Assembly: GCA_027309085.1 (NCBI GenBank)
Contig: DAIDDL010000015.1
Coordinates: 1-64,000 of the forward strand
Direction of reading: 5' to 3'
Source: Sulfobacillus sp.
GTDB taxonomy: Bacteria; Bacillota; Sulfobacillia; Sulfobacillales; Sulfobacillaceae
DNA: 64,000 bases
This document shows, in pieces, positions 1-64,000 of this stretch. Positions within the stretch are counted from its first letter, which is position 1, and each line of letters opens with the position of its first letter. The position numbers and the translations under genes are program-made. The notes beneath the pieces were generated by a model, which was not told where the DNA came from, searched no databases, and saw only the letters and a list, made by a program, of their open reading frames with translations.

Positions 1-34
1 TTCGTCTAGTGTACCATCTCTTTAGCTTGGTAGG

Positions 35-751
35 TTAGAGAATATGCGAACGAAAAGAAAAAAGATCGGGCGGCCCAAATGGCCGCCACCCGCTTGACCC
101 CCTCCCGGCTTCGCCTGGAAAGGGGAATGCGCGGGCTTTATGTTCAAGCTCTTCGCGGATCTCCCACACCTCTTTGGCTACCCAATAGGCAATGAGCAGC
201 GCGGCTAAGGAATCTGCCCAACCCCAGTGAAACAGCATGACCGCAGCCGTACTGCCCAATGCGCCCAGGCCATGTATGCACAGACCCAGCCTTCCACCGG
301 GTCCGCCTGCAGTGCCTGGCTGCCCAGCGCAATGCCCAAGCGCCGCTTCGCGCGGGCAAACACGATCATGAGCACGCTCGACACGGCGGTGATAATCAGA
401 CCGAGCGAGGAGGGACTCTCCGGAATATGACGCCAAAAGGCTGCGGCGGCGGATATCACCAGTACGGCGGCCAGAATAGTCAACAGAAGAAGAGAAACCC
501 GGGCCGCCTGGCGCTCAATTCTCCACGCGTCTTCAGAGTCGGGCTCAGACAGTTCCCGGTGCAGACGCCAAAGAAGAACCCCGGCTGACAGCAGCTCGAT
601 CAAGCTGTCAGCCCCAAACCCTCCCAGCGCCAGCGAATGGGACCGCCAAGCCGCGGTGAGAGCGCCTGCCGCCTTCCAGCACCATCCAGATCACCGAAGC
701 GGTCTCCCAGCGCTGGGCGCTCTTCACTAAAGCTTGCCGGGATGTCATCAT
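35..751 (-). pseudogene. CDF-type cation efflux protein, two frameshifts
   Basis: Three overlapping frames together encode one membrane protein of the cation diffusion facilitator type, which exports divalent metals. The intact frame would start at the ATG at 751, seven bases after a GGGGGAG ribosome site, and give about 238 residues. Family-like segments are GFGADSLIELLSAGVLLWRL, a two-helix core, SQALQADPVEGWVCAYMAWA, and GWADSLAALLIAYWVAKEVW. The first frame break is one extra base near 671-676, and the second is one missing base near 255-265, so the middle and both ends lie in different frames. Either the gene is broken or the sequence has two single-base errors. Codon use in each segment still looks coding, which favours recent damage or error. 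Confidence 0.75.
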
Positions 752-1182
752 CGCTCCCCCATTGCAATTGTACTGCCTTCTCCATGCTGTTCTGCCACTA
801 TTATACGGCGCGCTCGCAAGACAGTGCGAGGGGGTCCTTCGCCCTGCTGGCCTCCCCGCTACGGAAATCGGCGGTGAGATGCGCAGATCTCCTGTGGCCT
901 GTGCAGCCCCTGGCCCATCAAACTCTCCCCTCCGCAGCGCCCACAGCGGAGGGGAGTTCTATGCCTTGCCGTTCTCAGGAATGGGTGGGAACCGGCCTTC
1001 ATGGCTTCTAATCGCTCGCGAGCCAAGACGTTCCCCATAGCATCCCGCTGCATTGGTAAAAAGAGGGTGGTGATCATGAGGCAGCCAATCGTTTCGTATA
1101 TTGGTGGAAAATGCGCTCCCCGGCGAATTGCCCTGTCCTTGTTCCGGCAACGCCGCACTCCCAAAGAAAGAGAGGAACGGCC
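752..1182. other. gene-poor gap with a hairpin
   Basis: This 431-base stretch separates the broken cation transporter (leftward) from the small zinc-finger-like gene (rightward). It should contain both divergent promoters, but I see no convincing -35/-10 pair. A short leftward frame with a CGRCGG motif exists around 860-1070, but it has no family resemblance and no clear ribosome site, so it is not called. The only strong structure is the hairpin at 925-956. Confidence 0.5.
925..956. terminator. GC-rich hairpin, possible terminator
   Basis: The 11-base arms CTCCCCTCCGC and GCGGAGGGGAG pair perfectly around a 10-base loop. Neither side has a run of T, so it may be a weak terminator or another RNA structure rather than a classical intrinsic terminator. 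Confidence 0.35.
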
Positions 1183-1611
1183 ATGAGAAAAATGTTGGCA
1201 ACCTATTCACTGCGCAAACTCGTCAATACTCTTGTCGAGGCCTCTTTGAGCAGCCCCAGCTTGGCGGAGATGGTCCATCACCATCTTGACGTGAGTTGGA
1301 CTGTCCCCCGCGTTCCGACCCTTTACCCATTCTACCGGGTGTCAGACGGCGCGGTGGTTTACTGGGAGCTGTTTGTCACAGACCACAGGGGCTACGGGCC
1401 GCTCCTCTACCAGCGGGCTTTGGCCCTGCTCACCATTGGCATCAACGGGGCGCTGGCCACTCCCGATGACGAGGCTCAGGCGCACAAGCTGTTTCCGGCC
1501 CGGGCGTTTCGCACGTGCCCCGACTGCCATGCCCCTTTTCCTTCGTGGCTCGACTACTACGGCCATACCAAAATCGACCACCTGCTCGATCACCAAAGAG
1601 AGTTCCTTTGA
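1183..1611 (+). CDS. small protein with C2H2 zinc-finger-like motif
   Basis: I do not recognise a family for this 142-residue protein. The ATG at 1183 follows a purine-rich AGAGAGGAA ribosome site. The N-terminal two-thirds is a mixed globular sequence without membrane segments. Near the C-terminus Cys112, Cys115, His128 and His133 give a C-x2-C-x12-H-x4-H spacing with Phe119, which is the pattern of a classical C2H2 zinc finger. Such motifs are uncommon in bacteria. The gene stands alone on the plus strand and converges on the neighbouring Rossmann reductase gene with only 25 bases between. DNA binding is possible, but a structural zinc site is just as likely. Confidence 0.7.
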   Translation: MRKMLATYSLRKLVNTLVEASLSSPSLAEMVHHHLDVSWTVPRVPTLYPFYRVSDGAVVYWELFVTDHRGYGPLLYQRALALLTIGINGALATPDDEAQAHKLFPARAFRTCPDCHAPFPSWLDYYGHTKIDHLLDHQREFL

Positions 1612-1636
1612 GAAATGATGGGCATGCACCCCGGTT

Positions 1637-2494
1637 TTAAAGATCCGTCCCCATCTTGCGCGCTTCCGGGACCAGTTGCCGCCACCTCTCGTCGCTGGTG
1701 ATATTCGGCTCATTGAGCATCAGGAGTTGGTCCACGCTGACGGGGAACCCAGGCACATTCTGTCCAAGCCGTGCTGCCAGCATCAGGGCACCGAGGGGAA
1801 TGTGCGCTAAAGATAGATTGTCACGCCCCACCGCCAGTCCCACACGGCGGTACAGCGCATTCAGGCTATAGCGGTCGGGCCCCCCCACCTCCCATGTCTG
1901 CCCGGCTGCCTGGGATCCCTCGACCAATTGGGCGACAAGCTCCGCCACATCGTCTCTGGCCACTGGCTGGAACAGGGTTTTTCCCGATCCGGGAACGGGC
2001 ACGAGTGGCCACCGGACCTGACTCTCAAGGGTCGCAAAAAAAGGCGACCCTCCCCCAAACAGCAGGGAAGGCCGCAGAATAGTCCACTGTGACGAGGAGG
2101 CCCGAACATACTGCTCAGCCTGCCATTTGGTCAGGTGGTACTGGCTGGCGGCGCCTTCGCGCGTGCCCAGCGCAGACATATGCACAAGCCGCGGCACCCC
2201 GGCCCGTGCGATTGCGTCCACCACGCGTTTCGTTGCCTGGCGGTGAATCTTGTCAAACGTAATCCCCTGTGACGGGTGTTCCTGGATGATGCCAACAAGA
2301 TGCACCACGCCGTCGAATCCCTGGAACAGGCGGGAGAGGTCCGCCGTGCTGATATCCCCGGCCACGCACCCCTCTACCCCCGCCGCTGCTGGGCAGCGCC
2401 GGGCGAGCAGGGTAACGTCGTGATGATGGCGGTGCAAAGCCTGCTCCACTGCCTGCCCGAGATAACCGGTCCCCCCTGTAATCAGAATGCGCAT
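1637..2494 (-). CDS. NAD(P)-binding Rossmann-fold reductase (atypical SDR, NDUFA9-like)
   Basis: This 285-residue protein has a TGGTGYLG dinucleotide-binding motif at its N-terminus. The phrase GVVHLVGIIQ and a YHLTK (YxxxK) pair further on are typical of extended short-chain dehydrogenases of the NDUFA9/epimerase-like group. The substrate cannot be told from sequence. The start at 2494 is chosen because AGGAGG lies seven bases upstream, whereas an in-frame ATG further upstream lacks a good site. It is the last gene after the efflux cluster, about 60 bases from the second HlyD gene, so it may be read on the same transcript. It could act on lipid, quinone or nucleotide-sugar substrates. Confidence 0.75.
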   Translation of the reverse strand: MRILITGGTGYLGQAVEQALHRHHHDVTLLARRCPAAAGVEGCVAGDISTADLSRLFQGFDGVVHLVGIIQEHPSQGITFDKIHRQATKRVVDAIARAGVPRLVHMSALGTREGAASQYHLTKWQAEQYVRASSSQWTILRPSLLFGGGSPFFATLESQVRWPLVPVPGSGKTLFQPVARDDVAELVAQLVEGSQAAGQTWEVGGPDRYSLNALYRRVGLAVGRDNLSLAHIPLGALMLAARLGQNVPGFPVSVDQLLMLNEPNITSDERWRQLVPEARKMGTDL

Positions 2495-2554
2495 AGCCCG
2501 CCTCCTCGCTTTCATCATAGGGTTCTGGCGGCACGGTGGCTAGAGTTTTCCCAG

Positions 2555-3244
2555 TTAATGAATGGTAATTCGCACTTCCGCATCTTCGCCGGGCAGCAGG
2601 GAATAGCCCGCCGCGTCAATGGACAGTTCCACCGGCACCCGCTGCGTGACTTTGGTATAGGTTCCCGACGTGGCCGCGGTGGGAATCAGCGAAAAGAATG
2701 ACTGCGTGGTAGGCTGAATCGCTTCGACGGTGCCGGTAAACGACACCCCGGGGTGCGCATCCACGTAAATCGTCGCGCTCTGCCCAACGGATACGTTCCG
2801 AATTTTTGTTTCCGGAATGTTCGCGACCACATTGACCTTCGAGAGCTGGACCAAGGTGAAGAGGGGCGTGCCCGCGGCCACGGCCTGCCCGTTTGCCACT
2901 GAGACGTTCGCCACGTAGCCGGCGACCGGCGCCGTAATGTTGATGAGGGTCGTGCCCGTAGCCGCTGGGGTCTTGCCGCCCTTGGCGGTGGTGACCGGAG
3001 TGGTCGCCACCGTTTCCTGGGCAATCGTCTGGCCCTGGCTGACCCGCTGGCCGGTGGTCACCGACAGGTCTTGCACCGTTCCGCTGCTTTGCGCGGCAAT
3101 AGGAATGGTGGGAGCCGAAATCGCCGCGTCCTGCGTCGACACGTAGTCGTAGCTCTGGCTCCAGTAATAGGCGACAATCCCCCCTATCAATATTAAAGCC
3201 ACAATGATCAACACGTTAATGAGAATGACTCGACTTTGCTTCAC
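2555..3244 (-). CDS. HlyD/EmrA-type membrane fusion protein (second adaptor)
   Basis: This 229-residue adaptor of an MFS drug-efflux system has one N-terminal membrane helix (ILINVLIIVALILIGGIVAY). Two half-lipoyl segments follow (PIAAQSSGTVQDLSVTTGQR and ITAPVAGYVANVSVANGQAV), then a beta-barrel domain ending in PGEDAEVRITIH. It lacks the long coiled-coil hairpin of Gram-negative EmrA, as expected for a cell without an outer membrane. It follows the MFS gene and has a paralogue on that gene's other side, so two different adaptors flank one pump. A low-complexity Thr/Ala insert around residues 80-95 separates the lipoyl half from the next strand. Its role in transport is inferred from the family. 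Confidence 0.85.
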   Translation of the reverse strand: MKQSRVILINVLIIVALILIGGIVAYYWSQSYDYVSTQDAAISAPTIPIAAQSSGTVQDLSVTTGQRVSQGQTIAQETVATTPVTTAKGGKTPAATGTTLINITAPVAGYVANVSVANGQAVAAGTPLFTLVQLSKVNVVANIPETKIRNVSVGQSATIYVDAHPGVSFTGTVEAIQPTTQSFFSLIPTAATSGTYTKVTQRVPVELSIDAAGYSLLPGEDAEVRITIH

Positions 3245-3317
3245 GGATTAATCTCTCCTCACATATGCCCCCAGGGGGATAAAGTTTACGGCACGGAACA
3301 CCGCGGCCGAGTCCGGC

Positions 3318-4874
3318 CTAATCAGCCATCATCTGAGGCGCGCCTTTCTTGTGGTGATAGGTTTTGAGGAACAGACCGAGAAACGCCCCAAATAAGGTGA
3401 TCGCCGCTCCCAGCACAAAGACGTCGTCAATCCCCATCACGAACGCCTGCTGTTGGATCAGGCCATACAGGGTCGTCGTCGTCACGGAGAGGGACTGGCC
3501 CGCCGCTAATCCCTGGTGGGCAAAATACCCGGTCATCTGCTGGACAAACTGCACGGACGGCCGCGCGGTGGGGGTATACGACGCGGCAATATTGGCCGCA
3601 TGCAACGTGGACTGCGATTCCAGCACCGCGGTCATGAACGCCAAGCCAAAAGACCCCGCCACCCGCTGCATCACGTTGTTGATCGCGGACCCCGATCCCA
3701 CCATTTCCGTGGGGAGAGAAGACATGCCGGCCGTGGTGGCCGGCATCATCGCCATGCCCATCCCAAAGCCGCGCAGAGTCAACCAGAACACCACGTCGCC
3801 GACGGGAGTGGTGGTGGTAAGACGGTGCAGCAGAAATGTCGTGTAGGCCAGTATCACGAGGCCCACCACCACCACGGGACGCGCGCCGATCTTGTCGTAC
3901 AGCCGGCCCGAGATGGGCATCATAATCGCCGACGCCAAGGCGGCCGGCATCATCATCAGCCCCGTCTGCAAAGCCCCGTAACCCACGACCGTTTGCAGGA
4001 AGAGCGGCACATAAAACAGTCCGGAATACATGGACACCGTAATCACGACGACCAAAAGGTTCGCCATGGTAAACGACCCCCGGCTAAAGACCCGTAAATC
4101 CAGCAGCGGGTGAGGAATACTGAGCTCCCACAGACTGAACAGGGTCAGCAGCAGCACCGACCCCACCAAGAGCAGCACGATGGGCTCGGATCCCCATCCC
4201 CAGGTCTGCCCCTCGGAGAGTGCGAGCAGCAGCCCGAACAATCCCGCCGCCGAAAGCAAAAACCCCATGAAGTCGAAAGAGCCCAGACGGCGGCTCGGAA
4301 ATTTGGGGACATAGCCGAGGGCCAGCAAAACGCCGACGATTCCAATCGGCACGTTGATGTAAAAGATGAGCCGCCAGTTCACATACTCGACCAGCCAGCC
4401 CCCAAGGGTCGGGCCAATGGCTGGCGCCACAATAATCCCGAGTCCCCAGAATCCCATGGCGGTTCCTATCCGGTCCCGCGGGACAATCCGGTACACCATG
4501 GCCATGGTAATCGGCATGATCAGCCCACCACCCAGAGCCTGTAACACACGGAAAATTGTCAGCACCTCTAGACTCCACGACAGCCCTGACAGCGCCGACC
4601 CTATCGTGAAGACGGTCAGCGACACCACGTAGATCCGCCGGTAGCCGAACCGCTCACCCAGATAGCCCGCCAGAGGCACGACGACCCCCAGGGTCAGCAT
4701 GTAGATCGTGACCACCCACTGCACTTCGGCGGTATCGACTGAAAAGACGCTCTCCAATTTGGGAATGGCAATGTTGACAATGGACGTGTCCAAAATCGCC
4801 ATGAATCCTCCCAGAATCAACACGGACAGGGCGACTCCCCAGTGCCGGGATGTTGTTGGTTGTTCTGTCGCCAT
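3318..4874 (-). CDS. DHA2 family MFS multidrug efflux transporter (EmrB/QacA type)
   Basis: This 518-residue proton-driven exporter has the 14-helix layout of the EmrB/QacA subfamily. Motif D1 appears as LDTSIVNIAIPKL in helix 1, and motif A as GYLGERFGYRR in the loop after helix 2. An antiporter-type motif C, GPTLGGWLVEYVNWR, follows helix 5. The start at 4874 is picked because AGGAGGAACAAG precedes it; the in-frame codon 15 bases upstream would destroy that site. It sits between two HlyD adaptors in a cluster headed by a MarR repressor gene. The probable substrates are hydrophobic toxic compounds or uncouplers, as for EmrB, but nothing in the sequence identifies them. Confidence 0.92.
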   Translation of the reverse strand: MATEQPTTSRHWGVALSVLILGGFMAILDTSIVNIAIPKLESVFSVDTAEVQWVVTIYMLTLGVVVPLAGYLGERFGYRRIYVVSLTVFTIGSALSGLSWSLEVLTIFRVLQALGGGLIMPITMAMVYRIVPRDRIGTAMGFWGLGIIVAPAIGPTLGGWLVEYVNWRLIFYINVPIGIVGVLLALGYVPKFPSRRLGSFDFMGFLLSAAGLFGLLLALSEGQTWGWGSEPIVLLLVGSVLLLTLFSLWELSIPHPLLDLRVFSRGSFTMANLLVVVITVSMYSGLFYVPLFLQTVVGYGALQTGLMMMPAALASAIMMPISGRLYDKIGARPVVVVGLVILAYTTFLLHRLTTTTPVGDVVFWLTLRGFGMGMAMMPATTAGMSSLPTEMVGSGSAINNVMQRVAGSFGLAFMTAVLESQSTLHAANIAASYTPTARPSVQFVQQMTGYFAHQGLAAGQSLSVTTTTLYGLIQQQAFVMGIDDVFVLGAAITLFGAFLGLFLKTYHHKKGAPQMMAD

Positions 4875-4898
4875 CTTGTTCCTCCTCATTCCCGCAAA

Positions 4899-5519
4899 CT
4901 AGACGTCAATCCGCACCGCGGCATTTTCCCCCGGAATAAATGTGTTCGAACCGGTGTCGACCTGCACCGTGACCGGTACCCACTGGCGTTTTTTGGCGAA
5001 GGTCCCCACCTGCAGCAAGGGCGACAGGACGCTCAAGGTCACCGACCCGATATGGGATACCGTGCCCGTAAAGGTCGTCCCGGGATACGCGCTCAGGGTC
5101 ACGCTCACGGTCTGTCCCCGCGCAATGCGGTGCGCCTGGGATTCGGGAAAATCAGCCACCACCGTGGACCGACCCGCTTGCACCAGCGCCATCAAATCTT
5201 CTTTCGGCTGGATGCTGGCACCGGGCGCCACGCCAATGGAGCCCACTGTCCCGCTGGTCGGCGCCATAATGGTTTTCTGCTGGCCCTGCCAGGTCTTCAC
5301 GCGCATCAGGGCGGCCCCCGCCTTGACGCGGTCGCCGGTGTGCACCATCAGACCCGTCACCGTCGCTGGCGACGAGATGCTGACCCAGTCGTAGGGGGCC
5401 GTGACGTAGGCGTACGCCGTATTGACGTAGTTGGCCTGGTAGTAGGCGTCATAACCCGCAATTCCCCCCATAATCAGGACGCCAATCAACGCGACCACCC
5501 CTAATATCCATCGGGGCAT
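4899..5519 (-). CDS. HlyD-type membrane fusion protein (first adaptor)
   Basis: This 206-residue adaptor has one N-terminal membrane helix (ILGVVALIGVLIMGGIAGY). Lipoyl half-motifs follow around residues 45-105 (SISSPATVTGLMVHTGDRVK and IMAPTSGTVGSIGVAPGASI), then a beta-barrel with PGENAAVRIDV at the end. It is shorter than the second adaptor and shares only the general fold and the C-terminal PGE(N/D)A sequence. Its ATG lies immediately after the stop of the unknown membrane protein gene and its stop is 24 bases before the pump gene, so the three are probably translated as one unit. No coiled-coil hairpin is present. Confidence 0.85.
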   Translation of the reverse strand: MPRWILGVVALIGVLIMGGIAGYDAYYQANYVNTAYAYVTAPYDWVSISSPATVTGLMVHTGDRVKAGAALMRVKTWQGQQKTIMAPTSGTVGSIGVAPGASIQPKEDLMALVQAGRSTVVADFPESQAHRIARGQTVSVTLSAYPGTTFTGTVSHIGSVTLSVLSPLLQVGTFAKKRQWVPVTVQVDTGSNTFIPGENAAVRIDV

Positions 5520-6326
5520 TCACTCACCTTCTTCTCTTTCCGATTCCACCAGACTCTGGTAGCCCATGCGGAGGATTTCTATTTCTTCCAGCCGTTCTTC
5601 GGCCGCCGTAATCCGCTCCAAGCGAATGCGGATGTCAATCGTCTGCCGGTAGGCATCATCTTCTGGCGCCTTAGGCGGAACGCCCCGGCTGATTTCCTGC
5701 CACAGCATGTCGGATTCGGCGGTCAAATCCGCCAACCTTTCATGGATGTCCGTCTCCGTCAGCACGCGGCGGTAACGCTCCACATGGAAAGCCGGTTCCG
5801 CCCCATTGGCCCAAGCTTCATAGCCCTGGGACAAGATGAATAGTTCCAGCAGGCGTCGCAGCTGCCGGGGCCTCTCGTCCACGGTGCCTGCGTCCTCACT
5901 GCCCTGCAGCACCAATTCAGCCATTTCCGCTGCCCGGGACTGAATCTCCTTGGCTTTATACCGCCAGCGTGCCCGTGATACCTCTTCCCTGAGCACGTCA
6001 ATCCGCTGCGGGAGGTGATGGGGCACGGGCATCAGCCCGGTATTTTCCCGCGGACGGTATTCCGGCAAGGATCGCTGCGGGACCCTTTCCCCATCCGCCT
6101 CCGGTTCCTCCTCAGGGGCTTCCGCAACATCATCCCGCTGGGCAGCCGTTTCAGGTTTCGATCGTCCCAAACGGCCAAATGACAGGGTCAGCACTCCCGT
6201 CACCACGCCCACCCCGATTAGTCCAAATCCCCAGACGGCACTGAGAGAGGGTTCCGCCACCAGGAGAAATATCCCCAGGATAATAGCCACCAACGACTCG
6301 ACGATTCCAGAAATCAAAAGACCCAT
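5520..6326 (-). CDS. unknown membrane-anchored helical protein of the efflux cluster
   Basis: I do not recognise a family for this 268-residue protein. The first 50 residues form two membrane helices (LLISGIVESLVAIILGIFLL and VWGFGLIGVGVVTGVLTL). After them come a basic stretch, an acidic linker (DDVAEAPEEEPEADGERV), and about 170 residues rich in Arg, Glu and Leu that look like cytoplasmic helices, possibly coiled coil. The ATG at 6326 is chosen because the membrane helix begins right after it; a GGGAG site lies 10 bases upstream. The gene sits between the MarR gene and the first HlyD gene, touching the latter, so it is very likely part of the efflux unit. It could be a regulator or accessory subunit of the pump. 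Confidence 0.7.
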   Translation of the reverse strand: MGLLISGIVESLVAIILGIFLLVAEPSLSAVWGFGLIGVGVVTGVLTLSFGRLGRSKPETAAQRDDVAEAPEEEPEADGERVPQRSLPEYRPRENTGLMPVPHHLPQRIDVLREEVSRARWRYKAKEIQSRAAEMAELVLQGSEDAGTVDERPRQLRRLLELFILSQGYEAWANGAEPAFHVERYRRVLTETDIHERLADLTAESDMLWQEISRGVPPKAPEDDAYRQTIDIRIRLERITAAEERLEEIEILRMGYQSLVESEREEGE

Positions 6327-6386
6327 ACGACGTTGTCTCCCTGCATTGCAATAATTGCCGCCAGCCAAAGGGTGTCGCGCTGCCCT

Positions 6387-6830
6387 TTATGGCTGGGGCC
6401 TGCCCTCTGCCTGGCCTGCGGTTTCCTCCATGCGCTCAATCAAGGACAGCAATGTCTTCAAATCCTCCTCGGACATATTCATGAACAGATGCCGCAAGAA
6501 ATCTTTGCGCTGGGTATAATGGCTCTCAATTTGACGCCATCCCGTCTCGGTCAAACTCACCGTGACGACCCGGCGGTCCGACTCTGACCGCGTGCGCATG
6601 ATGAGGTCAGCGTGAACCAGACGGTCAATCATGCCGCTGGCCCCCGCTAACGAGACGCCCAGCTGTTCCGCAATCTCGCCCACGGCCATGGAGTGGTGGT
6701 CGAACACCAGCTTCAGCAAAGAATACTGTCCCAGCGTCAGCGTGTCTTCTGCCACAGCATGACGCAACCGGCGGCCGATTCGAGAAAAGATCCGGTCCAA
6801 ATTCTCGATGTATTGATCTCGGTCGGCCAA
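6387..6830 (-). CDS. MarR-family transcriptional regulator
   Basis: This 147-residue winged-helix repressor has the recognition region VGEIAEQLGVSLAGASGMID and the wing RTRSESDRRVVTVSLTETGW, both typical of MarR proteins. The terminal helices for dimerisation are present. The likely start is TTG at 6830, because an AGAAGG site lies eight bases before it; a GTG nine bases further upstream would overlap that site. It is the first gene of the efflux cluster, 60 bases before the next gene. MarR proteins usually repress their own operon and release DNA on binding phenolic or hydrophobic ligands. Dyads just upstream of the gene are candidate operators. Confidence 0.9.
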   Translation of the reverse strand: MADRDQYIENLDRIFSRIGRRLRHAVAEDTLTLGQYSLLKLVFDHHSMAVGEIAEQLGVSLAGASGMIDRLVHADLIMRTRSESDRRVVTVSLTETGWRQIESHYTQRKDFLRHLFMNMSEEDLKTLLSLIERMEETAGQAEGRPQP

Positions 6831-6856
6831 ACACTTCACCTTCTTGATTATTCGTG

Positions 6857-6892
6857 TTGTTAACTATCAACAAGACGTAATCTTAGTACTAA
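6857..6892. promoter_or_regulatory. candidate MarR operator region
   Basis: The AT-rich stretch upstream of the MarR gene contains TTGTTAACTATCAACAA (6857-6873) with TTGTT/AACAA arms. A perfect 10-base palindrome TTAGTACTAA follows at 6883-6892. MarR repressors bind dyads of this size between promoter and start codon. The link to this MarR protein is inferred from position only. Confidence 0.5.
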
Positions 6893-6906
6893 CAATCTTA
6901 GGTGTC

Positions 6907-6960
6907 AAGTCTCAGAGACACCAAAAGCCCTAGGGGCGGCTTTTGGTGTCTTTGAGACTT
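6907..6960 (-). terminator. 23-bp hairpin after proline dehydrogenase
   Basis: Arms of 23 bases (6907-6929 and 6938-6960) pair completely apart from one G-T wobble around an eight-base loop. The hairpin begins at the stop codon of the proline dehydrogenase gene on the minus strand, so it probably ends that transcript before the MarR promoter. There is no T tract. The stem is unusually long for a simple terminator. Confidence 0.65.
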
Positions 6961-7870
6961 AACGCTTGGCCAGCGAGCGGGCAAAGAACAGCAGATTTGC
7001 CGGACGTTCTGCAATTCGGCGCAGATAATACGCATACCAGTCCCGTCCCCACGGCACATAGACCCTGGCGGCAAAGCCCCGTCGCGCCAGGTCTTCCAAC
7101 ACCGATAGCTTTACCCCATATAGCATTTGAAATTCCACTTGCGACTGCGGAATATGTTGGGATTCCAGGAAGCGCACAACCTTGCCGAGCACCACTTCAT
7201 CGTGGCTCGCCACGGCGGTAAAATTGCCATGCTGCAAACTGGCCTGCACCAGAGCCACGTAGTTGTCATCCACATCGGGCTTGGATGGATAGGCGAGGCT
7301 GGCCGGTTCTTGATAGGCGCCTTTGACAATTCGGAAATTCTTTGGAGGCTGGGAGAGGCTATTCAAGTCCTCCATAGTTCGGTATAAGTAAGCCTGGAGC
7401 ACTACGCCGACATTTTCTGGATATTTATCCCAAACTTTTTGAAACATGTTCAGGGTCGCGGTGGTAAAATGCGAGTCTTCCATGTCGATGCGCACAAAAT
7501 TTCCGTACTGATGTGCCCGGTCTAAAATTTCCAGCAAGTTTCCGAGGCAGGCCTCTTCCGAAATTCCCAGCCCCATCATCGTGAGTTTGAGAGACACGTG
7601 GGAGCGAACCTGTTCCTTGGCGATGGCATCCAGCATCGCCAAGTAGCTGTCCCGCGCCGCCTGGGCCTCTTCAATGCGGGTGACGGACTCTCCTAGATGA
7701 TCCAATGTCGCGGCGATGCCCCGCTCATTGAGTTCTTTCACCGCCGCTATCGCTTGAGAGAGGGTAGAGCCCGCTACAAACCGCGCGGCTCCCATCTGCA
7801 TGCCGTATTGCTGTACGGTGCGAGACACCAAACTGTTATTCCCGACCCCCAATATGATCTGCTTAAACAC
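6959..7870 (-). CDS. proline dehydrogenase (monofunctional PRODH)
   Basis: This 303-residue FAD enzyme oxidises L-proline to pyrroline-5-carboxylate and passes electrons to quinones at the membrane. Supporting segments are VSLKLTMMGLGI, VRIDMEDSHFTTATL, GVVLQAYLYRTMEDL and FRIVKGAYQEPASLAY. The C-terminal YYLRRIAERPANLLFF matches the substrate-binding end of monofunctional PRODH enzymes (YxxRRxxERP). Start is a GTG at 7870 behind GGAAGG/GGTGGAG. The partner P5C dehydrogenase gene is not in the window. It sits where rplM-rpsI are often found after truA, so it marks the end of the conserved ribosomal block. A 125-base gap separates it from truA. Confidence 0.93.
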   Translation of the reverse strand: MFKQIILGVGNNSLVSRTVQQYGMQMGAARFVAGSTLSQAIAAVKELNERGIAATLDHLGESVTRIEEAQAARDSYLAMLDAIAKEQVRSHVSLKLTMMGLGISEEACLGNLLEILDRAHQYGNFVRIDMEDSHFTTATLNMFQKVWDKYPENVGVVLQAYLYRTMEDLNSLSQPPKNFRIVKGAYQEPASLAYPSKPDVDDNYVALVQASLQHGNFTAVASHDEVVLGKVVRFLESQHIPQSQVEFQMLYGVKLSVLEDLARRGFAARVYVPWGRDWYAYYLRRIAERPANLLFFARSLAKR

Positions 7871-7995
7871 GCTCCACCGCCTTCCTATACCTCATGACCT
7901 CTGCTCACTTTTCAGAGATCACCGCGCCTCGCACGCTCCCCAGAGCGTCGGGGTGACCCGTTTCCTCCATGGAGGCAGAAGGACTGTCCGCCTCT

Positions 7996-8739
7996 TCAGG
8001 GCCTGTCGTATTCAATGTGCTCCAGTGTCAGGCCCCGGGGGGGCGCCAGCACCCCCACCTTCTTCTCCCGGGGATTCTCCAGTGCCCGCCTCACCGGGTC
8101 CAGGTTCTGGGTCTCGGCTGCGAGCAGCATCGCTGCCACGGCAATGCGCACCATGTGATAAAGAAATCCTGTTGCTCCCACGTCATACCGCCAGACCGCG
8201 CCTTGGTCGACCATGGACCAGCGGCTCACCAGAATGCGGCGTTCTGTGGTCTTGGCGGTGGATCCTTCGGCCCGGAATGCCCAAAAGTCGTGGGCACCGA
8301 GCAGGAGTTGGGCGGCCGCGTTGAGATGCGTCCAGGACAAAGGTTGGCGAACGGTATAAGCATACCTCGCCAGTCCCGGCCACAAGGGCTCAGGGCCCCT
8401 CGCCACCGTGTAGCTGTAGTACTTGGCACGCGCCGCGCGGACTGGGTGAAAGCTGTCAGCCACCCACTCCGCCCCGCCCACCCGGATGTCTCGCGGCAGC
8501 CGGCGGTTTAACACCGCCGCCACCCGGTCCAGCGGCACAGGCACCGGCCCAGACCACGTCACCACCTGCCCCCGGGCATGGACCCCGGAGTCCGTCCGGC
8601 TGCCGCCTACGATTGCGCCAGAACCCAAAAGACCTTGAAATGATTCTTCCAGTACGCCTTGTATCGTGCGCTGTCCCGGCTGCCTTTGGAATCCGGAAAA
8701 ATCAGTACCGTCGTAGCTGACAATCATCTTTAACAGCAT
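7996..8739 (-). CDS. truA: tRNA pseudouridine(38-40) synthase TruA
   Basis: This 247-residue enzyme isomerises uridines 38-40 in the anticodon arm of tRNAs. The catalytic aspartate is in GGSRTDSGVHARGQV (about residue 50), and the fold segments VSYDGTDFSGFQRQPGQRTI and FLYHMVRIAVAAML are diagnostic. Its ATG at 8739 lies just after the ecfT stop and uses a ribosome site inside ecfT. The order rplQ-ecfA1-ecfA2-ecfT-truA is the usual Firmicute arrangement, so it is probably expressed at the end of the alpha operon. Confidence 0.97.
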   Translation of the reverse strand: MLLKMIVSYDGTDFSGFQRQPGQRTIQGVLEESFQGLLGSGAIVGGSRTDSGVHARGQVVTWSGPVPVPLDRVAAVLNRRLPRDIRVGGAEWVADSFHPVRAARAKYYSYTVARGPEPLWPGLARYAYTVRQPLSWTHLNAAAQLLLGAHDFWAFRAEGSTAKTTERRILVSRWSMVDQGAVWRYDVGATGFLYHMVRIAVAAMLLAAETQNLDPVRRALENPREKKVGVLAPPRGLTLEHIEYDRP

Positions 8740-8740
8740 A

Positions 8741-9451
8741 TCAAATCTTCTCTTTCCAGGCGATGATGAGAAACAGCCACAAGGCCCCTGTCGCCGCCCA
8801 GTCGCGGGCGGTCCATGGTTTTGGCCACGGCGTCACCCCAGCTCGCCAGCCGCGGGTCCACAAGGCCTCCGCAACGTTCTCGCTGCGCAGGATGCTAGCC
8901 ATCACCAGTGGCATCACGAACCGCAGGGCATCGTTCCAGCGCGCCGGGTTTCCGGCCAGTTGCCGGCGCATCCGGGCATCGGCCCGCAAGTGGCGGGCCG
9001 ATGCCCCGAGCACGGGAATAAAGCGCATGGCCACGAGCGCCATCAACGCCAGTTCCCCCGCAGCCGCTCTCGGCCCTATCACGCGCTTCAGCGCCCATTC
9101 CAGATGGCTCACCAACGCCCATAAGGACGTGGCGCGCAAAATCAGCACACTAAACCACAACACCGCAAGAAAACGGATAAACGTCCAGGCCGCCAGGGCC
9201 TCGCGCGTCCGCATGGGCTCCAATGGCCGGTTGGCATAGGCCAGAATCCCCCACAGCGCGGCCCCCGAAAGCAGTGCCAAGCCCTGCCGGGCGGTCATAG
9301 GCTGGCGCAACCGCCACTGGGCCACCACCAGAAGGACAAGCCACAGTCCCATGGCCCATATTTCGGCCGACATATAAATGACGGCAATCCCGATAGCCAA
9401 CGCTTGCACGACCACTAGGGCGTTCAGCGTGCGCCGTGCTTCCAGTGCCAT
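8741..9451 (-). CDS. ecfT: energy-coupling factor transporter transmembrane protein EcfT
   Basis: This membrane scaffold of the ECF vitamin transporter couples the two ATPases to exchangeable substrate-binding S components. It has 236 residues, with hydrophobic helices in the first 120 residues, around ALMALVAMRFIPVL, and at the extreme C-terminus. The coupling-helix motifs appear as ADARMRRQLAG and ENVAEALWTRGWR. The start at 9451 is chosen over an upstream in-frame codon because the upstream part is low-complexity antisense of the ATPase gene. It overlaps ecfA2 by 28 bases. No S-component gene is nearby, so this is a shared (group II) module. Confidence 0.93.
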   Translation of the reverse strand: MALEARRTLNALVVVQALAIGIAVIYMSAEIWAMGLWLVLLVVAQWRLRQPMTARQGLALLSGAALWGILAYANRPLEPMRTREALAAWTFIRFLAVLWFSVLILRATSLWALVSHLEWALKRVIGPRAAAGELALMALVAMRFIPVLGASARHLRADARMRRQLAGNPARWNDALRFVMPLVMASILRSENVAEALWTRGWRAGVTPWPKPWTARDWAATGALWLFLIIAWKEKI

Positions 9452-10200
9452 AACTTCACCGCCTGACCCGCCGCAATCTGGGGATCTATCCACTCCCGCA
9501 GCCCCACCGGCGCGCTGCGGTCCAACAACTCCCGCCACAATTCTTCAAGGCGCCCGCTCGGCGGCACCTGGCGTTCATACCACAATTCTCCCAGATCCCT
9601 GGGCTTGTTGTCGAGTGTGCCCTCGCACCAGTAGCCCTGGTCCACAAATGACAGCACCCACGGCCAGTCATGGCTGGCTATCAGAACCAAATGGTCCTGC
9701 GCCCGTTCAGCCACCCATCTCCGGGTCCGGTCCTTCCACTCGCCGTCCAGGGCCTCGCTCGGTTCATCCAGCAGCAGCACGTCAGGGTTCAAAAGGTCAT
9801 ACACGGCAAAGACCAGGCGGCGTTTCTGCCCTGTGCTCAGTGTCCACGGGGAATCGTCCCAGAAGCCATCCAAGGCCCACCGGGTCCTTACCTGAGCCAC
9901 GGATGCCAAAAAATCCGGAGCAGTGCGTCGGGTTTCCCCATAAGGCCAGAGCATTTCGGCGCTGACCCGGTCTTCTGCGATCTGGTGCTCGGGGTGCTGC
10001 ATCACCAATCCAATCCGGTGCCTGCCACGCTTCACTGTTCCCCCCCGCACCTTCAACTGCCCGGCCAGAAGAGACAGCCACTGGCTCTTTCCCGCGCCAT
10101 TCGGGCCCATCACCGCGTACACGCCTGCTGCAGGCGCCTGCCAGTGCTCGATGAACAGACCGGAATAGGGCAACGTCACCCCTTGCACGGTTATGGCCAC
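9424..10200 (-). CDS. ecfA2: ECF transporter ATP-binding protein (EcfA2)
   Basis: This 258-residue ABC ATPase of the vitamin transporter has a Walker A motif GPNGAGKS. Its signature is the atypical LSTGQKRR, the Walker B is VLLLDEPSEALD, and the H-loop is IASHDWPW. A GTG at 10200 is taken as start; it overlaps the stop of ecfA1 by 10 bases (GTGGCCATAA), and only this start puts the first beta strand at the N-terminus. With ecfA1 and ecfT it makes the asymmetric ATPase pair. The sequence is more diverged than usual EcfA2 proteins, which often run to about 280-290 residues. Confidence 0.92.
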   Translation of the reverse strand: MAITVQGVTLPYSGLFIEHWQAPAAGVYAVMGPNGAGKSQWLSLLAGQLKVRGGTVKRGRHRIGLVMQHPEHQIAEDRVSAEMLWPYGETRRTAPDFLASVAQVRTRWALDGFWDDSPWTLSTGQKRRLVFAVYDLLNPDVLLLDEPSEALDGEWKDRTRRWVAERAQDHLVLIASHDWPWVLSFVDQGYWCEGTLDNKPRDLGELWYERQVPPSGRLEELWRELLDRSAPVGLREWIDPQIAAGQAVKLWHWKHGAR

Positions 10201-10967
10201 AGCATCCGCGCCACCTCTCCCGGGCTCTTGTCCCTGCCCCCGGCTCCAGGTACTTGGGACTCCATTATCTCCCAGAATTCGTGCCACGGGTCAGCGAGAC
10301 GCGCGGCCATGTCTTCATGGCCCAGCCACAGTGCCTGCCCGCCCGCAATCCATAAGCAGCGGTCCGCCACCGCAAGCCACCTCGCGTCGTGACTGATCAT
10401 CACCACGGTCGCGCGTTTCTGTTTCAGTTGGCCCACGAGTTCCCAGAGCGCTACTTGACCCGCCCGGTCCATCATGGCCTCGGGCTCATCCATGACCCAC
10501 ACCTCGGGCCTCTGCGCCACAATGGCCGCCATCGCGGTGCGGTGAAGCTCTCCTCCGGATAAGCTCTGGACCACGCGCTGGAACATTGCCGTGAGGCCCA
10601 GCGCCGCCAGAGCGCCATCCTTGGCATTCTGGTATTCCTGGTAGGAACCCGCGTACCAGCTGGGCGAGATCCCCACATCTTCCCCCACCCGCTCAGCAAT
10701 AACCTGGTGTTCGGGCTCCTGCTGCACCCACCCGACAAGAGTCGGCGGCCATTCCCCACGTTCCGACCCATCTGCCAACATAATTTTTCCGCGGACAGCC
10801 TTGACCGTTCCCGCTAAAAGCCTCGCTAGGGTAGTCTTTCCCCCACCATTCGGTCCCGAGACAAAAATACACTCGCCTCCCTGAATGGTAAAATCCAGGG
10901 AGCCAAGTGCATAATGTGAGTCCTTGCCGTAGTCCGTGCCTACGCCCTCAAAGATGATCGCCGTCAT
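10191..10967 (-). CDS. ecfA1: ECF transporter ATP-binding protein (EcfA1)
   Basis: This 258-residue ABC ATPase has Walker A GPNGGGKTT, signature LSGGELHR, Walker B VWVMDEPEAMMD and H-loop MISHDARW. The D-loop region EPEAMMDRAG differs from the common EPTAGLDP, but the catalytic glutamate is kept. Its ATG overlaps the rplQ stop (TAATG), so translation is coupled to ribosomal protein L17. It pairs with EcfA2 to energise EcfT. Confidence 0.93.
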   Translation of the reverse strand: MTAIIFEGVGTDYGKDSHYALGSLDFTIQGGECIFVSGPNGGGKTTLARLLAGTVKAVRGKIMLADGSERGEWPPTLVGWVQQEPEHQVIAERVGEDVGISPSWYAGSYQEYQNAKDGALAALGLTAMFQRVVQSLSGGELHRTAMAAIVAQRPEVWVMDEPEAMMDRAGQVALWELVGQLKQKRATVVMISHDARWLAVADRCLWIAGGQALWLGHEDMAARLADPWHEFWEIMESQVPGAGGRDKSPGEVARMLWP

Positions 10968-11311
10968 TACACCAGTTCGAGAATGGCCATCGGCGCGGCA
11001 TCTCCGCGGCGAAAGCCTGTTCGCATAATCCGGGTGTACCCTCCGGCCCGTTCTGTGTAGCGCGGACCGATGCTGGTGAAAAGCTTGGTGACAACGTCCT
11101 CATCCAACACATAAGCCAGCGCCTGGCGCCGGGCCGCTAGATCCCCGCGCTTGGCCAAGGTAATCATGTGCTCGACCACGCGGTTTACCTCTTTAGCCCG
11201 CGTCACTGTCGTTTCAATCCGTTCTTCACGCAAGGTCGACGTGACCAGATTTCGGAGCATGGCCCGTCGATGTCCCCCTATGCGCCCCAATTTGCGGTGC
11301 ATGCCTGGCAT
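10967..11311 (-). CDS. rplQ: 50S ribosomal protein L17
   Basis: This 114-residue protein of the large subunit begins with [20 protein letters not shown], the L17 signature, and ends with the conserved [19 protein letters not shown]. It is the last ribosomal gene of the alpha operon, 21 bases after rpoA, and its stop overlaps the start of ecfA1. Confidence 0.98.
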
Positions 11312-11332
11312 AAATCGTTCCCTCCAAAATGG

Positions 11333-12280
11333 CTACTCTTCAGTCGGCTTGAGGCCAACCCCTAAAGCCACTAATTTTTCCTTGACTTCCTCCAGGGACT
11401 TTTTGCCAAGATTTCTGACCTTCATCATATCGTCATCCGTCTTGTTTGTCAGTTCCCCTACGGTATTGATCCCTGCCCGCTTTAGGCAATTGAAGGACCG
11501 AACAGACAAGTCAAGTTCTTCAATAGGCATTTCCAGCAGTCTGTCACGGGAATCTTCATCTCTTTGGGCCCCGATTTCGATGCCGGACCCGGAATCTGTC
11601 AACTCCATGAACAGCTTCAGGTGATCTGAAAGGATTTTAGCCCCCCGCGAGATCGCTTCTTCGGGGCTCAGCGACCCATCCGTCCACACCTCGACCAGAA
11701 GGCGGTCATAGTCGGTAATATGGCCTACCCGCGTGTCCTCCACCCGCCAGTTGACCTTGGTGACTGGGCTGAAAATGGAGTCCACGGGGATGACCCCGAT
11801 GGCTTGGTCCGCACGCTTGTTTTTGTCGGCTGACACGTACCCGCGGCCCCGCTCGATATTCAGTTCCATGCGCAACGCACTGCCCTCATCGACGAATGCA
11901 ATATGCTGCTCCGGGTCTAAAATATCCACATCGGCGTCGCCGATAATATCGCCTGCGACCACCTCGCAGGGACCCTCTTTGTCAATGCGCAAACTGTGAG
12001 GCTCGTCAGACCACAGCCGTAGGGCCAGCCGTTTGAGATTGAGGATGATATCCGCTGTATCCTCAAGCACTCCCGGCACCACGGAAAACTCATGCAACAC
12101 CCCATCAATCCGCACTGATGTGACAGCAGTCCCCGGCAAGGACGACAGGAGTATCCGCCGCAGCGAGTTTCCGAGCGTAATGCCATAGCCGCGGTTTAGC
12201 GGTTCCACTGCAAATTCACCGTAATTTGCGTCGGCGCCATCGTCAACCCGCCGAATTTCTGGCTTTTCAACCTCGGTCAT
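11333..12280 (-). CDS. rpoA: RNA polymerase alpha subunit
   Basis: This 315-residue subunit nucleates core RNA polymerase assembly. The N-terminal domain (about 1-230) includes [20 protein letters not shown]. The C-terminal DNA- and activator-contact domain (about 250-310) includes [20 protein letters not shown] and [12 protein letters not shown]. It lies between rpsD and rplQ in the standard alpha-operon order, 50 bases after rpsD. Confidence 0.99.
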
Positions 12281-12330
12281 ATACGATCTGCCTGCAAATG
12301 CAGGCGCCCCCCCTTTCAGATCCCTAATGC

Positions 12331-12954
12331 TTACCGCGAGTAGTACTCGATAATGAGCTGTTCCTGAACGGGCGTGTCAATCTCATCACGGTTCGGCATC
12401 CTCACCATGCTCCCTTTAAACTCGTCGCGCTGTACGTCGAGCCATGCGGGGATGGTGCGTACCGGACTCTCCAGCAGAGCCTTGAATCGCGGCTTTTGCC
12501 GGCTGACTTCCCGCACTTCGACGACGTCACCGGGTTTGACCGAAAAAGAAGGGATATTCACTCGGCGGCCATTGACCGCGAAGTGATTGTGGCGCACCAG
12601 CTGCCGTGCCTCGGCCCGCGATGCGGCAAAGCCCATTCGGTACACCACATTGTCCAGGCGACGCTCTAATAACTGAAGCAAAAGCTCACCGGTGACACCT
12701 GTTTTCGCCGAAGCCTTCTCGAAGTACCGTGAGAACTGGCCCTCCATGATTCCGTAGGTTCTGCGGGCCTTTTGCTTTTCCCGCAGCTGCACCCCGTATT
12801 CAGAAAGTTTACGGCGCCCCTGCCCATGCTGCCCCGGGGGATAAGCCCGCCTCGAGACTGGACACTTGTCAGTAAAGCACTTGTCTCCCTTTAAATACAA
12901 TTTAACACCTTCACGCCGGCACAACCGGCAAGCAGGTCCTGTATAACGTGCCAT
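12331..12954 (-). CDS. rpsD: 30S ribosomal protein S4 (zinc-binding form)
   Basis: This 207-residue primary 16S-binding protein also represses its own operon in well-studied bacteria. Cys9, Cys12, Cys26 and Cys31 give the zinc-binding N-terminus of the C+ form. An S4 RNA-binding domain ([20 protein letters not shown]) follows. Order rpsM-rpsK-rpsD-rpoA is conserved. Confidence 0.98.
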
Positions 12955-12981
12955 TCGTGCGCCTCCTTCCTTTCTATTTGT

Positions 12982-13374
12982 TTAGACTCTCCGCCTCTTG
13001 GGAGGACGGCAACCATTGTGAGGAATGGGCGTGACGTCCTTGATCATGCTGACTTCAAGTCCCGCCGCCTGTAACGACCGGATGGCCGCTTCTCGTCCCG
13101 AACCGGGTCCTTTGACAAGCACTTCCACTTCTTTTAGACCATACTCCATGGCCGCTTTCGCAGCCGTTTCGGCGGCCATCTGCGCGGCAAAAGGAGTGCT
13201 CTTCCGAGAACCCTTAAACCCGGCCTGACCTGATGAGGCCCATGACAGCGCGTTCCCTTGTGTGTCCGTAATGGTCACGATCGTGTTGTTGAACGTGGAG
13301 CGAATGTGCGCGGTGCCCCGGTCCACGTGACGCCGATCACGGCGCCTTGTCTTCTGTGTGCGTCGGCTAGGCAT
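12982..13374 (-). CDS. rpsK: 30S ribosomal protein S11
   Basis: This 130-residue platform protein of the small subunit has diagnostic segments [34 protein letters not shown] and the C-terminal [13 protein letters not shown]. It lies 35 bases after rpsM and 27 bases before rpsD in the alpha operon. Confidence 0.99.
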
Positions 13375-13409
13375 ATTTCCTTGGATTCCCTCCTAAACTG
13401 TCTGTTTCC

Positions 13410-13787
13410 CTATTTCTTGCGTTTGGCGCCCACGGTGCGCCGCGGCCCCTTGCGCGTTCGGGCGTTGGTTTTGGTCCGCTGCCCCCGCACCGGCAATCCG
13501 CGGCGGTGACGCAGGCCCCGGTACGTGCCAATGTCGATGAGGCGCTTGATGTTCAGCTGCACTTCCCGCCGCAGGTCACCCTCTACCCGGTACTCCGTGT
13601 CAACGATTTGCCGGATCCGGGCAACTTCATCCTCTGTCAAGTCCCGGACACGCGTGTCCCCGTCGACCTGGGTCCTCGTTAAAATCTTACGGGATGCAGA
13701 CAACCCAATCCCGTAAATGTATGGCAATGCGGCTTCCACCCGCTTGTCGCGGGGCAAATCTATTCCTGCAATTCGTGCCACCCTCAA
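13410..13787 (-). CDS. rpsM: 30S ribosomal protein S13
   Basis: This 125-residue head protein of the small subunit contacts the P-site tRNA. It has the N-terminal [20 protein letters not shown] and the basic tail [20 protein letters not shown]. It follows rpmJ by 26 bases. Confidence 0.99.
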
Positions 13788-13813
13788 ACTCCTCCTTGTG
13801 ACGGTTTGCCCTA

Positions 13814-13927
13814 TTATCCCTGCGCTTGTTTGTGCTTAGGATTTTCGCAGATGACCAACACCCGGCCATGCCGCTTGATAACCTTACACTTTTCGCAGAT
13901 AGGCTTGACAGATGCTCTGACCTTCAT
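13814..13927 (-). CDS. rpmJ: 50S ribosomal protein L36
   Basis: This 37-residue protein begins [20 protein letters not shown] and carries three Cys plus one His in the zinc-binding C+ arrangement (C-x2-C, then C and H near the end). It was read by hand because it is very short. An AGGAGTG site precedes the ATG at 13927. It lies between infA and rpsM, its universal position. Confidence 0.97.
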
Positions 13928-13952
13928 CTGGAACACTCCTTCCCTTATAGCC

Positions 13953-14171
13953 TCACTTGTACCGATAGGTAATTCTTCCGCGAGTCAGGTCATAGGGAGA
14001 TAGTTGCACCGTAACCTTGTCGCCCGGCAAGATCTTGATAAAGTGCATGCGGATCTTCCCTGAAATGTGCGCAAGCACCTTGTGCCCGTTGGAAAGCTCT
14101 ACTCGGAACATTGCGTTGGGCAATGGTTCGATGACCGTCCCCTCGACCTCTATCGCGTCTTCTTTCGACAC
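13953..14171 (-). CDS. infA: translation initiation factor IF-1
   Basis: This 72-residue OB-fold protein blocks the ribosomal A site during initiation. The sequence [20 protein letters not shown] and the end [13 protein letters not shown] are diagnostic. Start is a GTG at 14171 behind a GGGGGG site. The codon directly before it is the stop of an 11-codon ORF with its own good ribosome site, so translation may be coupled. Confidence 0.98.
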
Positions 14172-14207
14172 TCAAGTTCCCCCCTTCACCAATTCTTGGC
14201 GCTTCAT
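14172..14207 (-). CDS. 11-residue leader ORF abutting infA
   Basis: ATG at 14207 follows AGGAG with seven bases between. The frame reads MKRQELVKGGT and stops at the base just before the infA GTG. Its last codons contain the infA ribosome site. This could be a leader peptide that couples or tunes IF-1 synthesis, or a chance short frame. No known family is expected at this length. Confidence 0.4.
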   Translation of the reverse strand: MKRQELVKGGT

Positions 14208-14267
14208 ACCCGTTCTCCTATATTTCCCAACCGCCCCAAAAACAAACCTGAATACAGCATCCGATCT

Positions 14268-14273
14268 ATTATA
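14268..14273 (-). promoter_or_regulatory. -10 element for infA and the alpha operon
   Basis: A consensus TATAAT on the minus strand lies about 95 bases upstream of infA, at the end of map. No good -35 hexamer is seen at 16-18 bases, so the promoter would be weak or dependent on other contacts. Confidence 0.4.
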
Positions 14274-14280
14274 CCGGAAT

Positions 14281-15036
14281 TCACGTCTCAATTCGAGTTA
14301 AAATTTCTGGGCCATCGGGATTGATGAAAATGGTATGCTCAAAATGCGCTGACAGCGACCCGTCCCGAGTCACCACGGTCCATCCGTCGTCAAGGACGTC
14401 CACATCGTAGCGGCCAATGTTGACCATCGGCTCGATCGCGATCGCCAGCCCGGGCTTGAGCAGAATCCCCCGCCCAGCCGGGCCGTAATTGGGTACCTGG
14501 GGATCCTCGTGCATCTGATGCCCGATACCGTGCCCCACGTAATCACGGACCACGGAAAAACCGTATTTCTCCACATGAGCCTGGACCGCATGTGAGATAT
14601 CACCAAGGTGGCCACCTGGCTGAGCCGCCTTGATACCCTCGTACAGCGATTCCTCTGTCACCTTCAGGAGCAGTGCTGCGGTCTCATCTGGGGGTTCCCC
14701 CACGAAGGTGGACAACGCAGCATCCCCCACAAACGTATCAACGACCGCGCCCAGGTCGAGACTGACCAAATCGTGCTCCTTCAGCCGACGGCTGCCAGGA
14801 ATGCCGTGCACCACCTCGTGGTTCACCGAAATGCAGACACTCGCGGGGTAGCCGTGGTACCCTTTAAAAATCGGCACCGCGCCCCGAGCCCGAATCTCCT
14901 CATCAGCGATGGCATCCATTTCCCTTGTGGTAACACCCGCCACGGCAGCCGCCTTAAGGATCTGCAGCACCTCGGCAACCACAAGACCCGCCCGGCGCAT
15001 TTTTTCTTTGTCACGGTGACTCTTCAGCTCAATCAT
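14281..15036 (-). CDS. map: methionine aminopeptidase, type I
   Basis: This 251-residue metalloenzyme removes the initiator methionine from nascent proteins. The metal ligands are visible in order: two Asp (LDLGAVVDTFVGDAAL), His (GHGIGHQMHEDPQ), Glu (AIEPMVNIG) and Glu (FEHTIFIN). The ATG at 15036 follows GGAGG and overlaps the end of adk by eight bases, which marks coupling in the spc operon. Confidence 0.98.
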   Translation of the reverse strand: MIELKSHRDKEKMRRAGLVVAEVLQILKAAAVAGVTTREMDAIADEEIRARGAVPIFKGYHGYPASVCISVNHEVVHGIPGSRRLKEHDLVSLDLGAVVDTFVGDAALSTFVGEPPDETAALLLKVTEESLYEGIKAAQPGGHLGDISHAVQAHVEKYGFSVVRDYVGHGIGHQMHEDPQVPNYGPAGRGILLKPGLAIAIEPMVNIGRYDVDVLDDGWTVVTRDGSLSAHFEHTIFINPDGPEILTRIET

Positions 15037-15685
15037 CCACAGCCTCCACAATCCCGACGATCGCAGCAGTGACGTCCGTCACCGGTCCGTTCCCGTCAAC
15101 TTCATGCAACAGGCTCCGTGAACGGTAAAACTCAATCAGCGGAGCGGTTTGCTCGTGATATACCCGCAGGCGGGTCTCCACGGTGTCAGGCTCGTCATCC
15201 GCACGCTGCACGAGACGGCCCCCGCATGCACTACACACATCGGCCGTGACCGGCGCGTCAAACTCGACATGGTACCCGGCACCACAATCCACACAGACCC
15301 GGCGCCCCACCAGGCGCCTCACCAGAAGGCCGTGGGCCACGTTGATATAAATGACGGCCTGCAAGGCGGCGTGCCGCTGTTCCAGCATATGGGTCAGGGC
15401 ATAGCCCTGCGCAATATTGCGCGGGAAGCCGTCCAGAATAAATCCCCGGGCGGTATCCCCCTGATTGAGGCGGTCCTCCACCATCGCTTCCGTCACGTTA
15501 TCCGGAACCAGCAGCCCCTCATTCATGAAGTCCCGCGCTTTTTGTCCCAGTGCCGTATTATCCGCCAAATTCTGGCGGAAGATATCCCCGGTGGAAATGT
15601 GCGGGATGCCATAGCGCCCACTCAGCACGGCTGCCTGAGTGCCTTTACCGGCCCCGGGGGACCCCAGCATAACCAGGTTCAGCAT
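15029..15685 (-). CDS. adk: adenylate kinase (zinc LID form)
   Basis: This 218-residue enzyme interconverts ATP+AMP and 2 ADP. It has P-loop GSPGAGKGTQ and the long LID domain in which C-x2-C (VCVDCGAG) and C-x2-C (VCSACGG) bind zinc, as in Gram-positive bacteria. The start at 15685 has GAGGTGG five bases upstream; an earlier in-frame codon would begin inside that site. It is 10 bases after secY. Confidence 0.98.
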   Translation of the reverse strand: MLNLVMLGSPGAGKGTQAAVLSGRYGIPHISTGDIFRQNLADNTALGQKARDFMNEGLLVPDNVTEAMVEDRLNQGDTARGFILDGFPRNIAQGYALTHMLEQRHAALQAVIYINVAHGLLVRRLVGRRVCVDCGAGYHVEFDAPVTADVCSACGGRLVQRADDEPDTVETRLRVYHEQTAPLIEFYRSRSLLHEVDGNGPVTDVTAAIVGIVEAVDD

Positions 15686-15695
15686 ATGGACCACC

Positions 15696-16976
15696 TCATT
15701 TCATAAACCCCTGATACTGCTTCATCAACATTTGCGCCTGCATCTGTTTCAGCGTATCGAGCGCCACACCGACAATGATCAGGAGAGACGTTCCTCCAAA
15801 ATACATGCCGCTGACCCCCATGCCCATCGTCACGAAACTGGGCAATATAGCAACGATGCCAAGAAACAACGCCCCGATGAGCGTCAGGCGCCCGCTTACC
15901 TTGGCCAGATACTCAGCCGTGGGGCGACCTGGCCGGATACCGGGAATGTAGCCGCCGCCCTTCTTCAGGTTATCAGCCACGTCGTCCACCTTGAAAACCA
16001 CCTGCGTATAGAAGAACGTAAACACCACCACCAGCAAAAACTCGGCCGCGATATAGATTGGCGACGTGAAGCCGAAGTTGTGCTCCAGCGCCGTGACCCA
16101 TCCCCCCTTAAAAAACTGCCCCACGGTGTAAGGCAAGATCAATAGGGAAATGGCGAAAATCACGGGGATGACGCCGGCCTGGTTGACGCGGATTGGCAAA
16201 TGAGTCGACTGCCCCTGATACATCCGCCGACCCACAACCCGTTTGGGATACTGAACCGGGATCTTCCTCTGACCCTCGTTCACATACACCACGGCGGCAA
16301 TAATCGCCACCGCAATGATGAGAAAAATAATGATTTTAGGCCAGCTCACAATGCCCGCCTGGATGTATTTGTATAGTTGCTCAACCCCAAAAGGGAGGCG
16401 CGAGATGATTCCGAAAAACACCAAAAGGGAAATGCCATTCCCCACCCCTTTGTCGGTGATCTCCTCGCCAACCCACATTAAGATAGTGGAGCCCGTCAAC
16501 AAAAGCATCGCAGTCAGCAGCAGCGAACCCACATCATGATGGATGTACGCAAATTCTCCGTGCGAAGAGTATCCGTAGAGATAATAGGCAATGCCCAGCG
16601 CCTGCAAACTTCCCAGTCCCAAAGAAAGCCAGCGCGTGACCTTCGTCATCTTCTTCTGACCTTCTTCGCCCTCCTTGGACCATTCTTCCACGGAGGGGAT
16701 GACTACGGTCATCAACTGCATGATAATGCTGGCATTGATATACGGAATGATACTCAGCGCAAAGATGGATAGCGTAGCCGTGGCACCGCCAGAGAACAGG
16801 TTTAACAACGCAAAGATGGTTGCTCCGTGTGTAAAGAGGCTCTGAATGACAGAGGCGTGGACGCCCGGAATTGGAACATGGGCGCCCACTCTAAACACCA
16901 CCAGCATCAATAGCGTAAACAAAATCCGCTTGTTCAGTTGCGACGACCGAAACGCATTCATCATGTTTTGAGCCAT
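15696..16976 (-). CDS. secY: protein translocase subunit SecY
   Basis: This 426-residue pore-forming subunit of the Sec translocon has the ten-helix pattern. Known segments are FRVGAHVPIPGVH at helix 1, IPYINASIIMQLM at helix 2, and QYPKRVVGRRMYQGQSTHLP in a cytoplasmic loop. The late part of the protein is GGGYIPGIRPGRPTAEYLAK. It lies between rplO and adk in the spc operon. Confidence 0.99.
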   Translation of the reverse strand: MAQNMMNAFRSSQLNKRILFTLLMLVVFRVGAHVPIPGVHASVIQSLFTHGATIFALLNLFSGGATATLSIFALSIIPYINASIIMQLMTVVIPSVEEWSKEGEEGQKKMTKVTRWLSLGLGSLQALGIAYYLYGYSSHGEFAYIHHDVGSLLLTAMLLLTGSTILMWVGEEITDKGVGNGISLLVFFGIISRLPFGVEQLYKYIQAGIVSWPKIIIFLIIAVAIIAAVVYVNEGQRKIPVQYPKRVVGRRMYQGQSTHLPIRVNQAGVIPVIFAISLLILPYTVGQFFKGGWVTALEHNFGFTSPIYIAAEFLLVVVFTFFYTQVVFKVDDVADNLKKGGGYIPGIRPGRPTAEYLAKVSGRLTLIGALFLGIVAILPSFVTMGMGVSGMYFGGTSLLIIVGVALDTLKQMQAQMLMKQYQGFMK

Positions 16977-16977
16977 C

Positions 16978-17415
16978 TCAAATCACCTCGGCTCGTCCGG
17001 AAACCGCCTCGATCTTTTCCTTGGCTGACTTGGAAAACGCATTCACTTGCACAGTCAGGGCGCGGTCTAACTCTCCTTCACCGAGAATCTTCACGGGCAA
17101 ATTGCGCCGCACTAAACGCTGCTGCTTAAGCAGGGCCACTGTCACCACAGTCTCTGCGTCGAACCTGCCGAGGTCGCCCACGTTCACGATCTCATATTCG
17201 ACACGAAAGGGATTTTTAAATCCCCGCTTAGGTAAGCGCCGCTGCAAGGGCATCTGCCCTCCCTCAAATCCGGGGCGAATGCTTCCTCCGGAACGAGCCT
17301 TCTGACCTTTGCTGCCACGTCCCGCTGTCTTACCCAGTCCGGACCCCAAACCTCTGCCGCGGCGCGTCTTCTTTTGATGACTGCCGGGTATTGGCTGTAG
17401 TTCATGAAGCCTCAT
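16978..17415 (-). CDS. rplO: 50S ribosomal protein L15
   Basis: This 145-residue protein has a basic glycine-rich N-terminus ([20 protein letters not shown]) followed by [17 protein letters not shown]. The ATG at 17415 overlaps the rpmD stop by ATGA and follows GGGAGGAGGG, so longer frames are rejected. Confidence 0.98.
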
Positions 17416-17615
17416 TTCGTACCCTCCTCCCCATCCGGAACTTCTTCGACTTTCACCAGGTGCCGAATTTTGTGCACCATCCCGCGTATGGAGGCATTGT
17501 CTTCGAATTCCACGGTCCGCCACATCTTGCGAAGCCCGAGGCGGCTCGCTGTGTCCTTCTGCTCCTGGGCGTACCCGATGGCACTTTTGACCAGCGTTAT
17601 GCGCAGTTTAGCCAC
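17412..17615 (-). CDS. rpmD: 50S ribosomal protein L30
   Basis: This 67-residue protein begins [20 protein letters not shown] and has the L30 core [20 protein letters not shown]. It overlaps rpsE by eight bases and rplO by four, so translation is coupled. Confidence 0.97.
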
Positions 17616-18141
17616 GATGCGCCCCTCCTAACACCTCTTGCACAGTCCTACCACGCAGCTTGGCAACCCGCGCAGCCTTCTTAAGTTGGCTTAACCCCTG
17701 CATCGTCGCAGCCACGACATTGTTCGGGTTGGAAGTGCCTAGGGACTTGGTAAGCACATCCCTAACCCCAGCGGCTTCCAACACGGCACGCACTGGACCG
17801 CCGGCGATAACTCCGGTGCCGGGCGCCGCCGGCTTGATAAGGACCCGACCCGCGCCAAATATCCCGATAACCTGATGCGGAACCGTCACGCCAAGGCGCG
17901 GCACGGTAATCATAGACTTCTTGGCATCCTCCACACCCTTGCGAATAGCTTCAGGGATTTCTGTGGCCTTGCCGAGGCCTACCCCAACCCGCCCATTTTC
18001 GTCGCCGACCACCACTAGCGCACTGAAACTGAATCGCCGTCCGCCCTTTACCACTTTCGCGACACGGTTAATGGCGACAACCTTTTCCTTAAACTCGCTG
18101 ACTGTTCTAGAATCCTGATTCTGGGCTCCTGGCCGTGCCAT
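17608..18141 (-). CDS. rpsE: 30S ribosomal protein S5
   Basis: This 177-residue protein has the double-stranded RNA-binding S5 domain ([40 protein letters not shown]). The C-terminal [20 protein letters not shown] region follows. It takes part in decoding accuracy. It is located between rplR and rpmD. Confidence 0.99.
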
Positions 18142-18158
18142 AATGTCCCCCCTGTTCC

Positions 18159-18524
18159 TTAAAATTCAAGACCGGCTGCTCTGGCCGCGTCGGCCAAAGC
18201 CTGCACCCGTCCATGATACCGGTATCCACCCCGGTCAAACACCACTTTGCTGACACCCTGTGCCCGGGCTCGCTCCGCAACCAGGCGTCCCACTTCACGG
18301 GCCTTTGCGACCGTGAGCCGACCTTCCATAGTGCCAAACACCTTCTCCAACGTTGACGCAGCCGCCAAGGTCTGCCCCTTGGAGTCATCAATAACCTGTG
18401 CGTAAATGTTGAGATTGGAGCGATAGACATTAAGGCGCGGCCGTTCCGGCGTGCCTACCACCTTGCCCCGAATACGGAAGTGACGCTTTTTGCGGGCCGC
18501 GTTCCTGTCGAATCGTGTATACAC
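18159..18524 (-). CDS. rplR: 50S ribosomal protein L18
   Basis: This 121-residue 5S rRNA-binding protein includes [20 protein letters not shown] and [20 protein letters not shown]. The GTG at 18524 with GAGGGA six bases upstream is used. The longer open frame upstream overlaps rplF and is antisense-like noise. Confidence 0.97.
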
Positions 18525-18534
18525 GCCTATTCCC

Positions 18535-19074
18535 TCATTTCTTTCCGGTCTTCCCGACCTTGCGGATAATCTTCTCGCCTTGATAGTGGATGCCTTTTCC
18601 CTTATACGGCTCAGGGGGCCGCACCCCGCGAATTCGGGCCGCTGTAGCGCCCACCGCTTCCTTGTCAAATCCCTTGACGTAGATGTTGGTGGGGTTCGGC
18701 ACGTCAAACTCGATGCCCGCCGGTGGTTCAATGTTGACTGGGTGCGAAAACCCTACCGCCAGCACCAAGTTCTGTCCCTGTTTGGATGCACGGTATCCTA
18801 CCCCCGCCATCTCCAGATGCCGCTGAAAGCCTTGGGACACGCCCTCGACCATATTGGCTATAAGTGTCCGGGACAAACCCCATTGCGCGTGCGCCATCGG
18901 ACTGTCGTCGCGGGGCGTTACCCGAATTTCACTTCCCGTCATCTCTAGCTCAACTTCTGGCCGCAAAGTCCTCTGAAGCTGGCCTTTGGGACCATTCACG
19001 CGGACCGTCATGTCATCAATGACAACGGTCACGCCCGCAGGCACCGCAATAACCTGCTTACCTATCCGTGACAT
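18535..19074 (-). CDS. rplF: 50S ribosomal protein L6
   Basis: This 179-residue protein has two L6 domains. The first begins [20 protein letters not shown], and the second ends in the conserved [20 protein letters not shown]. It lies 28 bases after rpsH in the spc operon. Confidence 0.99.
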
Positions 19075-19102
19075 TCGGTATCCTCCCCTTCAGCTGGTCT
19101 GC

Positions 19103-19495
19103 TCACCATACAAAGCAGAGCACTTCGCCGCCCACACGGACTTCGCGAGCCTGCTTCTCGGTCATCACGCCGTGCGAAGTCGACAGCACCGCAATGCCCA
19201 GTCCGCCCAGTACGCGGGGAAGCTGGTCATGCCCGGCATAGACGCGCAGTCCGGGCCGGCTTATCCTCTTCAGTCCGGTAATCACGCGCTCGCGGTTGGG
19301 CCCATATTTAAGGTGCAGCCGGATCACCCCGTGCTTGCCGTCCTCAACCATTTCATAGTCCCGGACAAACCCCTCTTGCTTCAGGATATGGGCCAGAGCT
19401 CGTTTCATCTTGGAATCAGGCACATCCACGTGCTCACGGTAGACCACGTTCGCGTTCCGAATCCGGGTTAACATATCTGCTATCGGATCAGTCAC
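19103..19495 (-). CDS. rpsH: 30S ribosomal protein S8
   Basis: This 130-residue 16S-binding protein begins [20 protein letters not shown]. The C-terminal [20 protein letters not shown] is typical of S8. It follows rpsZ by 17 bases. Confidence 0.99.
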
Positions 19496-19512
19496 TTAGA
19501 CCCTCCTTTCCC

Positions 19513-19698
19513 TTACCAGCTAGCCTTGCGCACGCCGGGTATTTCGCCTTGATGGGCCATTTGCCGGAAGCATAAGCGGCAAAGTCCAAAATCTCCGATA
19601 TAGCCATGCGGACGCCCGCAGACTTGGCAGCGGTGATACTGGCGGACCTTGTACTTTGCAGTGCGCTTAGCCTTAGCAATTAATGATTTCTTTGCCAT
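19513..19698 (-). CDS. rpsZ: 30S ribosomal protein S14, type Z
   Basis: This 61-residue zinc-containing S14 begins [20 protein letters not shown]. The motif [20 protein letters not shown] gives two C-x2-C pairs that bind zinc. It sits between rplE and rpsH as usual. Confidence 0.99.
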
Positions 19699-19708
19699 GT
19701 CATCCCTC

Positions 19709-20263
19709 CTATCGTTGTGGCGTAAACGGCATGCCTAGCATCGCGAGCAGCTCTTTTGCCTCTTCATCGGTCGTGGCGCTGGTAACCAGCGTAACATCCA
19801 TTCCCCGAACTTTTTCCGTCTTGTCGTACTCGACCTCCGGAAAGATAATCTGCTCACGCACCCCTAAGGTGTAACTGCCCCGCCCGTCGAATCCCTTTGT
19901 GGACACCCCACGGAAGTCCCGCACCCGCGGCAGCGCCATGAAAAACAGCTTTTCAATAAAGTCGTACATCCTCTGTCCGCGCAGCGTGACTTTGCACCCA
20001 ATCGGCATGCCTTCCCGCAGCTTGAAAGACGCAATCGACTTTTTCGCCTTGGTAATGAGCGGCCTCTGCCCTGTAATGGCTGCCAGATCATGCACCGCAG
20101 CATCCATGAGCTTGGGGTTGGCGATGGAATCGCCCACACCCATGTTGACGACCACCTTTACGACCTTCGGCACATTCATCGGATTGCTGTATTTAAACCG
20201 CTCCATCAGACGCGGTACAATTTCCTGTTCATACCGGTCCTTCAGCTCTGACTCCACAGCCAT
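19709..20263 (-). CDS. rplE: 50S ribosomal protein L5
   Basis: This 184-residue 5S rRNA-binding protein contains [20 protein letters not shown] and [23 protein letters not shown] at 20263 with AGGGGG upstream is preferred over an in-frame TTG six bases earlier. Confidence 0.98.
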
Positions 20264-20293
20264 GGTCAACCCCCTGTTCCATATCTCCTGGCA

Positions 20294-20605
20294 CTACTCT
20301 ATAGCAGCCCCGCAGTGCTTGCACTCGCGCACTTTCTTGCCGTTGTCCAAAAACTTGTGGCCGACGCGGGTGGGCTTCTTGCAAGACGGGCAGATCACCA
20401 TCACATTTGATACATGCACTGGCGCTTCCATCGAAATAATCCCGCCCTGCGGATACTGCTGCGTTGGCTTTTGATGCTTCTTCATCAAATTGATCTTTTC
20501 AATCACAACCCGGTCTTCCTTCGGGATCGACCGGATGATCTTGCCTTGCTTCCCCTTGTCCTTGCCCGCAAGCACCTTGACTAAATCACCTTTTTTGACG
20601 TGCAC
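20294..20605 (-). CDS. rplX: 50S ribosomal protein L24
   Basis: This 103-residue assembly-initiator protein starts with GTG and carries the KOW segment KKGDLVKVLAGKDKGKQGKI. Its C-terminal half has a zinc-ribbon-like pair, CPSC and CKHC, seen in many Firmicute and thermophile L24 proteins. Confidence 0.98.
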   Translation of the reverse strand: MHVKKGDLVKVLAGKDKGKQGKIIRSIPKEDRVVIEKINLMKKHQKPTQQYPQGGIISMEAPVHVSNVMVICPSCKKPTRVGHKFLDNGKKVRECKHCGAAIE

Positions 20606-20638
20606 CCTAGTCCCTCCTTCCTGAATTTGCTGCGTGCC

Positions 20639-21010
20639 TTAGAGCACCTCAGGTGCTAGGGAAATAATCTTCATGAAATCATGCTCGCGCAGTTCCCGAG
20701 CCACCGGTCCAAAAATACGCGTGCCCCGCGGCTCCTTCTCTTCTCCGCGCAAAATCACCGCGGCGTTTTCGTCGAACTTGATGTACGACCCGTCCGTGCG
20801 GCGTTTGCCCGTCTTTGTACGGACAATCACGGCTTTTACGACATCGCCCTTCTTCACGACCCCGCCCGGCGCGGCTTCCTTAACAGCGGCCACAATAATG
20901 TCCCCGATGTTTCCGTAGCGGCGAAACGACCCTCCCAGCACACGAATGCACATAATTTCTTTGGCACCCGTATTGTCAGCAACTCCCAGACGGGTTTGCG
21001 GCTGTATCAT
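20639..21010 (-). CDS. rplN: 50S ribosomal protein L14
   Basis: This 123-residue protein begins [20 protein letters not shown] and ends with the conserved [20 protein letters not shown]. It opens the spc gene set, 36 bases after rpsQ with no terminator between, so the S10 and spc genes are probably cotranscribed. Confidence 0.99.
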
Positions 21011-21046
21011 TCCTTCTCCTCCTCCCCCTAGAAACCGTCTGACAAT

Positions 21047-21316
21047 CTACTGCAGGTCATCCGCGTGCCGCAAAATCTCCACAACACGCCAGTGCTTTTC
21101 TTTGGACAGTGGGCGGGTCTCCATGATCCGCACCTTGTCGCCAGTCCGGCACACATTTTCTTCGTCATGCGCCTTGTACCGCTTCGTCCGGCGCATCGTC
21201 CGGCCGTAAAGAGGGTGCCGCACTAAAGACTCGACCGTGACGACGACGGTTTTATTCATCTTGTCGCTCACCACGGTGCCCTCGCGCACCTTCCGTTTGC
21301 CTGTCGGCTGATCCAT
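21047..21316 (-). CDS. rpsQ: 30S ribosomal protein S17
   Basis: This 89-residue OB-fold 16S-binding protein contains [20 protein letters not shown] and the C-terminal [20 protein letters not shown]. It lies 14 bases after rpmC. Confidence 0.99.
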
Positions 21317-21330
21317 CAGATTCTCTCCTC

Positions 21331-21534
21331 CTAATCCGCGTCCCGCGTCAACTCACGCTCGTGCATAATCGTGTGCACCCGCGCGATGTCCTTGCGGACC
21401 TGGCGCACACGCATCGGGTTGTCCAACTGCGCTGTGGCGAGCTGGAACCGAAGCCGGAAAAGTTCCTCTTTCAGTGCCCGCAGTTTCCCTGTGAGCTCGT
21501 CCTGGCTTAAGTCCCGTATTTCTTTAGGCTTCAT
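21331..21534 (-). CDS. rpmC: 50S ribosomal protein L29
   Basis: This 67-residue helical protein at the exit tunnel begins [23 protein letters not shown] at 21534 has GGGGAGA six bases upstream, inside the end of rplP, and is preferred to an in-frame GTG six bases earlier. It overlaps rplP by 11 bases. Confidence 0.96.
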
Positions 21535-21958
21535 GCGCACTCTCCCCTGACTCCTCGCGTTTTACAAACCGCGTTCTAATGGGCAGCTTATGGGCAGCCA
21601 GCCGCATTGCCTCACGCGCCACATCCTCCGGCACCCCGGCCAGTTCGAACATTATGCGCTGGGGCTTGACCACGGCTACCCAGAATTCCACGTTCCCCTT
21701 ACCACTGCCCTGCCGGGTTTCTGCAGGTTTCTTGGTGACAGGCTTGTCGGGAAATATGGTAATCCATACCTGGCCACCGCGGCGGATGTACCGTGTCAAG
21801 GCGACTCGCGCCGCTTCAATCTGCCGGTCCGTAATCCACGCGGGCTCCAACGCTTGCAACCCGTATTCCCCGAACACGACCTTAGTGCCGCGGTGGGCCT
21901 GCCCTTTCATCCGACCCCGGTGCATCTTGCGGTACTTGGTCCGTTTAGGCTGCAACAT
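21524..21958 (-). CDS. rplP: 50S ribosomal protein L16
   Basis: This 144-residue protein binds near the A-site tRNA. It begins [20 protein letters not shown], and [20 protein letters not shown] is diagnostic. Its start follows directly on the rpsC stop. Confidence 0.99.
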
Positions 21959-22636
21959 TTAACGCACCCCCTCTGGTACGGCACCCACACGTTTCTTGGC
22001 GGCGGGAAGAACCTGGCCCTTGAAGATCCAGACCTTGACCCCGATGATGCCGTACGTCGTGTGAGCCTCCGCGAACCCGTAATCAATATCAGCGCGCAGG
22101 GTGTGCAAAGGAATCGAGCCCTCCCATGTCCATTCCCGCCGGGCAATTTCTGTCCCGCCGAGACGGCCGCTGACCATAATCTTGATGCCCTTGACACCGC
22201 TCTGGCGCATCGACCGCGTCAGCGACTGCTTCATCGCCCGCTTGAACGCAATCCGCCGCTCCAACTGACTGGCTACGTTCTCGGCCACGAGCTGGGCGTC
22301 CGCATCAGGAGCCTTCACTTCCAGAATGTTTAGGTTCACGGTCTTGCTGCTGATCCGCTCCAGCTCCTTGCGCAGCGCTTCCACGCCCACGCCGCCTTTG
22401 CCAATCACCATACCGGGCTTGCCCGTATGCACCGACACCTTCAACTTGTTCGCAGCTCCGCGTTCGATCTCCACCCGCGAAATTCCGGCCGTGTGATGCC
22501 GTTTCTTTACATAGCGCCGTATAGCCAGATCCTCACCCAACAATTGCGGGGTGTCCTTTTTAGTCCCGAACCAGCGCGAATCCCAGTCTTTCACAATTCC
22601 GAGCCGCAGACCTTTCGGGTGTACTTTTTGCCCCAT
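21959..22636 (-). CDS. rpsC: 30S ribosomal protein S3
   Basis: This 225-residue protein at the mRNA entry channel begins [20 protein letters not shown]. It has a KH domain ([18 protein letters not shown]) and the S3 C-terminal domain ([19 protein letters not shown]). Confidence 0.99.
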
Positions 22637-22645
22637 GATCTCCTC

Positions 22646-22999
22646 CTAGCTGTTATGCCTGGGTCGCAGCACAACCGATATATGACTCGTGCGCTTCAGG
22701 ATTGAAAATGCTTGCCCCCGACTCCGTGGATGAATGCGTTTCAGCGTTGGTCCACCGTCCACCCACACTGCATGCACGTATAGATCGTCCGCAGCCATAT
22801 CGAAGTTGTGCTGGGCGTTGGCCACAGCGCTCTTCAGAAGCTTCGCCAAAATGGACGACGCCCTTTTGGGCGTGTGCCGCAGAATCGCTTCAGCGTCCCC
22901 GATATTTTTGCCGCGGATAAGATCCACAACGATACGCACCTTGCGCGGTGAAATGCGGACATGGCGCACATAAGCGCGAGCTTCCGCTACGTCTGCCAT
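22646..22999 (-). CDS. rplV: 50S ribosomal protein L22
   Basis: This 117-residue protein lines the exit tunnel. Core segments are [20 protein letters not shown] and [23 protein letters not shown] at 22999 has GGGAG nine bases upstream; an ATG nine bases earlier abuts that site and is less likely. Confidence 0.97.
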
Positions 23000-23012
23000 T
23001 ATAGCCATCTCC

Positions 23013-23297
23013 CTATTTCAGAGCTGTGGACCGTTCAGCTTTGTCGCCATGACCCTTAAAGGTGCGGGTGGGAGCAAATTCGCCAAGCTTGTGGCCAACC
23101 ATCTCTTCTGTAATGTAAATCGGCACGTGCCTCCGGCCGTCGTGAATGCCAATCGTGTGTCCCACCATATCCGGAATGACGGTGCAGGCGCGGGCCCAAG
23201 TCTTCAAAACCCGCTTGTCATTCTTCGCGTTCATGGTTTCGATTTTCTTCAGGAGCTTGGCATCGACGTACGGGCCCTTCTTTGTCGAACGACTCAT
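23013..23297 (-). CDS. rpsS: 30S ribosomal protein S19
   Basis: This 94-residue head protein begins [20 protein letters not shown] and contains [20 protein letters not shown]. It follows rplB by three bases. Confidence 0.99.
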
Positions 23298-23300
23298 ACT

Positions 23301-24137
23301 CTACCTCCCTAGATTCCGCCGGCGCACAATCAACCGGTCTGATGCCTTATGCCGCTTCCGGGTCTTCTTGCCCATGGCCACTTTTCCCCACGGGGTCATC
23401 GGGTGTTTGTGACCGACAGGCGCCTTGCCCTCGCCGCCGCCATGCGGGTGGTCCACGGGGTTCATGGCGCTTCCGCGCACCGTCGGCCTCCAGCCCTTCC
23501 AGCGGTTCCGTCCAGCCTTGCCGATGCTGATGTTCTCATGCTCCACATTGCCTACCTGCCCGATCGTCGCCCGGCAGGTGACCGGTACTCGGCGCAGTTC
23601 TCCCGAGGGCAGCCGCAAAAGCGCATGCTTGCCTTCTTTAGCCGCCAACTGTGCCGAGGTTCCAGCAGACCGCGCCATCTGGGCGCCCTTGCCAGGGGTG
23701 AGCTCGACGTTGTGCACGATAGTGCCCACGGGGATGTCCTGCAGCTGCAGCGCATTGCCCGGCTTGATATCCGCCTCGGACCCCGCCACGACGGTATCCC
23801 CGACCTTTAGTCCGACAGGGGCCAGGATATAGGCCAGCGTCTCGTCAGTGTACTTCAACAGCGCAATCCGGGCCGTGCGGAACGGGTCGTACTCGATGGA
23901 CATGACTTCCGCGGGCATATTCTCCTTGGTCCGCTTGAAGTCGATCCTCCGGTATACGCGCTTGGTGCCGCCGCCCCGGTGCCGGGTTGTAATCCGGCCG
24001 TAGTTGTTGCGTCCCGCCTTGCGTGACCGACCCTCTGTAAGGGATTTCTCGGGAACGGTTTTGGTAATCTCCTCGAAGGTAGACACAGTCATGTGCCGCA
24101 CACCAGGAGAGGTCGGTTTCATCTTGCGAACTGCCAC
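23301..24137 (-). CDS. rplB: 50S ribosomal protein L2
   Basis: This 278-residue protein is needed for peptidyl transferase activity. It contains [20 protein letters not shown] and the near-catalytic segment [20 protein letters not shown] with its conserved histidine. Start is a GTG at 24137 behind AGGAGG. Confidence 0.99.
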
Positions 24138-24155
24138 GATCCTGCCTCCTTAATG

Positions 24156-24443
24156 TTACACGCCCTCGAAAATGTCGATAGAGTCCCCGGGAGCCAGCGT
24201 GACAATGGCCTTCTTGCGCCGGGCCGTCCGCCCCACGATGTTGCCGCGCCGCTTCTCTTTGCTAGGCCGCCACAAGGTGTTGACTTTCGTAACGTGTACT
24301 TTGAAAATCTCTTCGATAGCATAGCGGATTTCCACTTTGTTAGCAGAAGTCGCCACGATGAAGGTGTACTTGTTCTCACCCATCCGGTCCGTCGCTGCTT
24401 CTGTCACCAGCGGGCGGACGATGATGTCATATGCTGTCTTCAC
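24156..24443 (-). CDS. rplW: 50S ribosomal protein L23
   Basis: This 95-residue exit-tunnel protein serves as a docking site for SRP and trigger factor. It begins [20 protein letters not shown]. Start is GTG, overlapping the rplD stop by GTGA. Confidence 0.98.
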   Translation of the reverse strand: MKTAYDIIVRPLVTEAATDRMGENKYTFIVATSANKVEIRYAIEEIFKVHVTKVNTLWRPSKEKRRGNIVGRTARRKKAIVTLAPGDSIDIFEGV

Positions 24444-25066
24444 TTTGTGAACACCTCTTCCACCCGTGCAATGGCGTCTTCGTCGAAGACGATCCGGTGA
24501 TAGCGGAGCAGGCTATAAACATTCAGGCTGTCCGTGGTAACCGTATGCACATTCTTGAAGTTCCGCGCCGAAGCCTTGAAGTTCTCATCGGGCTGCGCCG
24601 TGATGAATAGCACGTTGGTTCCCAAGTCCAAAGACCGCAGCAACTCCGCGACCTGTTTGGTCCGCCGTTCGCCGAAAGTCAGCTTCGTCACGACTTTCAA
24701 TTCGGCTGCGTCCAACTTGGCGCTGAGGGCCTGCCGGATGGCTGCCCGCCGCATCTTGCGAGGGAACTTCTGCGTATAGTCCCGGGGATGCGGTCCAAAC
24801 GTGACACCACCATGACGCCACAACGGCGACCTCGTGGTGCCAGCCCGGGCACGTCCCGTGCCCTTCTGCCGCCACGGCTTGCGTCCACCGCCGCGCACAT
24901 CCGACCGGCGTTTGGTGTCGGCCGTGCCTGAGCGCTGATTGGCCTGAAACGCAACCACTGCCTGATGCAGCAGGGACCGGTTGACAGGGACAGCGAAGAC
25001 CGTGTCCAACAGCTCGCGCTGGCCGACAATCTGCCCGCTTAAGTCATATACATCGACTTTTGGCAT
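24440..25066 (-). CDS. rplD: 50S ribosomal protein L4
   Basis: This 208-residue protein has a tunnel-reaching loop seen as [21 protein letters not shown]-terminal [20 protein letters not shown] is family-typical. Whether it autoregulates here, as in E. coli, is not visible. Confidence 0.99.
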
Positions 25067-25069
25067 GGA

Positions 25070-25720
25070 TTACACCGCCCCTTTCCGGTTTCGCACCGAG
25101 TCACGAACCATTACCAGTGACCCTTTGGGTCCCGGTACCGCCCCATGAATCAGCAACAGGTTCCGGTCCGCATCCACCCGCTCTATCCGCAGCCGCAGTG
25201 TAGTGACCCGCTTGTGGCCCATCCGTCCGGGCAGCTTCCGGCCCGGGTGCACCCGTCCGCCACCGCCAGAAGTCCTAGCCCCCAATGACCCCACGCGCCT
25301 GTGGTATTTCGAACCGTGCGTCGTCGGGCCACGGTGAAAGCCCCAGCGCTTGATGACGCCAGCAAAACCCTTGCCTTTGCTGGTGCCGATCACATCCACA
25401 ATGTCTCCGGCCGCGAAGGCTTCTTCGACTTTGTGCAAAGTTCCCGGTTCCAAGTCCAAGGCTCCGGGCATGCGGAACTCACGCAGGTAGCGCACTGGTT
25501 CCACGCCCATTTGTTCAAAGTCCTTGCGCTGCGGCTGCGCTACTTTATGCGGCCGCACCGCCCCGACACCCAGTTGCACGGCGTCGTAGCCTTCCTTAGC
25601 CACTGTGCGCCGGCGCACCACGCGGTTGGGTTCCGCCAGCACTACCGTGACAGGCACTGCAAGACCTTCGTCATCAAACACTTGGGTCATGCCGAGCTTT
25701 ATGCCAATGATTCCCTTCAT
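25070..25720 (-). CDS. rplC: 50S ribosomal protein L3
   Basis: This 216-residue protein begins MKGIIGIKLGMTQVFDDEGL and has the central extension TSKGKGFAGVIKRWGFHRGP. It is 13 bases after rpsJ. Confidence 0.99.
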   Translation of the reverse strand: MKGIIGIKLGMTQVFDDEGLAVPVTVVLAEPNRVVRRRTVAKEGYDAVQLGVGAVRPHKVAQPQRKDFEQMGVEPVRYLREFRMPGALDLEPGTLHKVEEAFAAGDIVDVIGTSKGKGFAGVIKRWGFHRGPTTHGSKYHRRVGSLGARTSGGGGRVHPGRKLPGRMGHKRVTTLRLRIERVDADRNLLLIHGAVPGPKGSLVMVRDSVRNRKGAV

Positions 25721-25733
25721 AACATCCTCCCGC

Positions 25734-26042
25734 CTACAGCTTAATCTCGATGTCGACTCCGGCCGGAAGATCCAGACGCATGAGCGCGTTGACCGTTTTC
25801 TGGCTGGGATCCATGATGTCTATCAGACGCTTATGGATCCGGCGCTCAAACTGCTCACGTATATCCTTCTCTCCGTTGGGCGCGGTCAAGACGGTGTAAA
25901 TTTTCTTCTCGGTCGGCAACGGCACCGGACCGGATACGGCGGCGCCATTGCGCCGCGCGGTATCCACGATCTTTGCCGCCGACTGGTCCAAAACCTCGTA
26001 ATCAAAGGCCTTGAGCCGGATCCTTATCTTTTGCTGGGCCAC
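25734..26042 (-). CDS. rpsJ: 30S ribosomal protein S10
   Basis: This 102-residue head protein also acts in NusB-NusE antitermination. It contains [20 protein letters not shown] and [20 protein letters not shown]. It starts with GTG. It opens the S10 genes 16 bases after tuf, without a visible terminator. Confidence 0.99.
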
Positions 26043-26058
26043 TGTCCGTCCCCCTTGC

Positions 26059-27261
26059 TTATAATAAAATCTGGGTTACAACACCAGCGCCCACTGTCCG
26101 GCCGCCTTCGCGAATAGCGAAGCGCAAGCCATCTTCCATGGCGATTGGCGCGATGAGTTCCACTTCCATCTGAATGTTGTCACCGGGCATCACCATTTCC
26201 ACGCCTTCAGGCAGTTGGACCACGCCTGTGACGTCCGTCGTCCGGAAATAGAACTGAGGGCGGTACCCGTTGAAGAAAGGCGTGTGACGGCCCCCTTCTT
26301 CTTTCGAGAGCACATACACCTCAGCTTTGTACTTGGTGTGAGGGTGAATGCTGCCGGGCTTTGCAAGCACCTGGCCGCGTTCGACTTCTTCTTTGTCTAC
26401 ACCGCGCAGCAAGCATCCGATGTTGTCTCCGGCCACCGCCTGGTCTAGGGTTTTGCGGAACATCTCCACGCCGGTTACCACGGTTTTCTTGGCCGTAGCC
26501 ACGAGACCGACAATCTCAACTTCTTCTCCGACCTTCACCGTACCGCGCTCGACACGGCCCGTAACAACTGTGCCCCGGCCCGTAATGGACATCGTGTCCT
26601 CCACCGGCATCAGGAATGGACGGTTGATGTCGCGCTCAGGAGTAGGAATGTAGTCATCGACCGCATCCATCAAGTCCCAAATCTTGCCACACCATTCACA
26701 GTCGCGCTTGCCGCAGCCGCATTCCAACGCCCTCAAGGCAGAGCCCGCCACCACTGGAATATCGTCGCCAGGGAACTCATAGCTCGTCAGCAGTTCCCGC
26801 ACTTCGATTTCGACCAATTCCATGAGCTCGGGGTCATCCACCATGTCGGACTTGTTTAGGAACACCACGATGCTGGGCACACCGACCTGACGCGCGAGCA
26901 GGATATGCTCCCGAGTCTGAGGCATCGGACCGTCCGCAGCGGATACCACCAGAATCGCTCCGTCCATCTGCGCCGCGCCGGTAATCATGTTTTTGACGTA
27001 GTCTGCGTGGCCTGGGCAGTCGACGTGCGCATAGTGCCGCTTGTCGGTTTCATACTCAACGTGCGCAGTGGCAATGGTAATGCCGCGCTCACGCTCTTCA
27101 GGAGCGCCGTCGATTTGGTCGTACGCAGTGTACTGGGCCTGACCCTTAGTGGACAGGACACGGGTAATAGCTGCCGTCAAAGTCGTCTTGCCGTGGTCGA
27201 CATGGCCAATCGTTCCGACATTTACGTGGGGTTTGGTGCGCTCGTATTTCTTCTTCGCCAT
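26059..27261 (-). CDS. tuf: translation elongation factor Tu
   Basis: This 400-residue GTPase delivers aminoacyl-tRNA to the ribosome. G1 is GHVDHGKT, the switch II region is [13 protein letters not shown]4 is NKSD, and domains II and III are complete. An unusual feature is four cysteines in a row of 11 residues (Cys181, 183, 188, 191) in domain I, where many EF-Tu proteins have an acidic or shorter loop. The gene follows fusA by 41 bases in the str operon. Only one tuf copy lies in this window. Confidence 0.99.
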
Positions 27262-27302
27262 TGGTAAATCCTCCTCATTGACAGTGTGGTGCCGCCTGAA
27301 CC

Positions 27303-29378
27303 TTAATGCTTGGCTTTAATAACCTGCTCGGTGACGTGACGGGGCGCCTCATCATAGTGGGCAAACTGCATCGTGAAGGTTCCGCGGCCCTGGGTGCGCG
27401 AGCGCACGTCCGTGGCGTAGCCAAACATTTCCGCTAAGGGCACAAACCCACGGATAGCCTGGGCACCGCCTGGTCTCGGGTCCATTCCTTCGATGCGTCC
27501 GCGCCGCGAGTTCAAGTCTCCAATCACGTCGCCCATGTACTCATCTGGCACAACGACCTCGACCGCCATAATGGGTTCGAGCAGGACAGGATTGGCCTTG
27601 TGCGCCGCAGCTTTGAATCCCATAGAGCCAGCGATTTTAAATGCCATTTCACTCGAGTCCACTTCATGGTAAGAGCCGTCAAATAGTGTAACACGAACAT
27701 CAAGAACGGGGTATCCTGCAAGCACGCCCGAGCCCGTCGCTTCACGCACCCCAGCTTCAACGGCCGGAATGTACTCGCGGGGCACGACGCCACCGACGAT
27801 CTTGTTGACGAATTCAATGCCTTGGCCTGGTTCTAGAGGTTCAACCCGGACCCACACGTGGCCGTATTGACCGCGGCCTCCGCTTTGCCGGATGAATTTC
27901 CCTTCGGCCTCGACCGTTTTGCGCAGGGTTTCACGGTACGCAACCTGCGGCTTACCAACATCCGCCTGAACCTTAAATTCGCGCAGGAGGCGGTCCACAA
28001 TGATTTCTAGATGAAGCTCTCCCATGCCGGCGATAATCGTCTGGCCAGTCTCCTGGTCGGTGAACATCCGGAACGTCGGGTCTTCCTCGGCCAATTTTGA
28101 TAGCGCGGTCCCCATTTTATCCTGGTCCGCCTTGGTCTTCGGCTCAATGGCCACCGAAATCACAGGCTCCGGAAAGACCATGGTTTCCAGCAAAATTGGG
28201 TTCTGCTCATCAGCCAGCGTGTCGCCGGTGGTGGTGTCTTTTAGCCCGACCGCTGCAGCGATATCGCCCGCATACACGGTCTCCAGCTCTTCACGGTGGT
28301 TGGCGTGCATCTGCAGAATTCGCCCGATGCGCTCGCGCCGACCCTTGGTCACGTTGTACACGTAGGAGCCAGCCGAGAGTGTCCCGGAGTATACCCGGAA
28401 GAAAGCCAACTTGCCCACAAAGGGGTCCGTCATAATTTTGAACGCCAGCGCCGAAAACGCTGCCGAATCCGACACGTCACGGGTGAGTTCCTCGCCGGTG
28501 ACTGGGTCGTGCCCCTTCACAGCGCCAACATCGAGGGGCGAGGGCAGGTAATCCACCACCGCATCAAGGAGAGGCTGAACCCCCTTGTTGCGGTAGGAAG
28601 AGCCGCATAGCACGGGAACCAGCTGGTTGGCCAGTGTGCCCTTGCGCAGCGCTGCACGGATTTCGTCCTCGGACAGCTCCTCGCCATCGAGGTACTTTTC
28701 CATGAGAGCGTCATCCATGTCCGCCGCCGCTTCCAGGAGGATCTGGCGGTGCGCGATGCAGTCGGCTTCGAGCTCCTCAGGAATAGCCATGTATTCTCCA
28801 GTGGTGCCCAGCTCATCTTCGTACAGATAAGCCTGCATCTTGAGGAGGTCAACAATCCCGCGGAAATGGTCTTCCGCGCCCCACGGCCACTGCACCGCCA
28901 CGGGATTGGCTCCGAGACGGCCCCGAATCTGGTTGATAGTGTTTTGGAAGTCCGCGCCGATGATGTCCATCTTGTTGACGTAGGCGATACGGGGCACCCG
29001 ATACTTGTCTGCCTGGCGCCACACGGTCTCCGACTGTGGCTCCACCCCGCCTTTGGCGTCAAAAACGGCGATAGCGCCATCTAGAACGCGTAAGGACCGC
29101 TCCACTTCAACTGTAAAGTCCACGTGGCCGGGCGTGTCGATAATATTGATACGGTGCTCGCGCCATGCCGCCGTTGTGGCAGCTGACGTGATGGTGATGC
29201 CCCGCTCTTGCTCCTGGACCATCCAGTCCATTGTTGCCGTGCCTTCGTGAACTTCCCCGATCTTATGGGTTCGGCCCGTGTAAAACAGAATACGCTCGGT
29301 GGTTGTGGTTTTACCGGCGTCAATGTGGGCCATAATCCCGATATTCCGGGTTCGTTCCAAGGGAAACGCTCGAGCCAT
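27303..29378 (-). CDS. fusA: translation elongation factor G
   Basis: This 691-residue GTPase drives tRNA-mRNA translocation and, with RRF, ribosome recycling. G1 is [14 protein letters not shown], the switch II region [20 protein letters not shown], and G4 YVNKMD. Domains II-V are complete, with the domain IV phrase [17 protein letters not shown]. It lies 51 bases after rpsG. Confidence 0.99.
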
Positions 29379-29429
29379 AACTGGGAAACTCCCTTCTTAC
29401 CTTCGTGCTGTCCTACCCACAGAAATGGG

Positions 29430-29900
29430 TTACCAACGATAATGGGCGAATGCCTTGTTGGCGTCCGCCATGCGGTGCATTTCGTCTCGCTTTTTCACGG
29501 CTCCCCCCGCGCTTTGCGAGGCGTCCAGAATTTCATTGGCGAGGCGTTCGTCCATAGTGCGCTCTTGGCGATTGCGGGCATACTGCACCAGCCAGCGGAT
29601 TGCCAGCGACTGACGGCGTTGCGGACGCACTTCGATCGGCACCTGGTACGTCGCCCCACCCACACGCCGGGGTCTTACTTCCAACAGGGGTGTGGTGTTC
29701 TTCACCGCCGCGTCAAAAACTTCCATCGCATCTTTTCCGCTCTTTTCGGCCACAATATCAAATGCGCGGTACACAATGTGTTCTGCAAGGTTCTTTTTTC
29801 CGTCGAGCATGACCTTATTGGTCAGGGCCGCGACGAGCGGGCTATTATAGACCGCGTCGGGAGTAATCTGGCGAACTCCCGCTGCTCCACGCCTAGGCAA
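29430..29900 (-). CDS. rpsG: 30S ribosomal protein S7
   Basis: This 156-residue protein nucleates the 30S head. Diagnostic segments are [20 protein letters not shown] and [20 protein letters not shown]. It is the second gene of the str operon, 31 bases after rpsL. Confidence 0.99.
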
Positions 29901-29931
29901 TGCTTTACCTCCCTCTTACTGCCACTCTTGT

Positions 29932-30318
29932 CTACTTCTTACCTGCTGGCTGATTCTTTTTGGCACCGTATTTGGACCGGCCCTGAGCGCGCTTCTGCAC
30001 GCCACCCGCATCGAGCGTGCCACGGACGATGTGGTAACGGACGCCTGGCAAGTCTCGCACACGGCCTCCCCGCACCAGCACAACGGAATGCTCTTGAAGA
30101 TTATGGCCAATTCCTGGAATATACGCGGTGATTTCTTCCCCGTTGGTAAGACGGACACGCGCCACTTTGCGCAGTGCAGAATTGGGTTTTTTGGGCGTCA
30201 CGGTCTTTACGCTGATGCAGACGCCGCGTTTCTGCGGATTTCCGCGCAACGCAGGGGCCGTGGATTTCTTTGTCGTCTTCTTACGTCCATGTCGGATCAA
30301 CTGATTAATTGTCGGCAC
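29932..30318 (-). CDS. rpsL: 30S ribosomal protein S12
   Basis: This 128-residue decoding-centre protein has the motif [20 protein letters not shown], which keeps the lysine associated with streptomycin sensitivity (PKKPNS). The second decoding loop is [20 protein letters not shown]. It is located directly after the L7Ae-like gene. Confidence 0.99.
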
Positions 30319-30333
30319 TACCTTGACCCCCTT

Positions 30334-30606
30334 TCACCGGTCTGGCATTGATGCTCGTTCCGGCACTAGTGCTGCGCAAGCAGCACCTACTTCGATTCCG
30401 CACAATCGGCCAAGCTCATCCATAGTATCCACGTAGTCAATCGGAATGCTGCGGTTTTGGCTTTGAATCGCAATGTCCTCAATGACACGGGCTTCGGCGT
30501 CTTTTGCGATGTACACATGCAACGCCGTCCCATGGGCAATTTTCTTCAAAGTCTCCCGCATACCGACAACCCGGCGCCGATTGTCTCGCAGCGCGTCGAT
30601 ATCCAT
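30334..30606 (-). CDS. ybxF: L7Ae/L30e-family RNA-binding protein (YbxF-like)
   Basis: This 90-residue protein belongs to the L7Ae/L30e fold that binds K-turn RNAs. The segment VVGMRETLKKIAHGTALHVY followed by AKDAEARVIEDI and the C-terminal LGRLCGIEVGAACAAL supports this. In Bacillus the homologue sits in the same place between rpoC and rpsL. It is preceded by the rpoC terminator, so it may be transcribed by read-through or from its own promoter. Confidence 0.92.
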   Translation of the reverse strand: MDIDALRDNRRRVVGMRETLKKIAHGTALHVYIAKDAEARVIEDIAIQSQNRSIPIDYVDTMDELGRLCGIEVGAACAALVPERASMPDR

Positions 30607-30662
30607 TGGTCTGGCCTCCCGGCGGTTACAGGCTTAGACACACTAGGGTATTTTATCATCGG

Positions 30663-30694
30663 AAAGGGGGCGTGTCAATTGACACGCCCCCTTT
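30663..30694 (-). terminator. rpoBC terminator (perfect palindrome)
   Basis: A perfect 32-base palindrome with 16-base arms (AAAGGGGGCGTGTCAA and its complement) lies 10 bases after the rpoC stop. The stem ends in TTT on the minus strand. It should end or attenuate transcription before the L7Ae-like gene and the str operon. Confidence 0.85.
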
Positions 30695-30704
30695 TGGCGG
30701 CTTT

Positions 30705-33700
30705 CTACTTGATCAGTTCGTTCTCGAAGGGCGCCGTTACGGGGTCGTCCGCCCCTTCGATCACCACGTTGCGATATCGTGACATGCCAGTGCCTGCTGG
30801 AATCAGCTTGCCGATGATCACGTTTTCCTTGAGTCCGAGCAGCGGGTCCCTCTTGGCCTTGATCGAGGCCTCGGTCAGAACCCGGGTGGTTTCTTGAAAA
30901 GACGCCGCTGACAGGAACGAATCGGTCGCCAGAGAGGCTTTGGTGATTCCCAGAACCACGGGCTTAGCCACTGCCGGGGTGCCCCCGCGCATGAGCACAT
31001 CCGCGTTCTGGTCCTCAAAGTCGAACCGGTCCACCAAAGCGCCGGGAAGGAGCTCGGTATCTCCGGCTTCCTCGATTTTCACTTTCCGCATCATCTGGCG
31101 GACCATGACCTCAATGTGCTTGTCATTAATATCGACACCCTGCAGCCGGTAGACGCGCTGAACTTCCTGAAGCAGGTAGTTCTGAACCCCGCGGAGCCCG
31201 AGCACCCGCAAGAGGTCGTGCGGATTGACCGAGCCTTCGGTCAGCTCCCCGCCCTCTGCGATGTGGTCCCCGTCATGCACCTTGATGCGGGAGCCGAACG
31301 GGACCATGTAGGCCTGGGCCTCGCTCTGCTCATCGTGAATGACGGTGATTTCACGGCGTCCCTTGTTTTCACCGATCTTCACGGTACCGGACGCCTCCGC
31401 AATAATGGCCTGGCCTTTGGGCTTGCGCGCCTCAAACAGCTCCTCAACGCGGGGCAGACCTTGGGTGATGTCGTCCCCGGCCACGCCGCCCATGTGAAAG
31501 GTCCGCATAGTGAGCTGGGTTCCCGGTTCGCCGATGCTCTGGGCGGCGATGATGCCAACGGCCTCACCGACCTCCACGATGCCCCCGCGAGCCAGGTTGC
31601 GGCCGTAACAGGCCACACACACGCCAAACCTGGACTGGCACGTCTGCACAGACCGGACTCTCAGTTCCTTAATCCCGGCATCCACAATCTCCTGGGCAAT
31701 ATCCTCCATAATAATCTCATTGGCCTGGATAATCAGCGCGCCCGTTTCCGGATGGCGCACATCTTCGGGAACCACACGTCCAACCAAGCGGTCATAGAGC
31801 CCCTCGATAGTTTGCCCGCCGTCTTTGATCTCCGAGACCAGGGTGCCCTGAGTCGTGCCGCAGTCCATTTCCCGCACAATCACATCTTGGGCCACGTCCA
31901 CCAGACGGCGCGTCAGATAGCCCGAGTCTGCGGTCCGGAGCGCGGTATCGGCGAGTCCCTTGCGGGCGCCGTGAGTCGACGTGAAATATTCCAGCACGGT
32001 CAGCCCTTCCCGGAAGTTTGCCCGGATTGGCAGTTCGATAATGCGTCCTGACGGGTCGGCCATCAGCCCACGCATTCCCGCCAGCTGTGAGATTTGCTGC
32101 ACGTTACCACGGGCCCCTGACGTCGCCATCATGTAGACCGAGTTGTTCTTGTCCAGCGTATCCATGAGCGCCTGAGTCACCCGTTCCTTAGCCCGGGTCC
32201 AGATGCCAATGACGCGTTCATACCTCTCGTCACCCGTGATCAGGCCCCGGCGGTACTGTCGGGTAACCTGCAGCACCTCTTCCTCCGCGTCCGCGAGGAT
32301 CTGCTTTTTGGCGTCGGGAATGACGATATCCGATACCGCAATCGTCACTCCGGCCTTGGTGGCGAAATTGAAGCCCAAGGCTTTGATCCGGTCCAGCGTC
32401 TCCGCAGTGATATCGTTGCCGTAGGTGCGGAACAGATTGGCCACAATAGTGGCCAGTGCCTTGCGGCCCACCGTGTGGTCAATGAAGCGCAGTCCCTGCG
32501 GAAGCGCGTCGTTAAAGAGGAAGCGGCCCAGGGTCGACACCTGCTTGACTCCGTCATAGCGCATGGTAATGCGGGCATGCAAATCCAGAACTCCCTGCGA
32601 ATAGGCCATTTCGCCCTCGGCCAGGTCAGCTAGGATCATGCCCTCGCCTTTAACGTTTTCTTTATCCATCGTCAGGTAGTAGGAGCCCAGCACCATGTCC
32701 TGGGTCGGCGTGACCACAGGCTGCCCGTCTTTCGGGTTGAGGATGTTCTGCGTAGACAGCATCAGCACGCGGGCTTCCGACTGCGCCTCCGCAGACAGCG
32801 GCACATGCACGGCCATTTGGTCGCCATCGAAGTCAGCGTTGTAGGCCGTGCAGACCAGCGGGTGAATTTGAATCGCCCGGCCTTCCACCAGCACAGGCTC
32901 AAAGGCCTGAATTCCCAGACGGTGCAAAGTTGGCGCTCGGTTCAAGAGCACCGGATGCTCTTTAATGACATCTTCCAGCACGTCCCAGACCTCGGGCCGG
33001 ACTCGTTCCACCATACGCTTGGCGGATTTGATATTGTGGGCATAGCCCTCGTTCACCAGTTTCTTCATCACAAACGGCTTGAACAGTTCAAGCGCCATCT
33101 CTTTAGGCAGACCGCACTGATGCATTTTTAGCTTCGGGCCCACCACAATCACCGAACGGCCCGAGTAGTCAACCCGCTTCCCTAAAAGGTTCTGGCGGAA
33201 CCGGCCCTGCTTGCCCTTCAGCATGTCGGACAGCGACTTGAGGGGACGGTTGCCTGGACCGGTCACCGGACGGCCGCGGCGGCCGTTGTCAATCAGAGCA
33301 TCAACAGCCTCTTGCAGCATCCGCTTTTCGTTTCGGACAATAATGTCCGGCGCGCCAAGGTCCAAGAGCCTCTTGAGACGGTTGTTGCGATTGATAACCC
33401 GGCGGTACAGGTCGTTCAGGTCCGAGGTGGCAAACCGCCCTCCGTCGAGTTGCACCATGGGCCGCAGGTCCGGGGGAATGACCGGAATGACATCGAGAAT
33501 CATCCAGTCGGGACGGTTGCCCGACTGCCGGAATGCCTCCACCACTTCCAGACGGCGGATGGCGCGGATACGGCGCTGGCCCGACGAGCTGTTGAGTTCG
33601 CCGCGCAGCTCCTGCGAGAGACCCTCCAGGTCAAGTTCCGCCAGCAGCTCTTTGACCGCTTCCGCCCCCATGCCGGCACGGAAATGGGAACCATACTTCT

Positions 33701-34178
33701 CCCGGTACTCCCGATATTCCGACTCGACCAGGAGCTGCTTTTTCATCAGCGGGGTCGTCCCCGGTTCAATGACCACATAAGCGGCAAAGTACAGCACTTT
33801 CTCCAAGGCCCGGGGCGACATGTCCAGAATCAGGCCCATTCGCGACGGGATGCCTTTGAAGTACCAGATGTGAGACACGGGAGCGGCCAGTTCAATGTGG
33901 CCCATGCGCTCCCGGCGCACCTTGGACCGCGTGACCTCCACACCGCAACGGTCGCAAACCACCCCTTTATAGCGAACGCGCTTATACTTTCCGCAATGGC
34001 ACTCCCAGTCCTTGGTCGGTCCAAAAATCTTCTCGCAGAACAGTCCTTCACGCTCAGGCTTCAGTGTCCGGTAATTGATCGTTTCCGGCTTTTTCACTTC
34101 ACCTTTTGACCATTCCCGTATCTGTTCAGGAGATGCCAGAGCAATGCGCATCGAGTCAAAGTGGTTTACATCTAACAT
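30705..34178 (-). CDS. rpoC: RNA polymerase beta' subunit
   Basis: This 1157-residue catalytic subunit has the N-terminal zinc site [20 protein letters not shown]. The lid/rudder region [20 protein letters not shown] and the catalytic [12 protein letters not shown] (around residue 450) are intact. The trigger-loop region [19 protein letters not shown] follows. The second zinc cluster has cysteines in [16 protein letters not shown]. Length matches Firmicute beta' subunits without large inserts. It follows rpoB by 20 bases. Confidence 0.99.
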
Positions 34179-34198
34179 CGAGTTGGATCCCTCCCGGT

Positions 34199-37100
34199 CT
34201 AGTAATCCTCGCCGTCTCCGCTGCCCTCTCCGTCCGGGTCTTCGCTGCTGCCTTCATCGGGCGGTTCATCGAACTCAGAGTCCTCGGACCCCTTGCGGAG
34301 AATCGCATAGGCGTTTTCTGCCTGCTCGTCGAAGTTCATGCCGCGTCCCGGAGCAAACTCTTCGGGCCTTCCACCCTCTGTGTCTTCCATGAGACGGTGC
34401 AGGTCCTGACCCTCCGTCTCCTCAATGGCCTCCGGCAGGAGATCAAATGTCCGCTGGTCATTGGCCGGTTCATCGTCCAATTCCCGCATCTCGATTTCCT
34501 CGTCATTCTCGTTGAGGATTTTGACATCCAGACCAAGACTCTGCAATTCTTTAATGAGGACCTTAAAGGACTCCGGCACCCCAGGCTCGGGAACGTTCTC
34601 CCCTTTGACAATAGCCTCATAGGTCTTCACCCGCCCAACCACGTCGTCGGATTTGACTGTCAGCAATTCCTGCAGGGTATAAGCAGCCCCATAGGCCTCC
34701 AGCGCCCACACTTCCATTTCTCCAAAACGCTGCCCGCCGAACTGGGCTTTGCCTCCCAATGGCTGCTGGGTCACCAGCGAGTAGGGTCCCGTGGACCGGG
34801 CATGAATCTTGTCGTCCACCAGGTGGGCCAGTTTGAGCATGTAAACCACTCCCACCGTCACCTCGTTGTCAAAGGCTTCCCCGGTCCGCCCATCGTACAG
34901 GGGAGTTTTCCCGGAGGCCGGCAGGTGCGCGTCCTGAAACATGCGGGTGAGGTCTTCTTCCCGGGCCCCGTCAAAGACCGGGGTCGCCACCTTCATCCCC
35001 AGCGCCCGCGCCGCCCAGCCCAAGTGGGTCTCTAGAACCTGTCCGATATTCATCCGGCTTGGCACGCCCAGCGGATTCAGCACAATTTCCACGGGAGTCC
35101 CGTCTGGAAGGAACGGCATATCCTCCTCAGGGAGAATGCGGGAAATGACCCCTTTGTTTCCATGCCGCCCTGCCATTTTGTCGCCTTCCGAGATCTTCCG
35201 TTTCTGCGCGATGTACACCTGGACCAGCTGATTCACGCCAGGCGACAGTTCGTCTCCCTGGTCACGGGTAAACACCTTCACATCCACGATGATCCCTGAC
35301 TCGCCGTGGGGCACACGCAACGACGTGTCACGGACTTCACGGGCCTTCTCGCCGAAAATAGCGCGCAGAAGGCGCTCCTCTGCGGTGAGCTCCGTCTCCC
35401 CTTTCGGGGTGACCTTGCCCACGAGCACATCGCCTGGCCGGACCTCGGCGCCGATGCGAATAATGCCGCGATCGTCAAGGTCTTTGAGCACTTCTTCTCC
35501 GACGTTGGGAATGTCGCGCGTGATTTCTTCTGGTCCGAGTTTCGTATCACGGGCATCACATTCATATTCTTCAATGTGAATCGACGTAAATACGTCATTC
35601 TTGACCAGTTTTTCACTGAGAAGAATCGCATCTTCGTAGTTGTAGCCTTCCCATGGCATGAAGGCCACCACCACATTGCGGCCTAGGGCCAATTCGCCCT
35701 TGTCGGTCGAAGGGCCATCCGCAATGATCTCCCCTGCCTCTACACGCTGCCCCTTGCGCACAATGGGCTTCTGATTGATGCACGTGCCCTGGTTGGACCG
35801 CGTGAACTTTAGCAGTTTGTACGTGGACATGGTGTGGTCATCATTTTTCACGGTAATCTGGTCGGCCTGGATGCGGTCGATCACCCCGTCCTTTTCACTG
35901 ATGCTGACCACGCCGGAATCCCGCGCCGCCTTTGCCTCCATCCCTGTGCCCACAACCGGAGAGTCAGGCACCAGCAAAGGCACCGCCTGCCGCTGCATGT
36001 TAGCGCCCATCAAAGCCCTGTTGGCATCGTCATGTTCCAAAAAGGGAATCAGCGCCGTAGCAATCGAGACCACCTGCTTTGGCGAGACATCCATGTAGTC
36101 GACCCGTTCCGGCGTCTCTTCCAGAATCTCATGGCGCGAGCGCACCGTGACCCGTGGAGCCACGAAATGGCCGTCATCGCTTAACGGCTCATTGGCCTGG
36201 GCAATAACTGTGTCATCTTCTTCGTCGGCAGTCAGGTAAACAATCTCATCCGTGACCCGGCCATGGTCTTTGTCAACCTTGCGGTAGGGCGTCTCGATAA
36301 AGCCATAGGCATTGATGCGGGCAAATGTGGACAAGGACCCAATCAGACCGATGTTGGGACCTTCTGGGGTCTCAATGGGGCACATGCGCCCATAATGGGA
36401 ATGGTGGACATCGCGCACTTCAAATCCTGCCCGCTCACGCGAGAGACCGCCCGGCCCCAGAGCGGAAAGCCGCCTCTTGTGGGTGAGCTCTGCCAGAGGA
36501 TTGGTCTGGTCCATAAACTGCGAGAGCTGGGATGACCCAAAAAACTCCTTCACGGCAGCCACGACCGGGCGGATATTGATCAGGGCCTGAGGGGTGATGG
36601 ACTCAATGTCCTGAATCGTCATCCGCTCACGCACCACCCGCTCCATGCGGCTGAGACCGACCCGAAACTGGTTTTGCAGCAGTTCCCCTACGGAACGCAG
36701 GCGGCGATTGCCCAAATGGTCGATATCATCCGTGGTCCCGATCCCCTCAAACAGGGTCGTCAAATAGTTGAAACAGGCTACAATATCTTCACGGGTGACC
36801 GTTTTCACAGTGCCGTCAGGCTGCCCGTTGGACACCACCATGACTTCTTCGCCATTGGCGAGCCCGACATGAATGGTCTTGACCTTGGCCGCGTCCAACG
36901 CGATGGCCTGCTCCCGCTCAATATGGTCGCCTTCGCGGGCCAGTATTTCCCCGGTGTCAGGGTGGACAATAGTCTCCATCGCCGTCGTGCCCACAATGCG
37001 GCGCCGCAGGGAGAGCTTCTTGTTGAATTTGTAGCGGCCCACGTTTGCCAGATCGTAGCGCTTAGCATCAAAAAACAGCGACTGCAGCAGGCTCTGCGCA

Positions 37101-37843
37101 CTCTCTACGGTAGGGGGCTCACCGGGGCGCAAGCGCTTGTAGATCTCGATCAGCGCTTCCTCTTGGGTCTTGGCCGCATCCTTGGACAGAGTGGTCTGGA
37201 TGCGCTCGTCGTCCCCGACCGCCTCAATAATCTGCGCATCTGTGCCAAAGCCGAGAGCCCTGAGCAGAATGGTGGCTGGCAGTTTCCGGGTGCGGTCTAT
37301 CCGCACCGACAAAACATCGTTGGAATCGGATTCAAATTCCAGCCAGGCTCCCCGGTTCGGAATCATGGTCGCAAAATACAACCGCTTGCCCGACGGGTCA
37401 ATCTGCTCGCCGAAGTAAACGCCAGGGGAGCGCACTAATTGGGAGACAATCACCCGCTCGGCGCCATTGATGATAAAGGTCCCTTTGTCCGTCATGAGCG
37501 GAAAATCGCCCATGAAAACATCTTGTTCCTTGACCTCTCCGGTCTCTTTGTTAATCAGGCGCACACGCACGTGCAGAGGAGCTGCAAAGGTCACGTCCCG
37601 GGCTTTACACTCTTCTACCGAATATTTTGGGGTCTTCAAATTGTAATCCACAAACTCTAAAATCAGATTGCCAGTAAAATCTTGAATAGGGGAGATGTCG
37701 CGGAACATCTCCCGCAATCCTTCGCGCAGAAACCACTGGTACGAATTCTGCTGAATCTCAATGAGATTGGGCATGTCAAGAACTTCGTTGATGCGCGCAA
37801 AAGACACCCGCTGCGGGTGCTCGGCTTGGAGAGGATAAGCCAT
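34199..37843 (-). CDS. rpoB: RNA polymerase beta subunit
   Basis: This 1214-residue subunit contains the rifampicin pocket [20 protein letters not shown] and [20 protein letters not shown] around residue 440, with the residues linked to sensitivity. The C-terminal [15 protein letters not shown] and [20 protein letters not shown] are catalytic-core segments. A tail of about 100 residues rich in Asp, Glu and Ser follows, which is longer and more acidic than usual. It has its own promoter at 37951-37979. Confidence 0.99.
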
Positions 37844-37950
37844 TCACAGTCAGCTCCTTGTTCTGATTTAGGTCCCAATGGTTGCGCGGTTCGTTGCCGA
37901 CACCTGTCAACTGTTGGTATGAATTGGCTTATAAAATATGGCAATTAAAA

Positions 37951-37979
37951 ATAATATCACAAGCCCACCCCTAGGTCAA
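37951..37979 (-). promoter_or_regulatory. rpoB: promoter of rpoB-rpoC
   Basis: TTGACC at 37974-37979 and TATTAT at 37951-37956 on the minus strand are 17 bases apart, close to the sigma-A consensus. They lie about 110 bases upstream of the rpoB ATG, so the mRNA has a leader of roughly 100 bases. Confidence 0.8.
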
Positions 37980-38033
37980 GAAATAAATTTCCTGACCCCG
38001 AGGAGGGCTAAACATGGCACGCTTACTGCGCGA

Positions 38034-38417
38034 CTATTTGACTTGAGCGGTTGCTCCCGCTTCTTCCAATTTAGCCTTCGCTGCATCGGCATCCGCCTTC
38101 GAAATCTTCTCCTTCACCGGCTTGGGAGCCCCGTCGACCAAAGCTTTCGCTTCTGTCAGAGAAAGACCAGTCAATTCACGAACGGCTTTGATAACCTGGA
38201 CCTTTTTGTCGCCAGCGGCAGTCAGGATCACATCAAACTCTGTCTGCTCGACCTCTTCTGCTACTGGAGCCGCGCCGCCAGCCGCCGGAGCAGCTGCCAT
38301 GGCGACAGGAGCTGCCGCCGTCACACCGAATTCTTCTTCCAATGCCTTGACTAACTGCGATAATTCTAGCACATTCATCTCTTTCACGGTTTCAATAATC
38401 TCTTCAACCTTGGCCAT
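38034..38417 (-). CDS. rplL: 50S ribosomal protein L7/L12
   Basis: This 127-residue stalk protein recruits translational GTPases. The N-terminal dimerisation helix is followed by an Ala/Pro/Gly hinge ([20 protein letters not shown]). The C-terminal domain contains [26 protein letters not shown] precedes the ATG. It follows rplJ by 32 bases. Confidence 0.99.
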
Positions 38418-38449
38418 TAATTTTCCTCCTTAGATATCCTGAATGTTTC

Positions 38450-38971
38450 TCAGGCCTGTTCTTTTTGTTGGCGCACCTGGTCGAGGGCGCGCGCCAGATT
38501 TGTCATCGGTGCATTCAGCACCCAGACAAACTGCTGGATAGGAGCGTTCAGAGTTCCTACCAGCTTGCTTAGCAAGACTTCGCGGCTGGGAAGGTCCGCC
38601 AGTTCGCGGACACTCTGCGCCGATAAAGCCTGTTTTCCTAAGATTCCCGCCTTAATTTCCATTTTGCGGAATTCCCGTACGGCCTGCGTCATCATCTTGG
38701 CCGCCATCACCGGATCATCGTGCGAAAATGCCACGGCCGTAGGACCCTCAAGGTAGGGTTCCAGTCCGTCAATGCCGACTTCGTCGGCGGCCCGCTTGAT
38801 CAAGGTGTTTTTGATAACCTTGAAAGAGACGCCACCCTTGCGAAGATTCTCCCGCAACTGGCCAAGCTGCTGCACCGTCAAGCCGCGGTAATTGGCTAAC
38901 ACAGCGCCAGACGCCGCTTGCAGTTCTTGGCGGGTCTCTTCAATGACTTGCGCTTTTTGTGGTGTTGGCAC
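38450..38971 (-). CDS. rplJ: 50S ribosomal protein L10
   Basis: This 173-residue stalk base protein contains EETRQELQAASGAVLANYRG and GGVSFKVIKNTLIKRAADEV. The GTG at 38971 behind GGGGGTG is used as start; the longer open frame runs back through the attenuator. L10 usually binds its own mRNA leader to repress translation, and a structured leader lies upstream. Confidence 0.97.
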   Translation of the reverse strand: MPTPQKAQVIEETRQELQAASGAVLANYRGLTVQQLGQLRENLRKGGVSFKVIKNTLIKRAADEVGIDGLEPYLEGPTAVAFSHDDPVMAAKMMTQAVREFRKMEIKAGILGKQALSAQSVRELADLPSREVLLSKLVGTLNAPIQQFVWVLNAPMTNLARALDQVRQQKEQA

Positions 38972-38990
38972 ACATTCACCCCCCTTAAAC

Positions 38991-39023
38991 AAAAAATACC
39001 TCCACCCAAGAACGGCAGAGGAT
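38991..39023 (-). terminator. candidate attenuator before rplJ
   Basis: On the minus strand an imperfect stem (CCTC..CC paired with GG..GAGG) is followed directly by six T (38991-38996), about 20 bases before the rplJ start. It would stop transcription unless an alternative leader fold wins. Confidence 0.5.
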
Positions 39024-39170
39024 ATGCTCAGCAATAAACATCTCCGAAATTCTACCTAAGCGGGATATTGAGCCGAGGTCGGCACCCACTGTCTTGGGTT
39101 CGGCAATAAAGGTACCACGAAGCCCGTGAAAAATCAACAATTTTTCGCGGGAGGCATTCAGGTCTTCGGT
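39005..39170 (-). ncRNA. candidate ribosomal protein L10 leader
   Basis: Upstream of rplJ the minus strand contains CCGAAGACCTGAATGCCTCC followed by a hairpin with arms CCCGCGAAAAAT and ATTTTTCACGGG (39123-39151). More paired segments follow before the attenuator. The L10 leader family occurs at this position in Firmicutes. Assignment rests on position and general look, not on a covariance match. Confidence 0.5.
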
Positions 39171-39476
39171 GATCTAGGCATCTTGGCCTCCAGGCATCGG
39201 CGTAGCCCCCGTGGCCACGCTCAGGAGGATGATCCCGGTGCAGATACCATGATGAGCCCTTGCAGGATGTGGTGAAAATGCTCGGTGCGCCCCCCTCCCA
39301 CGATAGCCAGAACGGATCCCAGCACTGCCGCCAAACCAGTATGCGGCTGACGGACCCTGCCGCAGCACTGGCCGCCTATTATTTGCAATATAGCATAGGG
39401 CACCGCCGAACGGTGGCGAAGGACGCCTGAGGGGAGATAAATGGCTGGCAAAAGATACCACCGGCCTCAACAATGC

Positions 39477-39511
39477 CCAAGAAGCTCCAGCACATTGCCG
39501 GAGCTTCTTGG
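39477..39511 (-). terminator. hairpin after rplA
   Basis: The 12-base arms CCAAGAAGCTCC and GGAGCTTCTTGG pair perfectly around an 11-base loop, 28 bases after the rplA stop. No T run follows on the minus strand, so termination may be partial. Confidence 0.6.
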
Positions 39512-39538
39512 ATGGCGCAGCAGAACCTTCTCGCCTGG

Positions 39539-40237
39539 TTAAATGGCACGCTGGGCGGACTGCGGGTTGACGCGGATTCCCGGGCCCATCGTCGTGGAGA
39601 TGGTAATCGACTTCAGGTAGACACCTTTGGCCGTAGTCGGGCGGGCCTTGTTCAGCGCGTCGACCAGCACCGCCAGGTTTTCTTCGAGCTGCTCCGGAGC
39701 AAAGCTCGCTTTCCCGATAGGAGCATGGACAATTCCCGCTTTCTCGGTCCGGAACTCGATTTTACCGGCCTTGATCTCCTTGACAGCGGTCGCTACATCA
39801 AAAGTGACCGTCCCAGTCTTGGGGTTAGGCATCAGGCCCTTGGGGCCGAGAATCTTTCCCAAACGCCCCACAAGCGCCATAATATCCGGGGTGGCTACGG
39901 CCACATCAAAGTCCGTCCACCCTCCCTGCACCCGTTCCGCCAAATCCTCGGCGCCCACGACGTCGGCGCCAGCCTCTTCAGCTTCCTTGGCCTTTTCGCC
40001 TTTGGCAAATACTGCCACACGCTGGGTTTTGCCAATGCCCTGAGGGAGCACGACAGCACCCCGCACGACCTGGTCAGAGTGACGCGGGTCCACCCCGAGA
40101 CGGATGGCCACCTCAACGGTTTCGTCGAATTTGGCATGCGCGGTGTCTTTGGCTAGCTGTATGGCGGCAATGGCATCATAGAGACGGCCTTTTTCAATCT
40201 GGCTGTTTGCTTCTGCATATCGTTTTCCTAGACTCAC
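39539..40237 (-). CDS. rplA: 50S ribosomal protein L1
   Basis: This 232-residue protein of the L1 stalk takes part in tRNA exit. It contains [20 protein letters not shown] and [20 protein letters not shown]. Start is a GTG at 40237 behind GGAGGG. It follows rplK by 48 bases. Confidence 0.98.
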
Positions 40238-40285
40238 TCTAAACCCTCCTTGTGGTACAGCGGCTTGGTAGCCTCCCACGAAGCT

Positions 40286-40711
40286 TTAATCGGCAACTTC
40301 CACGCCCATGCTGCGCGCCGTTCCCTCAATCATCCGCATTGCGGCTTCGATCGTGGTCGCGTTCAAGTCGGGCATTTTCGTCTCCGCAATCTGCCGCACC
40401 TGATCACGCGTCAGGGTGCCCACCTTTTGGGTATTGGGCGTGGCAGATCCGCTTTCCAGACCCAGAGCCTTTTTAATCAAGATGGCTGCTGGCGGAGTTT
40501 TGGTCACAAAGGTAAAGGACCGGTCTTCATAGACAGTGATTTCCACAGGAATAATCAGGCCCACCTGTGCCTGGGTGCGTTCATTGTAATCTTTGACGAA
40601 CGCCATGATATTCACGCCATGCTGCCCCAGCGCAGGCCCTACAGGCGGTGCGGGCGTCGCCTTGCCAGCTGGAATCTGCAGCTTGATCACCGCACTAACT
40701 TTCTTTGGCAC
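40286..40711 (-). CDS. rplK: 50S ribosomal protein L11
   Basis: This 141-residue protein of the GTPase-associated centre contains [20 protein letters not shown] and [20 protein letters not shown]. It follows nusG by 16 bases. Confidence 0.99.
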
Positions 40712-40727
40712 GATTTCCCCTCATTTC

Positions 40728-41258
40728 TTACTCAATTTCGGCCACTTGGGCATAATCCACCTCAAGCGGGGTTTCTCGTCCAAACATCGAAACCGTCACG
40801 CGCACCTTGCCGCGGTCGGCCAAGACTTCTTCAATACGCCCAGAAAATCCTTCGAAGGGCCCCTCGGTCACCGTAACCGCCTGGCCTACCGCCAAGTTGA
40901 TCTTCGGCAATTCAGGCACTCCCGACAGGTCGCTCCCCAGAATCATGTGAATCTCATGCTCGAGCAAAGGAATCGGCCGAGTCCCTGAGCCCACAAATCC
41001 TGTAACCCCAGGCGTATTGCGGACGACATACCAAGAATCATCTGTCATGATCATCTCCACCATGACATAGCCCGGAAAAACCTTTTTCTTCACGAGCTTC
41101 TTCTTGCCGTCTTTCACTTCAAGCTCTTCTTCCATGGGGACCATAATCCGGAAGATTTTGTCCCCCATGTTCATGGATTCCACACGCTTCTCAAGGTTTG
41201 CCTTCACTTTGTTCTCATACCCCGAGTAGGTGTGTATCACGTACCAGCTTTTCTCCAC
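40728..41258 (-). CDS. nusG: transcription factor NusG
   Basis: This 176-residue elongation factor binds the RNA polymerase clamp and links it to other factors. The NGN domain includes WYVIHTYSGYENKVKANLEK and KKVFPGYVMVEMIMTDDSWY. The C-terminal KOW domain contains GQAVTVTEGPFEGFSGRIEE. It follows secE by 72 bases. Confidence 0.99.
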   Translation of the reverse strand: MEKSWYVIHTYSGYENKVKANLEKRVESMNMGDKIFRIMVPMEEELEVKDGKKKLVKKKVFPGYVMVEMIMTDDSWYVVRNTPGVTGFVGSGTRPIPLLEHEIHMILGSDLSGVPELPKINLAVGQAVTVTEGPFEGFSGRIEEVLADRGKVRVTVSMFGRETPLEVDYAQVAEIE

Positions 41259-41330
41259 TGTACTAGCCGCCTTCCCTCACAAAAAAATGCGCCAAGCCGG
41301 CGTCAGGGTAAGGCCTCCAAGGCGCTTGTA

Positions 41331-41558
41331 CTAGCGAACGAAATGGTTCAGCCCCAGATTGAACAGGGCATCGAGCCCCATGATAATGAGCGCGACAAGT
41401 AAAGAAAAAGACACCACGAACCCTGTATACGACAAAGTCTGGCGCGGCGTGGGCCACACCACTTTTTTCAATTCAAACCGGACCTCGCGGAGATAGCGGC
41501 GGGACCGGTCAGCAGTCGATACGGTGGTTTTGCCCTTTGCTTCCATCATTTTCCCCAT
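41331..41558 (-). CDS. secE: protein translocase subunit SecE
   Basis: This 75-residue single-span subunit clamps SecY. The amphipathic helix RRYLREVRFELKKVVWPTPR is diagnostic, followed by one membrane helix. An alternative ATG at 41549 would remove three residues. It sits between rpmG and nusG as usual. Confidence 0.96.
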   Translation of the reverse strand: MGKMMEAKGKTTVSTADRSRRYLREVRFELKKVVWPTPRQTLSYTGFVVSFSLLVALIIMGLDALFNLGLNHFVR

Positions 41559-41576
41559 TTCTGCGAGTCCGGAAAC

Positions 41577-41726
41577 CTATCGCGTTTCGCGATGAACAGT
41601 ATGGGTCCGGCACCACCGACAGTATTTCCGGCGTTCCAGCCGATTGGGGTCATTCTTCTTGTTCTTGGTTGTCGTGTAATTGCGTCGTTTGCAATCTGAG
41701 CACGCCAATGTAATGATTGTACGCAT
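41577..41726 (-). CDS. rpmG: 50S ribosomal protein L33 (zinc form)
   Basis: This 49-residue protein begins [20 protein letters not shown]. Two C-x2-C pairs (CSDC and CRWC) make it the zinc-binding C+ form. The ATG at 41726 follows GGGAGG; longer upstream frames cross the promoter. It is the first gene of the rpmG-secE-nusG-rplK-rplA unit. Confidence 0.97.
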
Positions 41727-42185
41727 GTCGTTTACCTCCCACTCATGCGGAAGGATTTTATCATACTTGCGGGAACGTGTCAACGGCTGCACCAGTGTGC
41801 CCTCAGGTCCGCTCAACACGGGCCACAGGCGCAACAAGCGACTGCACTCCCGCAAGGAACACTTGCTCGGGCATGCTGCCGGTAATCGTTCCGTAAGTCA
41901 GGTGCACTGGAGATGTGCCGAAACTCTAGCCCGAACAGTTTGCAAGCGCCGCCCGGACCCTTGCTATGTCCATTCACGCCGCGCACCGGCCCGATGATCT
42001 TTGTGGAACCCACTAACAAAGGGACTTCAGCTGCCAATAGCGTCCTTGGCCATAAGAACGCATTTCACCACAACATGCTGGCCCGTTCATGACATTCCTC
42101 GAATGGTGGCATACAATGAGGTGACAGGCAGCATTTTGGCGATTCAGGCGCAAGCTATCAGGCCTGCAGAAGGACTGGTGAAACT
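41727..42185. other. gene-poor gap, possible decayed ORF
   Basis: The left end holds the rpmG promoter. The rest shows no intact gene. On the minus strand a short frame ending at 41803 reads protein-like ([20 protein letters not shown]), but it has no start and its upstream part is in another frame, so it may be a decayed gene fragment. A promoter for the plus-strand gene at 42186 is not obvious. Confidence 0.4.
41755..41783 (-). promoter_or_regulatory. rpmG: promoter of rpmG-secE-nusG-rplKA
   Basis: A perfect -35 TTGACA (41778-41783) and a -10 TAAAAT (41755-41760) on the minus strand are 17 bases apart. They lie about 30 bases before the rpmG ATG. This is one of the strongest sigma-A-type promoters in the window. 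Confidence 0.85.
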
Positions 42186-42545
42186 ATGCCTCTAAGTTCC
42201 GATGACCTGCGGGTCTTTCTCCATTCCGCCCGGGACCTTGGCCCGGAATATGATGACGAGTGGATCGAGCAAGTGACAGCCGCCATCCAGAGAGCCGACA
42301 CCGATGCGGGACTGTCTGCTTTTTCGCGCCTCTCTCCCGCGCAAAAGCGCCGGTGGCTGCGCCAAGCGCGCCGCATCGCCCGAAAACCCCACCCTCTCGC
42401 CCTGTGGCTGGCCGTATTCGCCTTGATGGGCATTTCCATTCCCCTGCTTGCCATAGGTGGGATGTTCGGCCAGCTGCCAGGAATGCTCGCCGTGCTCAGC
42501 ATAGACGCGCTGGCATTAGCCACCTTGTGGTGGATTGGCCGGTAG
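42186..42545 (+). CDS. small membrane protein of unknown function
   Basis: This 119-residue protein has a soluble N-terminal half with acidic and helical character (LGPEYDDEWIEQVTAAIQRA). A basic RRWLRQARRIARKP stretch follows. Two hydrophobic helices (ALWLAVFALMGISIPLLAIG and GMLAVLSIDALALATLWWIG) close it. I recognise no family. The ribosome site GAAGGACTGG is weak. It is monocistronic and converges with cbbX across a strong hairpin. Confidence 0.65.
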   Translation: MPLSSDDLRVFLHSARDLGPEYDDEWIEQVTAAIQRADTDAGLSAFSRLSPAQKRRWLRQARRIARKPHPLALWLAVFALMGISIPLLAIGGMFGQLPGMLAVLSIDALALATLWWIGR

Positions 42546-42559
42546 CCGCTTAGACGCGG

Positions 42560-42601
42560 CAAGGGAGCCGGAGTGCGCATGCCAGCACTCCGGCTCCCTT
42601 G
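42560..42601. terminator. bidirectional terminator between two convergent genes
   Basis: The 16-base arms CAAGGGAGCCGGAGTG and CACTCCGGCTCCCTTG pair perfectly with a short loop. The hairpin lies between the converging plus-strand membrane protein gene and the cbbX gene, so it probably serves both. Confidence 0.8.
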
Positions 42602-42628
42602 GGAAAACGCCGCATCAAGAGTTTCTCG

Positions 42629-43555
42629 TTAACCCAGAGCTGGATCCTGGTCTGGGACTCCCTGGCTGAATACGCGGCTCGCCAGAATATCTTCTGGCTG
42701 GATCGTGATCAGGTCTTCCTTCTGGACCCGGCCGCCCTTGGCAAACAAGCGGTTGGCCTGCCGCAGGCGCGCGCGGTCCAGAGCATTGCGGATACTGCGC
42801 GCATTCGCGAAGTTGGGCATGGCCATGCGCTTTTCCAGATAGGCGCGAAACGCCGTGCGGGCATCCGGACTCAGCCTGTAGTGCTGGTCTTCGAGCATCA
42901 GCTCGGCTATCAGCAGCAACTCATCCGCCGAGTAGTCAGGAAAGTCGATATGATGGGCAATCCGCGAGCGCATGCCGGGATTAGACTTGAAGAACCGGTC
43001 CATGCGGTCTTTATATCCGGCAAGGATGACGACAAGATCATCGCGCTGATTTTCCATAATTTGCAGGAGGATCTCTATAGTCTCCTGGCCGTAGTCGCGC
43101 TCATTTTCTTCCCGGTAGAGATAATAGGCTTCGTCAATAAAGAGCACCCCGCCCATGGCCCGCTTCAGCACTTCTTTGGTTTTCGGCGCGGTGTGCCCGA
43201 TATACTGGCCCACCAAATCATCGCGCGTGACCGCTACCATGTGGCCTTTGCGCACATAGCCCAGCCGGTGGAGAATTTCCGCCATCCGCATCGCCACCGT
43301 CGTCTTGCCGGTGCCGGGGTTGCCGGTAAACGACATGTGCAAGGACGGGGTCTGCGATGACAGTTCGAGTTGGCGGCGCATCTTATCCACTAGCAGCAAG
43401 GCCGCAATCTCCCGTATCCGGGTCTTCACGGGGACCAGTCCCACCAATTCCCGGTCAAGCTGGCCCAAAATATCCAGGACTTTCGTTTCCCCCAGAACCG
43501 TGTCGAAGTCTAGGGCTGCCGTCTCTAAATTGTTTTCCGCATGAGATTCCATCAC
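42629..43555 (-). CDS. cbbX: CbbX, red-type Rubisco activase (AAA+)
   Basis: This 308-residue AAA+ ATPase removes inhibitory sugar phosphates from red-type Rubisco. It has Walker A GNPGTGKT (about 78-85), the pore-loop YIG at 118-120 ([20 protein letters not shown]), and Walker [11 protein letters not shown] (about 137). The arginine-finger region is [20 protein letters not shown]. The sequence is much closer to CbbX than to the related SpoVK. A start three bases later (43552) is possible. It follows rpe by 45 bases, which supports a Calvin-cycle unit, but the cbbLS genes are not in the window. Confidence 0.9.
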
Positions 43556-43600
43556 TATTGCGCATCCTCAGGCGTTTACCGCCCTAGACGCTCCCTCCCC

Positions 43601-44311
43601 TCAGATTCCTGTATGCAAACCAGTCTGCGCCCCGCGTGCCTGCAGGCCGTCGTGCGCTCGCTGCTGAATGGTCTGGATGGCTGACAGCCGGTCAGTTTTC
43701 CCGAAAATCGCGCTGCCCACCACTAAAATATCGGCTCCCGCCCGGGTGACCTCAAAAGCCGTGTCCGGGTTGATGCCTCCGTCCACTTCAATCGCAATGT
43801 CCGGATATCCTGCTGCGTCCAATTTCATACGCAGTGCTTGCACCTTATCCGCCATGGCCGGGATATACCGCTGGCCGCCGAACCCGGGGTTCACTGTCAT
43901 GATGAGCACATAGTCCAGGTCTTTAAGCACATAATCAACAGCGCTCAAGGGCGTGGAAGGCGTTAGCGCCAGTCCCGCCATCTTGCCCGCGCTGCGGATC
44001 ATGTCCAGCGCGCGCTGAACATGCGGGGTGGATTCATAGTGCACCGAGATGCTGTCCGCTCCAGCCTGAAGAAAATCCGGAATGTATTGTTCGGGGCGGA
44101 CGATCATCAGGTGCACGTCGAGATGCGCAGATGTTTGCGGGCGCAGGGACTGGACGATAACGGGCCCCATAGTAATGTTAGGCACGAACTGTCCGTCCAT
44201 GACGTCGATATGAATCCAGTCAGCCCCTCCCGCTAGGACGTCATTCACTTCAGATCCCAGCCGGGAAAAATCTGCAGATAAAATTGATGGAGCGATTAAA
44301 GTCGGTTTCAT
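43601..44311 (-). CDS. rpe: ribulose-phosphate 3-epimerase
   Basis: This 236-residue TIM-barrel enzyme interconverts ribulose-5-phosphate and xylulose-5-phosphate in the pentose phosphate and Calvin cycles. Conserved sequences are IAPSILSADFSRLG, GADWIHIDVMDGQFVPNITM, DVHLMIVRP, MTVNPGFGGQ and EVDGGINPDTA. The ATG at 44311 is taken because it begins directly at the first strand, but no good ribosome site precedes it. An inverted repeat lies just upstream instead. Probably cotranscribed with cbbX. Confidence 0.95.
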   Translation of the reverse strand: MKPTLIAPSILSADFSRLGSEVNDVLAGGADWIHIDVMDGQFVPNITMGPVIVQSLRPQTSAHLDVHLMIVRPEQYIPDFLQAGADSISVHYESTPHVQRALDMIRSAGKMAGLALTPSTPLSAVDYVLKDLDYVLIMTVNPGFGGQRYIPAMADKVQALRMKLDAAGYPDIAIEVDGGINPDTAFEVTRAGADILVVGSAIFGKTDRLSAIQTIQQRAHDGLQARGAQTGLHTGI

Positions 44312-44328
44312 CCAGTTTCGCGGGAAAG

Positions 44329-44346
44329 CCCGGCATCCATGCCGGG
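44329..44346 (-). promoter_or_regulatory. inverted repeat before the rpe start
   Basis: CCCGGCAT and ATGCCGGG arms flank two bases, only 17 bases upstream of the rpe ATG. The place where a ribosome site should be is occupied by this hairpin and its flank. It could control translation or be a protein site. Confidence 0.35.
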
Positions 44347-44470
44347 GAGGGATAGCGCCTCTCCCACTCCTCCTTTTCCCAATGCTATCGTTGCTTACGA
44401 ATATGCACATCCGCCCAACGTCTGGATATTTAGCCGTAGGCGCCGGGGTTTTGCCCCGCAGTCACTCACC

Positions 44471-44499
44471 ATATCCCCTAAATTCAATCGCGGGGTCAA
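44471..44499 (-). promoter_or_regulatory. candidate promoter of rpe-cbbX
   Basis: TTGACC (44494-44499) and GGATAT (44471-44476) on the minus strand are 17 bases apart, about 160 bases upstream of the rpe ATG. The -10 is only a partial match. Confidence 0.45.
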
Positions 44500-44692
44500 C
44501 CTTGTGAATTTTCTCACTAATTATCGGTTACTCCTTTTCCGGTGTCAAGCGTGTTCCGGGCCAATGAGCGCCATGCCGCCTTGAATTTCAGGAATTTTTG
44601 CCTCACTGGACGCGGGAGCGCAGTCTACCCCGGGCGGCTGCCACATAAATTGACCGTAACGAAGGGATGTCTATCAACGAAGGAGAATCTCC

Positions 44693-45073
44693 GTGCGTGT
44701 TCTTCAACATCTGCACCCCGCCATCATTCACTTTCCCATTGTTCTCTTCTTGCTGACAGCTACGGCCCGGATATTCAGCAAAACCATCCCGGCCGCTTTA
44801 ATCCAGCTAGGGCTGCTGCTCAGCATTGCCACAGGCTTTTTAGCCATTGGCACCGGGCTTTTGGCAGCGTCCCCCCTAATCTGGTCGGCGGCACCCCCGG
44901 TGCTGCGCTGGCACATCGCTTTTGCCGTCAGCTGGTGGCTCATGGCCTGTTACCTCTATTTTGACTTTGACCGCGATACCCTGCCCTCTCTGCTCCTGTG
45001 GCTCGCCGCCACCTTGGCGGTTCTGGGGGCCAGCACACTCGGCGGCACCATGGTGCACGGCTTTCCTCTATGA
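44693..45073 (+). CDS. DUF2231-like membrane protein
   Basis: This 126-residue protein has about four membrane helices. The N-terminal LHPAIIHFPIVLFLLTA with two histidines is the hallmark of the DUF2231 family, in which conserved histidines may bind heme or metal. A further histidine lies in RWHIAFAVSWWLMAC and one near the C-terminus (GGTMVHGFPL). A GTG at 44693 follows AAGGAG. It lies close to the cytochrome c and oxidase genes, which hints at a redox role, but that is inference. Confidence 0.75.
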   Translation: MRVLQHLHPAIIHFPIVLFLLTATARIFSKTIPAALIQLGLLLSIATGFLAIGTGLLAASPLIWSAAPPVLRWHIAFAVSWWLMACYLYFDFDRDTLPSLLLWLAATLAVLGASTLGGTMVHGFPL

Positions 45074-45085
45074 CGGGTTCTGCGG

Positions 45086-45439
45086 TCAATGCGCTTTCTG
45101 ATATGCCCATCCCCACAACGCGTCGGTGGCTCCCACAATCACACCAATGGCAATCGAGTCAAACACATAGGCAAACGTATGCACAATAGGATAGACGTAA
45201 TGCGTGAAGTAAATGCTGACAATAGTAGTGGTCACAATGAATCCCACAAATCCCCGTCCTGGCGGTGAAATGTAGCCCCCGAATACTTCATCAGCCAAGT
45301 ACCCGATCCCTGCCACAAGCGCCGCGATGAGCAAAGCCTCCGCAAGGCTGATTGCAGGGAAGAGGCTTAAGGTATAGCGAAAAATTTCCAGCAGCAGCAA
45401 TGTCATTACAAACCGCGAAATGGCGCCCTTCCAGTTCAC
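45086..45439 (-). CDS. YndM/DUF2512-like membrane protein
   Basis: This 117-residue protein has four predicted membrane helices (FVMTLLLLEIFRYTLSLFPA, LIAALVAGIGYLADEVFGGY, GFVGFIVTTTIVSIYFTHYV, and IAIGVIVGATDALWGWAY). Size and layout resemble the small DUF2512 (YndM) proteins of Bacilli; I assign it with moderate confidence only. Start is a GTG at 45439 behind GAGGGA. It converges with the DUF2231-like gene with 12 bases between. Confidence 0.55.
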   Translation of the reverse strand: MNWKGAISRFVMTLLLLEIFRYTLSLFPAISLAEALLIAALVAGIGYLADEVFGGYISPPGRGFVGFIVTTTIVSIYFTHYVYPIVHTFAYVFDSIAIGVIVGATDALWGWAYQKAH

Positions 45440-45520
45440 AGGTATCCCTCCCCAATGCTTTCGTCCTGGCTAGTGTGAGTTGGTACCGTGTTCTTTATCC
45501 CGGCCATTTCGGGAGTATAG

Positions 45521-45533
45521 GTAAAATTTTTAC
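45521..45533. promoter_or_regulatory. palindrome GTAAAA-T-TTTTAC
   Basis: A perfect six-base-arm palindrome sits in the divergent region between the YndM-like gene and the cytochrome c gene. It could be an operator. No regulator is identified. Confidence 0.3.
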
Positions 45534-45587
45534 GGACACGATAGGCAAGACAGGATCGGTCGCCAGGATCCGGCTTTTCTTTTTGCA

Positions 45588-45619
45588 CCGTCTCCCTTAG
45601 CCATGCGCTGGGGAGACGG
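45588..45619 (+). promoter_or_regulatory. leader hairpin of the cytochrome c gene
   Basis: CCGTCTCCC and GGGAGACGG arms pair perfectly just upstream of the ribosome site of the cytochrome c gene. It may affect stability or translation of that mRNA. It is not followed by a T run. Confidence 0.35.
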
Positions 45620-45644
45620 CAGATATTTAAGGAGGTCGTTCACT

Positions 45645-46127
45645 TTGGCAGGTAAAAAGCTTTGGGGAGCCACAGCTCTTTTAGTCACGGTCATTGCAGC
45701 CGGCTGCGGCCTGTACGGAGCCGGGGGACCCAACAACACTCTGCCGCGCGGGAAAGAAGGCCAGCAGCCGCAGGGGGTCAGCGACGTCAATAATACCCAG
45801 AATCCCGCGCTTGAGCACGCCACCAACCGGAGCCGGTTCAAGAAAGTCGCGGCGGAAAGCCGAACCCCGGCGCCGGCTCCCGTCTTGAAGGCAGGCTCCG
45901 TAGTCTTTCAAAAGGACTGCGCGTCGTGTCATGGGAGCCAGGGCGTTGGCACTAGCGGCGCCCCCAGGCTGGCCGCCCCGAGCGGTGTGCCCTCCGGGTT
46001 TGACACAGAGGCGCGGCTGAAAACTTTTATTGCGCTGCACATGCCGGCAGACCACCCGGGAAGCCTGAGCTCCAAAGACGCCAGCAGCGTCTCCCAATAC
46101 GTCTGGCATATTGCCAAAGGCAAGTAA
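45645..46127 (+). CDS. membrane-anchored cytochrome c lipoprotein
   Basis: This 160-residue protein has a lipoprotein signal (ALLVTVIAAGC) whose Cys21 would be acylated. A long Pro/Asn/Gln-rich linker follows, then one small class I cytochrome c domain. The heme is bound at CASCH (Cys92, Cys95, His96), and Met133 in ALHMPADHP is the likely axial ligand. The TTG at 45645 is taken as start because AAGGAGG lies nine bases before it; the only upstream in-frame candidate (45603) lacks one. It faces the oxidase operon and could pass electrons to it outside the membrane. Confidence 0.88.
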   Translation: MAGKKLWGATALLVTVIAAGCGLYGAGGPNNTLPRGKEGQQPQGVSDVNNTQNPALEHATNRSRFKKVAAESRTPAPAPVLKAGSVVFQKDCASCHGSQGVGTSGAPRLAAPSGVPSGFDTEARLKTFIALHMPADHPGSLSSKDASSVSQYVWHIAKGK

Positions 46128-46137
46128 GAATTGGATA

Positions 46138-46180
46138 GGAAACCGCCTGCCAGGCGATCTGGGCCTGGCAGGCGGTTTCC
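46138..46180. terminator. 18-bp hairpin between cytochrome c and oxidase operon
   Basis: The arms GGAAACCGCCTGCCAGGC and GCCTGGCAGGCGGTTTCC pair perfectly around seven bases, 10 bases after the cytochrome c stop and 12 bases from the end of the converging oxidase operon. It probably terminates both transcripts. Confidence 0.85.
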
Positions 46181-46192
46181 GACTAGCTGCCC

Positions 46193-47029
46193 TCAATGCA
46201 GATGATAGCACGCCAGACAGACAAACACTGCACCCATGTAGACCAGTGAGACGGCCCTCTGCCACCGCAGGGCGGGCCTCCCGCACCGGCTTAGCGCCGT
46301 CAAACTCAGTCCCGTGGCGGCAAGGTACAAAATCCCGAGGCCAAAAGCCCACGCCAAATACGACGGCGCCAGCCCATCCGTATAGAAAGGCACGAGAGCC
46401 AGCAGCGCTGCCAGTTCCGCCCACAGCAAAGCCCGGGTCTTCAACTTTTCGTCTGCATCAGGATAAGATGTCTGAATCCCTTGTGAATGCTCTGTGTGCA
46501 CCAGGAAATGCACGGCGCTGGCGTGCGCCACGGACCATGCCAGCGCAATAGACACCATGACCGCAACCTCTTGCAGCCCAAAGCCATGGGGGCTCAGGCT
46601 GGCCCCAACGGCTGGACTGACCGCTGCGGCCACGGCCATGAACTCCAAAGCTGGGAGGCGCCTGGTCAGCGTGCGCAGCACCGTCACCAGCCACACCGCA
46701 TCAAAGGCGCCCAAGCTAAGATGCGCAGTGTTGTAGCTGGCCTGGCCCAACCAGTGAAAGGCGGCAAACTGAAGGCCGAGAGCCCACACCATCCGCAGGA
46801 AAGAGGGTAGGCCGGATATCAGAGCCATGCTCCACAAAGACAATCCCCACCCTAAACTAGCGGCCCCCATAACCCCCCACCCCGGCCCGCCCTGATTGGA
46901 GGCGACCAGCGCGCTGACACTGGTCGTCATCAGCACCCCGACGAGGACTGCTGATGGCTCTTGCATTCCTGTTTTGTCGGGCCAGACAGGCCACAGCCTG
47001 GTGTTTGCCGCTTGGCTGCCGCGCAGCAT
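46193..47029 (-). CDS. divergent UbiA/CtaB-like membrane protein
   Basis: This 278-residue protein has about eight hydrophobic helices. The spacing LRTLTRRLPALEFMAVAAAV, AWSVAHASAVHFLVHTEH, then SYPDADEKLKTRALLWAELA parallels protoheme IX farnesyltransferase (CtaB) around its WLKRRS, PPHF and second polar motif. However, the first Asp-rich motif of UbiA enzymes (NxxxDxxxD) is missing and the PPHF is lost, so prenyl transfer is doubtful. Its ATG overlaps the preceding stop (TAATG), which places it at the end of the oxidase operon. It may be a degenerate heme O synthase that now acts as an assembly factor. Confidence 0.55.
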   Translation of the reverse strand: MLRGSQAANTRLWPVWPDKTGMQEPSAVLVGVLMTTSVSALVASNQGGPGWGVMGAASLGWGLSLWSMALISGLPSFLRMVWALGLQFAAFHWLGQASYNTAHLSLGAFDAVWLVTVLRTLTRRLPALEFMAVAAAVSPAVGASLSPHGFGLQEVAVMVSIALAWSVAHASAVHFLVHTEHSQGIQTSYPDADEKLKTRALLWAELAALLALVPFYTDGLAPSYLAWAFGLGILYLAATGLSLTALSRCGRPALRWQRAVSLVYMGAVFVCLACYHLH

Positions 47030-47235
47030 TACGTCCGCCGCAACCGTGACGGGTCTTTGGGCGGTTCGGGCTTGGGATCGTCATATTCTTCGTCCACCCG
47101 CAGCGCCACTTTGCGAAATGCCAGCAGCAGCACCGTCATCACAACGATTTGAAACATCCACCAAAACGGGTCCCACCAGTGCGCCATCCCCGGGCTGAAA
47201 GGAATGCGCACCGGCAATTGGGGAAAAAATCCCAT
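47029..47235 (-). CDS. small single-span protein of the oxidase operon
   Basis: This 68-residue protein has one membrane helix (PFWWMFQIVVMTVLLLAF) and a charged Pro/Lys/Asp tail. GGAGGGAT precedes the ATG. Position after subunit III suggests a subunit IV-like or assembly role, but the sequence is not family-specific. Confidence 0.7.
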   Translation of the reverse strand: MGFFPQLPVRIPFSPGMAHWWDPFWWMFQIVVMTVLLLAFRKVALRVDEEYDDPKPEPPKDPSRLRRT

Positions 47236-47306
47236 ATTCTCATCCCTCCTGAAGGACCGTGGGCCGGTCCTAAAATTCCCGCTCCCTCAAAATGCCGGCT
47301 GCTTGC

Positions 47307-47852
47307 CTAGATCCAGTAAAGAAAGAGGTACGACAGCAGTCCCGCTACCATCTGAAAGATCCAGAAGTATTCAGCGGCTTCTGCATCCCAGTGGAAATTG
47401 GCGGTAAACTGCACCCGCGCCGCGCGCACGCTGATAGCCAGCAGCACAAAGACGCCAATCAGCTCATAGAAGCCGGACACCCCGGTGAGGGTATAGTACA
47501 CTTCGCCGTAGCGCGTGCCCGGAGGAATGAAGCGCGTGCCCCACTGGTACGCCAGCACTACGAGCTGAGCGGCCCCGGCCACGGCAGCGCGCCGGAACCC
47601 CTGCACCATGTCCGTCAGGCGCCCCTGCCGGATTGCCTGCAGCGCCCGCCATGCCATATATCCCGACACGAGCGCCAGTAACGCTTCCGCAGAACCGAGC
47701 CACTTGTCCACTACCCGGCTCACGTAATATCCGTCAAACATGTACCAGTCGGAAAAGAGCAAAATAAACGGCACCGACTGGCTCACCAGAAAGATCCGAA
47801 ATCCCCAGCGGTAGGCGGCGATTTCTCTGTCCTTGGCATAGGTTACGGCCAT
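47307..47852 (-). CDS. heme-copper oxidase subunit III
   Basis: This 181-residue protein has five helices and ends with ANFHWDAEAAEYFWIFQMVA, which corresponds to the conserved end of subunit III. The N-terminal part (YRWGFRIFLVSQSVPFILLF) also fits. It lacks the two extra helices of mitochondrial COX3, as in many bacterial oxidases. It follows the subunit I gene by 24 bases. Confidence 0.85.
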   Translation of the reverse strand: MAVTYAKDREIAAYRWGFRIFLVSQSVPFILLFSDWYMFDGYYVSRVVDKWLGSAEALLALVSGYMAWRALQAIRQGRLTDMVQGFRRAAVAGAAQLVVLAYQWGTRFIPPGTRYGEVYYTLTGVSGFYELIGVFVLLAISVRAARVQFTANFHWDAEAAEYFWIFQMVAGLLSYLFLYWI

Positions 47853-47876
47853 TAGTCTTCTCCTTTTTGTCTGTGA

Positions 47877-49751
47877 CTACTCCACTGGATCGGGAGATTT
47901 GACCAGATAGGCTGAAGGTTCGTCATGATCGTAGCGGTAGAATCCCCGGACCACCTCGACCTCCCCGTCAAAGTTGTCATCGGGCGGCGGGGATGTGGTG
48001 AGCCACTCCAAAGTCCGGGCATGCCACGGATTCTCAGGGGACTTCGGCCCCTTCGTCCATGCCCACAGAATGTGGATAGCTGTCGCAATGAAACCTGCCC
48101 CCAGAAAGAACGCGAACAGTGACACGGAGTAGTTCAGCGGCTTCAAGTACGGGGGGTAGACGGGCACCCACCGGTTCATGCCGTCCAGTCCCAATAGAAA
48201 CATCTGGCCAAATGTCCCGTTGAACCCGATGAACACCCACAGCGCCAGCCATTTTCCCCAAGTCTCATTGAACATGCGCCCGGACATCTTCGGCAGCCAG
48301 TAATACATGGCAGCCATCCACGTGAACACCATGCCGCCGATAATGGTGTAGTGGAAATGCGCGATAACGAAAAAGGTGTCATGCACTTGCAGATTGATGG
48401 GCGGGTCGGCCAGGTAGACCCCAGTCAACCCGCCGATGGTGAAGTTGAACAAGGACATCAGCACCAGCAAGGTGGGGGTGGTCAGACGCAGCCGCGCCCG
48501 CCAGAGTGTGCCGATGGCGGCCATGAACGAAAATCCCGTAGGAATCGAAATCATCTCGCTGAAAAACGAAAAGGGAAACATCTCACTGTTGCGCATATTG
48601 GTGAAGATGTGATGCGCCCACACCAGCCCACTCAGCATCATGACGAAAATCAGGCCGATAATGGCCCAATCGCGGGCAAAGAGATTTTTCTGCGCCATCA
48701 CCGGAATGATCTCATTCCAGAGCGCGAACGCCGGCAGGACAATGATATACACTTCGGGATGCCCGAAGAGCCAGAACATGCTCAGATAGGTCAGCGGGCT
48801 GCCCATGGCATCGAAGAAGTGAAAGGGAATCAGTTTGTCCAAAAGCGCCATCACAAAGGTCATTTCAATTTCCGGCTGCCAGATCAGGTTCAAGAGGGAC
48901 ACGGTCAGGATGCCCCAGACGAACAGCGGCAGACGCGCCCATGTCATCCCTTTGGCGCGGTGAAAGATAATCGTCGCAGCGAGATTGAGAGATGCCAAAA
49001 TCGTGGACAGGGTCATAGCGAAGACGCCCAGATAGTAAAACACGATCCCTCCGGGGTCTTGGCTCGCCAAGGGCTCATAGCCGCGCCACCCTGTGTCCCA
49101 ATAGCCCAGCAAGGGGCTGGCGATAAGCGTCAGGGCCCCCGCCGGCAACAGCCAGTGGCCTAGTCCGGACAGACGGGAAAAGACGGTCTCCTTGGCCCCG
49201 ATCATCAGAGGCACAAAATAGTTTCCCAACCCCGATATCAGCACGACGGTACCGACCCCGAACATCATTAGAGATCCGTGGATCCCTACCGCTGTCAGGT
49301 ACTGCCCCGCGTAGGTAAAGAAATGCATCGATGGCTGCATGAGCTCGTAGCGCATGGCCATGGCGATCATCCCGCCCACAAAGAAAATGGAACTAGACGT
49401 AAAGAGATACTGGATCCCGATCACTTTGTGGTTCGTGCTCAGCCCGAAGTATTTCCGCCAATCTTTGGGCTCGACCCAGGTGCTGGGCGACCCGAACAGC
49501 GGAAGGATCATTTCCTCGTAGCCCCCCACGCCCATCAGCCAGCCGACCACAGCCCCCGCCCAACCCATCACCTCTGACGGCTCTGTCACCAGAGGGTGTC
49601 CGCGGAAGGGGTCCACCGCCACCGTGAGCAGGTCGAGAACGACAAAGCCAATGGTGGCCCAGATGACCCCGCGAAAGAGGGGCGCGATATGCATCACTTT
49701 GGTCTGCGGATTGTTGCGCGCTTCCGCCTGTGTCATTTGCTGTTCCATCAA
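47877..49751 (-). CDS. cytochrome c oxidase subunit I (heme-copper, A-type)
   Basis: This 624-residue catalytic subunit reduces oxygen and pumps protons. Ligands are present: low-spin heme His158 (VGIHGSLMMF), CuB His331 with the linked Tyr335 (WLFGHPEVYIIVLPAF), His380-His381 (GLVWAHHIFT), and His465/His467 (VIAHFHYTI). Glu333 of HPEVY marks the A1-type. In the helix III loop the usual aspartate of the D-channel mouth is Glu188 (IGAKETVFSRL), and the following Asn pair is changed. An extra N-terminal segment of about 90 residues with one or two helices precedes the core, a layout seen in fused or long COX1 forms. It follows subunit II by about 30 bases. Confidence 0.95.
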   Translation of the reverse strand: MMEQQMTQAEARNNPQTKVMHIAPLFRGVIWATIGFVVLDLLTVAVDPFRGHPLVTEPSEVMGWAGAVVGWLMGVGGYEEMILPLFGSPSTWVEPKDWRKYFGLSTNHKVIGIQYLFTSSSIFFVGGMIAMAMRYELMQPSMHFFTYAGQYLTAVGIHGSLMMFGVGTVVLISGLGNYFVPLMIGAKETVFSRLSGLGHWLLPAGALTLIASPLLGYWDTGWRGYEPLASQDPGGIVFYYLGVFAMTLSTILASLNLAATIIFHRAKGMTWARLPLFVWGILTVSLLNLIWQPEIEMTFVMALLDKLIPFHFFDAMGSPLTYLSMFWLFGHPEVYIIVLPAFALWNEIIPVMAQKNLFARDWAIIGLIFVMMLSGLVWAHHIFTNMRNSEMFPFSFFSEMISIPTGFSFMAAIGTLWRARLRLTTPTLLVLMSLFNFTIGGLTGVYLADPPINLQVHDTFFVIAHFHYTIIGGMVFTWMAAMYYWLPKMSGRMFNETWGKWLALWVFIGFNGTFGQMFLLGLDGMNRWVPVYPPYLKPLNYSVSLFAFFLGAGFIATAIHILWAWTKGPKSPENPWHARTLEWLTTSPPPDDNFDGEVEVVRGFYRYDHDEPSAYLVKSPDPVE

Positions 49752-49784
49752 TCAACCTCCTAGGACCTTGCATTGCCAGCCGGG

Positions 49785-50603
49785 TTACGCGCCGCCCGCT
49801 GCGGCCTGCAGTTTTTTCTGATACGCAATCCACCGGGCGAACTGCGGGGCAGTGACAACCGAGACCGGGGATTCCATATACGGGTGGCCGGGTCCGCAGA
49901 CTTCGGCGCACTGCACCCGCACCAGCGGATTGGTGTGGAAATTGGCCACGTGGTTGGGAATCAGAAACAGGCTGCGGGTTTCTCCGGGAATCACATCCTC
50001 TTTGATCCCAAACGCCGGGATCCAGAAGCTGTGAATCACTCCCGCATAGACGTCGTAGGTGTGAAAAGGGTCGTAGGAGCGGAGAAAAAACTCCACAGGA
50101 CGGTTGACGGGCAGTTCCATTTCATCCAGCCCCTCTGCATTGACCGCCTGGGTAATGCCGTACTGAGGGTAGTTGAACATCCATTCCCACTGCCGGGCCG
50201 TGACGTTCACAATCAGCGGGTGCTGTGCTTTCTCCTGCCGCCAGTTGGTAAACATCGCCTCGAGGTCCACCGCTGTGGGATGGAGCCAGAACATGATGTT
50301 CAGAGCAAAGCTGGCGCCGACCCAGATGAAGATATACCAGCGGTTGCGCATCGCCTGCACCAAGCTGGGCTTCGGCTCGTTGTCCGGAGCCCGGAAGCGG
50401 ACCAGCGAAAACACCGTGATCAGCACAATGAAGATAAAAATGGGCATCAGCCAAGAAGACAGGAAATTGAACGCGCTCAAGGCCAAGCTGCCCTGATTAG
50501 AAATCGTGTAGTAAAACGAATGGGCCCGGTTGGCCCGGAACACCCATTCGGCAAGGGCCGTCAACACAGCCCAGACAACTCCGAAGACCACTATGTTTCC
50601 CAT
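49785..50603 (-). CDS. cytochrome c oxidase subunit II
   Basis: This 272-residue subunit accepts electrons through the dinuclear CuA site. Two or three N-terminal helices lead to an external cupredoxin domain. CuA ligands are complete: His191 (HSFWIPAFG), then Cys232, Cys236, His240 and Met243 in CAEVCGPGHPYM. Aromatic patch QWEWMFNYP is the electron entry. It lies between the cupredoxin and subunit I genes. Confidence 0.95.
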   Translation of the reverse strand: MGNIVVFGVVWAVLTALAEWVFRANRAHSFYYTISNQGSLALSAFNFLSSWLMPIFIFIVLITVFSLVRFRAPDNEPKPSLVQAMRNRWYIFIWVGASFALNIMFWLHPTAVDLEAMFTNWRQEKAQHPLIVNVTARQWEWMFNYPQYGITQAVNAEGLDEMELPVNRPVEFFLRSYDPFHTYDVYAGVIHSFWIPAFGIKEDVIPGETRSLFLIPNHVANFHTNPLVRVQCAEVCGPGHPYMESPVSVVTAPQFARWIAYQKKLQAAAGGA

Positions 50604-50645
50604 GCAAATCCTCCCTTCTCTTCGCGGGCCAGCCAGCGTTGGCCC

Positions 50646-51278
50646 TTACGCCGGCAGGATATTGATCATGCCCTGCATGCCGGCGCGATAGTGAATGAAC
50701 TCCTGCACAAAGCAGCCGTAGTGCCAGATTCCCGGTTTATTGGGCACAGTGAAGGAGAGTTTGATGCTGCCGTTGGGTTGGATGGTGGGGCTGAAATCGC
50801 CGCCGGACTGAATTTGGTAGGGGCCTTTGGGTCCCACATACGTGACATGGGCGGTATTCGGCACGAAATTGTCGATTTTATACGGGTCGCTTAAGGTCAC
50901 ATCCACGTCCTTCCAGAAATCAATGGCCCAGGCATCGGCACTCAATTCCCCAAATGCCTGAAAAAAATCCATGTTCAGGTGGCGCCCAATTGTCCACTCG
51001 TGCCAGTGCGTATGGCTCTGGTTCTGCAGTGTCACCTCCAGCTTGTCCCCCACCCGCCAGGTCATGTAATTAGGCACAAAATAGTAGTCAAACTGATAGA
51101 GATTAATCTTCCCGCTGCTGACCGGAGACCCGAAGACATCGCGGGCCAAACTGACAATGGCCGGCTTCTCGAACAGGGCCACCAGCGACGCGGCCGCCAG
51201 GCCGGCGCCGCCCCAGAGCAGCTGCCGGCGGCTCCAGGACTGTTCAATAATCCCTGCGGGTTCATGCGGCTGACTCAT
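50646..51278 (-). CDS. Tat-exported cupredoxin-like protein
   Basis: This 210-residue protein carries a twin-arginine signal (SRRQLL at 16-21, then GGAGLAAASLVAL). A cupredoxin-like domain follows. Candidate copper ligands are His in SHTHWHEWTIGRH and the C-terminal set Cys, His, Met in GCFVQEFIHYRAGMQGM. The spacing C-x6-H-x4-M is longer than in azurin or rusticyanin. The ATG at 51278 has GGAAGG seven bases upstream; an in-frame ATG six bases earlier abuts that site. It heads the oxidase genes and may be the direct electron donor or an unusual extra subunit. Confidence 0.75.
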   Translation of the reverse strand: MSQPHEPAGIIEQSWSRRQLLWGGAGLAAASLVALFEKPAIVSLARDVFGSPVSSGKINLYQFDYYFVPNYMTWRVGDKLEVTLQNQSHTHWHEWTIGRHLNMDFFQAFGELSADAWAIDFWKDVDVTLSDPYKIDNFVPNTAHVTYVGPKGPYQIQSGGDFSPTIQPNGSIKLSFTVPNKPGIWHYGCFVQEFIHYRAGMQGMINILPA

Positions 51279-51317
51279 TTTCATCCCTTCCTTTACCGCT
51301 CAGAAATCCTTGCCGTC

Positions 51318-51605
51318 CTACCGCAGCTTGACAATAGAGACGGTTCGGTCAGTCTGCGGGTTGACCGCCACCCGGAACAGATGTCCCCGGTGTGCCACGG
51401 TGGTGTTGAGAACCCGCACCCCGTCAGCGGTCCCTCCGCTAAGGGCCACAACACGGCCCCCGCCTACGGCAAACACCGCGGCACTGTCGGCCCGCACGAT
51501 AATTTTGGATTCCGCGTGGGCACCGAATCCTGCCGCCTGCACTCCGCTCGTAGCCAGGAGCATAGCGGCCAAAGCCCACCAGATGGCCGCCAGCGCGCCG
51601 CGCAT
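51318..51605 (-). CDS. small exported protein of unknown function
   Basis: About 95 residues with an N-terminal signal peptide (ALAAIWWALAAMLLATSGVQA) followed by a short beta-rich domain (SKIIVRADSAAVFAVGGGRV). No family is recognised. The start is uncertain; ATG at 51605 with GAGAGGG nine bases upstream is preferred, and 51614 is possible. It lies 39 bases before the cupredoxin gene, so it is probably the first gene of the oxidase operon. Confidence 0.55.
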   Translation of the reverse strand: MRGALAAIWWALAAMLLATSGVQAAGFGAHAESKIIVRADSAAVFAVGGGRVVALSGGTADGVRVLNTTVAHRGHLFRVAVNPQTDRTVSIVKLR

Positions 51606-51731
51606 TCTTAACATCCCTCTCAATAACATCTCCTGCCTTTTTTCTGCTATCACTGTAGTGCTCGAGCCCTGATTCGCACCGCTCCGGTGTGGTATGTGTT
51701 TTTTTGCCATCTTCTATACTTTCTGTGGGGC

Positions 51732-51763
51732 ATAAAAAAAACACCGCGCAGTGACGCGCGGTG
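51732..51763 (-). terminator. terminator of the DNA methyltransferase gene
   Basis: CACCGCGC and GCGCGGTG arms are separated by six bases and followed by eight T on the minus strand. This is a classical intrinsic terminator, 16 bases after the methyltransferase stop. Confidence 0.9.
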
Positions 51764-51778
51764 CTAGCCTTGTGGTCC

Positions 51779-52612
51779 CTATTGGGAAATGCGCGCCATC
51801 CGGCGGCGGGTTATCGCGACCGCGTCAGGATTGAGATCGCCCAGATATACCGGACGCCCCTGGCTCCATGCCGCCTCCCCTGCCGTGCCCGAGCCAGCCA
51901 TGAAATCGGCCACCCACTGCCCAGGCGCCGTGAAAAGTTCCACCACCCGGTTGAGCAAAGCCCGCGGCTTCTGTGTCGGGTATCCTGTCCGCTCCTTGGC
52001 GGATATGCCAATAATCGGCATATCCCAGACGCTGTCGATGGCGCGTCCTTGCGCCACAGCCTCGTCCACATAAATCCGGTAGGCATGCGACTGCCCCCGG
52101 CCCTTATGCCCCCACACCCATTCCCGGCCGTCTTCATCGACCTGCAGCTGTTGCCGTTTCATGCGCAAGTAGTGCTCGCGGTCCCACGGCTCTGACACCG
52201 CGTGCATCCGGGAGGCACTGCTCCGGGCCCACACCAGCAGCACATCGTGCTTTCTGTTGATATGCAGGTCCGCGGGCTGCCGGCGCCCCGTATAGTGCCA
52301 GATGATCTCGTTGCGGAAGTTCTCATACCCGAAGATGCTGTCCCCGAGCACCTTGATATAATGGCTCGCATGATAATCGCAATGCAGCACAAAAAAACCG
52401 GAAGGAGAAATTAAAGGCAGAATGGACACGATATAAGCACGGATAAATTCGAGATACGACGGGAGTGTAGCCCAGCGGTCCATAAATTCCCCGGCATCAG
52501 CCCGCTGAACTTTTCCGGAGAAAAACGGAGGGTCAGTATAGACGAGCTGGAGCTGTTCCTGAAATCCCAAGCGCGTCAGCAGCCGGACCTGGTCCGCCAC
52601 GGGCGCCCGCAT
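51779..52612 (-). CDS. DNA methyltransferase, beta-group (N6-adenine or N4-cytosine)
   Basis: About 277 residues. Motif IV (YTDPPFF) comes before motif I (FMAGSGTAGEAA), which is the order of beta-group amino methyltransferases. Between them lie HYTGRRQPADLHINRKHDVL and the YPTQKP motif typical of this group (TGYPTQKPRALLNRVVELF). ATG at 52612 is the best start, although it lacks a clear ribosome site and a GTG 15 bases upstream is possible; longer frames are antisense to the neighbouring DUF202 gene. No restriction enzyme gene lies nearby, so it is an orphan, perhaps regulatory. Confidence 0.85.
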   Translation of the reverse strand: MRAPVADQVRLLTRLGFQEQLQLVYTDPPFFSGKVQRADAGEFMDRWATLPSYLEFIRAYIVSILPLISPSGFFVLHCDYHASHYIKVLGDSIFGYENFRNEIIWHYTGRRQPADLHINRKHDVLLVWARSSASRMHAVSEPWDREHYLRMKRQQLQVDEDGREWVWGHKGRGQSHAYRIYVDEAVAQGRAIDSVWDMPIIGISAKERTGYPTQKPRALLNRVVELFTAPGQWVADFMAGSGTAGEAAWSQGRPVYLGDLNPDAVAITRRRMARISQ

Positions 52613-52633
52613 GATGAGATAGGGCACGGGATT

Positions 52634-53005
52634 GTGCAGAGAGGAGAATACGTCATCGCGAATAAACCGGATCCGCGAGAGATTTTGGCGAATGAACGAG
52701 CCTTTTTGTCGTGGCTGCGCACAGGAATATCTTTGATGGCATTCGGCTTTGTGGTATCGAAATTTGACTTGTTTTTGCAAATTACCGCTCACCGTCCTGT
52801 CCAAAATGGAGCGTTGGGCTTGGCTTTAGTTGCTGGGGGTGTTATTATCATGGGCCTGGCCACGTGGCAATATCACCGCAACTATTATCGTATCCAGCGC
52901 GGTGAAACTCTTGAGGATATGAAGTTTTCTTTGCTAACGGGCTTTATTTTAGTGGCCATCGGAATCGCTGTTTTTGTGTATCTCCTTGGAACATCTGGGT
53001 CGTGA
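52634..53005 (+). CDS. DUF202 (YidH-like) membrane protein
   Basis: This protein of about 116-123 residues begins with the family signature DPREILANERAFLSWLRTGI and has three membrane helices. Function of the family is unknown. The GTG at 52634 has only a poor ribosome site. The strong AGAGGAG lies eight bases before an ATC at 52655, which would give the length usual for the family. The gene diverges from the methyltransferase with about 20 bases between starts, so each promoter must lie inside the other gene. Confidence 0.85.
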   Translation: MQRGEYVIANKPDPREILANERAFLSWLRTGISLMAFGFVVSKFDLFLQITAHRPVQNGALGLALVAGGVIIMGLATWQYHRNYYRIQRGETLEDMKFSLLTGFILVAIGIAVFVYLLGTSGS

Positions 53006-53013
53006 CACAAAAA

Positions 53014-53089
<76 letters not shown>

Positions 53090-53091
53090 AT

Positions 53092-53168
<77 letters not shown>

Positions 53169-53169
53169 G

Positions 53170-53255
53170 TGGTGGATGGGGTTGGATTCGAACCAACGTA
53201 GGCGTTAGCCAGCGGTTTTACAGACCGCCCCCTTTAGCCTCTCGGGCACCCATCC
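53170..53255 (-). tRNA. tRNA-Tyr (anticodon GTA)
   Basis: This 86-base class II tRNA has a long variable arm, anticodon GTA and encoded CCA. It is the first of the Tyr-fMet-Thr cluster, with one base to fMet. Confidence 0.97.
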
Positions 53256-53829
53256 TTAATTGGTCCTCCCAGACCGATTAGAGAAATTCAACCCACATTT
53301 GCATGCTGGGTGCTTCCCTCAATCGGACCGCTTAGTTATTATAACGGCACACCCGGGAAAACACAACCCCATTTTTCATTGACAGCGAGATAATTATAGC
53401 AAAGACTCCACCAGATCTGAGCCGGTGATGCGTCAACGACCCCGCCCTGAGAAGACTTCAGGCCGGAGCTCAGTCATGGCCTAACACCTGGCCAAACGTC
53501 CTGATAATCACGGTCTGGATCACCGGTTGCGTCATTTGTGGGTGTCATCCCTGGCATGCGACGACCTTCTGCCGGGGAAGCGCTTGTGCCGGCGTCAAAG
53601 GTGAGTTCCATCGCACAAGACCCCTGAGCCTCACGAAGCATCATGGCGTTGCGTTTCTCCCGTGCGGCTCTCCACGGGCTAGCGCCAAGGTATTCCCCGC
53701 ACCGTAGTTGATGAAAAATGCTGCCGGGGACAGATCGAAATTCACGGGAAAGTGGCGGCAGGCCGCAGTTTGGTTTATCATGAAAGTCAACACGCAAGGA
53801 ACGAAGCGAACCGCAGTGGGGGACACGAC
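53256..53829. other. gene-poor gap after the tRNA cluster
   Basis: The left end is the tRNA leader and promoter. From 53400 to 53829 I see short inverted repeats and out-of-frame fragments but no intact gene. A leftward frame at 53474-53797 has no domain, no ribosome site and poor coding character. A TATCAT box near 53777 might be the -10 of the following regulator gene. Confidence 0.4.
53338..53366 (-). promoter_or_regulatory. promoter of the tRNA-Tyr-fMet-Thr cluster
   Basis: On the minus strand TTGTGT (53361-53366) and a perfect TATAAT (53338-53343) are 17 bases apart, about 80 bases before tRNA-Tyr. Confidence 0.75.
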
Positions 53830-54123
53830 ATGTCTGATTGGACTTTTCTTACAAATCACAGCCAGGTCTTGCTTTGCATTTCCCGCAACTGCGGCAAAGA
53901 ACGCTTAACCGCTAGGGAAATCGCAGCGATGGTGGGGATAACCGAGCGGGCGGTCCAAAGGATTCTAGAAGATCTTGAGAATGCCGGCTATATCAGCAGA
54001 TTTCGGGATGGACGAAATAACCGTTATGAAATTCACCCAGAACTTCCTATGCGTCACCCTGCACAGCAGGGGCGCGCCATTAGTGACCTTCTTGCATTGC
54101 TCGGACAGACTGATAGGCCCTAA
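53830..54123 (+). CDS. winged-helix transcriptional regulator
   Basis: This 97-residue protein has a helix-turn-helix at LTAREIAAMVGITERAVQRI and a wing at DLENAGYISRFRDGRNNRYE. It resembles a widespread family of small MarR/ArsR-like regulators that begin DWTFLTNHSQVLLCI. GGGGGA precedes the ATG at 53830. No target can be named. The AT-rich dyad at 54165-54192 right after the gene is a possible binding site. Confidence 0.85.
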   Translation: MSDWTFLTNHSQVLLCISRNCGKERLTAREIAAMVGITERAVQRILEDLENAGYISRFRDGRNNRYEIHPELPMRHPAQQGRAISDLLALLGQTDRP

Positions 54124-54469
54124 AACCACCCTCTCTTTAAATCATCCTTGAGGTATTTTTCCTCTTGACACCAGACATATATATCGTGATATTATTATCG
54201 CGCATTTCAAGCTTGTACCGCTGTGCGGTTGGCAACAGCATGATGCACAGAGTTCTTCAAAGCACACTCCATGTCAAAAACGGATGATGGCAGTTCGGGC
54301 CGTTGTCGGCAGGAACAGGAGTGCATTGGCCCTCGTCCCAAGTCAACACACGCGACTGTTGCGTAGAATAGCCGCCACGATGTGGCCTATGTGCTTCGAC
54401 AACTAGTGAACAACCGGTGAATCGGGACTTTTGCCGTCAACGCTGCAATCGAATTGGAGGATATGCTGT
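54124..54469 (+). other. regulatory gap before the phosphatase gene
   Basis: It holds the promoter and dyad at 54165-54195, then about 270 bases of possible mRNA leader with an inverted repeat CTGTGC/GCACAG near 54220-54250. No consensus of a known riboswitch was recognised and no ORF is supported. Confidence 0.4.
54165..54195 (+). promoter_or_regulatory. promoter with 19-base spacer and dyad
   Basis: TTGACA (54165-54170) is followed after 19 bases by TATTAT (54190-54195). The spacer contains ATATCGTGATAT, whose ATATC/GATAT arms form a dyad. Over-long spacers with a dyad are typical of promoters remodelled by MerR-type activators or blocked by a repressor. It would transcribe the phosphatase gene with a leader of about 270 bases. 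Confidence 0.5.
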
Positions 54470-55078
54470 ATGACGATGTTCTATGTTATCCGTCATGGAG
54501 AAACTGAATGGAATGGCCATGGCAACCGCTATTGCGGCCGCACGGATCTGCCTCTCACTACCGTTGGCAAATTACAGGCAGCCCGCCTGGGAGACGCCCT
54601 GGCAGCCATGCGTTTTGATGCCGCATTGGTGTCTCCGCTGCAGCGCGCGCAGCACACCGCTTTAGGGATCACCCAGCGTTTGGGCATTGAAATGCAGACA
54701 GATTCCCGGTTAAGCGAGATAGATTTTGGGGACTGGGAAGGATTAACCCAGCAGGAAATCGAACACCATTTCGCTCAGCAATGGAAAGCTTGGCTTCACG
54801 ACCCGGCCCACGTCAAGGCGGGAGGGTCCGGAGAGTCGGCAAGGGACGTCGTTGCCCGGATCCAGAGCGTCTTTGTAGAGAACAGCCGCGACAACGGCGA
54901 GTCAGTGATGGTGGTGTCGCATAATACCGCCATCCGGCTGTTCATTGCCGGAACACTGGGAATGCCTCTTACCCACTACCGCAAATTGGAATTCAACAAT
55001 GCCGGAATATGTATGGTGGAGATGAAAAGCGCGGCAGACTTCAAATGGCAACTTGGAGGCTATATGCCCACACCGTAG
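54470..55078 (+). CDS. histidine phosphatase (phosphoglycerate mutase-like)
   Basis: This 202-residue enzyme of the histidine phosphatase clan has the RHGETEWN motif with the phospho-accepting histidine near the N-terminus and the second histidine in VVSHNTAIRLF. The segment LVSPLQRAQHTALGI and acidic SEIDFGDWEGLT are typical of broad-specificity phosphatases and of CobC-like enzymes. ATG at 54470 follows GGAGG. Substrate unknown. It lies between the regulator gene and the broken glycosidase gene. Confidence 0.9.
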   Translation: MTMFYVIRHGETEWNGHGNRYCGRTDLPLTTVGKLQAARLGDALAAMRFDAALVSPLQRAQHTALGITQRLGIEMQTDSRLSEIDFGDWEGLTQQEIEHHFAQQWKAWLHDPAHVKAGGSGESARDVVARIQSVFVENSRDNGESVMVVSHNTAIRLFIAGTLGMPLTHYRKLEFNNAGICMVEMKSAADFKWQLGGYMPTP

Positions 55079-55331
55079 TAGACTGAGAACAACTTGTCCA
55101 GAATCGATCCGCTCCACCGCGGCTGGCAGTGCCCGGCCGCGCTCACCTTAGCTGCGGCCTCTAATCCTGAAACATGGAGCCCGCCAATGGCTGTGACGGC
55201 CTCGCTTGCCAGTTCCGCGGGCAATGCCTTAGGCGTGCAATCGAGCAACCAGCCTATCCTAACGGGGAAAACATGGTCCGCAGCAAGAGCGGGCATACTG
55301 GGTCCATGCCGAGGATATGGAGGGGTCACAC

Positions 55332-56455
55332 ATGGCGCAACAGCCACGGACTTTGGGCAACTGCCTTCTCTTGACCGTGCTGATGGTTTCCACGGGATGC
55401 GGCTGGTTCAGGGCGAATCCGGAATCAGGACGCGCCATTGCGCTTCCGGCCCTATCCGCACGCATGAAAGGCATGACGGAGGCAGGCTACACCCCGAGCG
55501 TATTCAATTCTCCGGCCGTAACCAATTCCATCATGCACCAGGACGGTGTGACTTGGCTGGCTAAAATACGAATGCCTCGACCGCCATCTTTCCGAGTTCC
55601 AAGAAAACCCCCACCGATGCCAGTGTCACGCGGCTGATTCAGTTGGCTCACCATGAGGGCATGCGCGTCTTCTTAAATCCATTCGTCAACTCTCTTCAAG
55701 GAAGCGGGTGGCAGGCGCTGTTCCATCCCGCCTCGGTTTCTGCGTGGTTTAAGAGTTTTGATGCCTATACCGCCCACTACGCCAAGTTGGCTCAAGCCGA
55801 CCATGCCGACCTCTTCTCCATTGGCGACGAATTTGACTCCCTGGATACGGTCCCTGCCTATAAGCCCTATTGGGTCCATGCCATTCAAATTGCCCGGAAG
55901 TACTATCATGGTCCGATCACTTATGGGGCCGACTACCCTAATTACCAACAGGTCACCTTTTGGGCGCAACTCGACGACGTCGGAATTGACGCCTACTTCC
56001 CGCTGAGCCAATCCCCCAATCCCACGGTAGACCTTTTGACGGCCAGTTGGAACAGCCTGGCCGACCAAATCCAGTCGTGGCGTCAATCCACCGGTCTTTC
56101 CCAGAAGCCCTTTCTCATCACAGAACTCGGGTATCCTTCAGAAAACGGGGCAGCGGCCACTCCGGGCTCATGGTACCCGAATGAAGCGGTGAATCTGAAA
56201 CTCCAGCAACAGTTGTACCAAGCCACCTTTGACAGCATCTGGAAACGTCCATGGGTGAAGGGCATCATGTGGTTCTGGTGGGCTAATCCCTCCAATCCAA
56301 ACTGGCAGGGCGGGCCGAAGGACAACGGCTACACCTTGCGGGGAAAACCGGCAGAATCTGTGCTCAAAGACATTTTCACTGCCCCGCACCCAATCATCTC
56401 TGCGAAGAGCCATGCGCCTGACACAAGACACCCTGACATGTTTTCTGATGCCTAA
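55332..56455 (+). pseudogene. GH113-like glycosidase lipoprotein, frameshifted
   Basis: The first frame gives a lipoprotein signal (LLLTVLMVSTGCG) and KGMTEAGYTPSVFNSPAV. The next frame continues with NTNASTAIFPSSKKTPTDAS and RLIQLAHHEGMRVFLNPFVN, then a TIM-barrel with FSIGDEFDSLD and FLITELGYPS, which hold the two likely catalytic glutamates. One base is missing in the run of four A at 55563-55566; with five A the gene would be open for about 374 residues. The barrel resembles the GH113/GTA-like group that acts on beta-mannans. GGAGGGG precedes the ATG at 55332. It could be a true pseudogene, a slippage site, or an assembly error. Confidence 0.75.
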
Positions 56456-56995
56456 ATCATTACCTGAATTCGTGCTGGGCCATCCCAACAAGGGCCTGTG
56501 CAGGCATCCCGTTTCCACCCGGATGAATCGTCCCGAGTCCAGTTTACGCGGATCTTTCGCATCGGGTTCTTTGGGGCGATTGGGCATTCTGAAACCTATT
56601 AAAAAGTTCATTGTCTTGCGGCAGCACAGATCTCATAGGATTCCGCCGCTGAAGGGCTGTTCTCGCATTATTAAGAATGGATCCATGAAAGAGAGCCGCG
56701 TCTTTCACTGGGTGACGACGGCAGGGATCGCGGGGTGCCATGCAGTGCTTTAATGCTGGTGAATCTGGTTGTGCTGATGAAGCCAGGAGTTCAAGTATAG
56801 GGGAGTCTTGAGCAGAGCGCAGTCGGCGCTACTCGTTCTATTTGTTCGCTTGATTCGCCCGCGAGGAGTGGGGATGGAGATGCGATGAAACACTCGGGAT
56901 TTCGCTGCGAACCCCCATTCGTGGGGATAGAAGCCATTTCGTGGTCTTGCTGGCAACAAAAAACCCGCAATCGCTTGCAGGATAAAGGTTTCGGG
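56456..56995. other. gene-poor gap before tRNA-Thr
   Basis: No intact gene is supported in these 540 bases. Short frames on both strands lack ribosome sites and known motifs. The right end holds the tRNA terminator (56958-56981). No duplicated tRNA end or integrase remnant was found that would show an inserted element. Confidence 0.4.
56958..56981 (-). terminator. terminator of tRNA-Thr(TGT)
   Basis: On the minus strand CCTGCAA and TTGCGGG pair around the stable GCGA tetraloop and are followed by six T. It lies 15 bases after the tRNA. Confidence 0.9.
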
Positions 56996-57071
56996 TGGAG
57001 CTGGCGGGAGGACTTGAACCTCTAACCTACTGATTACAAATCAGTTGCTCTGCCAATTGAGCTACGCCAGC
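56996..57071 (-). tRNA. tRNA-Thr (anticodon TGT)
   Basis: This 76-base cloverleaf has acceptor GCTGGCG/CGCCAGC, anticodon loop TTTGTAA and T-loop GGTTCAAGTCC. The CCA end is encoded. It is a single gene with its own promoter and terminator. Confidence 0.97.
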
Positions 57072-57396
57072 ATATCTTGCGCGATCCGGTTCAGCACTGC
57101 GCTCGAGTATTATACCACAGATCCGTACGTTTTATAAACCCCCCAACGTCCAAATCGCGTTATTGCATTGTGCTTCCCCATGGACGTAGTTCCGCCAGTG
57201 GGTGCCGCCAATATCAGGCGGTCTCTTCAGGCGGCGAGACTTTTCCGTGTGGTGGCCCTTAAGGTCCCCTATCCGCCGCTGCGTAACCTTAGGGCCTTTC
57301 ACCGCGTTATTCCAAGCGGACAGGAACTAAGTGCTGTATCATGAAGAGACCAGAAGCAACCACCGTGTGAACGCCCAGAGGAAGGAGCAGTCCCCC
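57072..57396. other. gap with tRNA promoter upstream of the MoxR gene
   Basis: On the minus strand an extended -10 (TGGTATAAT, 57109-57117) lies about 40 bases before tRNA-Thr, with only a weak -35. On the plus strand a promoter for the MoxR operon is expected; a TATCAT near 57339 with no clear -35 is the only candidate. No ORF is supported. Confidence 0.45.
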
Positions 57397-58392
57397 GTGA
57401 AACAGTCACCCGGACGCGTAGCGGATGTGTCCAGCAAAGATACACTGCATCCCGAATTAGTTGCCGTAATCGAAAATATTGAACGGGTTATTGTGGGCAA
57501 ACGCGCCGTTATTGTGAAACTGATTTGCGCATTGCTTGCCCAAGGGCATGTACTGCTCGATGATGTGCCGGGCGTCGGCAAGACCACCTTGGCGAAAGCC
57601 CTCGCCGGAACTTTGGATTTGCATTATGCCCGAATTCAATTTACCCCAGACCTTTTGCCTACAGACGTCACCGGCGTCAGCATTTACAACCCAGCGCAGG
57701 GGGGATTCGTCTTTCAGCCCGGGCCCGTCTTTTCCAACCTTCTGCTGGCGGACGAAATCAACCGCACATCTCCGCGAACCCAGAGCGCCCTGCTGGAAGT
57801 CATGGAAGAGAACCAAGTCACGGTCGATGGCGTGGCCCATATCCTCACCCCGCCCTTCATGGTCCTCGCCACGCAGAATCCTATTGAGTACGAAGGCACA
57901 TTCCCGCTGCCCGAAAGCCAGCTCGACCGGTTTCTGTTCCGCCTGACCTTAGGTTATCCGACTTTGGAAGAAGAAACAGCCATGCTGGAACGCGTGGCCC
58001 GCGTCCATCCCTTGCGCCAACTGAGCCCTGTGCTGTCACAAGAGCAATTGGTCGCGTTGATGGAACAAGTCCCGGCTGTCCACGTGTCCTTGTCCATGCG
58101 CCAGTACATAGCGCAGATAGCCATCAAGACGCGCGAACATCCCCGCGTGTATTTAGGCATGAGTCCGCGCGCCACCATCGCATTGCAGCGCGCCTCCCAA
58201 GCGTGGGCTTTCGTCCATGGCCGCGACTTCGTAATTCCCGATGACATCCGCGTCTTGCTGACGGAGGTGGTCGCTCACCGAATTATCATTAAAGGTGGGA
58301 ATCGGCGCCAGCAGATTTCTGTGGCTCATGATATCTTGCTCGATGTTCTGCAGCAGGTATCTATTCCGGATCACGAGCGGCGCGAACGATGA
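57397..58392 (+). CDS. MoxR-family AAA+ ATPase
   Basis: This 331-residue chaperone-type ATPase has Walker A VPGVGKTT, Walker B LLLADEINRTSPRTQSALLE, and sensor region FMVLATQNPIEYEGTFPLPE. The lid domain contains GMSPRATIALQRASQAWAFV. GTG at 57397 is chosen because GGAAGGAG lies nine bases upstream. MoxR proteins mature or assemble partner proteins, usually with DUF58 proteins encoded downstream. The stop overlaps the next gene (ATGA), so translation is coupled. Confidence 0.93.
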   Translation: MKQSPGRVADVSSKDTLHPELVAVIENIERVIVGKRAVIVKLICALLAQGHVLLDDVPGVGKTTLAKALAGTLDLHYARIQFTPDLLPTDVTGVSIYNPAQGGFVFQPGPVFSNLLLADEINRTSPRTQSALLEVMEENQVTVDGVAHILTPPFMVLATQNPIEYEGTFPLPESQLDRFLFRLTLGYPTLEEETAMLERVARVHPLRQLSPVLSQEQLVALMEQVPAVHVSLSMRQYIAQIAIKTREHPRVYLGMSPRATIALQRASQAWAFVHGRDFVIPDDIRVLLTEVVAHRIIIKGGNRRQQISVAHDILLDVLQQVSIPDHERRER

Positions 58393-59519
58393 AGCAGACA
58401 GTATGGCGATCCCTGCTGGCGCTGGGGATCGGTGTGGCCGGATGGTCCTTTGCCTATTTTCAAGGGGGATATTTAGCCTACCACCTTTGGGATGCCATGA
58501 AAATTCTGGCACTGCTGATTATCATCCAGATGCTAGTGCCTCTGCGCCGCCTGGCCGTCAAACGGACGGTAGACCCGTCCGAAACCACGGGCAGCAACAC
58601 GGTCACCGTGGAGCTGCACATCGCTGAGCACTCGTGGTGGCCGTGGGCCTGGGTATCCATCAGCGACCCGCTGCCGCTCAATTTGAAAGCCGACCGCGAC
58701 CCGCACTTTGTGCTGGCCTTGTGGCCCCGGCGCCGCACCACGGTGCGCTACCAACTGTGTGATGTGCAGCGCGGGGTGTACAGTCTGGGGCACCCAGTCC
58801 TCACGACAGGGGATATCTTCGGGCTGTGGACCAAGTCACTCAAAGCCGACACGCCTGCGACTGTCCTCATGGTCTGGCCCAAAACCATTGCCCTCCACAA
58901 CTTCGGGACTCTCTTTCACGAGTGGGAAGGCACGTCCGAAACACCCCGGCGCCTTTCTGAAGATTCCAGCCTCTTGTTCGGCATACGCGATTACATTGCA
59001 GGCGACCGTCTGGCCCAGATTCACTGGAGAACTTCTGCACGGACGGGACAGTTCAAAGTCAAGCAATTTGAGCCTCTGACCCAGCCTCGCATCCGGATTA
59101 TTCTGGACACGCTGGCCGCGTTTGATTCCCCAGAGCAATGGGAACTGGCCATTGAGGTAGCCGCATCACTGCTCGATTTAGCCGCGCGCCAGTCTCAGGC
59201 TGTCGGACTGCTCTGGGTGGGAGACGGCGACGGGCGGCTTGGCGTCGGCACTGGACAGCAGCACTACACGCAGCTCAGAGATTACCTGGCAGGGCTTCCC
59301 GCATCGTGGCCGCACGGGGCTGAATCATCCATGTCGTATATCCCCAAAGACGCGATCCCCATCTGGATTACCGCGGCGGGCACCCACCCTGCCAGAGCCA
59401 AGGAGGATCCCGTACTGTACATAGGCGGCGAGCTCGCATCTCTGGAAGACCTGCCTTTTTATTTGGAGCATGGACTGTATGAGAGCACGCCCGGCGGCCC
59501 GGATTTTCTGGGTCAGTAA
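58389..59519 (+). CDS. DUF58 membrane protein
   Basis: This 376-residue protein has two N-terminal hydrophobic segments (SLLALGIGVAGWSFAYFQGG and AMKILALLIIIQMLVPL) and a beta-rich middle. The DUF58 core DYIAGDRLAQIHWRTSARTG lies around residue 210, followed by a von Willebrand-like region (RIRIILDTLAAFDSPEQW). Such proteins work with MoxR ATPases. It lies between the ATPase and transglutaminase genes, a standard trio. Confidence 0.92.
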   Translation: MKQTVWRSLLALGIGVAGWSFAYFQGGYLAYHLWDAMKILALLIIIQMLVPLRRLAVKRTVDPSETTGSNTVTVELHIAEHSWWPWAWVSISDPLPLNLKADRDPHFVLALWPRRRTTVRYQLCDVQRGVYSLGHPVLTTGDIFGLWTKSLKADTPATVLMVWPKTIALHNFGTLFHEWEGTSETPRRLSEDSSLLFGIRDYIAGDRLAQIHWRTSARTGQFKVKQFEPLTQPRIRIILDTLAAFDSPEQWELAIEVAASLLDLAARQSQAVGLLWVGDGDGRLGVGTGQQHYTQLRDYLAGLPASWPHGAESSMSYIPKDAIPIWITAAGTHPARAKEDPVLYIGGELASLEDLPFYLEHGLYESTPGGPDFLGQ

Positions 59520-59545
59520 GGTCAGCAAGCGCAAGGAGGGTTCGA

Positions 59546-61654
59546 ATGGACAAGCGGCAAATCATTCTGCGGGGATTGTGGATGAGCGCTATTTTTTGGC
59601 CGTATACCCACGGCGGCGGATTTCATTATGCCCTCATTCTAGGCCTGTCCCCCCTGTGGCTGGCGCTGGGCGACCTGTGGTCCGGCTGGATCTTGCGCTG
59701 GGTCAGCTGGATAGGGATTCTTGCCTTCGAGGTGGCTCTGGAATGGTCAAGCTTGCCGAGCTTCCGCCATGTGGTCCATACCTTCAGCCGCTCGGTCATG
59801 GTGCTGCACAGTCTGTCCTTTGCCAACTGGAACCAGATTTCCGCCCACATCGCCACGCCTCTGCTGTTGATTGGCGTCCTGCTCGGATGGCAAGTCTACC
59901 GCCAGGCCCGCACTCCCGCCCGCATCGGCGTGTTGTTAGTGCTGGGCACATTCGCCCTCGCGGTCAATCACGTTTTCTGGCGTCTGCCTGCGGCTGGGCC
60001 CTTGTTTGCATACGGGGCCATTGGGTTGTTCCTCCTGTCATACAGCCGTGTGCTCCGGCATTTGTCCCGTTCCCTGTCCGCGCGGCCCGCCGGGACAGCG
60101 GTGGCTGTCCTCACAGTCCTCATCGCTATGGGGATTGGGTGGCGTCTCACTCCGCAGCCGGGCCACCCTTCTCTGGGGTGGCTGGGTCCCGACCTCCAGG
60201 ACTTGCGCTTCTTTTCCGCCACCGGGGCCACTACCGGGTTCTCTGGGGGAATCAACCATATCGGCCACTCGGTGGTGCCTGACTACCGTCCCGTGATGAT
60301 TGTGCATTCCGCCCATCCCCACTACTGGCAAGCCGAGATTTATAACACCTTTACCGGCCAGGAGTGGACCGACCCGGGCCAAAACGCAGTAGAAATCACT
60401 CCGGAAGACTCTGGCATCCCTCTCTTCGGGTTGCCCTTCAATACCTCCCAAGTCCACAGCACGACCACCACCGTTCAGGTTCAGGGCCTGGGCGGGTATA
60501 AATTCCGAACCCTGTTCTACCCCGGTGTGCCTTTGAGCTTCAGCGCGCAGTCATCACTCGTGCTGTATCCCGGGAAAGAGCAGTTTGTTTCTTCAAGCAT
60601 TGCCGGGTACCGCGTCACGAGCATCATCCCGCAATTCACCTCTCAGCAGTTGGATAGCGTGGCGTTCGGAGAGTATTCAGCCGCCGCAGCTGGATCAGAC
60701 CTTCAGGTCCCCTCCAACCTATCGCCCGCGGTGGCGAAATTGGCCCGGGCCGCAACCAGAGGCGCCACGGGCCCCTGGCAGGCTGCCCAGGATCTCAAAT
60801 CCTATTTGGACCGCCACTACCGCTACTCGTTTGTGGTCACACCGACCCGGACCAACGTAGTCAACCATTTTCTCTTCACCGACAAGGCGGGCTATTGTGA
60901 CCAATTTTCAACCGCCTTCATTATGATGGCCCGGACCCTCGGAATTCCCGCCCGCTGGGTGGCGGGTTATGCGCCCGGCACCTATGACGCAAAAGACCAC
61001 GGGTACATGGTACGGGCCGTCGACGCCCACTCATGGGCTCAGGTGTACATTGCTCCCTACGGCTGGGTGCCCATCGATCCCACGCCGGGATTCCGCATCC
61101 CCGGCATTGTCACCGAGTCGGCAACTATTCCCGGCGCTCAGGCCGCGACGAAAAACCCTGTCATGACGCTGCCCAAAGTTCATTACAATCTACCGCCCGG
61201 GACCAACCTCCATCATGTCCCCTCGGTGCAGTCCCACAATCATCCGGAACTGGGAAGCAGCCAGCGCGCCAGCGGCCGCGGCTTTCCTTGGATCGGTGGA
61301 TTGTTTGGGATGTTGATTCTGGGACTCGCCGCCGCTGGGCTCAAGCGGAGGCGGGGACTGGGCTCGAACTTTTGGCGGCCTGCTTTGACGGCGCCCAAGC
61401 TTTGGCGGCGCATCAAGTGGTGGAGCCGCTGGCGTCTGCATCTGCGTGCGGACACCCTCACCCCTAGGGAGTGGGCCGCCGAATGGAGTCAGCACAACGG
61501 GTCCCCTAAATCCCATGAACTGGCCCTATTGCTGGAAAGGGGGCTGTACGGCCCTGGAGGGTGGAGTGACGAGGAACGGCGCCGGGCTTGGATACTGTGG
61601 GGACAGTTGCGGTTTTCCCGCCGCTTGCGGGCAGGGCGGACGCGGGCATCTTGA
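59546..61654 (+). CDS. TgpA-type transglutaminase-like membrane protein
   Basis: This 702-residue protein has about six N-terminal helices, a beta-rich external domain (about 230-400), then the transglutaminase core. The catalytic triad is Cys in DKAGYCDQFSTAFIMMARTL, His in VRAVDAHSWAQVYI, and Asp in GWVPIDPTPGF. Another membrane helix and a C-terminal DUF4129-like segment follow (LTPREWAAEWSQHNG). AAGGAGG precedes the ATG at 59546. With MoxR and DUF58 it may modify or process cell-surface proteins. It is 26 bases after the DUF58 gene. Confidence 0.92.
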   Translation: MDKRQIILRGLWMSAIFWPYTHGGGFHYALILGLSPLWLALGDLWSGWILRWVSWIGILAFEVALEWSSLPSFRHVVHTFSRSVMVLHSLSFANWNQISAHIATPLLLIGVLLGWQVYRQARTPARIGVLLVLGTFALAVNHVFWRLPAAGPLFAYGAIGLFLLSYSRVLRHLSRSLSARPAGTAVAVLTVLIAMGIGWRLTPQPGHPSLGWLGPDLQDLRFFSATGATTGFSGGINHIGHSVVPDYRPVMIVHSAHPHYWQAEIYNTFTGQEWTDPGQNAVEITPEDSGIPLFGLPFNTSQVHSTTTTVQVQGLGGYKFRTLFYPGVPLSFSAQSSLVLYPGKEQFVSSSIAGYRVTSIIPQFTSQQLDSVAFGEYSAAAAGSDLQVPSNLSPAVAKLARAATRGATGPWQAAQDLKSYLDRHYRYSFVVTPTRTNVVNHFLFTDKAGYCDQFSTAFIMMARTLGIPARWVAGYAPGTYDAKDHGYMVRAVDAHSWAQVYIAPYGWVPIDPTPGFRIPGIVTESATIPGAQAATKNPVMTLPKVHYNLPPGTNLHHVPSVQSHNHPELGSSQRASGRGFPWIGGLFGMLILGLAAAGLKRRRGLGSNFWRPALTAPKLWRRIKWWSRWRLHLRADTLTPREWAAEWSQHNGSPKSHELALLLERGLYGPGGWSDEERRRAWILWGQLRFSRRLRAGRTRAS

Positions 61655-62247
61655 AATTTCCGGCATCGCCGGGTCAACAGGGCGTGTTCTCGGACGCGCC
61701 CTTGCGGCGCACGCGTGGCACGCATCGTGCAGGCAATTTTGCGTCTCTAGAAGAGAAGAGCCCCGCGAGCCTGGTTTGGTAGGATGTATCTCCACCAGCG
61801 TGTCTCTCGTTGCGGTCACTGTGGGCATGGCCAAACCCCGTGCGGTTTGCTTCAGAAAGAATAAGCCGGATATCATTATCAGCACCCAAGGGGCCCTTGG
61901 GTGTTTGTTTGCTGACCGACGGCAATCCAGCCCGCCACGACTTGATCACATGTATTAAGGCCGACAATTACTAGCGCATGTCCTAGAGTCTGCGGGCCTG
62001 CGATTTTAAGACGACTTTCCATTGAAGAGAAAACCACTGGATATTGTGACTGATTGGCGGCGCCCAGCCATGCTTACTCTCTTGCAGAACAGTGCAGCGA
62101 TGACCGCCAATGGACGTTCACGAAGATCTCCGGCAGCAAGCAGATGGCACCGTTTCCTTGCCGAAAAGTAGTCTCTCAGCGGCATGCCCACTACTGCGGG
62201 AAGTTGATCGGTCGGGGAAACTGACTGGCCCCGCCCATTCATTCTGA
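61655..62247. other. gap between the convergent transglutaminase and sigH genes
   Basis: It contains the terminator at 61883-61910. The rest shows several open frames on both strands with no ribosome sites, family motifs or consistent codon use. I see no gene in it. Confidence 0.45.
61883..61910 (+). terminator. terminator downstream of the MoxR operon
   Basis: CACCCAAGG and CCTTGGGTG pair around three bases and are followed by TTTGTTT on the plus strand, a good intrinsic terminator. It lies about 230 bases after the transglutaminase stop. Confidence 0.75.
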
Positions 62248-62916
62248 CTACATGGTGCGCGATGAAGAAAACAGCATCACGTCGCGTCCGTCCAAATACC
62301 GCTCCAGTTTGCGTTTGACACGCTGCAACGCGTTATCAATGGACTTCACATGCCGGCGCAATTCGATGGCGATTTCCTGGTAGGAACGGCCGTCTAAATA
62401 GGCCATGAGGACCTTCCATTCCAGATCACTGAGGATTTCTCCCATCTTCTCCTCAATATCTCCGAATTCTTCACGGTGAATTACCATTTCTTCAGGATCA
62501 GAAACCTTGGCAGTGGATACAATATCGTAAAGCGTACGGTCGGAATCTTCTTCAAAAAGCGGCTTATTCAGCGACACATAGGAGTTAAGAGGCATGTGTT
62601 TTTGTCTCGTGGCCGTTTTGATGGCGGTAATGATCTGGCGGGTGATGCACAACTCGGCGAAAGCCCGGAAAGAGGCCAGCTTATCGCTCCGGAAGTCACG
62701 AATGGCCTTATAGAGGCCAATCATGCCTTCTTGCACGATATCCTCGCGGTCGGCGCCGATCAGGAAATATGAGCGCGCTTTGGCGCGGACAAAATTTCTA
62801 TATTTCTGGATAACGAAGTCAAGAGCATCGCTGCTGCCGTCACGAGCTTCCGCTACAAGATCCTCATCGGTCATGTCTTCATAATTATGTGTCGCATCAC
62901 AAGAGGGCACTAACAT
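62248..62916 (-). CDS. sigH: RNA polymerase sigma-H factor
   Basis: This 222-residue sigma factor directs early sporulation and transition-phase transcription. Region 2 is visible as DFVIQKYRNFVRAKARSYFL and GADREDIVQEGMIGLYKAIR. Region 4 is LSDLEWKVLMAYLDGRSYQE with VKSIDNALQRVKRKLERYL. GGAGG lies 10 bases before the ATG at 62916. In Bacillus sigH precedes rpmG-secE-nusG; here that neighbour is about 20 kb away. It has its own promoter. Confidence 0.97.
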   Translation of the reverse strand: MLVPSCDATHNYEDMTDEDLVAEARDGSSDALDFVIQKYRNFVRAKARSYFLIGADREDIVQEGMIGLYKAIRDFRSDKLASFRAFAELCITRQIITAIKTATRQKHMPLNSYVSLNKPLFEEDSDRTLYDIVSTAKVSDPEEMVIHREEFGDIEEKMGEILSDLEWKVLMAYLDGRSYQEIAIELRRHVKSIDNALQRVKRKLERYLDGRDVMLFSSSRTM

Positions 62917-63001
62917 AGTGTAATCGCCTCCACTGCTCGCTTGGTTATTATCGGAAAATTCAATACAAAAAGCCTGTACCCTTTACATAATGTCTGCGCT
63001 C

Positions 63002-63031
63002 ATTATAATCAGGCAGTAAATTCGCCGTCAA
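63002..63031 (-). promoter_or_regulatory. sigH: promoter of sigH
   Basis: TTGACG (63026-63031) and TATAAT (63002-63007) on the minus strand are 18 bases apart. The -35 lies inside the downstream arm of the rlmB hairpin. The start of the mRNA would be about 80 bases before the sigH ATG. Confidence 0.75.
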
Positions 63032-63047
63032 GCATTATGACGGCGAA
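63021..63047 (-). terminator. hairpin after rlmB
   Basis: TTCGCCGTC and GACGGCGAA arms with a nine-base loop, followed by TTT on the minus strand. It probably reduces read-through from rlmB into sigH. It overlaps the sigH -35. Confidence 0.6.
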
Positions 63048-63095
63048 ACATGCAATATTTTGCTTTTTTGTCCTGCTTCATAAAAATTCACCCTA

Positions 63096-63929
63096 TCACA
63101 AAGCGGCATTTTGGCGCTGCCGGACTACCTCAAAAGCCAGCACCGCGCAGGCAGCTGCGGCATTTAAGGAGGCTACCGGCCCCTGCATCGGCAGTTTGAT
63201 TATCTGGTCGCAGCGCTTCTTCACCAGCGGCCGCAGCCCTGTCCCTTCGGCTCCAATCACAAGAGCCACGGGTCCCCGGAACTGAGCCTGAGTGTAGAGC
63301 ACCTCAGCCTCTGGGTCTGCGGCGAACACAAAAAATCCCCAGGTCTTAATCGTCTCGACAGCCTGCGCCAGATTCGGCACTTCCGCTACGGGGACATACT
63401 CAGCAGCCCCGGCCGAGGCTTTGCTGACAGCAGCGCTGAGGGGAGCGCTCCCGTGCTGGGGGATAATCACGGCGCAAGCCCCTACGGCATTGGCGACCCG
63501 GATGATGGCTCCCAGATTTTGCGGGTCCTGAATCTGGTCCAGGAGAATCAGCAAGGCCTCTTGTCCACGCTCCGCCGCAATTTCCTGGACCTCATCGAGG
63601 GAGCGCACGGGCAAGGCACTGACGCCGGCCACCACCCCCTGGTGGTTTAAGGGGCCCGCCAGTGCATCAAGCTTGGCGCGCGGCACTTCCTGGATGGTAA
63701 TGCCGCGGTCCCGGGCAATGCCGATAATTTCCCGCATGCTCCCCTCATGTTCGCGGTCCTGCACCCAAATCCGGTGCATGGACCTGCCGGCGCGCAAGGC
63801 TTCTAGCACTGGGCGCCGGCCCACCAGGATATTTTCCTCGCCGTCCTCGCTGCCTGGCGGCAGTATCTGGGGCTCCGGCCTATGTCTGCGCGGTGGGTAT
63901 GACCCGCGGTCCCTCTGGTGTGTCCTCAA
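63096..63929 (-). CDS. rlmB: 23S rRNA (guanosine-2'-O-)-methyltransferase RlmB
   Basis: This 277-residue SPOUT methyltransferase of the TrmH/SpoU type modifies G2251 in the P loop of 23S rRNA. The substrate-binding domain starts ENILVGRRPVLEALRAGR. The knotted domain has NLGAIIRVANAVGACAVIIP, ALVIGAEGTGLRPLVKKRC and PVASLNAAAACAVL. The N-terminal 32 residues are a variable polar extension. The TTG at 63929 with AAGGCGGG upstream overlaps cysS by 50 bases; a later start is possible. It follows cysS directly, without the mrnC gene found between them in Bacillus. Confidence 0.92.
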   Translation of the reverse strand: MRTHQRDRGSYPPRRHRPEPQILPPGSEDGEENILVGRRPVLEALRAGRSMHRIWVQDREHEGSMREIIGIARDRGITIQEVPRAKLDALAGPLNHQGVVAGVSALPVRSLDEVQEIAAERGQEALLILLDQIQDPQNLGAIIRVANAVGACAVIIPQHGSAPLSAAVSKASAGAAEYVPVAEVPNLAQAVETIKTWGFFVFAADPEAEVLYTQAQFRGPVALVIGAEGTGLRPLVKKRCDQIIKLPMQGPVASLNAAAACAVLAFEVVRQRQNAAL

Positions 63930-64000
63930 TGGAATATCCCGCCTTTGTCAGTAAACTACGGATTTGGTCGGCCTCTTGAAAATCTCGGCGGGCCCTGGCC
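63880..64000 (-). CDS. cysS: cysteinyl-tRNA synthetase, C-terminal end (partial)
   Basis: Read by hand at the window edge: the frame gives ARARRDFQEADQIRSLLTKA followed by GYSIEDTPEGPRVIPTAQT and a stop at 63880. The pattern AxxRRDFxEADxIRxxLxxxG, then EDTPxGxR, is the end of cysteinyl-tRNA synthetase. Most of the gene lies beyond base 64000. Position before rlmB agrees with the usual cysS-rlmB-sigH order. Confidence 0.88.
   Translation of the reverse strand, partial: ARARRDFQEADQIRSLLTKAGYSIEDTPEGPRVIPTAQT

Follow-up and report, generated by a model that had tools for sequence, protein, structure and literature searches.

A two-helix membrane protein encoded beside a two-adaptor EmrB-type efflux pump in Sulfobacillales: a probable additional pump component

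The E. coli EmrAB–TolC system contains the DHA2 transporter EmrB and the adaptor EmrA, and EmrAB has a MarR-type regulator. In Bacillus subtilis, yhbJ is presumably a short EmrA-like adaptor. Among the benzoate-induced genes yhbI, yhbJ and yhcA are those of a regulator of the MarR family and of a multidrug resistance protein, with yhbJ entered as unknown (PMC2788229). Two adaptors per pump (TriA/TriB) and adaptors in Gram-positive bacteria (YknWXYZ) both have published precedents (PMC4338810). There, TriABC–OpmH of Pseudomonas aeruginosa is described as one RND transporter with two adaptors (36% identical) in a two-membrane cell, and the four-component YknWXYZ of B. subtilis as an adaptor-dependent pump with an ABC transporter and an extra membrane protein in its operon. 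This extra protein, YknW, is a homologue of Yip1 with four membrane segments, and was reported to affect adaptor oligomerisation or the adaptor–transporter contact (PMC4338810).

The window analysed here is a 64,000-nucleotide stretch of DNA from Sulfobacillus sp. (GCA_027309085.1, contig DAIDDL010000015.1). Sulfobacillus and its relatives are acid-loving, and Sulfobacillus cells presumably have a single membrane. Five ORFs formed one tight minus-strand unit in the order MarR, UNK, HlyD-a, EmrB and HlyD-b, where UNK is the label for the 268-residue protein of 5520–6326. The features are as follows.

6880–6908, minus strand: promoter-like TTGACA-17-TAAGAT of the unit (2 promoter-like sites in the region against 1.8 expected by chance)
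6878–6895, minus strand: candidate MarR operator TTGTTAGTACTAAGATTA, containing the palindrome TTAGTACTAA and overlapping the -10
6387–6839, minus strand: MarR-family regulator, first in the unit, 150 aa (PF01047, 55.2 bits against a cut-off of 24.6)
5520–6326, minus strand: UNK, ORF of 268 aa with homologues in the order and AlphaFold2 models
6297–6299, minus strand: Glu10 codon of UNK, within membrane helix 1, position derived from the start codon at 6326
4899–5519, minus strand: HlyD-a, short membrane-fusion adaptor, 206 aa (PF16576, 61.2 bits; PF13437, 44.8 bits)
3318–4874, minus strand: EmrB-type DHA2 efflux transporter, 518 aa (TIGR00711, 447.5 bits against a cut-off of 230.2)
2555–3244, minus strand: HlyD-b, short membrane-fusion adaptor, 229 aa (PF16576, 85.8 bits; PF13437, 69.4 bits)
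1637–2518, minus strand: NAD(P)-binding SDR/NmrA-like gene, 3' of HlyD-b (PF13460, 73.2 bits)

The cut-offs for the adaptor matches were 30 bits (PF16576) and 22.2 bits (PF13437), and the earlier note's reading of one EmrB with two different short HlyD adaptors was confirmed. The SDR gene belongs to the conserved neighbourhood and lies outside the pump block. The mechanical ORF of UNK begins at a TTG at 6368, whereas the start codon at 6326 was used for numbering. The touching gene ends described earlier held for UNK and HlyD-a, where the HlyD-a ATG directly abuts the UNK stop codon (0 nt), but not for the MarR–UNK, HlyD-a/EmrB and EmrB/HlyD-b gaps of 60, 24 and 73 nt. All eight genomes of the genus conserved both hexamer regions of the promoter-like site. 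The palindrome was exact in six of these eight, with one base different in G007 and two in G006, and a genome scan allowing up to 3 mismatches returned the candidate operator as the only site, against 2 for the reversed control. From this predicted site over the promoter, MarR would most likely repress the unit.

The unit shares a DHA2 EmrB, EmrA-like adaptors and a regulator of the MarR type with EmrAB–TolC, and EmrA was the best solved relative of both HlyD-a and HlyD-b. In contrast to that system, the unit has two adaptors and UNK, and it contains no outer-membrane channel gene. In an alignment with E. coli EmrA (8zar), 25 residues of HlyD-b stand opposite about 125 of EmrA, and HlyD-b has no long alpha-hairpin; HlyD-a also appears to have none, as judged only from its length and match positions. 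Moreover, both adaptors scored below the EmrA/EmrK cut-off of TIGR00998 (67.9 bits for HlyD-a and 143 for HlyD-b against 390.8). The two adaptors are about 32% identical, and the transporter is of the MFS type, unlike the RND transporter of TriABC–OpmH and the ABC transporter of YknWXYZ. The unit is similar to YknWXYZ in that a pump of a Gram-positive cell depends on adaptors and has a further membrane protein in its operon, but UNK has two helices in the model, and none of 22 UNK proteins had a Yip1 match at E<=0.1. We know of no UNK-like gene at yhbI-yhbJ-yhcA.

According to the AlphaFold2 model, UNK consists of two membrane helices (residues ~2–24 and ~30–53), a low-confidence linker (54–98) and a helical tail (~105–267), with pLDDT values of 75.5 for the whole protein and 86.8 for the tail. 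Of ten listed UNK ORFs, nine showed two segments in a hydrophobicity scan and one, that of G034, showed none; the model and the scan support the two helices and helical tail first read from the sequence. Over 23 sequences, 4 lysines and arginines were located in the loop and 57 after helix 2. The earlier note could place UNK in no family; no Pfam or NCBIfam family exceeded its cut-off, and the window protein had no match in PHROGs. The sole Pfam match at E<=1, DUF1192 (PF06698), reached 19.2 bits against a cut-off of 25.5 and was rejected; it appeared at E<=0.1 in 3 of 22 UNK members. Five PDB sequence matches to the UNK profile at E<=1, the best being organic solute transporter beta (0.049), were taken as chance. 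Foldseek against the PDB at E<=0.001 returned nothing for the whole model or the tail, and nothing was found for the tail in the viral library. VIA-align reached at best Z 7.4 for the whole protein (rmsd 3.9 over 81 residues) and Z 9.2 for the tail (rmsd 1.8 over 75 residues), which is the level of common helical arrangements. A weak resemblance between the membrane hairpin and GldL (Z 6.2, rmsd 1.5 over 50 residues) prompted a proton-motor idea, which was rejected for want of support. Furthermore, tblastn against plasmid and phage collections gave no UNK match at E<=0.01, and no paper on UNK was found in the literature, where only its surroundings were searchable because the protein is nameless.

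UNK was found in 24 of the 42 genomes of the order that were searched, with identities to the window protein as low as about 23%, so that it is not confined to one strain. Between the window and S. thermotolerans, dN was 0.154 with saturated synonymous sites, which, together with the 24 genomes, argues that the ORF is not a chance one. Beyond the order, 398 sampled genomes of the phylum gave no UNK match, and the class sample gave two marginal short matches over 56–58 profile positions (G098, E 6.9e-4; G103, E 3.8e-4). An adaptor–EmrB–adaptor set followed UNK directly in 22 of the 24 genomes, which answers whether UNK homologues sit beside HlyD–EmrB genes; the two exceptions (G036 and G037) are one genus without such a pump. 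In 12 UNK-less genomes of the order, UNK, HlyD-a, EmrB and HlyD-b were all missing at the locus, where MarR and SDR adjoin, and in none of the 12 was an EmrB found elsewhere at E<=1e-100. These 12 genomes formed two groups on the flanking-gene tree (support 0.90 and 1.0), and the joint presence and absence of UNK and the pump represents few independent events. Six EmrB paralogues, 62–66% identical, had neither adaptors nor UNK adjoining. A seventh paralogue (G001:C59) was 47% identical.

The evolutionary distances of UNK and EmrB correlated at 0.975, and at 0.944 after the TruA and PRODH background was removed (13 genomes); the adjusted values were 0.833 for HlyD-a, 0.187 for SDR and -0.096 for MarR. 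Without G008 and G011, the adjusted correlations were 0.795 (EmrB), 0.761 (HlyD-a), 0.572 (MarR) and 0.077 (HlyD-b), and the unadjusted value of 0.980 for EmrB was nearly equalled by MarR (0.959) and TruA (0.952). UNK correlated with EmrB and HlyD-a in all subsets tried. Residue 10 of UNK was Glu in every one of the 21 pump-bearing genomes that were compared and Leu in the two pump-less ones. Six columns were invariant over the 21 pump-bearing sequences, and three of them, including both invariant glutamates, were changed in the pump-less genus (E10L, L208A and E247V). These changes are only suggestive because they come from a single lineage and because the share of changed invariant columns ranged between 0/6 and 5/11 in leave-one-clade-out controls. 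Seven positions, none charged, separated the 22 UNK-linked from the 11 unlinked EmrB copies; none was a partner for Glu10, and inspection of the HlyD membrane helices by eye revealed no clear one.

UNK is probably an extra part of the pump, because it lies in the same cluster as the two-adaptor pump and co-occurs with it almost constantly. The earlier suggestion of a new subunit or sensor was partly supported, in that a subunit fits the 12-genome joint absence, the distance correlations and G041, in which about 1.8 kb with ABC-transporter genes separates MarR from UNK while UNK stays with the pump. A sensor acting as the partner of MarR fits less well. As such a sensor or tether, UNK would be membrane-bound, would respond to a drug or to the state of the membrane, and would hold MarR or let it go. 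This agrees with the position of MarR, which is the gene immediately before UNK in 23 of 24 genomes (for G038, on the contig that carries the UNK N-terminus), and with the retention of both genes in pump-less G036 and G037. However, the 12 block-less genomes retain MarR without UNK, the two genes are parted in G041, the distance between them is anywhere between -4 and 240 nt across measured loci, and the adjusted correlation is near -0.10 in 13 genomes, though 0.57 in 11; we regard this role as the least probable of those considered. Scarcely more probable is that UNK assists HlyD-a only transiently, as an assembly factor or chaperone, and is no stable part of the complex. In all 19 loci measured of the 22, the UNK and HlyD-a genes touch or overlap, with spacings between -11 and +4 nt, and both the HlyD-a correlation and the absence of UNK beside the six adaptor-less EmrB paralogues accord with such a factor. 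Nevertheless, the correlation with EmrB is about equal or higher, and other adaptor–EmrB loci are without UNK (G015 and G023 in the same family; G047, G048 and G057 in the class).

In a third explanation, UNK has a task of its own in the envelope or in stress, and is only co-regulated with the pump. In G036 and G037, UNK is under purifying selection (dN/dS ~0.15), and hence it can act without the pump; moreover, the family and fold searches gave no match tying UNK to transport. Against this stand the 12 genomes that lack UNK and the pump block alike, the abutting UNK and HlyD-a genes, and the correlations with EmrB and HlyD-a, present in all subsets, so that this explanation, the likeliest of the three, was still considered unlikely.

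On balance, we therefore favour the reading that the unit is an EmrAB-type MFS efflux complex of a one-membrane cell, with two short HlyD adaptors and UNK as fourth component, a physical role of UNK being suggested by genomic association. UNK would form a helical hairpin in the membrane with both ends probably cytoplasmic, and a flexible linker would bear the helical tail domain. The hairpin with its buried Glu10 may pack against EmrB, against the only membrane helix of HlyD-a, or against both, and the tail may hold or modulate the cytoplasmic face of the pump. In this way, UNK could promote assembly of the adaptor–pump complex or tune its activity, as was reported of YknW in Bacillus YknWXYZ. 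The retention of UNK in pump-less G036 and G037, the adaptor–EmrB loci that lack UNK, the spacing of about 86 nt between UNK and its first adaptor in G011, the lower adjusted correlations without G008 and G011, and the small number of independent events weigh against this reading. More tentatively, and with considerable doubt, UNK might be the founder of a new family of MFS-efflux subunits in single-membrane bacteria, in which an essential buried Glu contacts a pump or adaptor helix and the cytoplasmic helical domain gates or assembles a four-protein MFS counterpart of YknWXYZ. The novelty is the UNK family, since two-adaptor pumps and Gram-positive adaptors were already known.

The role of adaptors in cells without an outer membrane was described as an open question (PMC4338810). 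A single order here supplies natural comparisons: some genomes have the complete unit and others lack the block, some EmrB copies stand alone with neither adaptors nor UNK, and one lineage retains UNK although it has no pump. What the extra component and the two adaptors do thereby becomes testable, with Glu10, Glu247 and Leu208 as residues for mutation.

The 268-residue membrane protein with two helices (UNK) was encoded in a row of five genes, together with the pump EmrB and the two short membrane-fusion adaptors, HlyD-a and HlyD-b (hereafter the pump block). The unit and its flanking genes were arranged as follows:

1637-2518, NAD(P)-binding SDR/NmrA-like gene (SDR; Pfam), after HlyD-b
2555-3244, minus strand, HlyD-b, open reading frame
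3318-4874, minus strand, EmrB, open reading frame
4899-5519, minus strand, HlyD-a, open reading frame
5520-6326, minus strand, UNK, open reading frame
6387-6839, minus strand, MarR, open reading frame, first gene of the row
6959-7870, proline dehydrogenase (PRODH; Pfam), ahead of MarR
7996-8739, tRNA pseudouridine synthase (Pfam), ahead of MarR, which we take to be TruA

EmrB, both HlyD proteins and MarR were ordinary members of broad families (Pfam/NCBIfam models), and the closest named relative found, Sulfobacillus thermotolerans Kr1, had a UNK of 77% identity. UNK was above the cut-off in no Pfam family (window protein and 22 homologues) and in no NCBIfam family, and matched none in PHROGs (window protein only for both); the best PDB match of its profile had an E value of 0.049. 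In the structural model, two membrane helices are joined to a helical tail by a linker of low confidence (54-98); pLDDT and pTM were 75.5 and 0.56 for the whole and 86.8 and 0.81 for the tail alone. Across 23 UNK sequences, 4 lysines and arginines were counted in the inter-helix loop versus 57 past helix 2, a bias from which both termini should be cytoplasmic in the predicted topology. A small protein with a CPDC...H...H motif (1111-1611, plus strand; no Pfam family at E<=0.001) was conserved in the vicinity of SDR in many of the order genomes examined, whether or not the pump block was present. The window also contained a ribosomal protein L10 leader (38983-39116; 47.2 bits against a gathering threshold of 44), a run of three tRNA genes (53017-53255) and a fourth tRNA (56999-57071).

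The distribution of UNK and its neighbourhood were then compared. UNK was detected in 23 of 61 relatives by single-sequence search, and a profile search added G035, so that 24 of the order's 42 genomes have it. Matches in the class (154 genomes) amounted to 26, namely the same 24 and two marginal ones over about 57 positions; in the phylum sample (398 genomes), UNK was found in 3, all from the window's family, with at most six candidates scored per genome, so that distant members could be missed. The adaptor-EmrB-adaptor genes directly followed UNK in 22 of the 24 genomes, where the earlier note had asked whether its homologues always lie beside HlyD-EmrB genes; the exceptions, G036 and G037, belong to one genus. 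UNK and HlyD-a abutted or overlapped (-11 to +4 nt) in all 19 of the 22 loci measured, a set excluding G011, G038 and G041 (uncertain start in the last). From coordinates, the gap to the first adaptor was about +86 nt in G011, where this adaptor was closer to HlyD-b than to HlyD-a, and about +1 in G038, where the unit was spread over two contigs that both ended within UNK.

Six EmrB paralogues with 62-66% identity to the window EmrB occurred in G001, G002, G003 and G005 (a seventh copy, G001:C59, was left out), and the surrounding 9-12.5 kb that was retrieved contained neither an HlyD match nor UNK. Thus, UNK accompanies adaptor-bearing pumps of this kind and not EmrB in general. TetR-family regulators (PF00440) were located beside adaptor-less paralogues at 6936-7532 of locus L061 (G005) and 880-1437 of L062 (G001).

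Twelve of the 18 order genomes lacking UNK (G012, G014, G016, G020, G021, G022, G025, G027, G029, G031, G032 and G033) had MarR and SDR as neighbours, and the four pump-block genes, UNK included, were absent from the locus. PRODH was upstream in 10 of them, with none seen in G016 and G021. EmrB at E<=1e-100 was found in 0 of the 12, in five a different contig gave a weak match to HlyD, at 27-35% identity, and a search for UNK remnants yielded nothing better than E 2.2. MarR and SDR of G031 were parted by about 2.2 kb, in which an ABC-2 membrane protein was encoded on the opposite strand (L173 4745-5941, at the position of the pump block in other genomes). The MarR-SDR pair was not seen in the remaining six, G010, G013, G015, G019, G023 and G030 (the last 63% complete). 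G015 and G023 carried a distant MarR-HlyD-EmrB cluster without UNK; long, weakly HlyD-like proteins (626-639 aa) adjoined it (G023, L140 829-2748 and 2926-4806; G015, L139 3582-5492). A midpoint-rooted tree of the flanking genes covered 33 of the 42 genomes, each with at least two of four genes, after removal of the SDR row of G039, which was doubtful, and of the MarR rows of five genomes, which were unrelated. The 12 genomes fell into two groups, one of 10 (support 0.896) and one of G016 and G021 with G010 (support 1.0), so UNK and the pump were gained or lost jointly about twice, with the breakpoint between MarR and UNK; independent events were few.

UNK might instead be a partner of MarR, which was immediately upstream in 23 of the 24 genomes. 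In G041, about 1.8 kb separated the two, containing an ABC ATPase-like reading frame (assigned from its sequence) and an ABC-2 permease (membrane protein at L068 8430-10202), while UNK remained with the pump genes; this arrangement makes a MarR partnership less likely, and it is improbable overall. Distance correlations were computed for 13 genomes having all eight genes. Unadjusted values for UNK were 0.975 (EmrB), 0.927 (HlyD-a), 0.894 (HlyD-b), 0.753 (SDR) and 0.725 (MarR); with TruA and PRODH regressed out, they were 0.944, 0.833, 0.698, 0.187 and -0.096, respectively. With G008 and G011 removed, the adjusted values were 0.795, 0.761, 0.077, 0.098 and 0.572, and the unadjusted values for MarR (0.959) and TruA (0.952) were near that for EmrB (0.980). 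The correlation with EmrB and HlyD-a persisted in all five sets tried, and the contrast between these two and MarR hinged on G008 and G011. UNK distances were large (mean 2.4), making saturation a concern.

Ahead of MarR, one promoter-like site (TTGACA-17-TAAGAT) was found; such sites numbered 2 versus 1.8 expected, within chance by number alone. All eight genomes of the genus kept both hexamer regions; the intervening palindrome TTAGTACTAA was unchanged in six of them and differed by one base in G007 and by two in G006. The 18-base element (6878-6895, minus strand) occurred once in the genome at <=3 mismatches, and the reversed control twice, which fits a candidate local MarR operator. The stretch separating the stop codon of PRODH from the -35 hexamer of the MarR unit contained a very stable hairpin (6905-6962) of 24 base pairs, with -39.4 kcal/mol and a z of -9.9 versus shuffles, which was absent from the terminator scan listing; in S. 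thermotolerans this position was taken by another, short GC hairpin that has a run of T.

In G036 and G037 (97% and 95% complete), MarR, UNK and SDR were arranged without pump genes; no relative of HlyD-b was found at E<=1e-5, and the MFS proteins present were all distant, the best having 37% identity. Their UNK, with dN 0.155 and dS 1.01, therefore did not look like a decaying relic. Six columns (G7, E10, L165, G168, L208 and E247) were invariant in 21 full pump-bearing sequences, and the glutamate was also present in the N-terminal fragment of G038. The pump-less pair had E10 replaced by Leu, L208 by Ala and E247 by Val, and retained R118, W121, R197, R235, G255 and Y256. Leaving out one pump-bearing clade at a time gave 1/7, 1/7, 0/6, 3/9, 1/7, 1/7, 5/11 and 3/9 changed invariant columns, none at E10 or E247, and the pump-less pair scored 3/6; in this one lineage, the changes are suggestive. 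UNK, being retained there, has either a second role or a different partner.

Neither adaptor passed the EmrA/EmrK model. Only 25 residues separate the two lipoyl halves of HlyD-b versus about 125 in E. coli EmrA; therefore, HlyD-b is without the long hairpin that contacts an outer-membrane channel. This suits a single-membrane cell, although according to a review Gram-positive adaptors generally retain the hairpin, with one coiled-coil-free example (PMC4338810). Two adaptors have a precedent in TriA/TriB, and extra pump components in YknW, MexG and AcrZ (PMC4338810). The single explanation that fits best is that UNK is a putative fourth component of an MFS pump that depends on adaptors.
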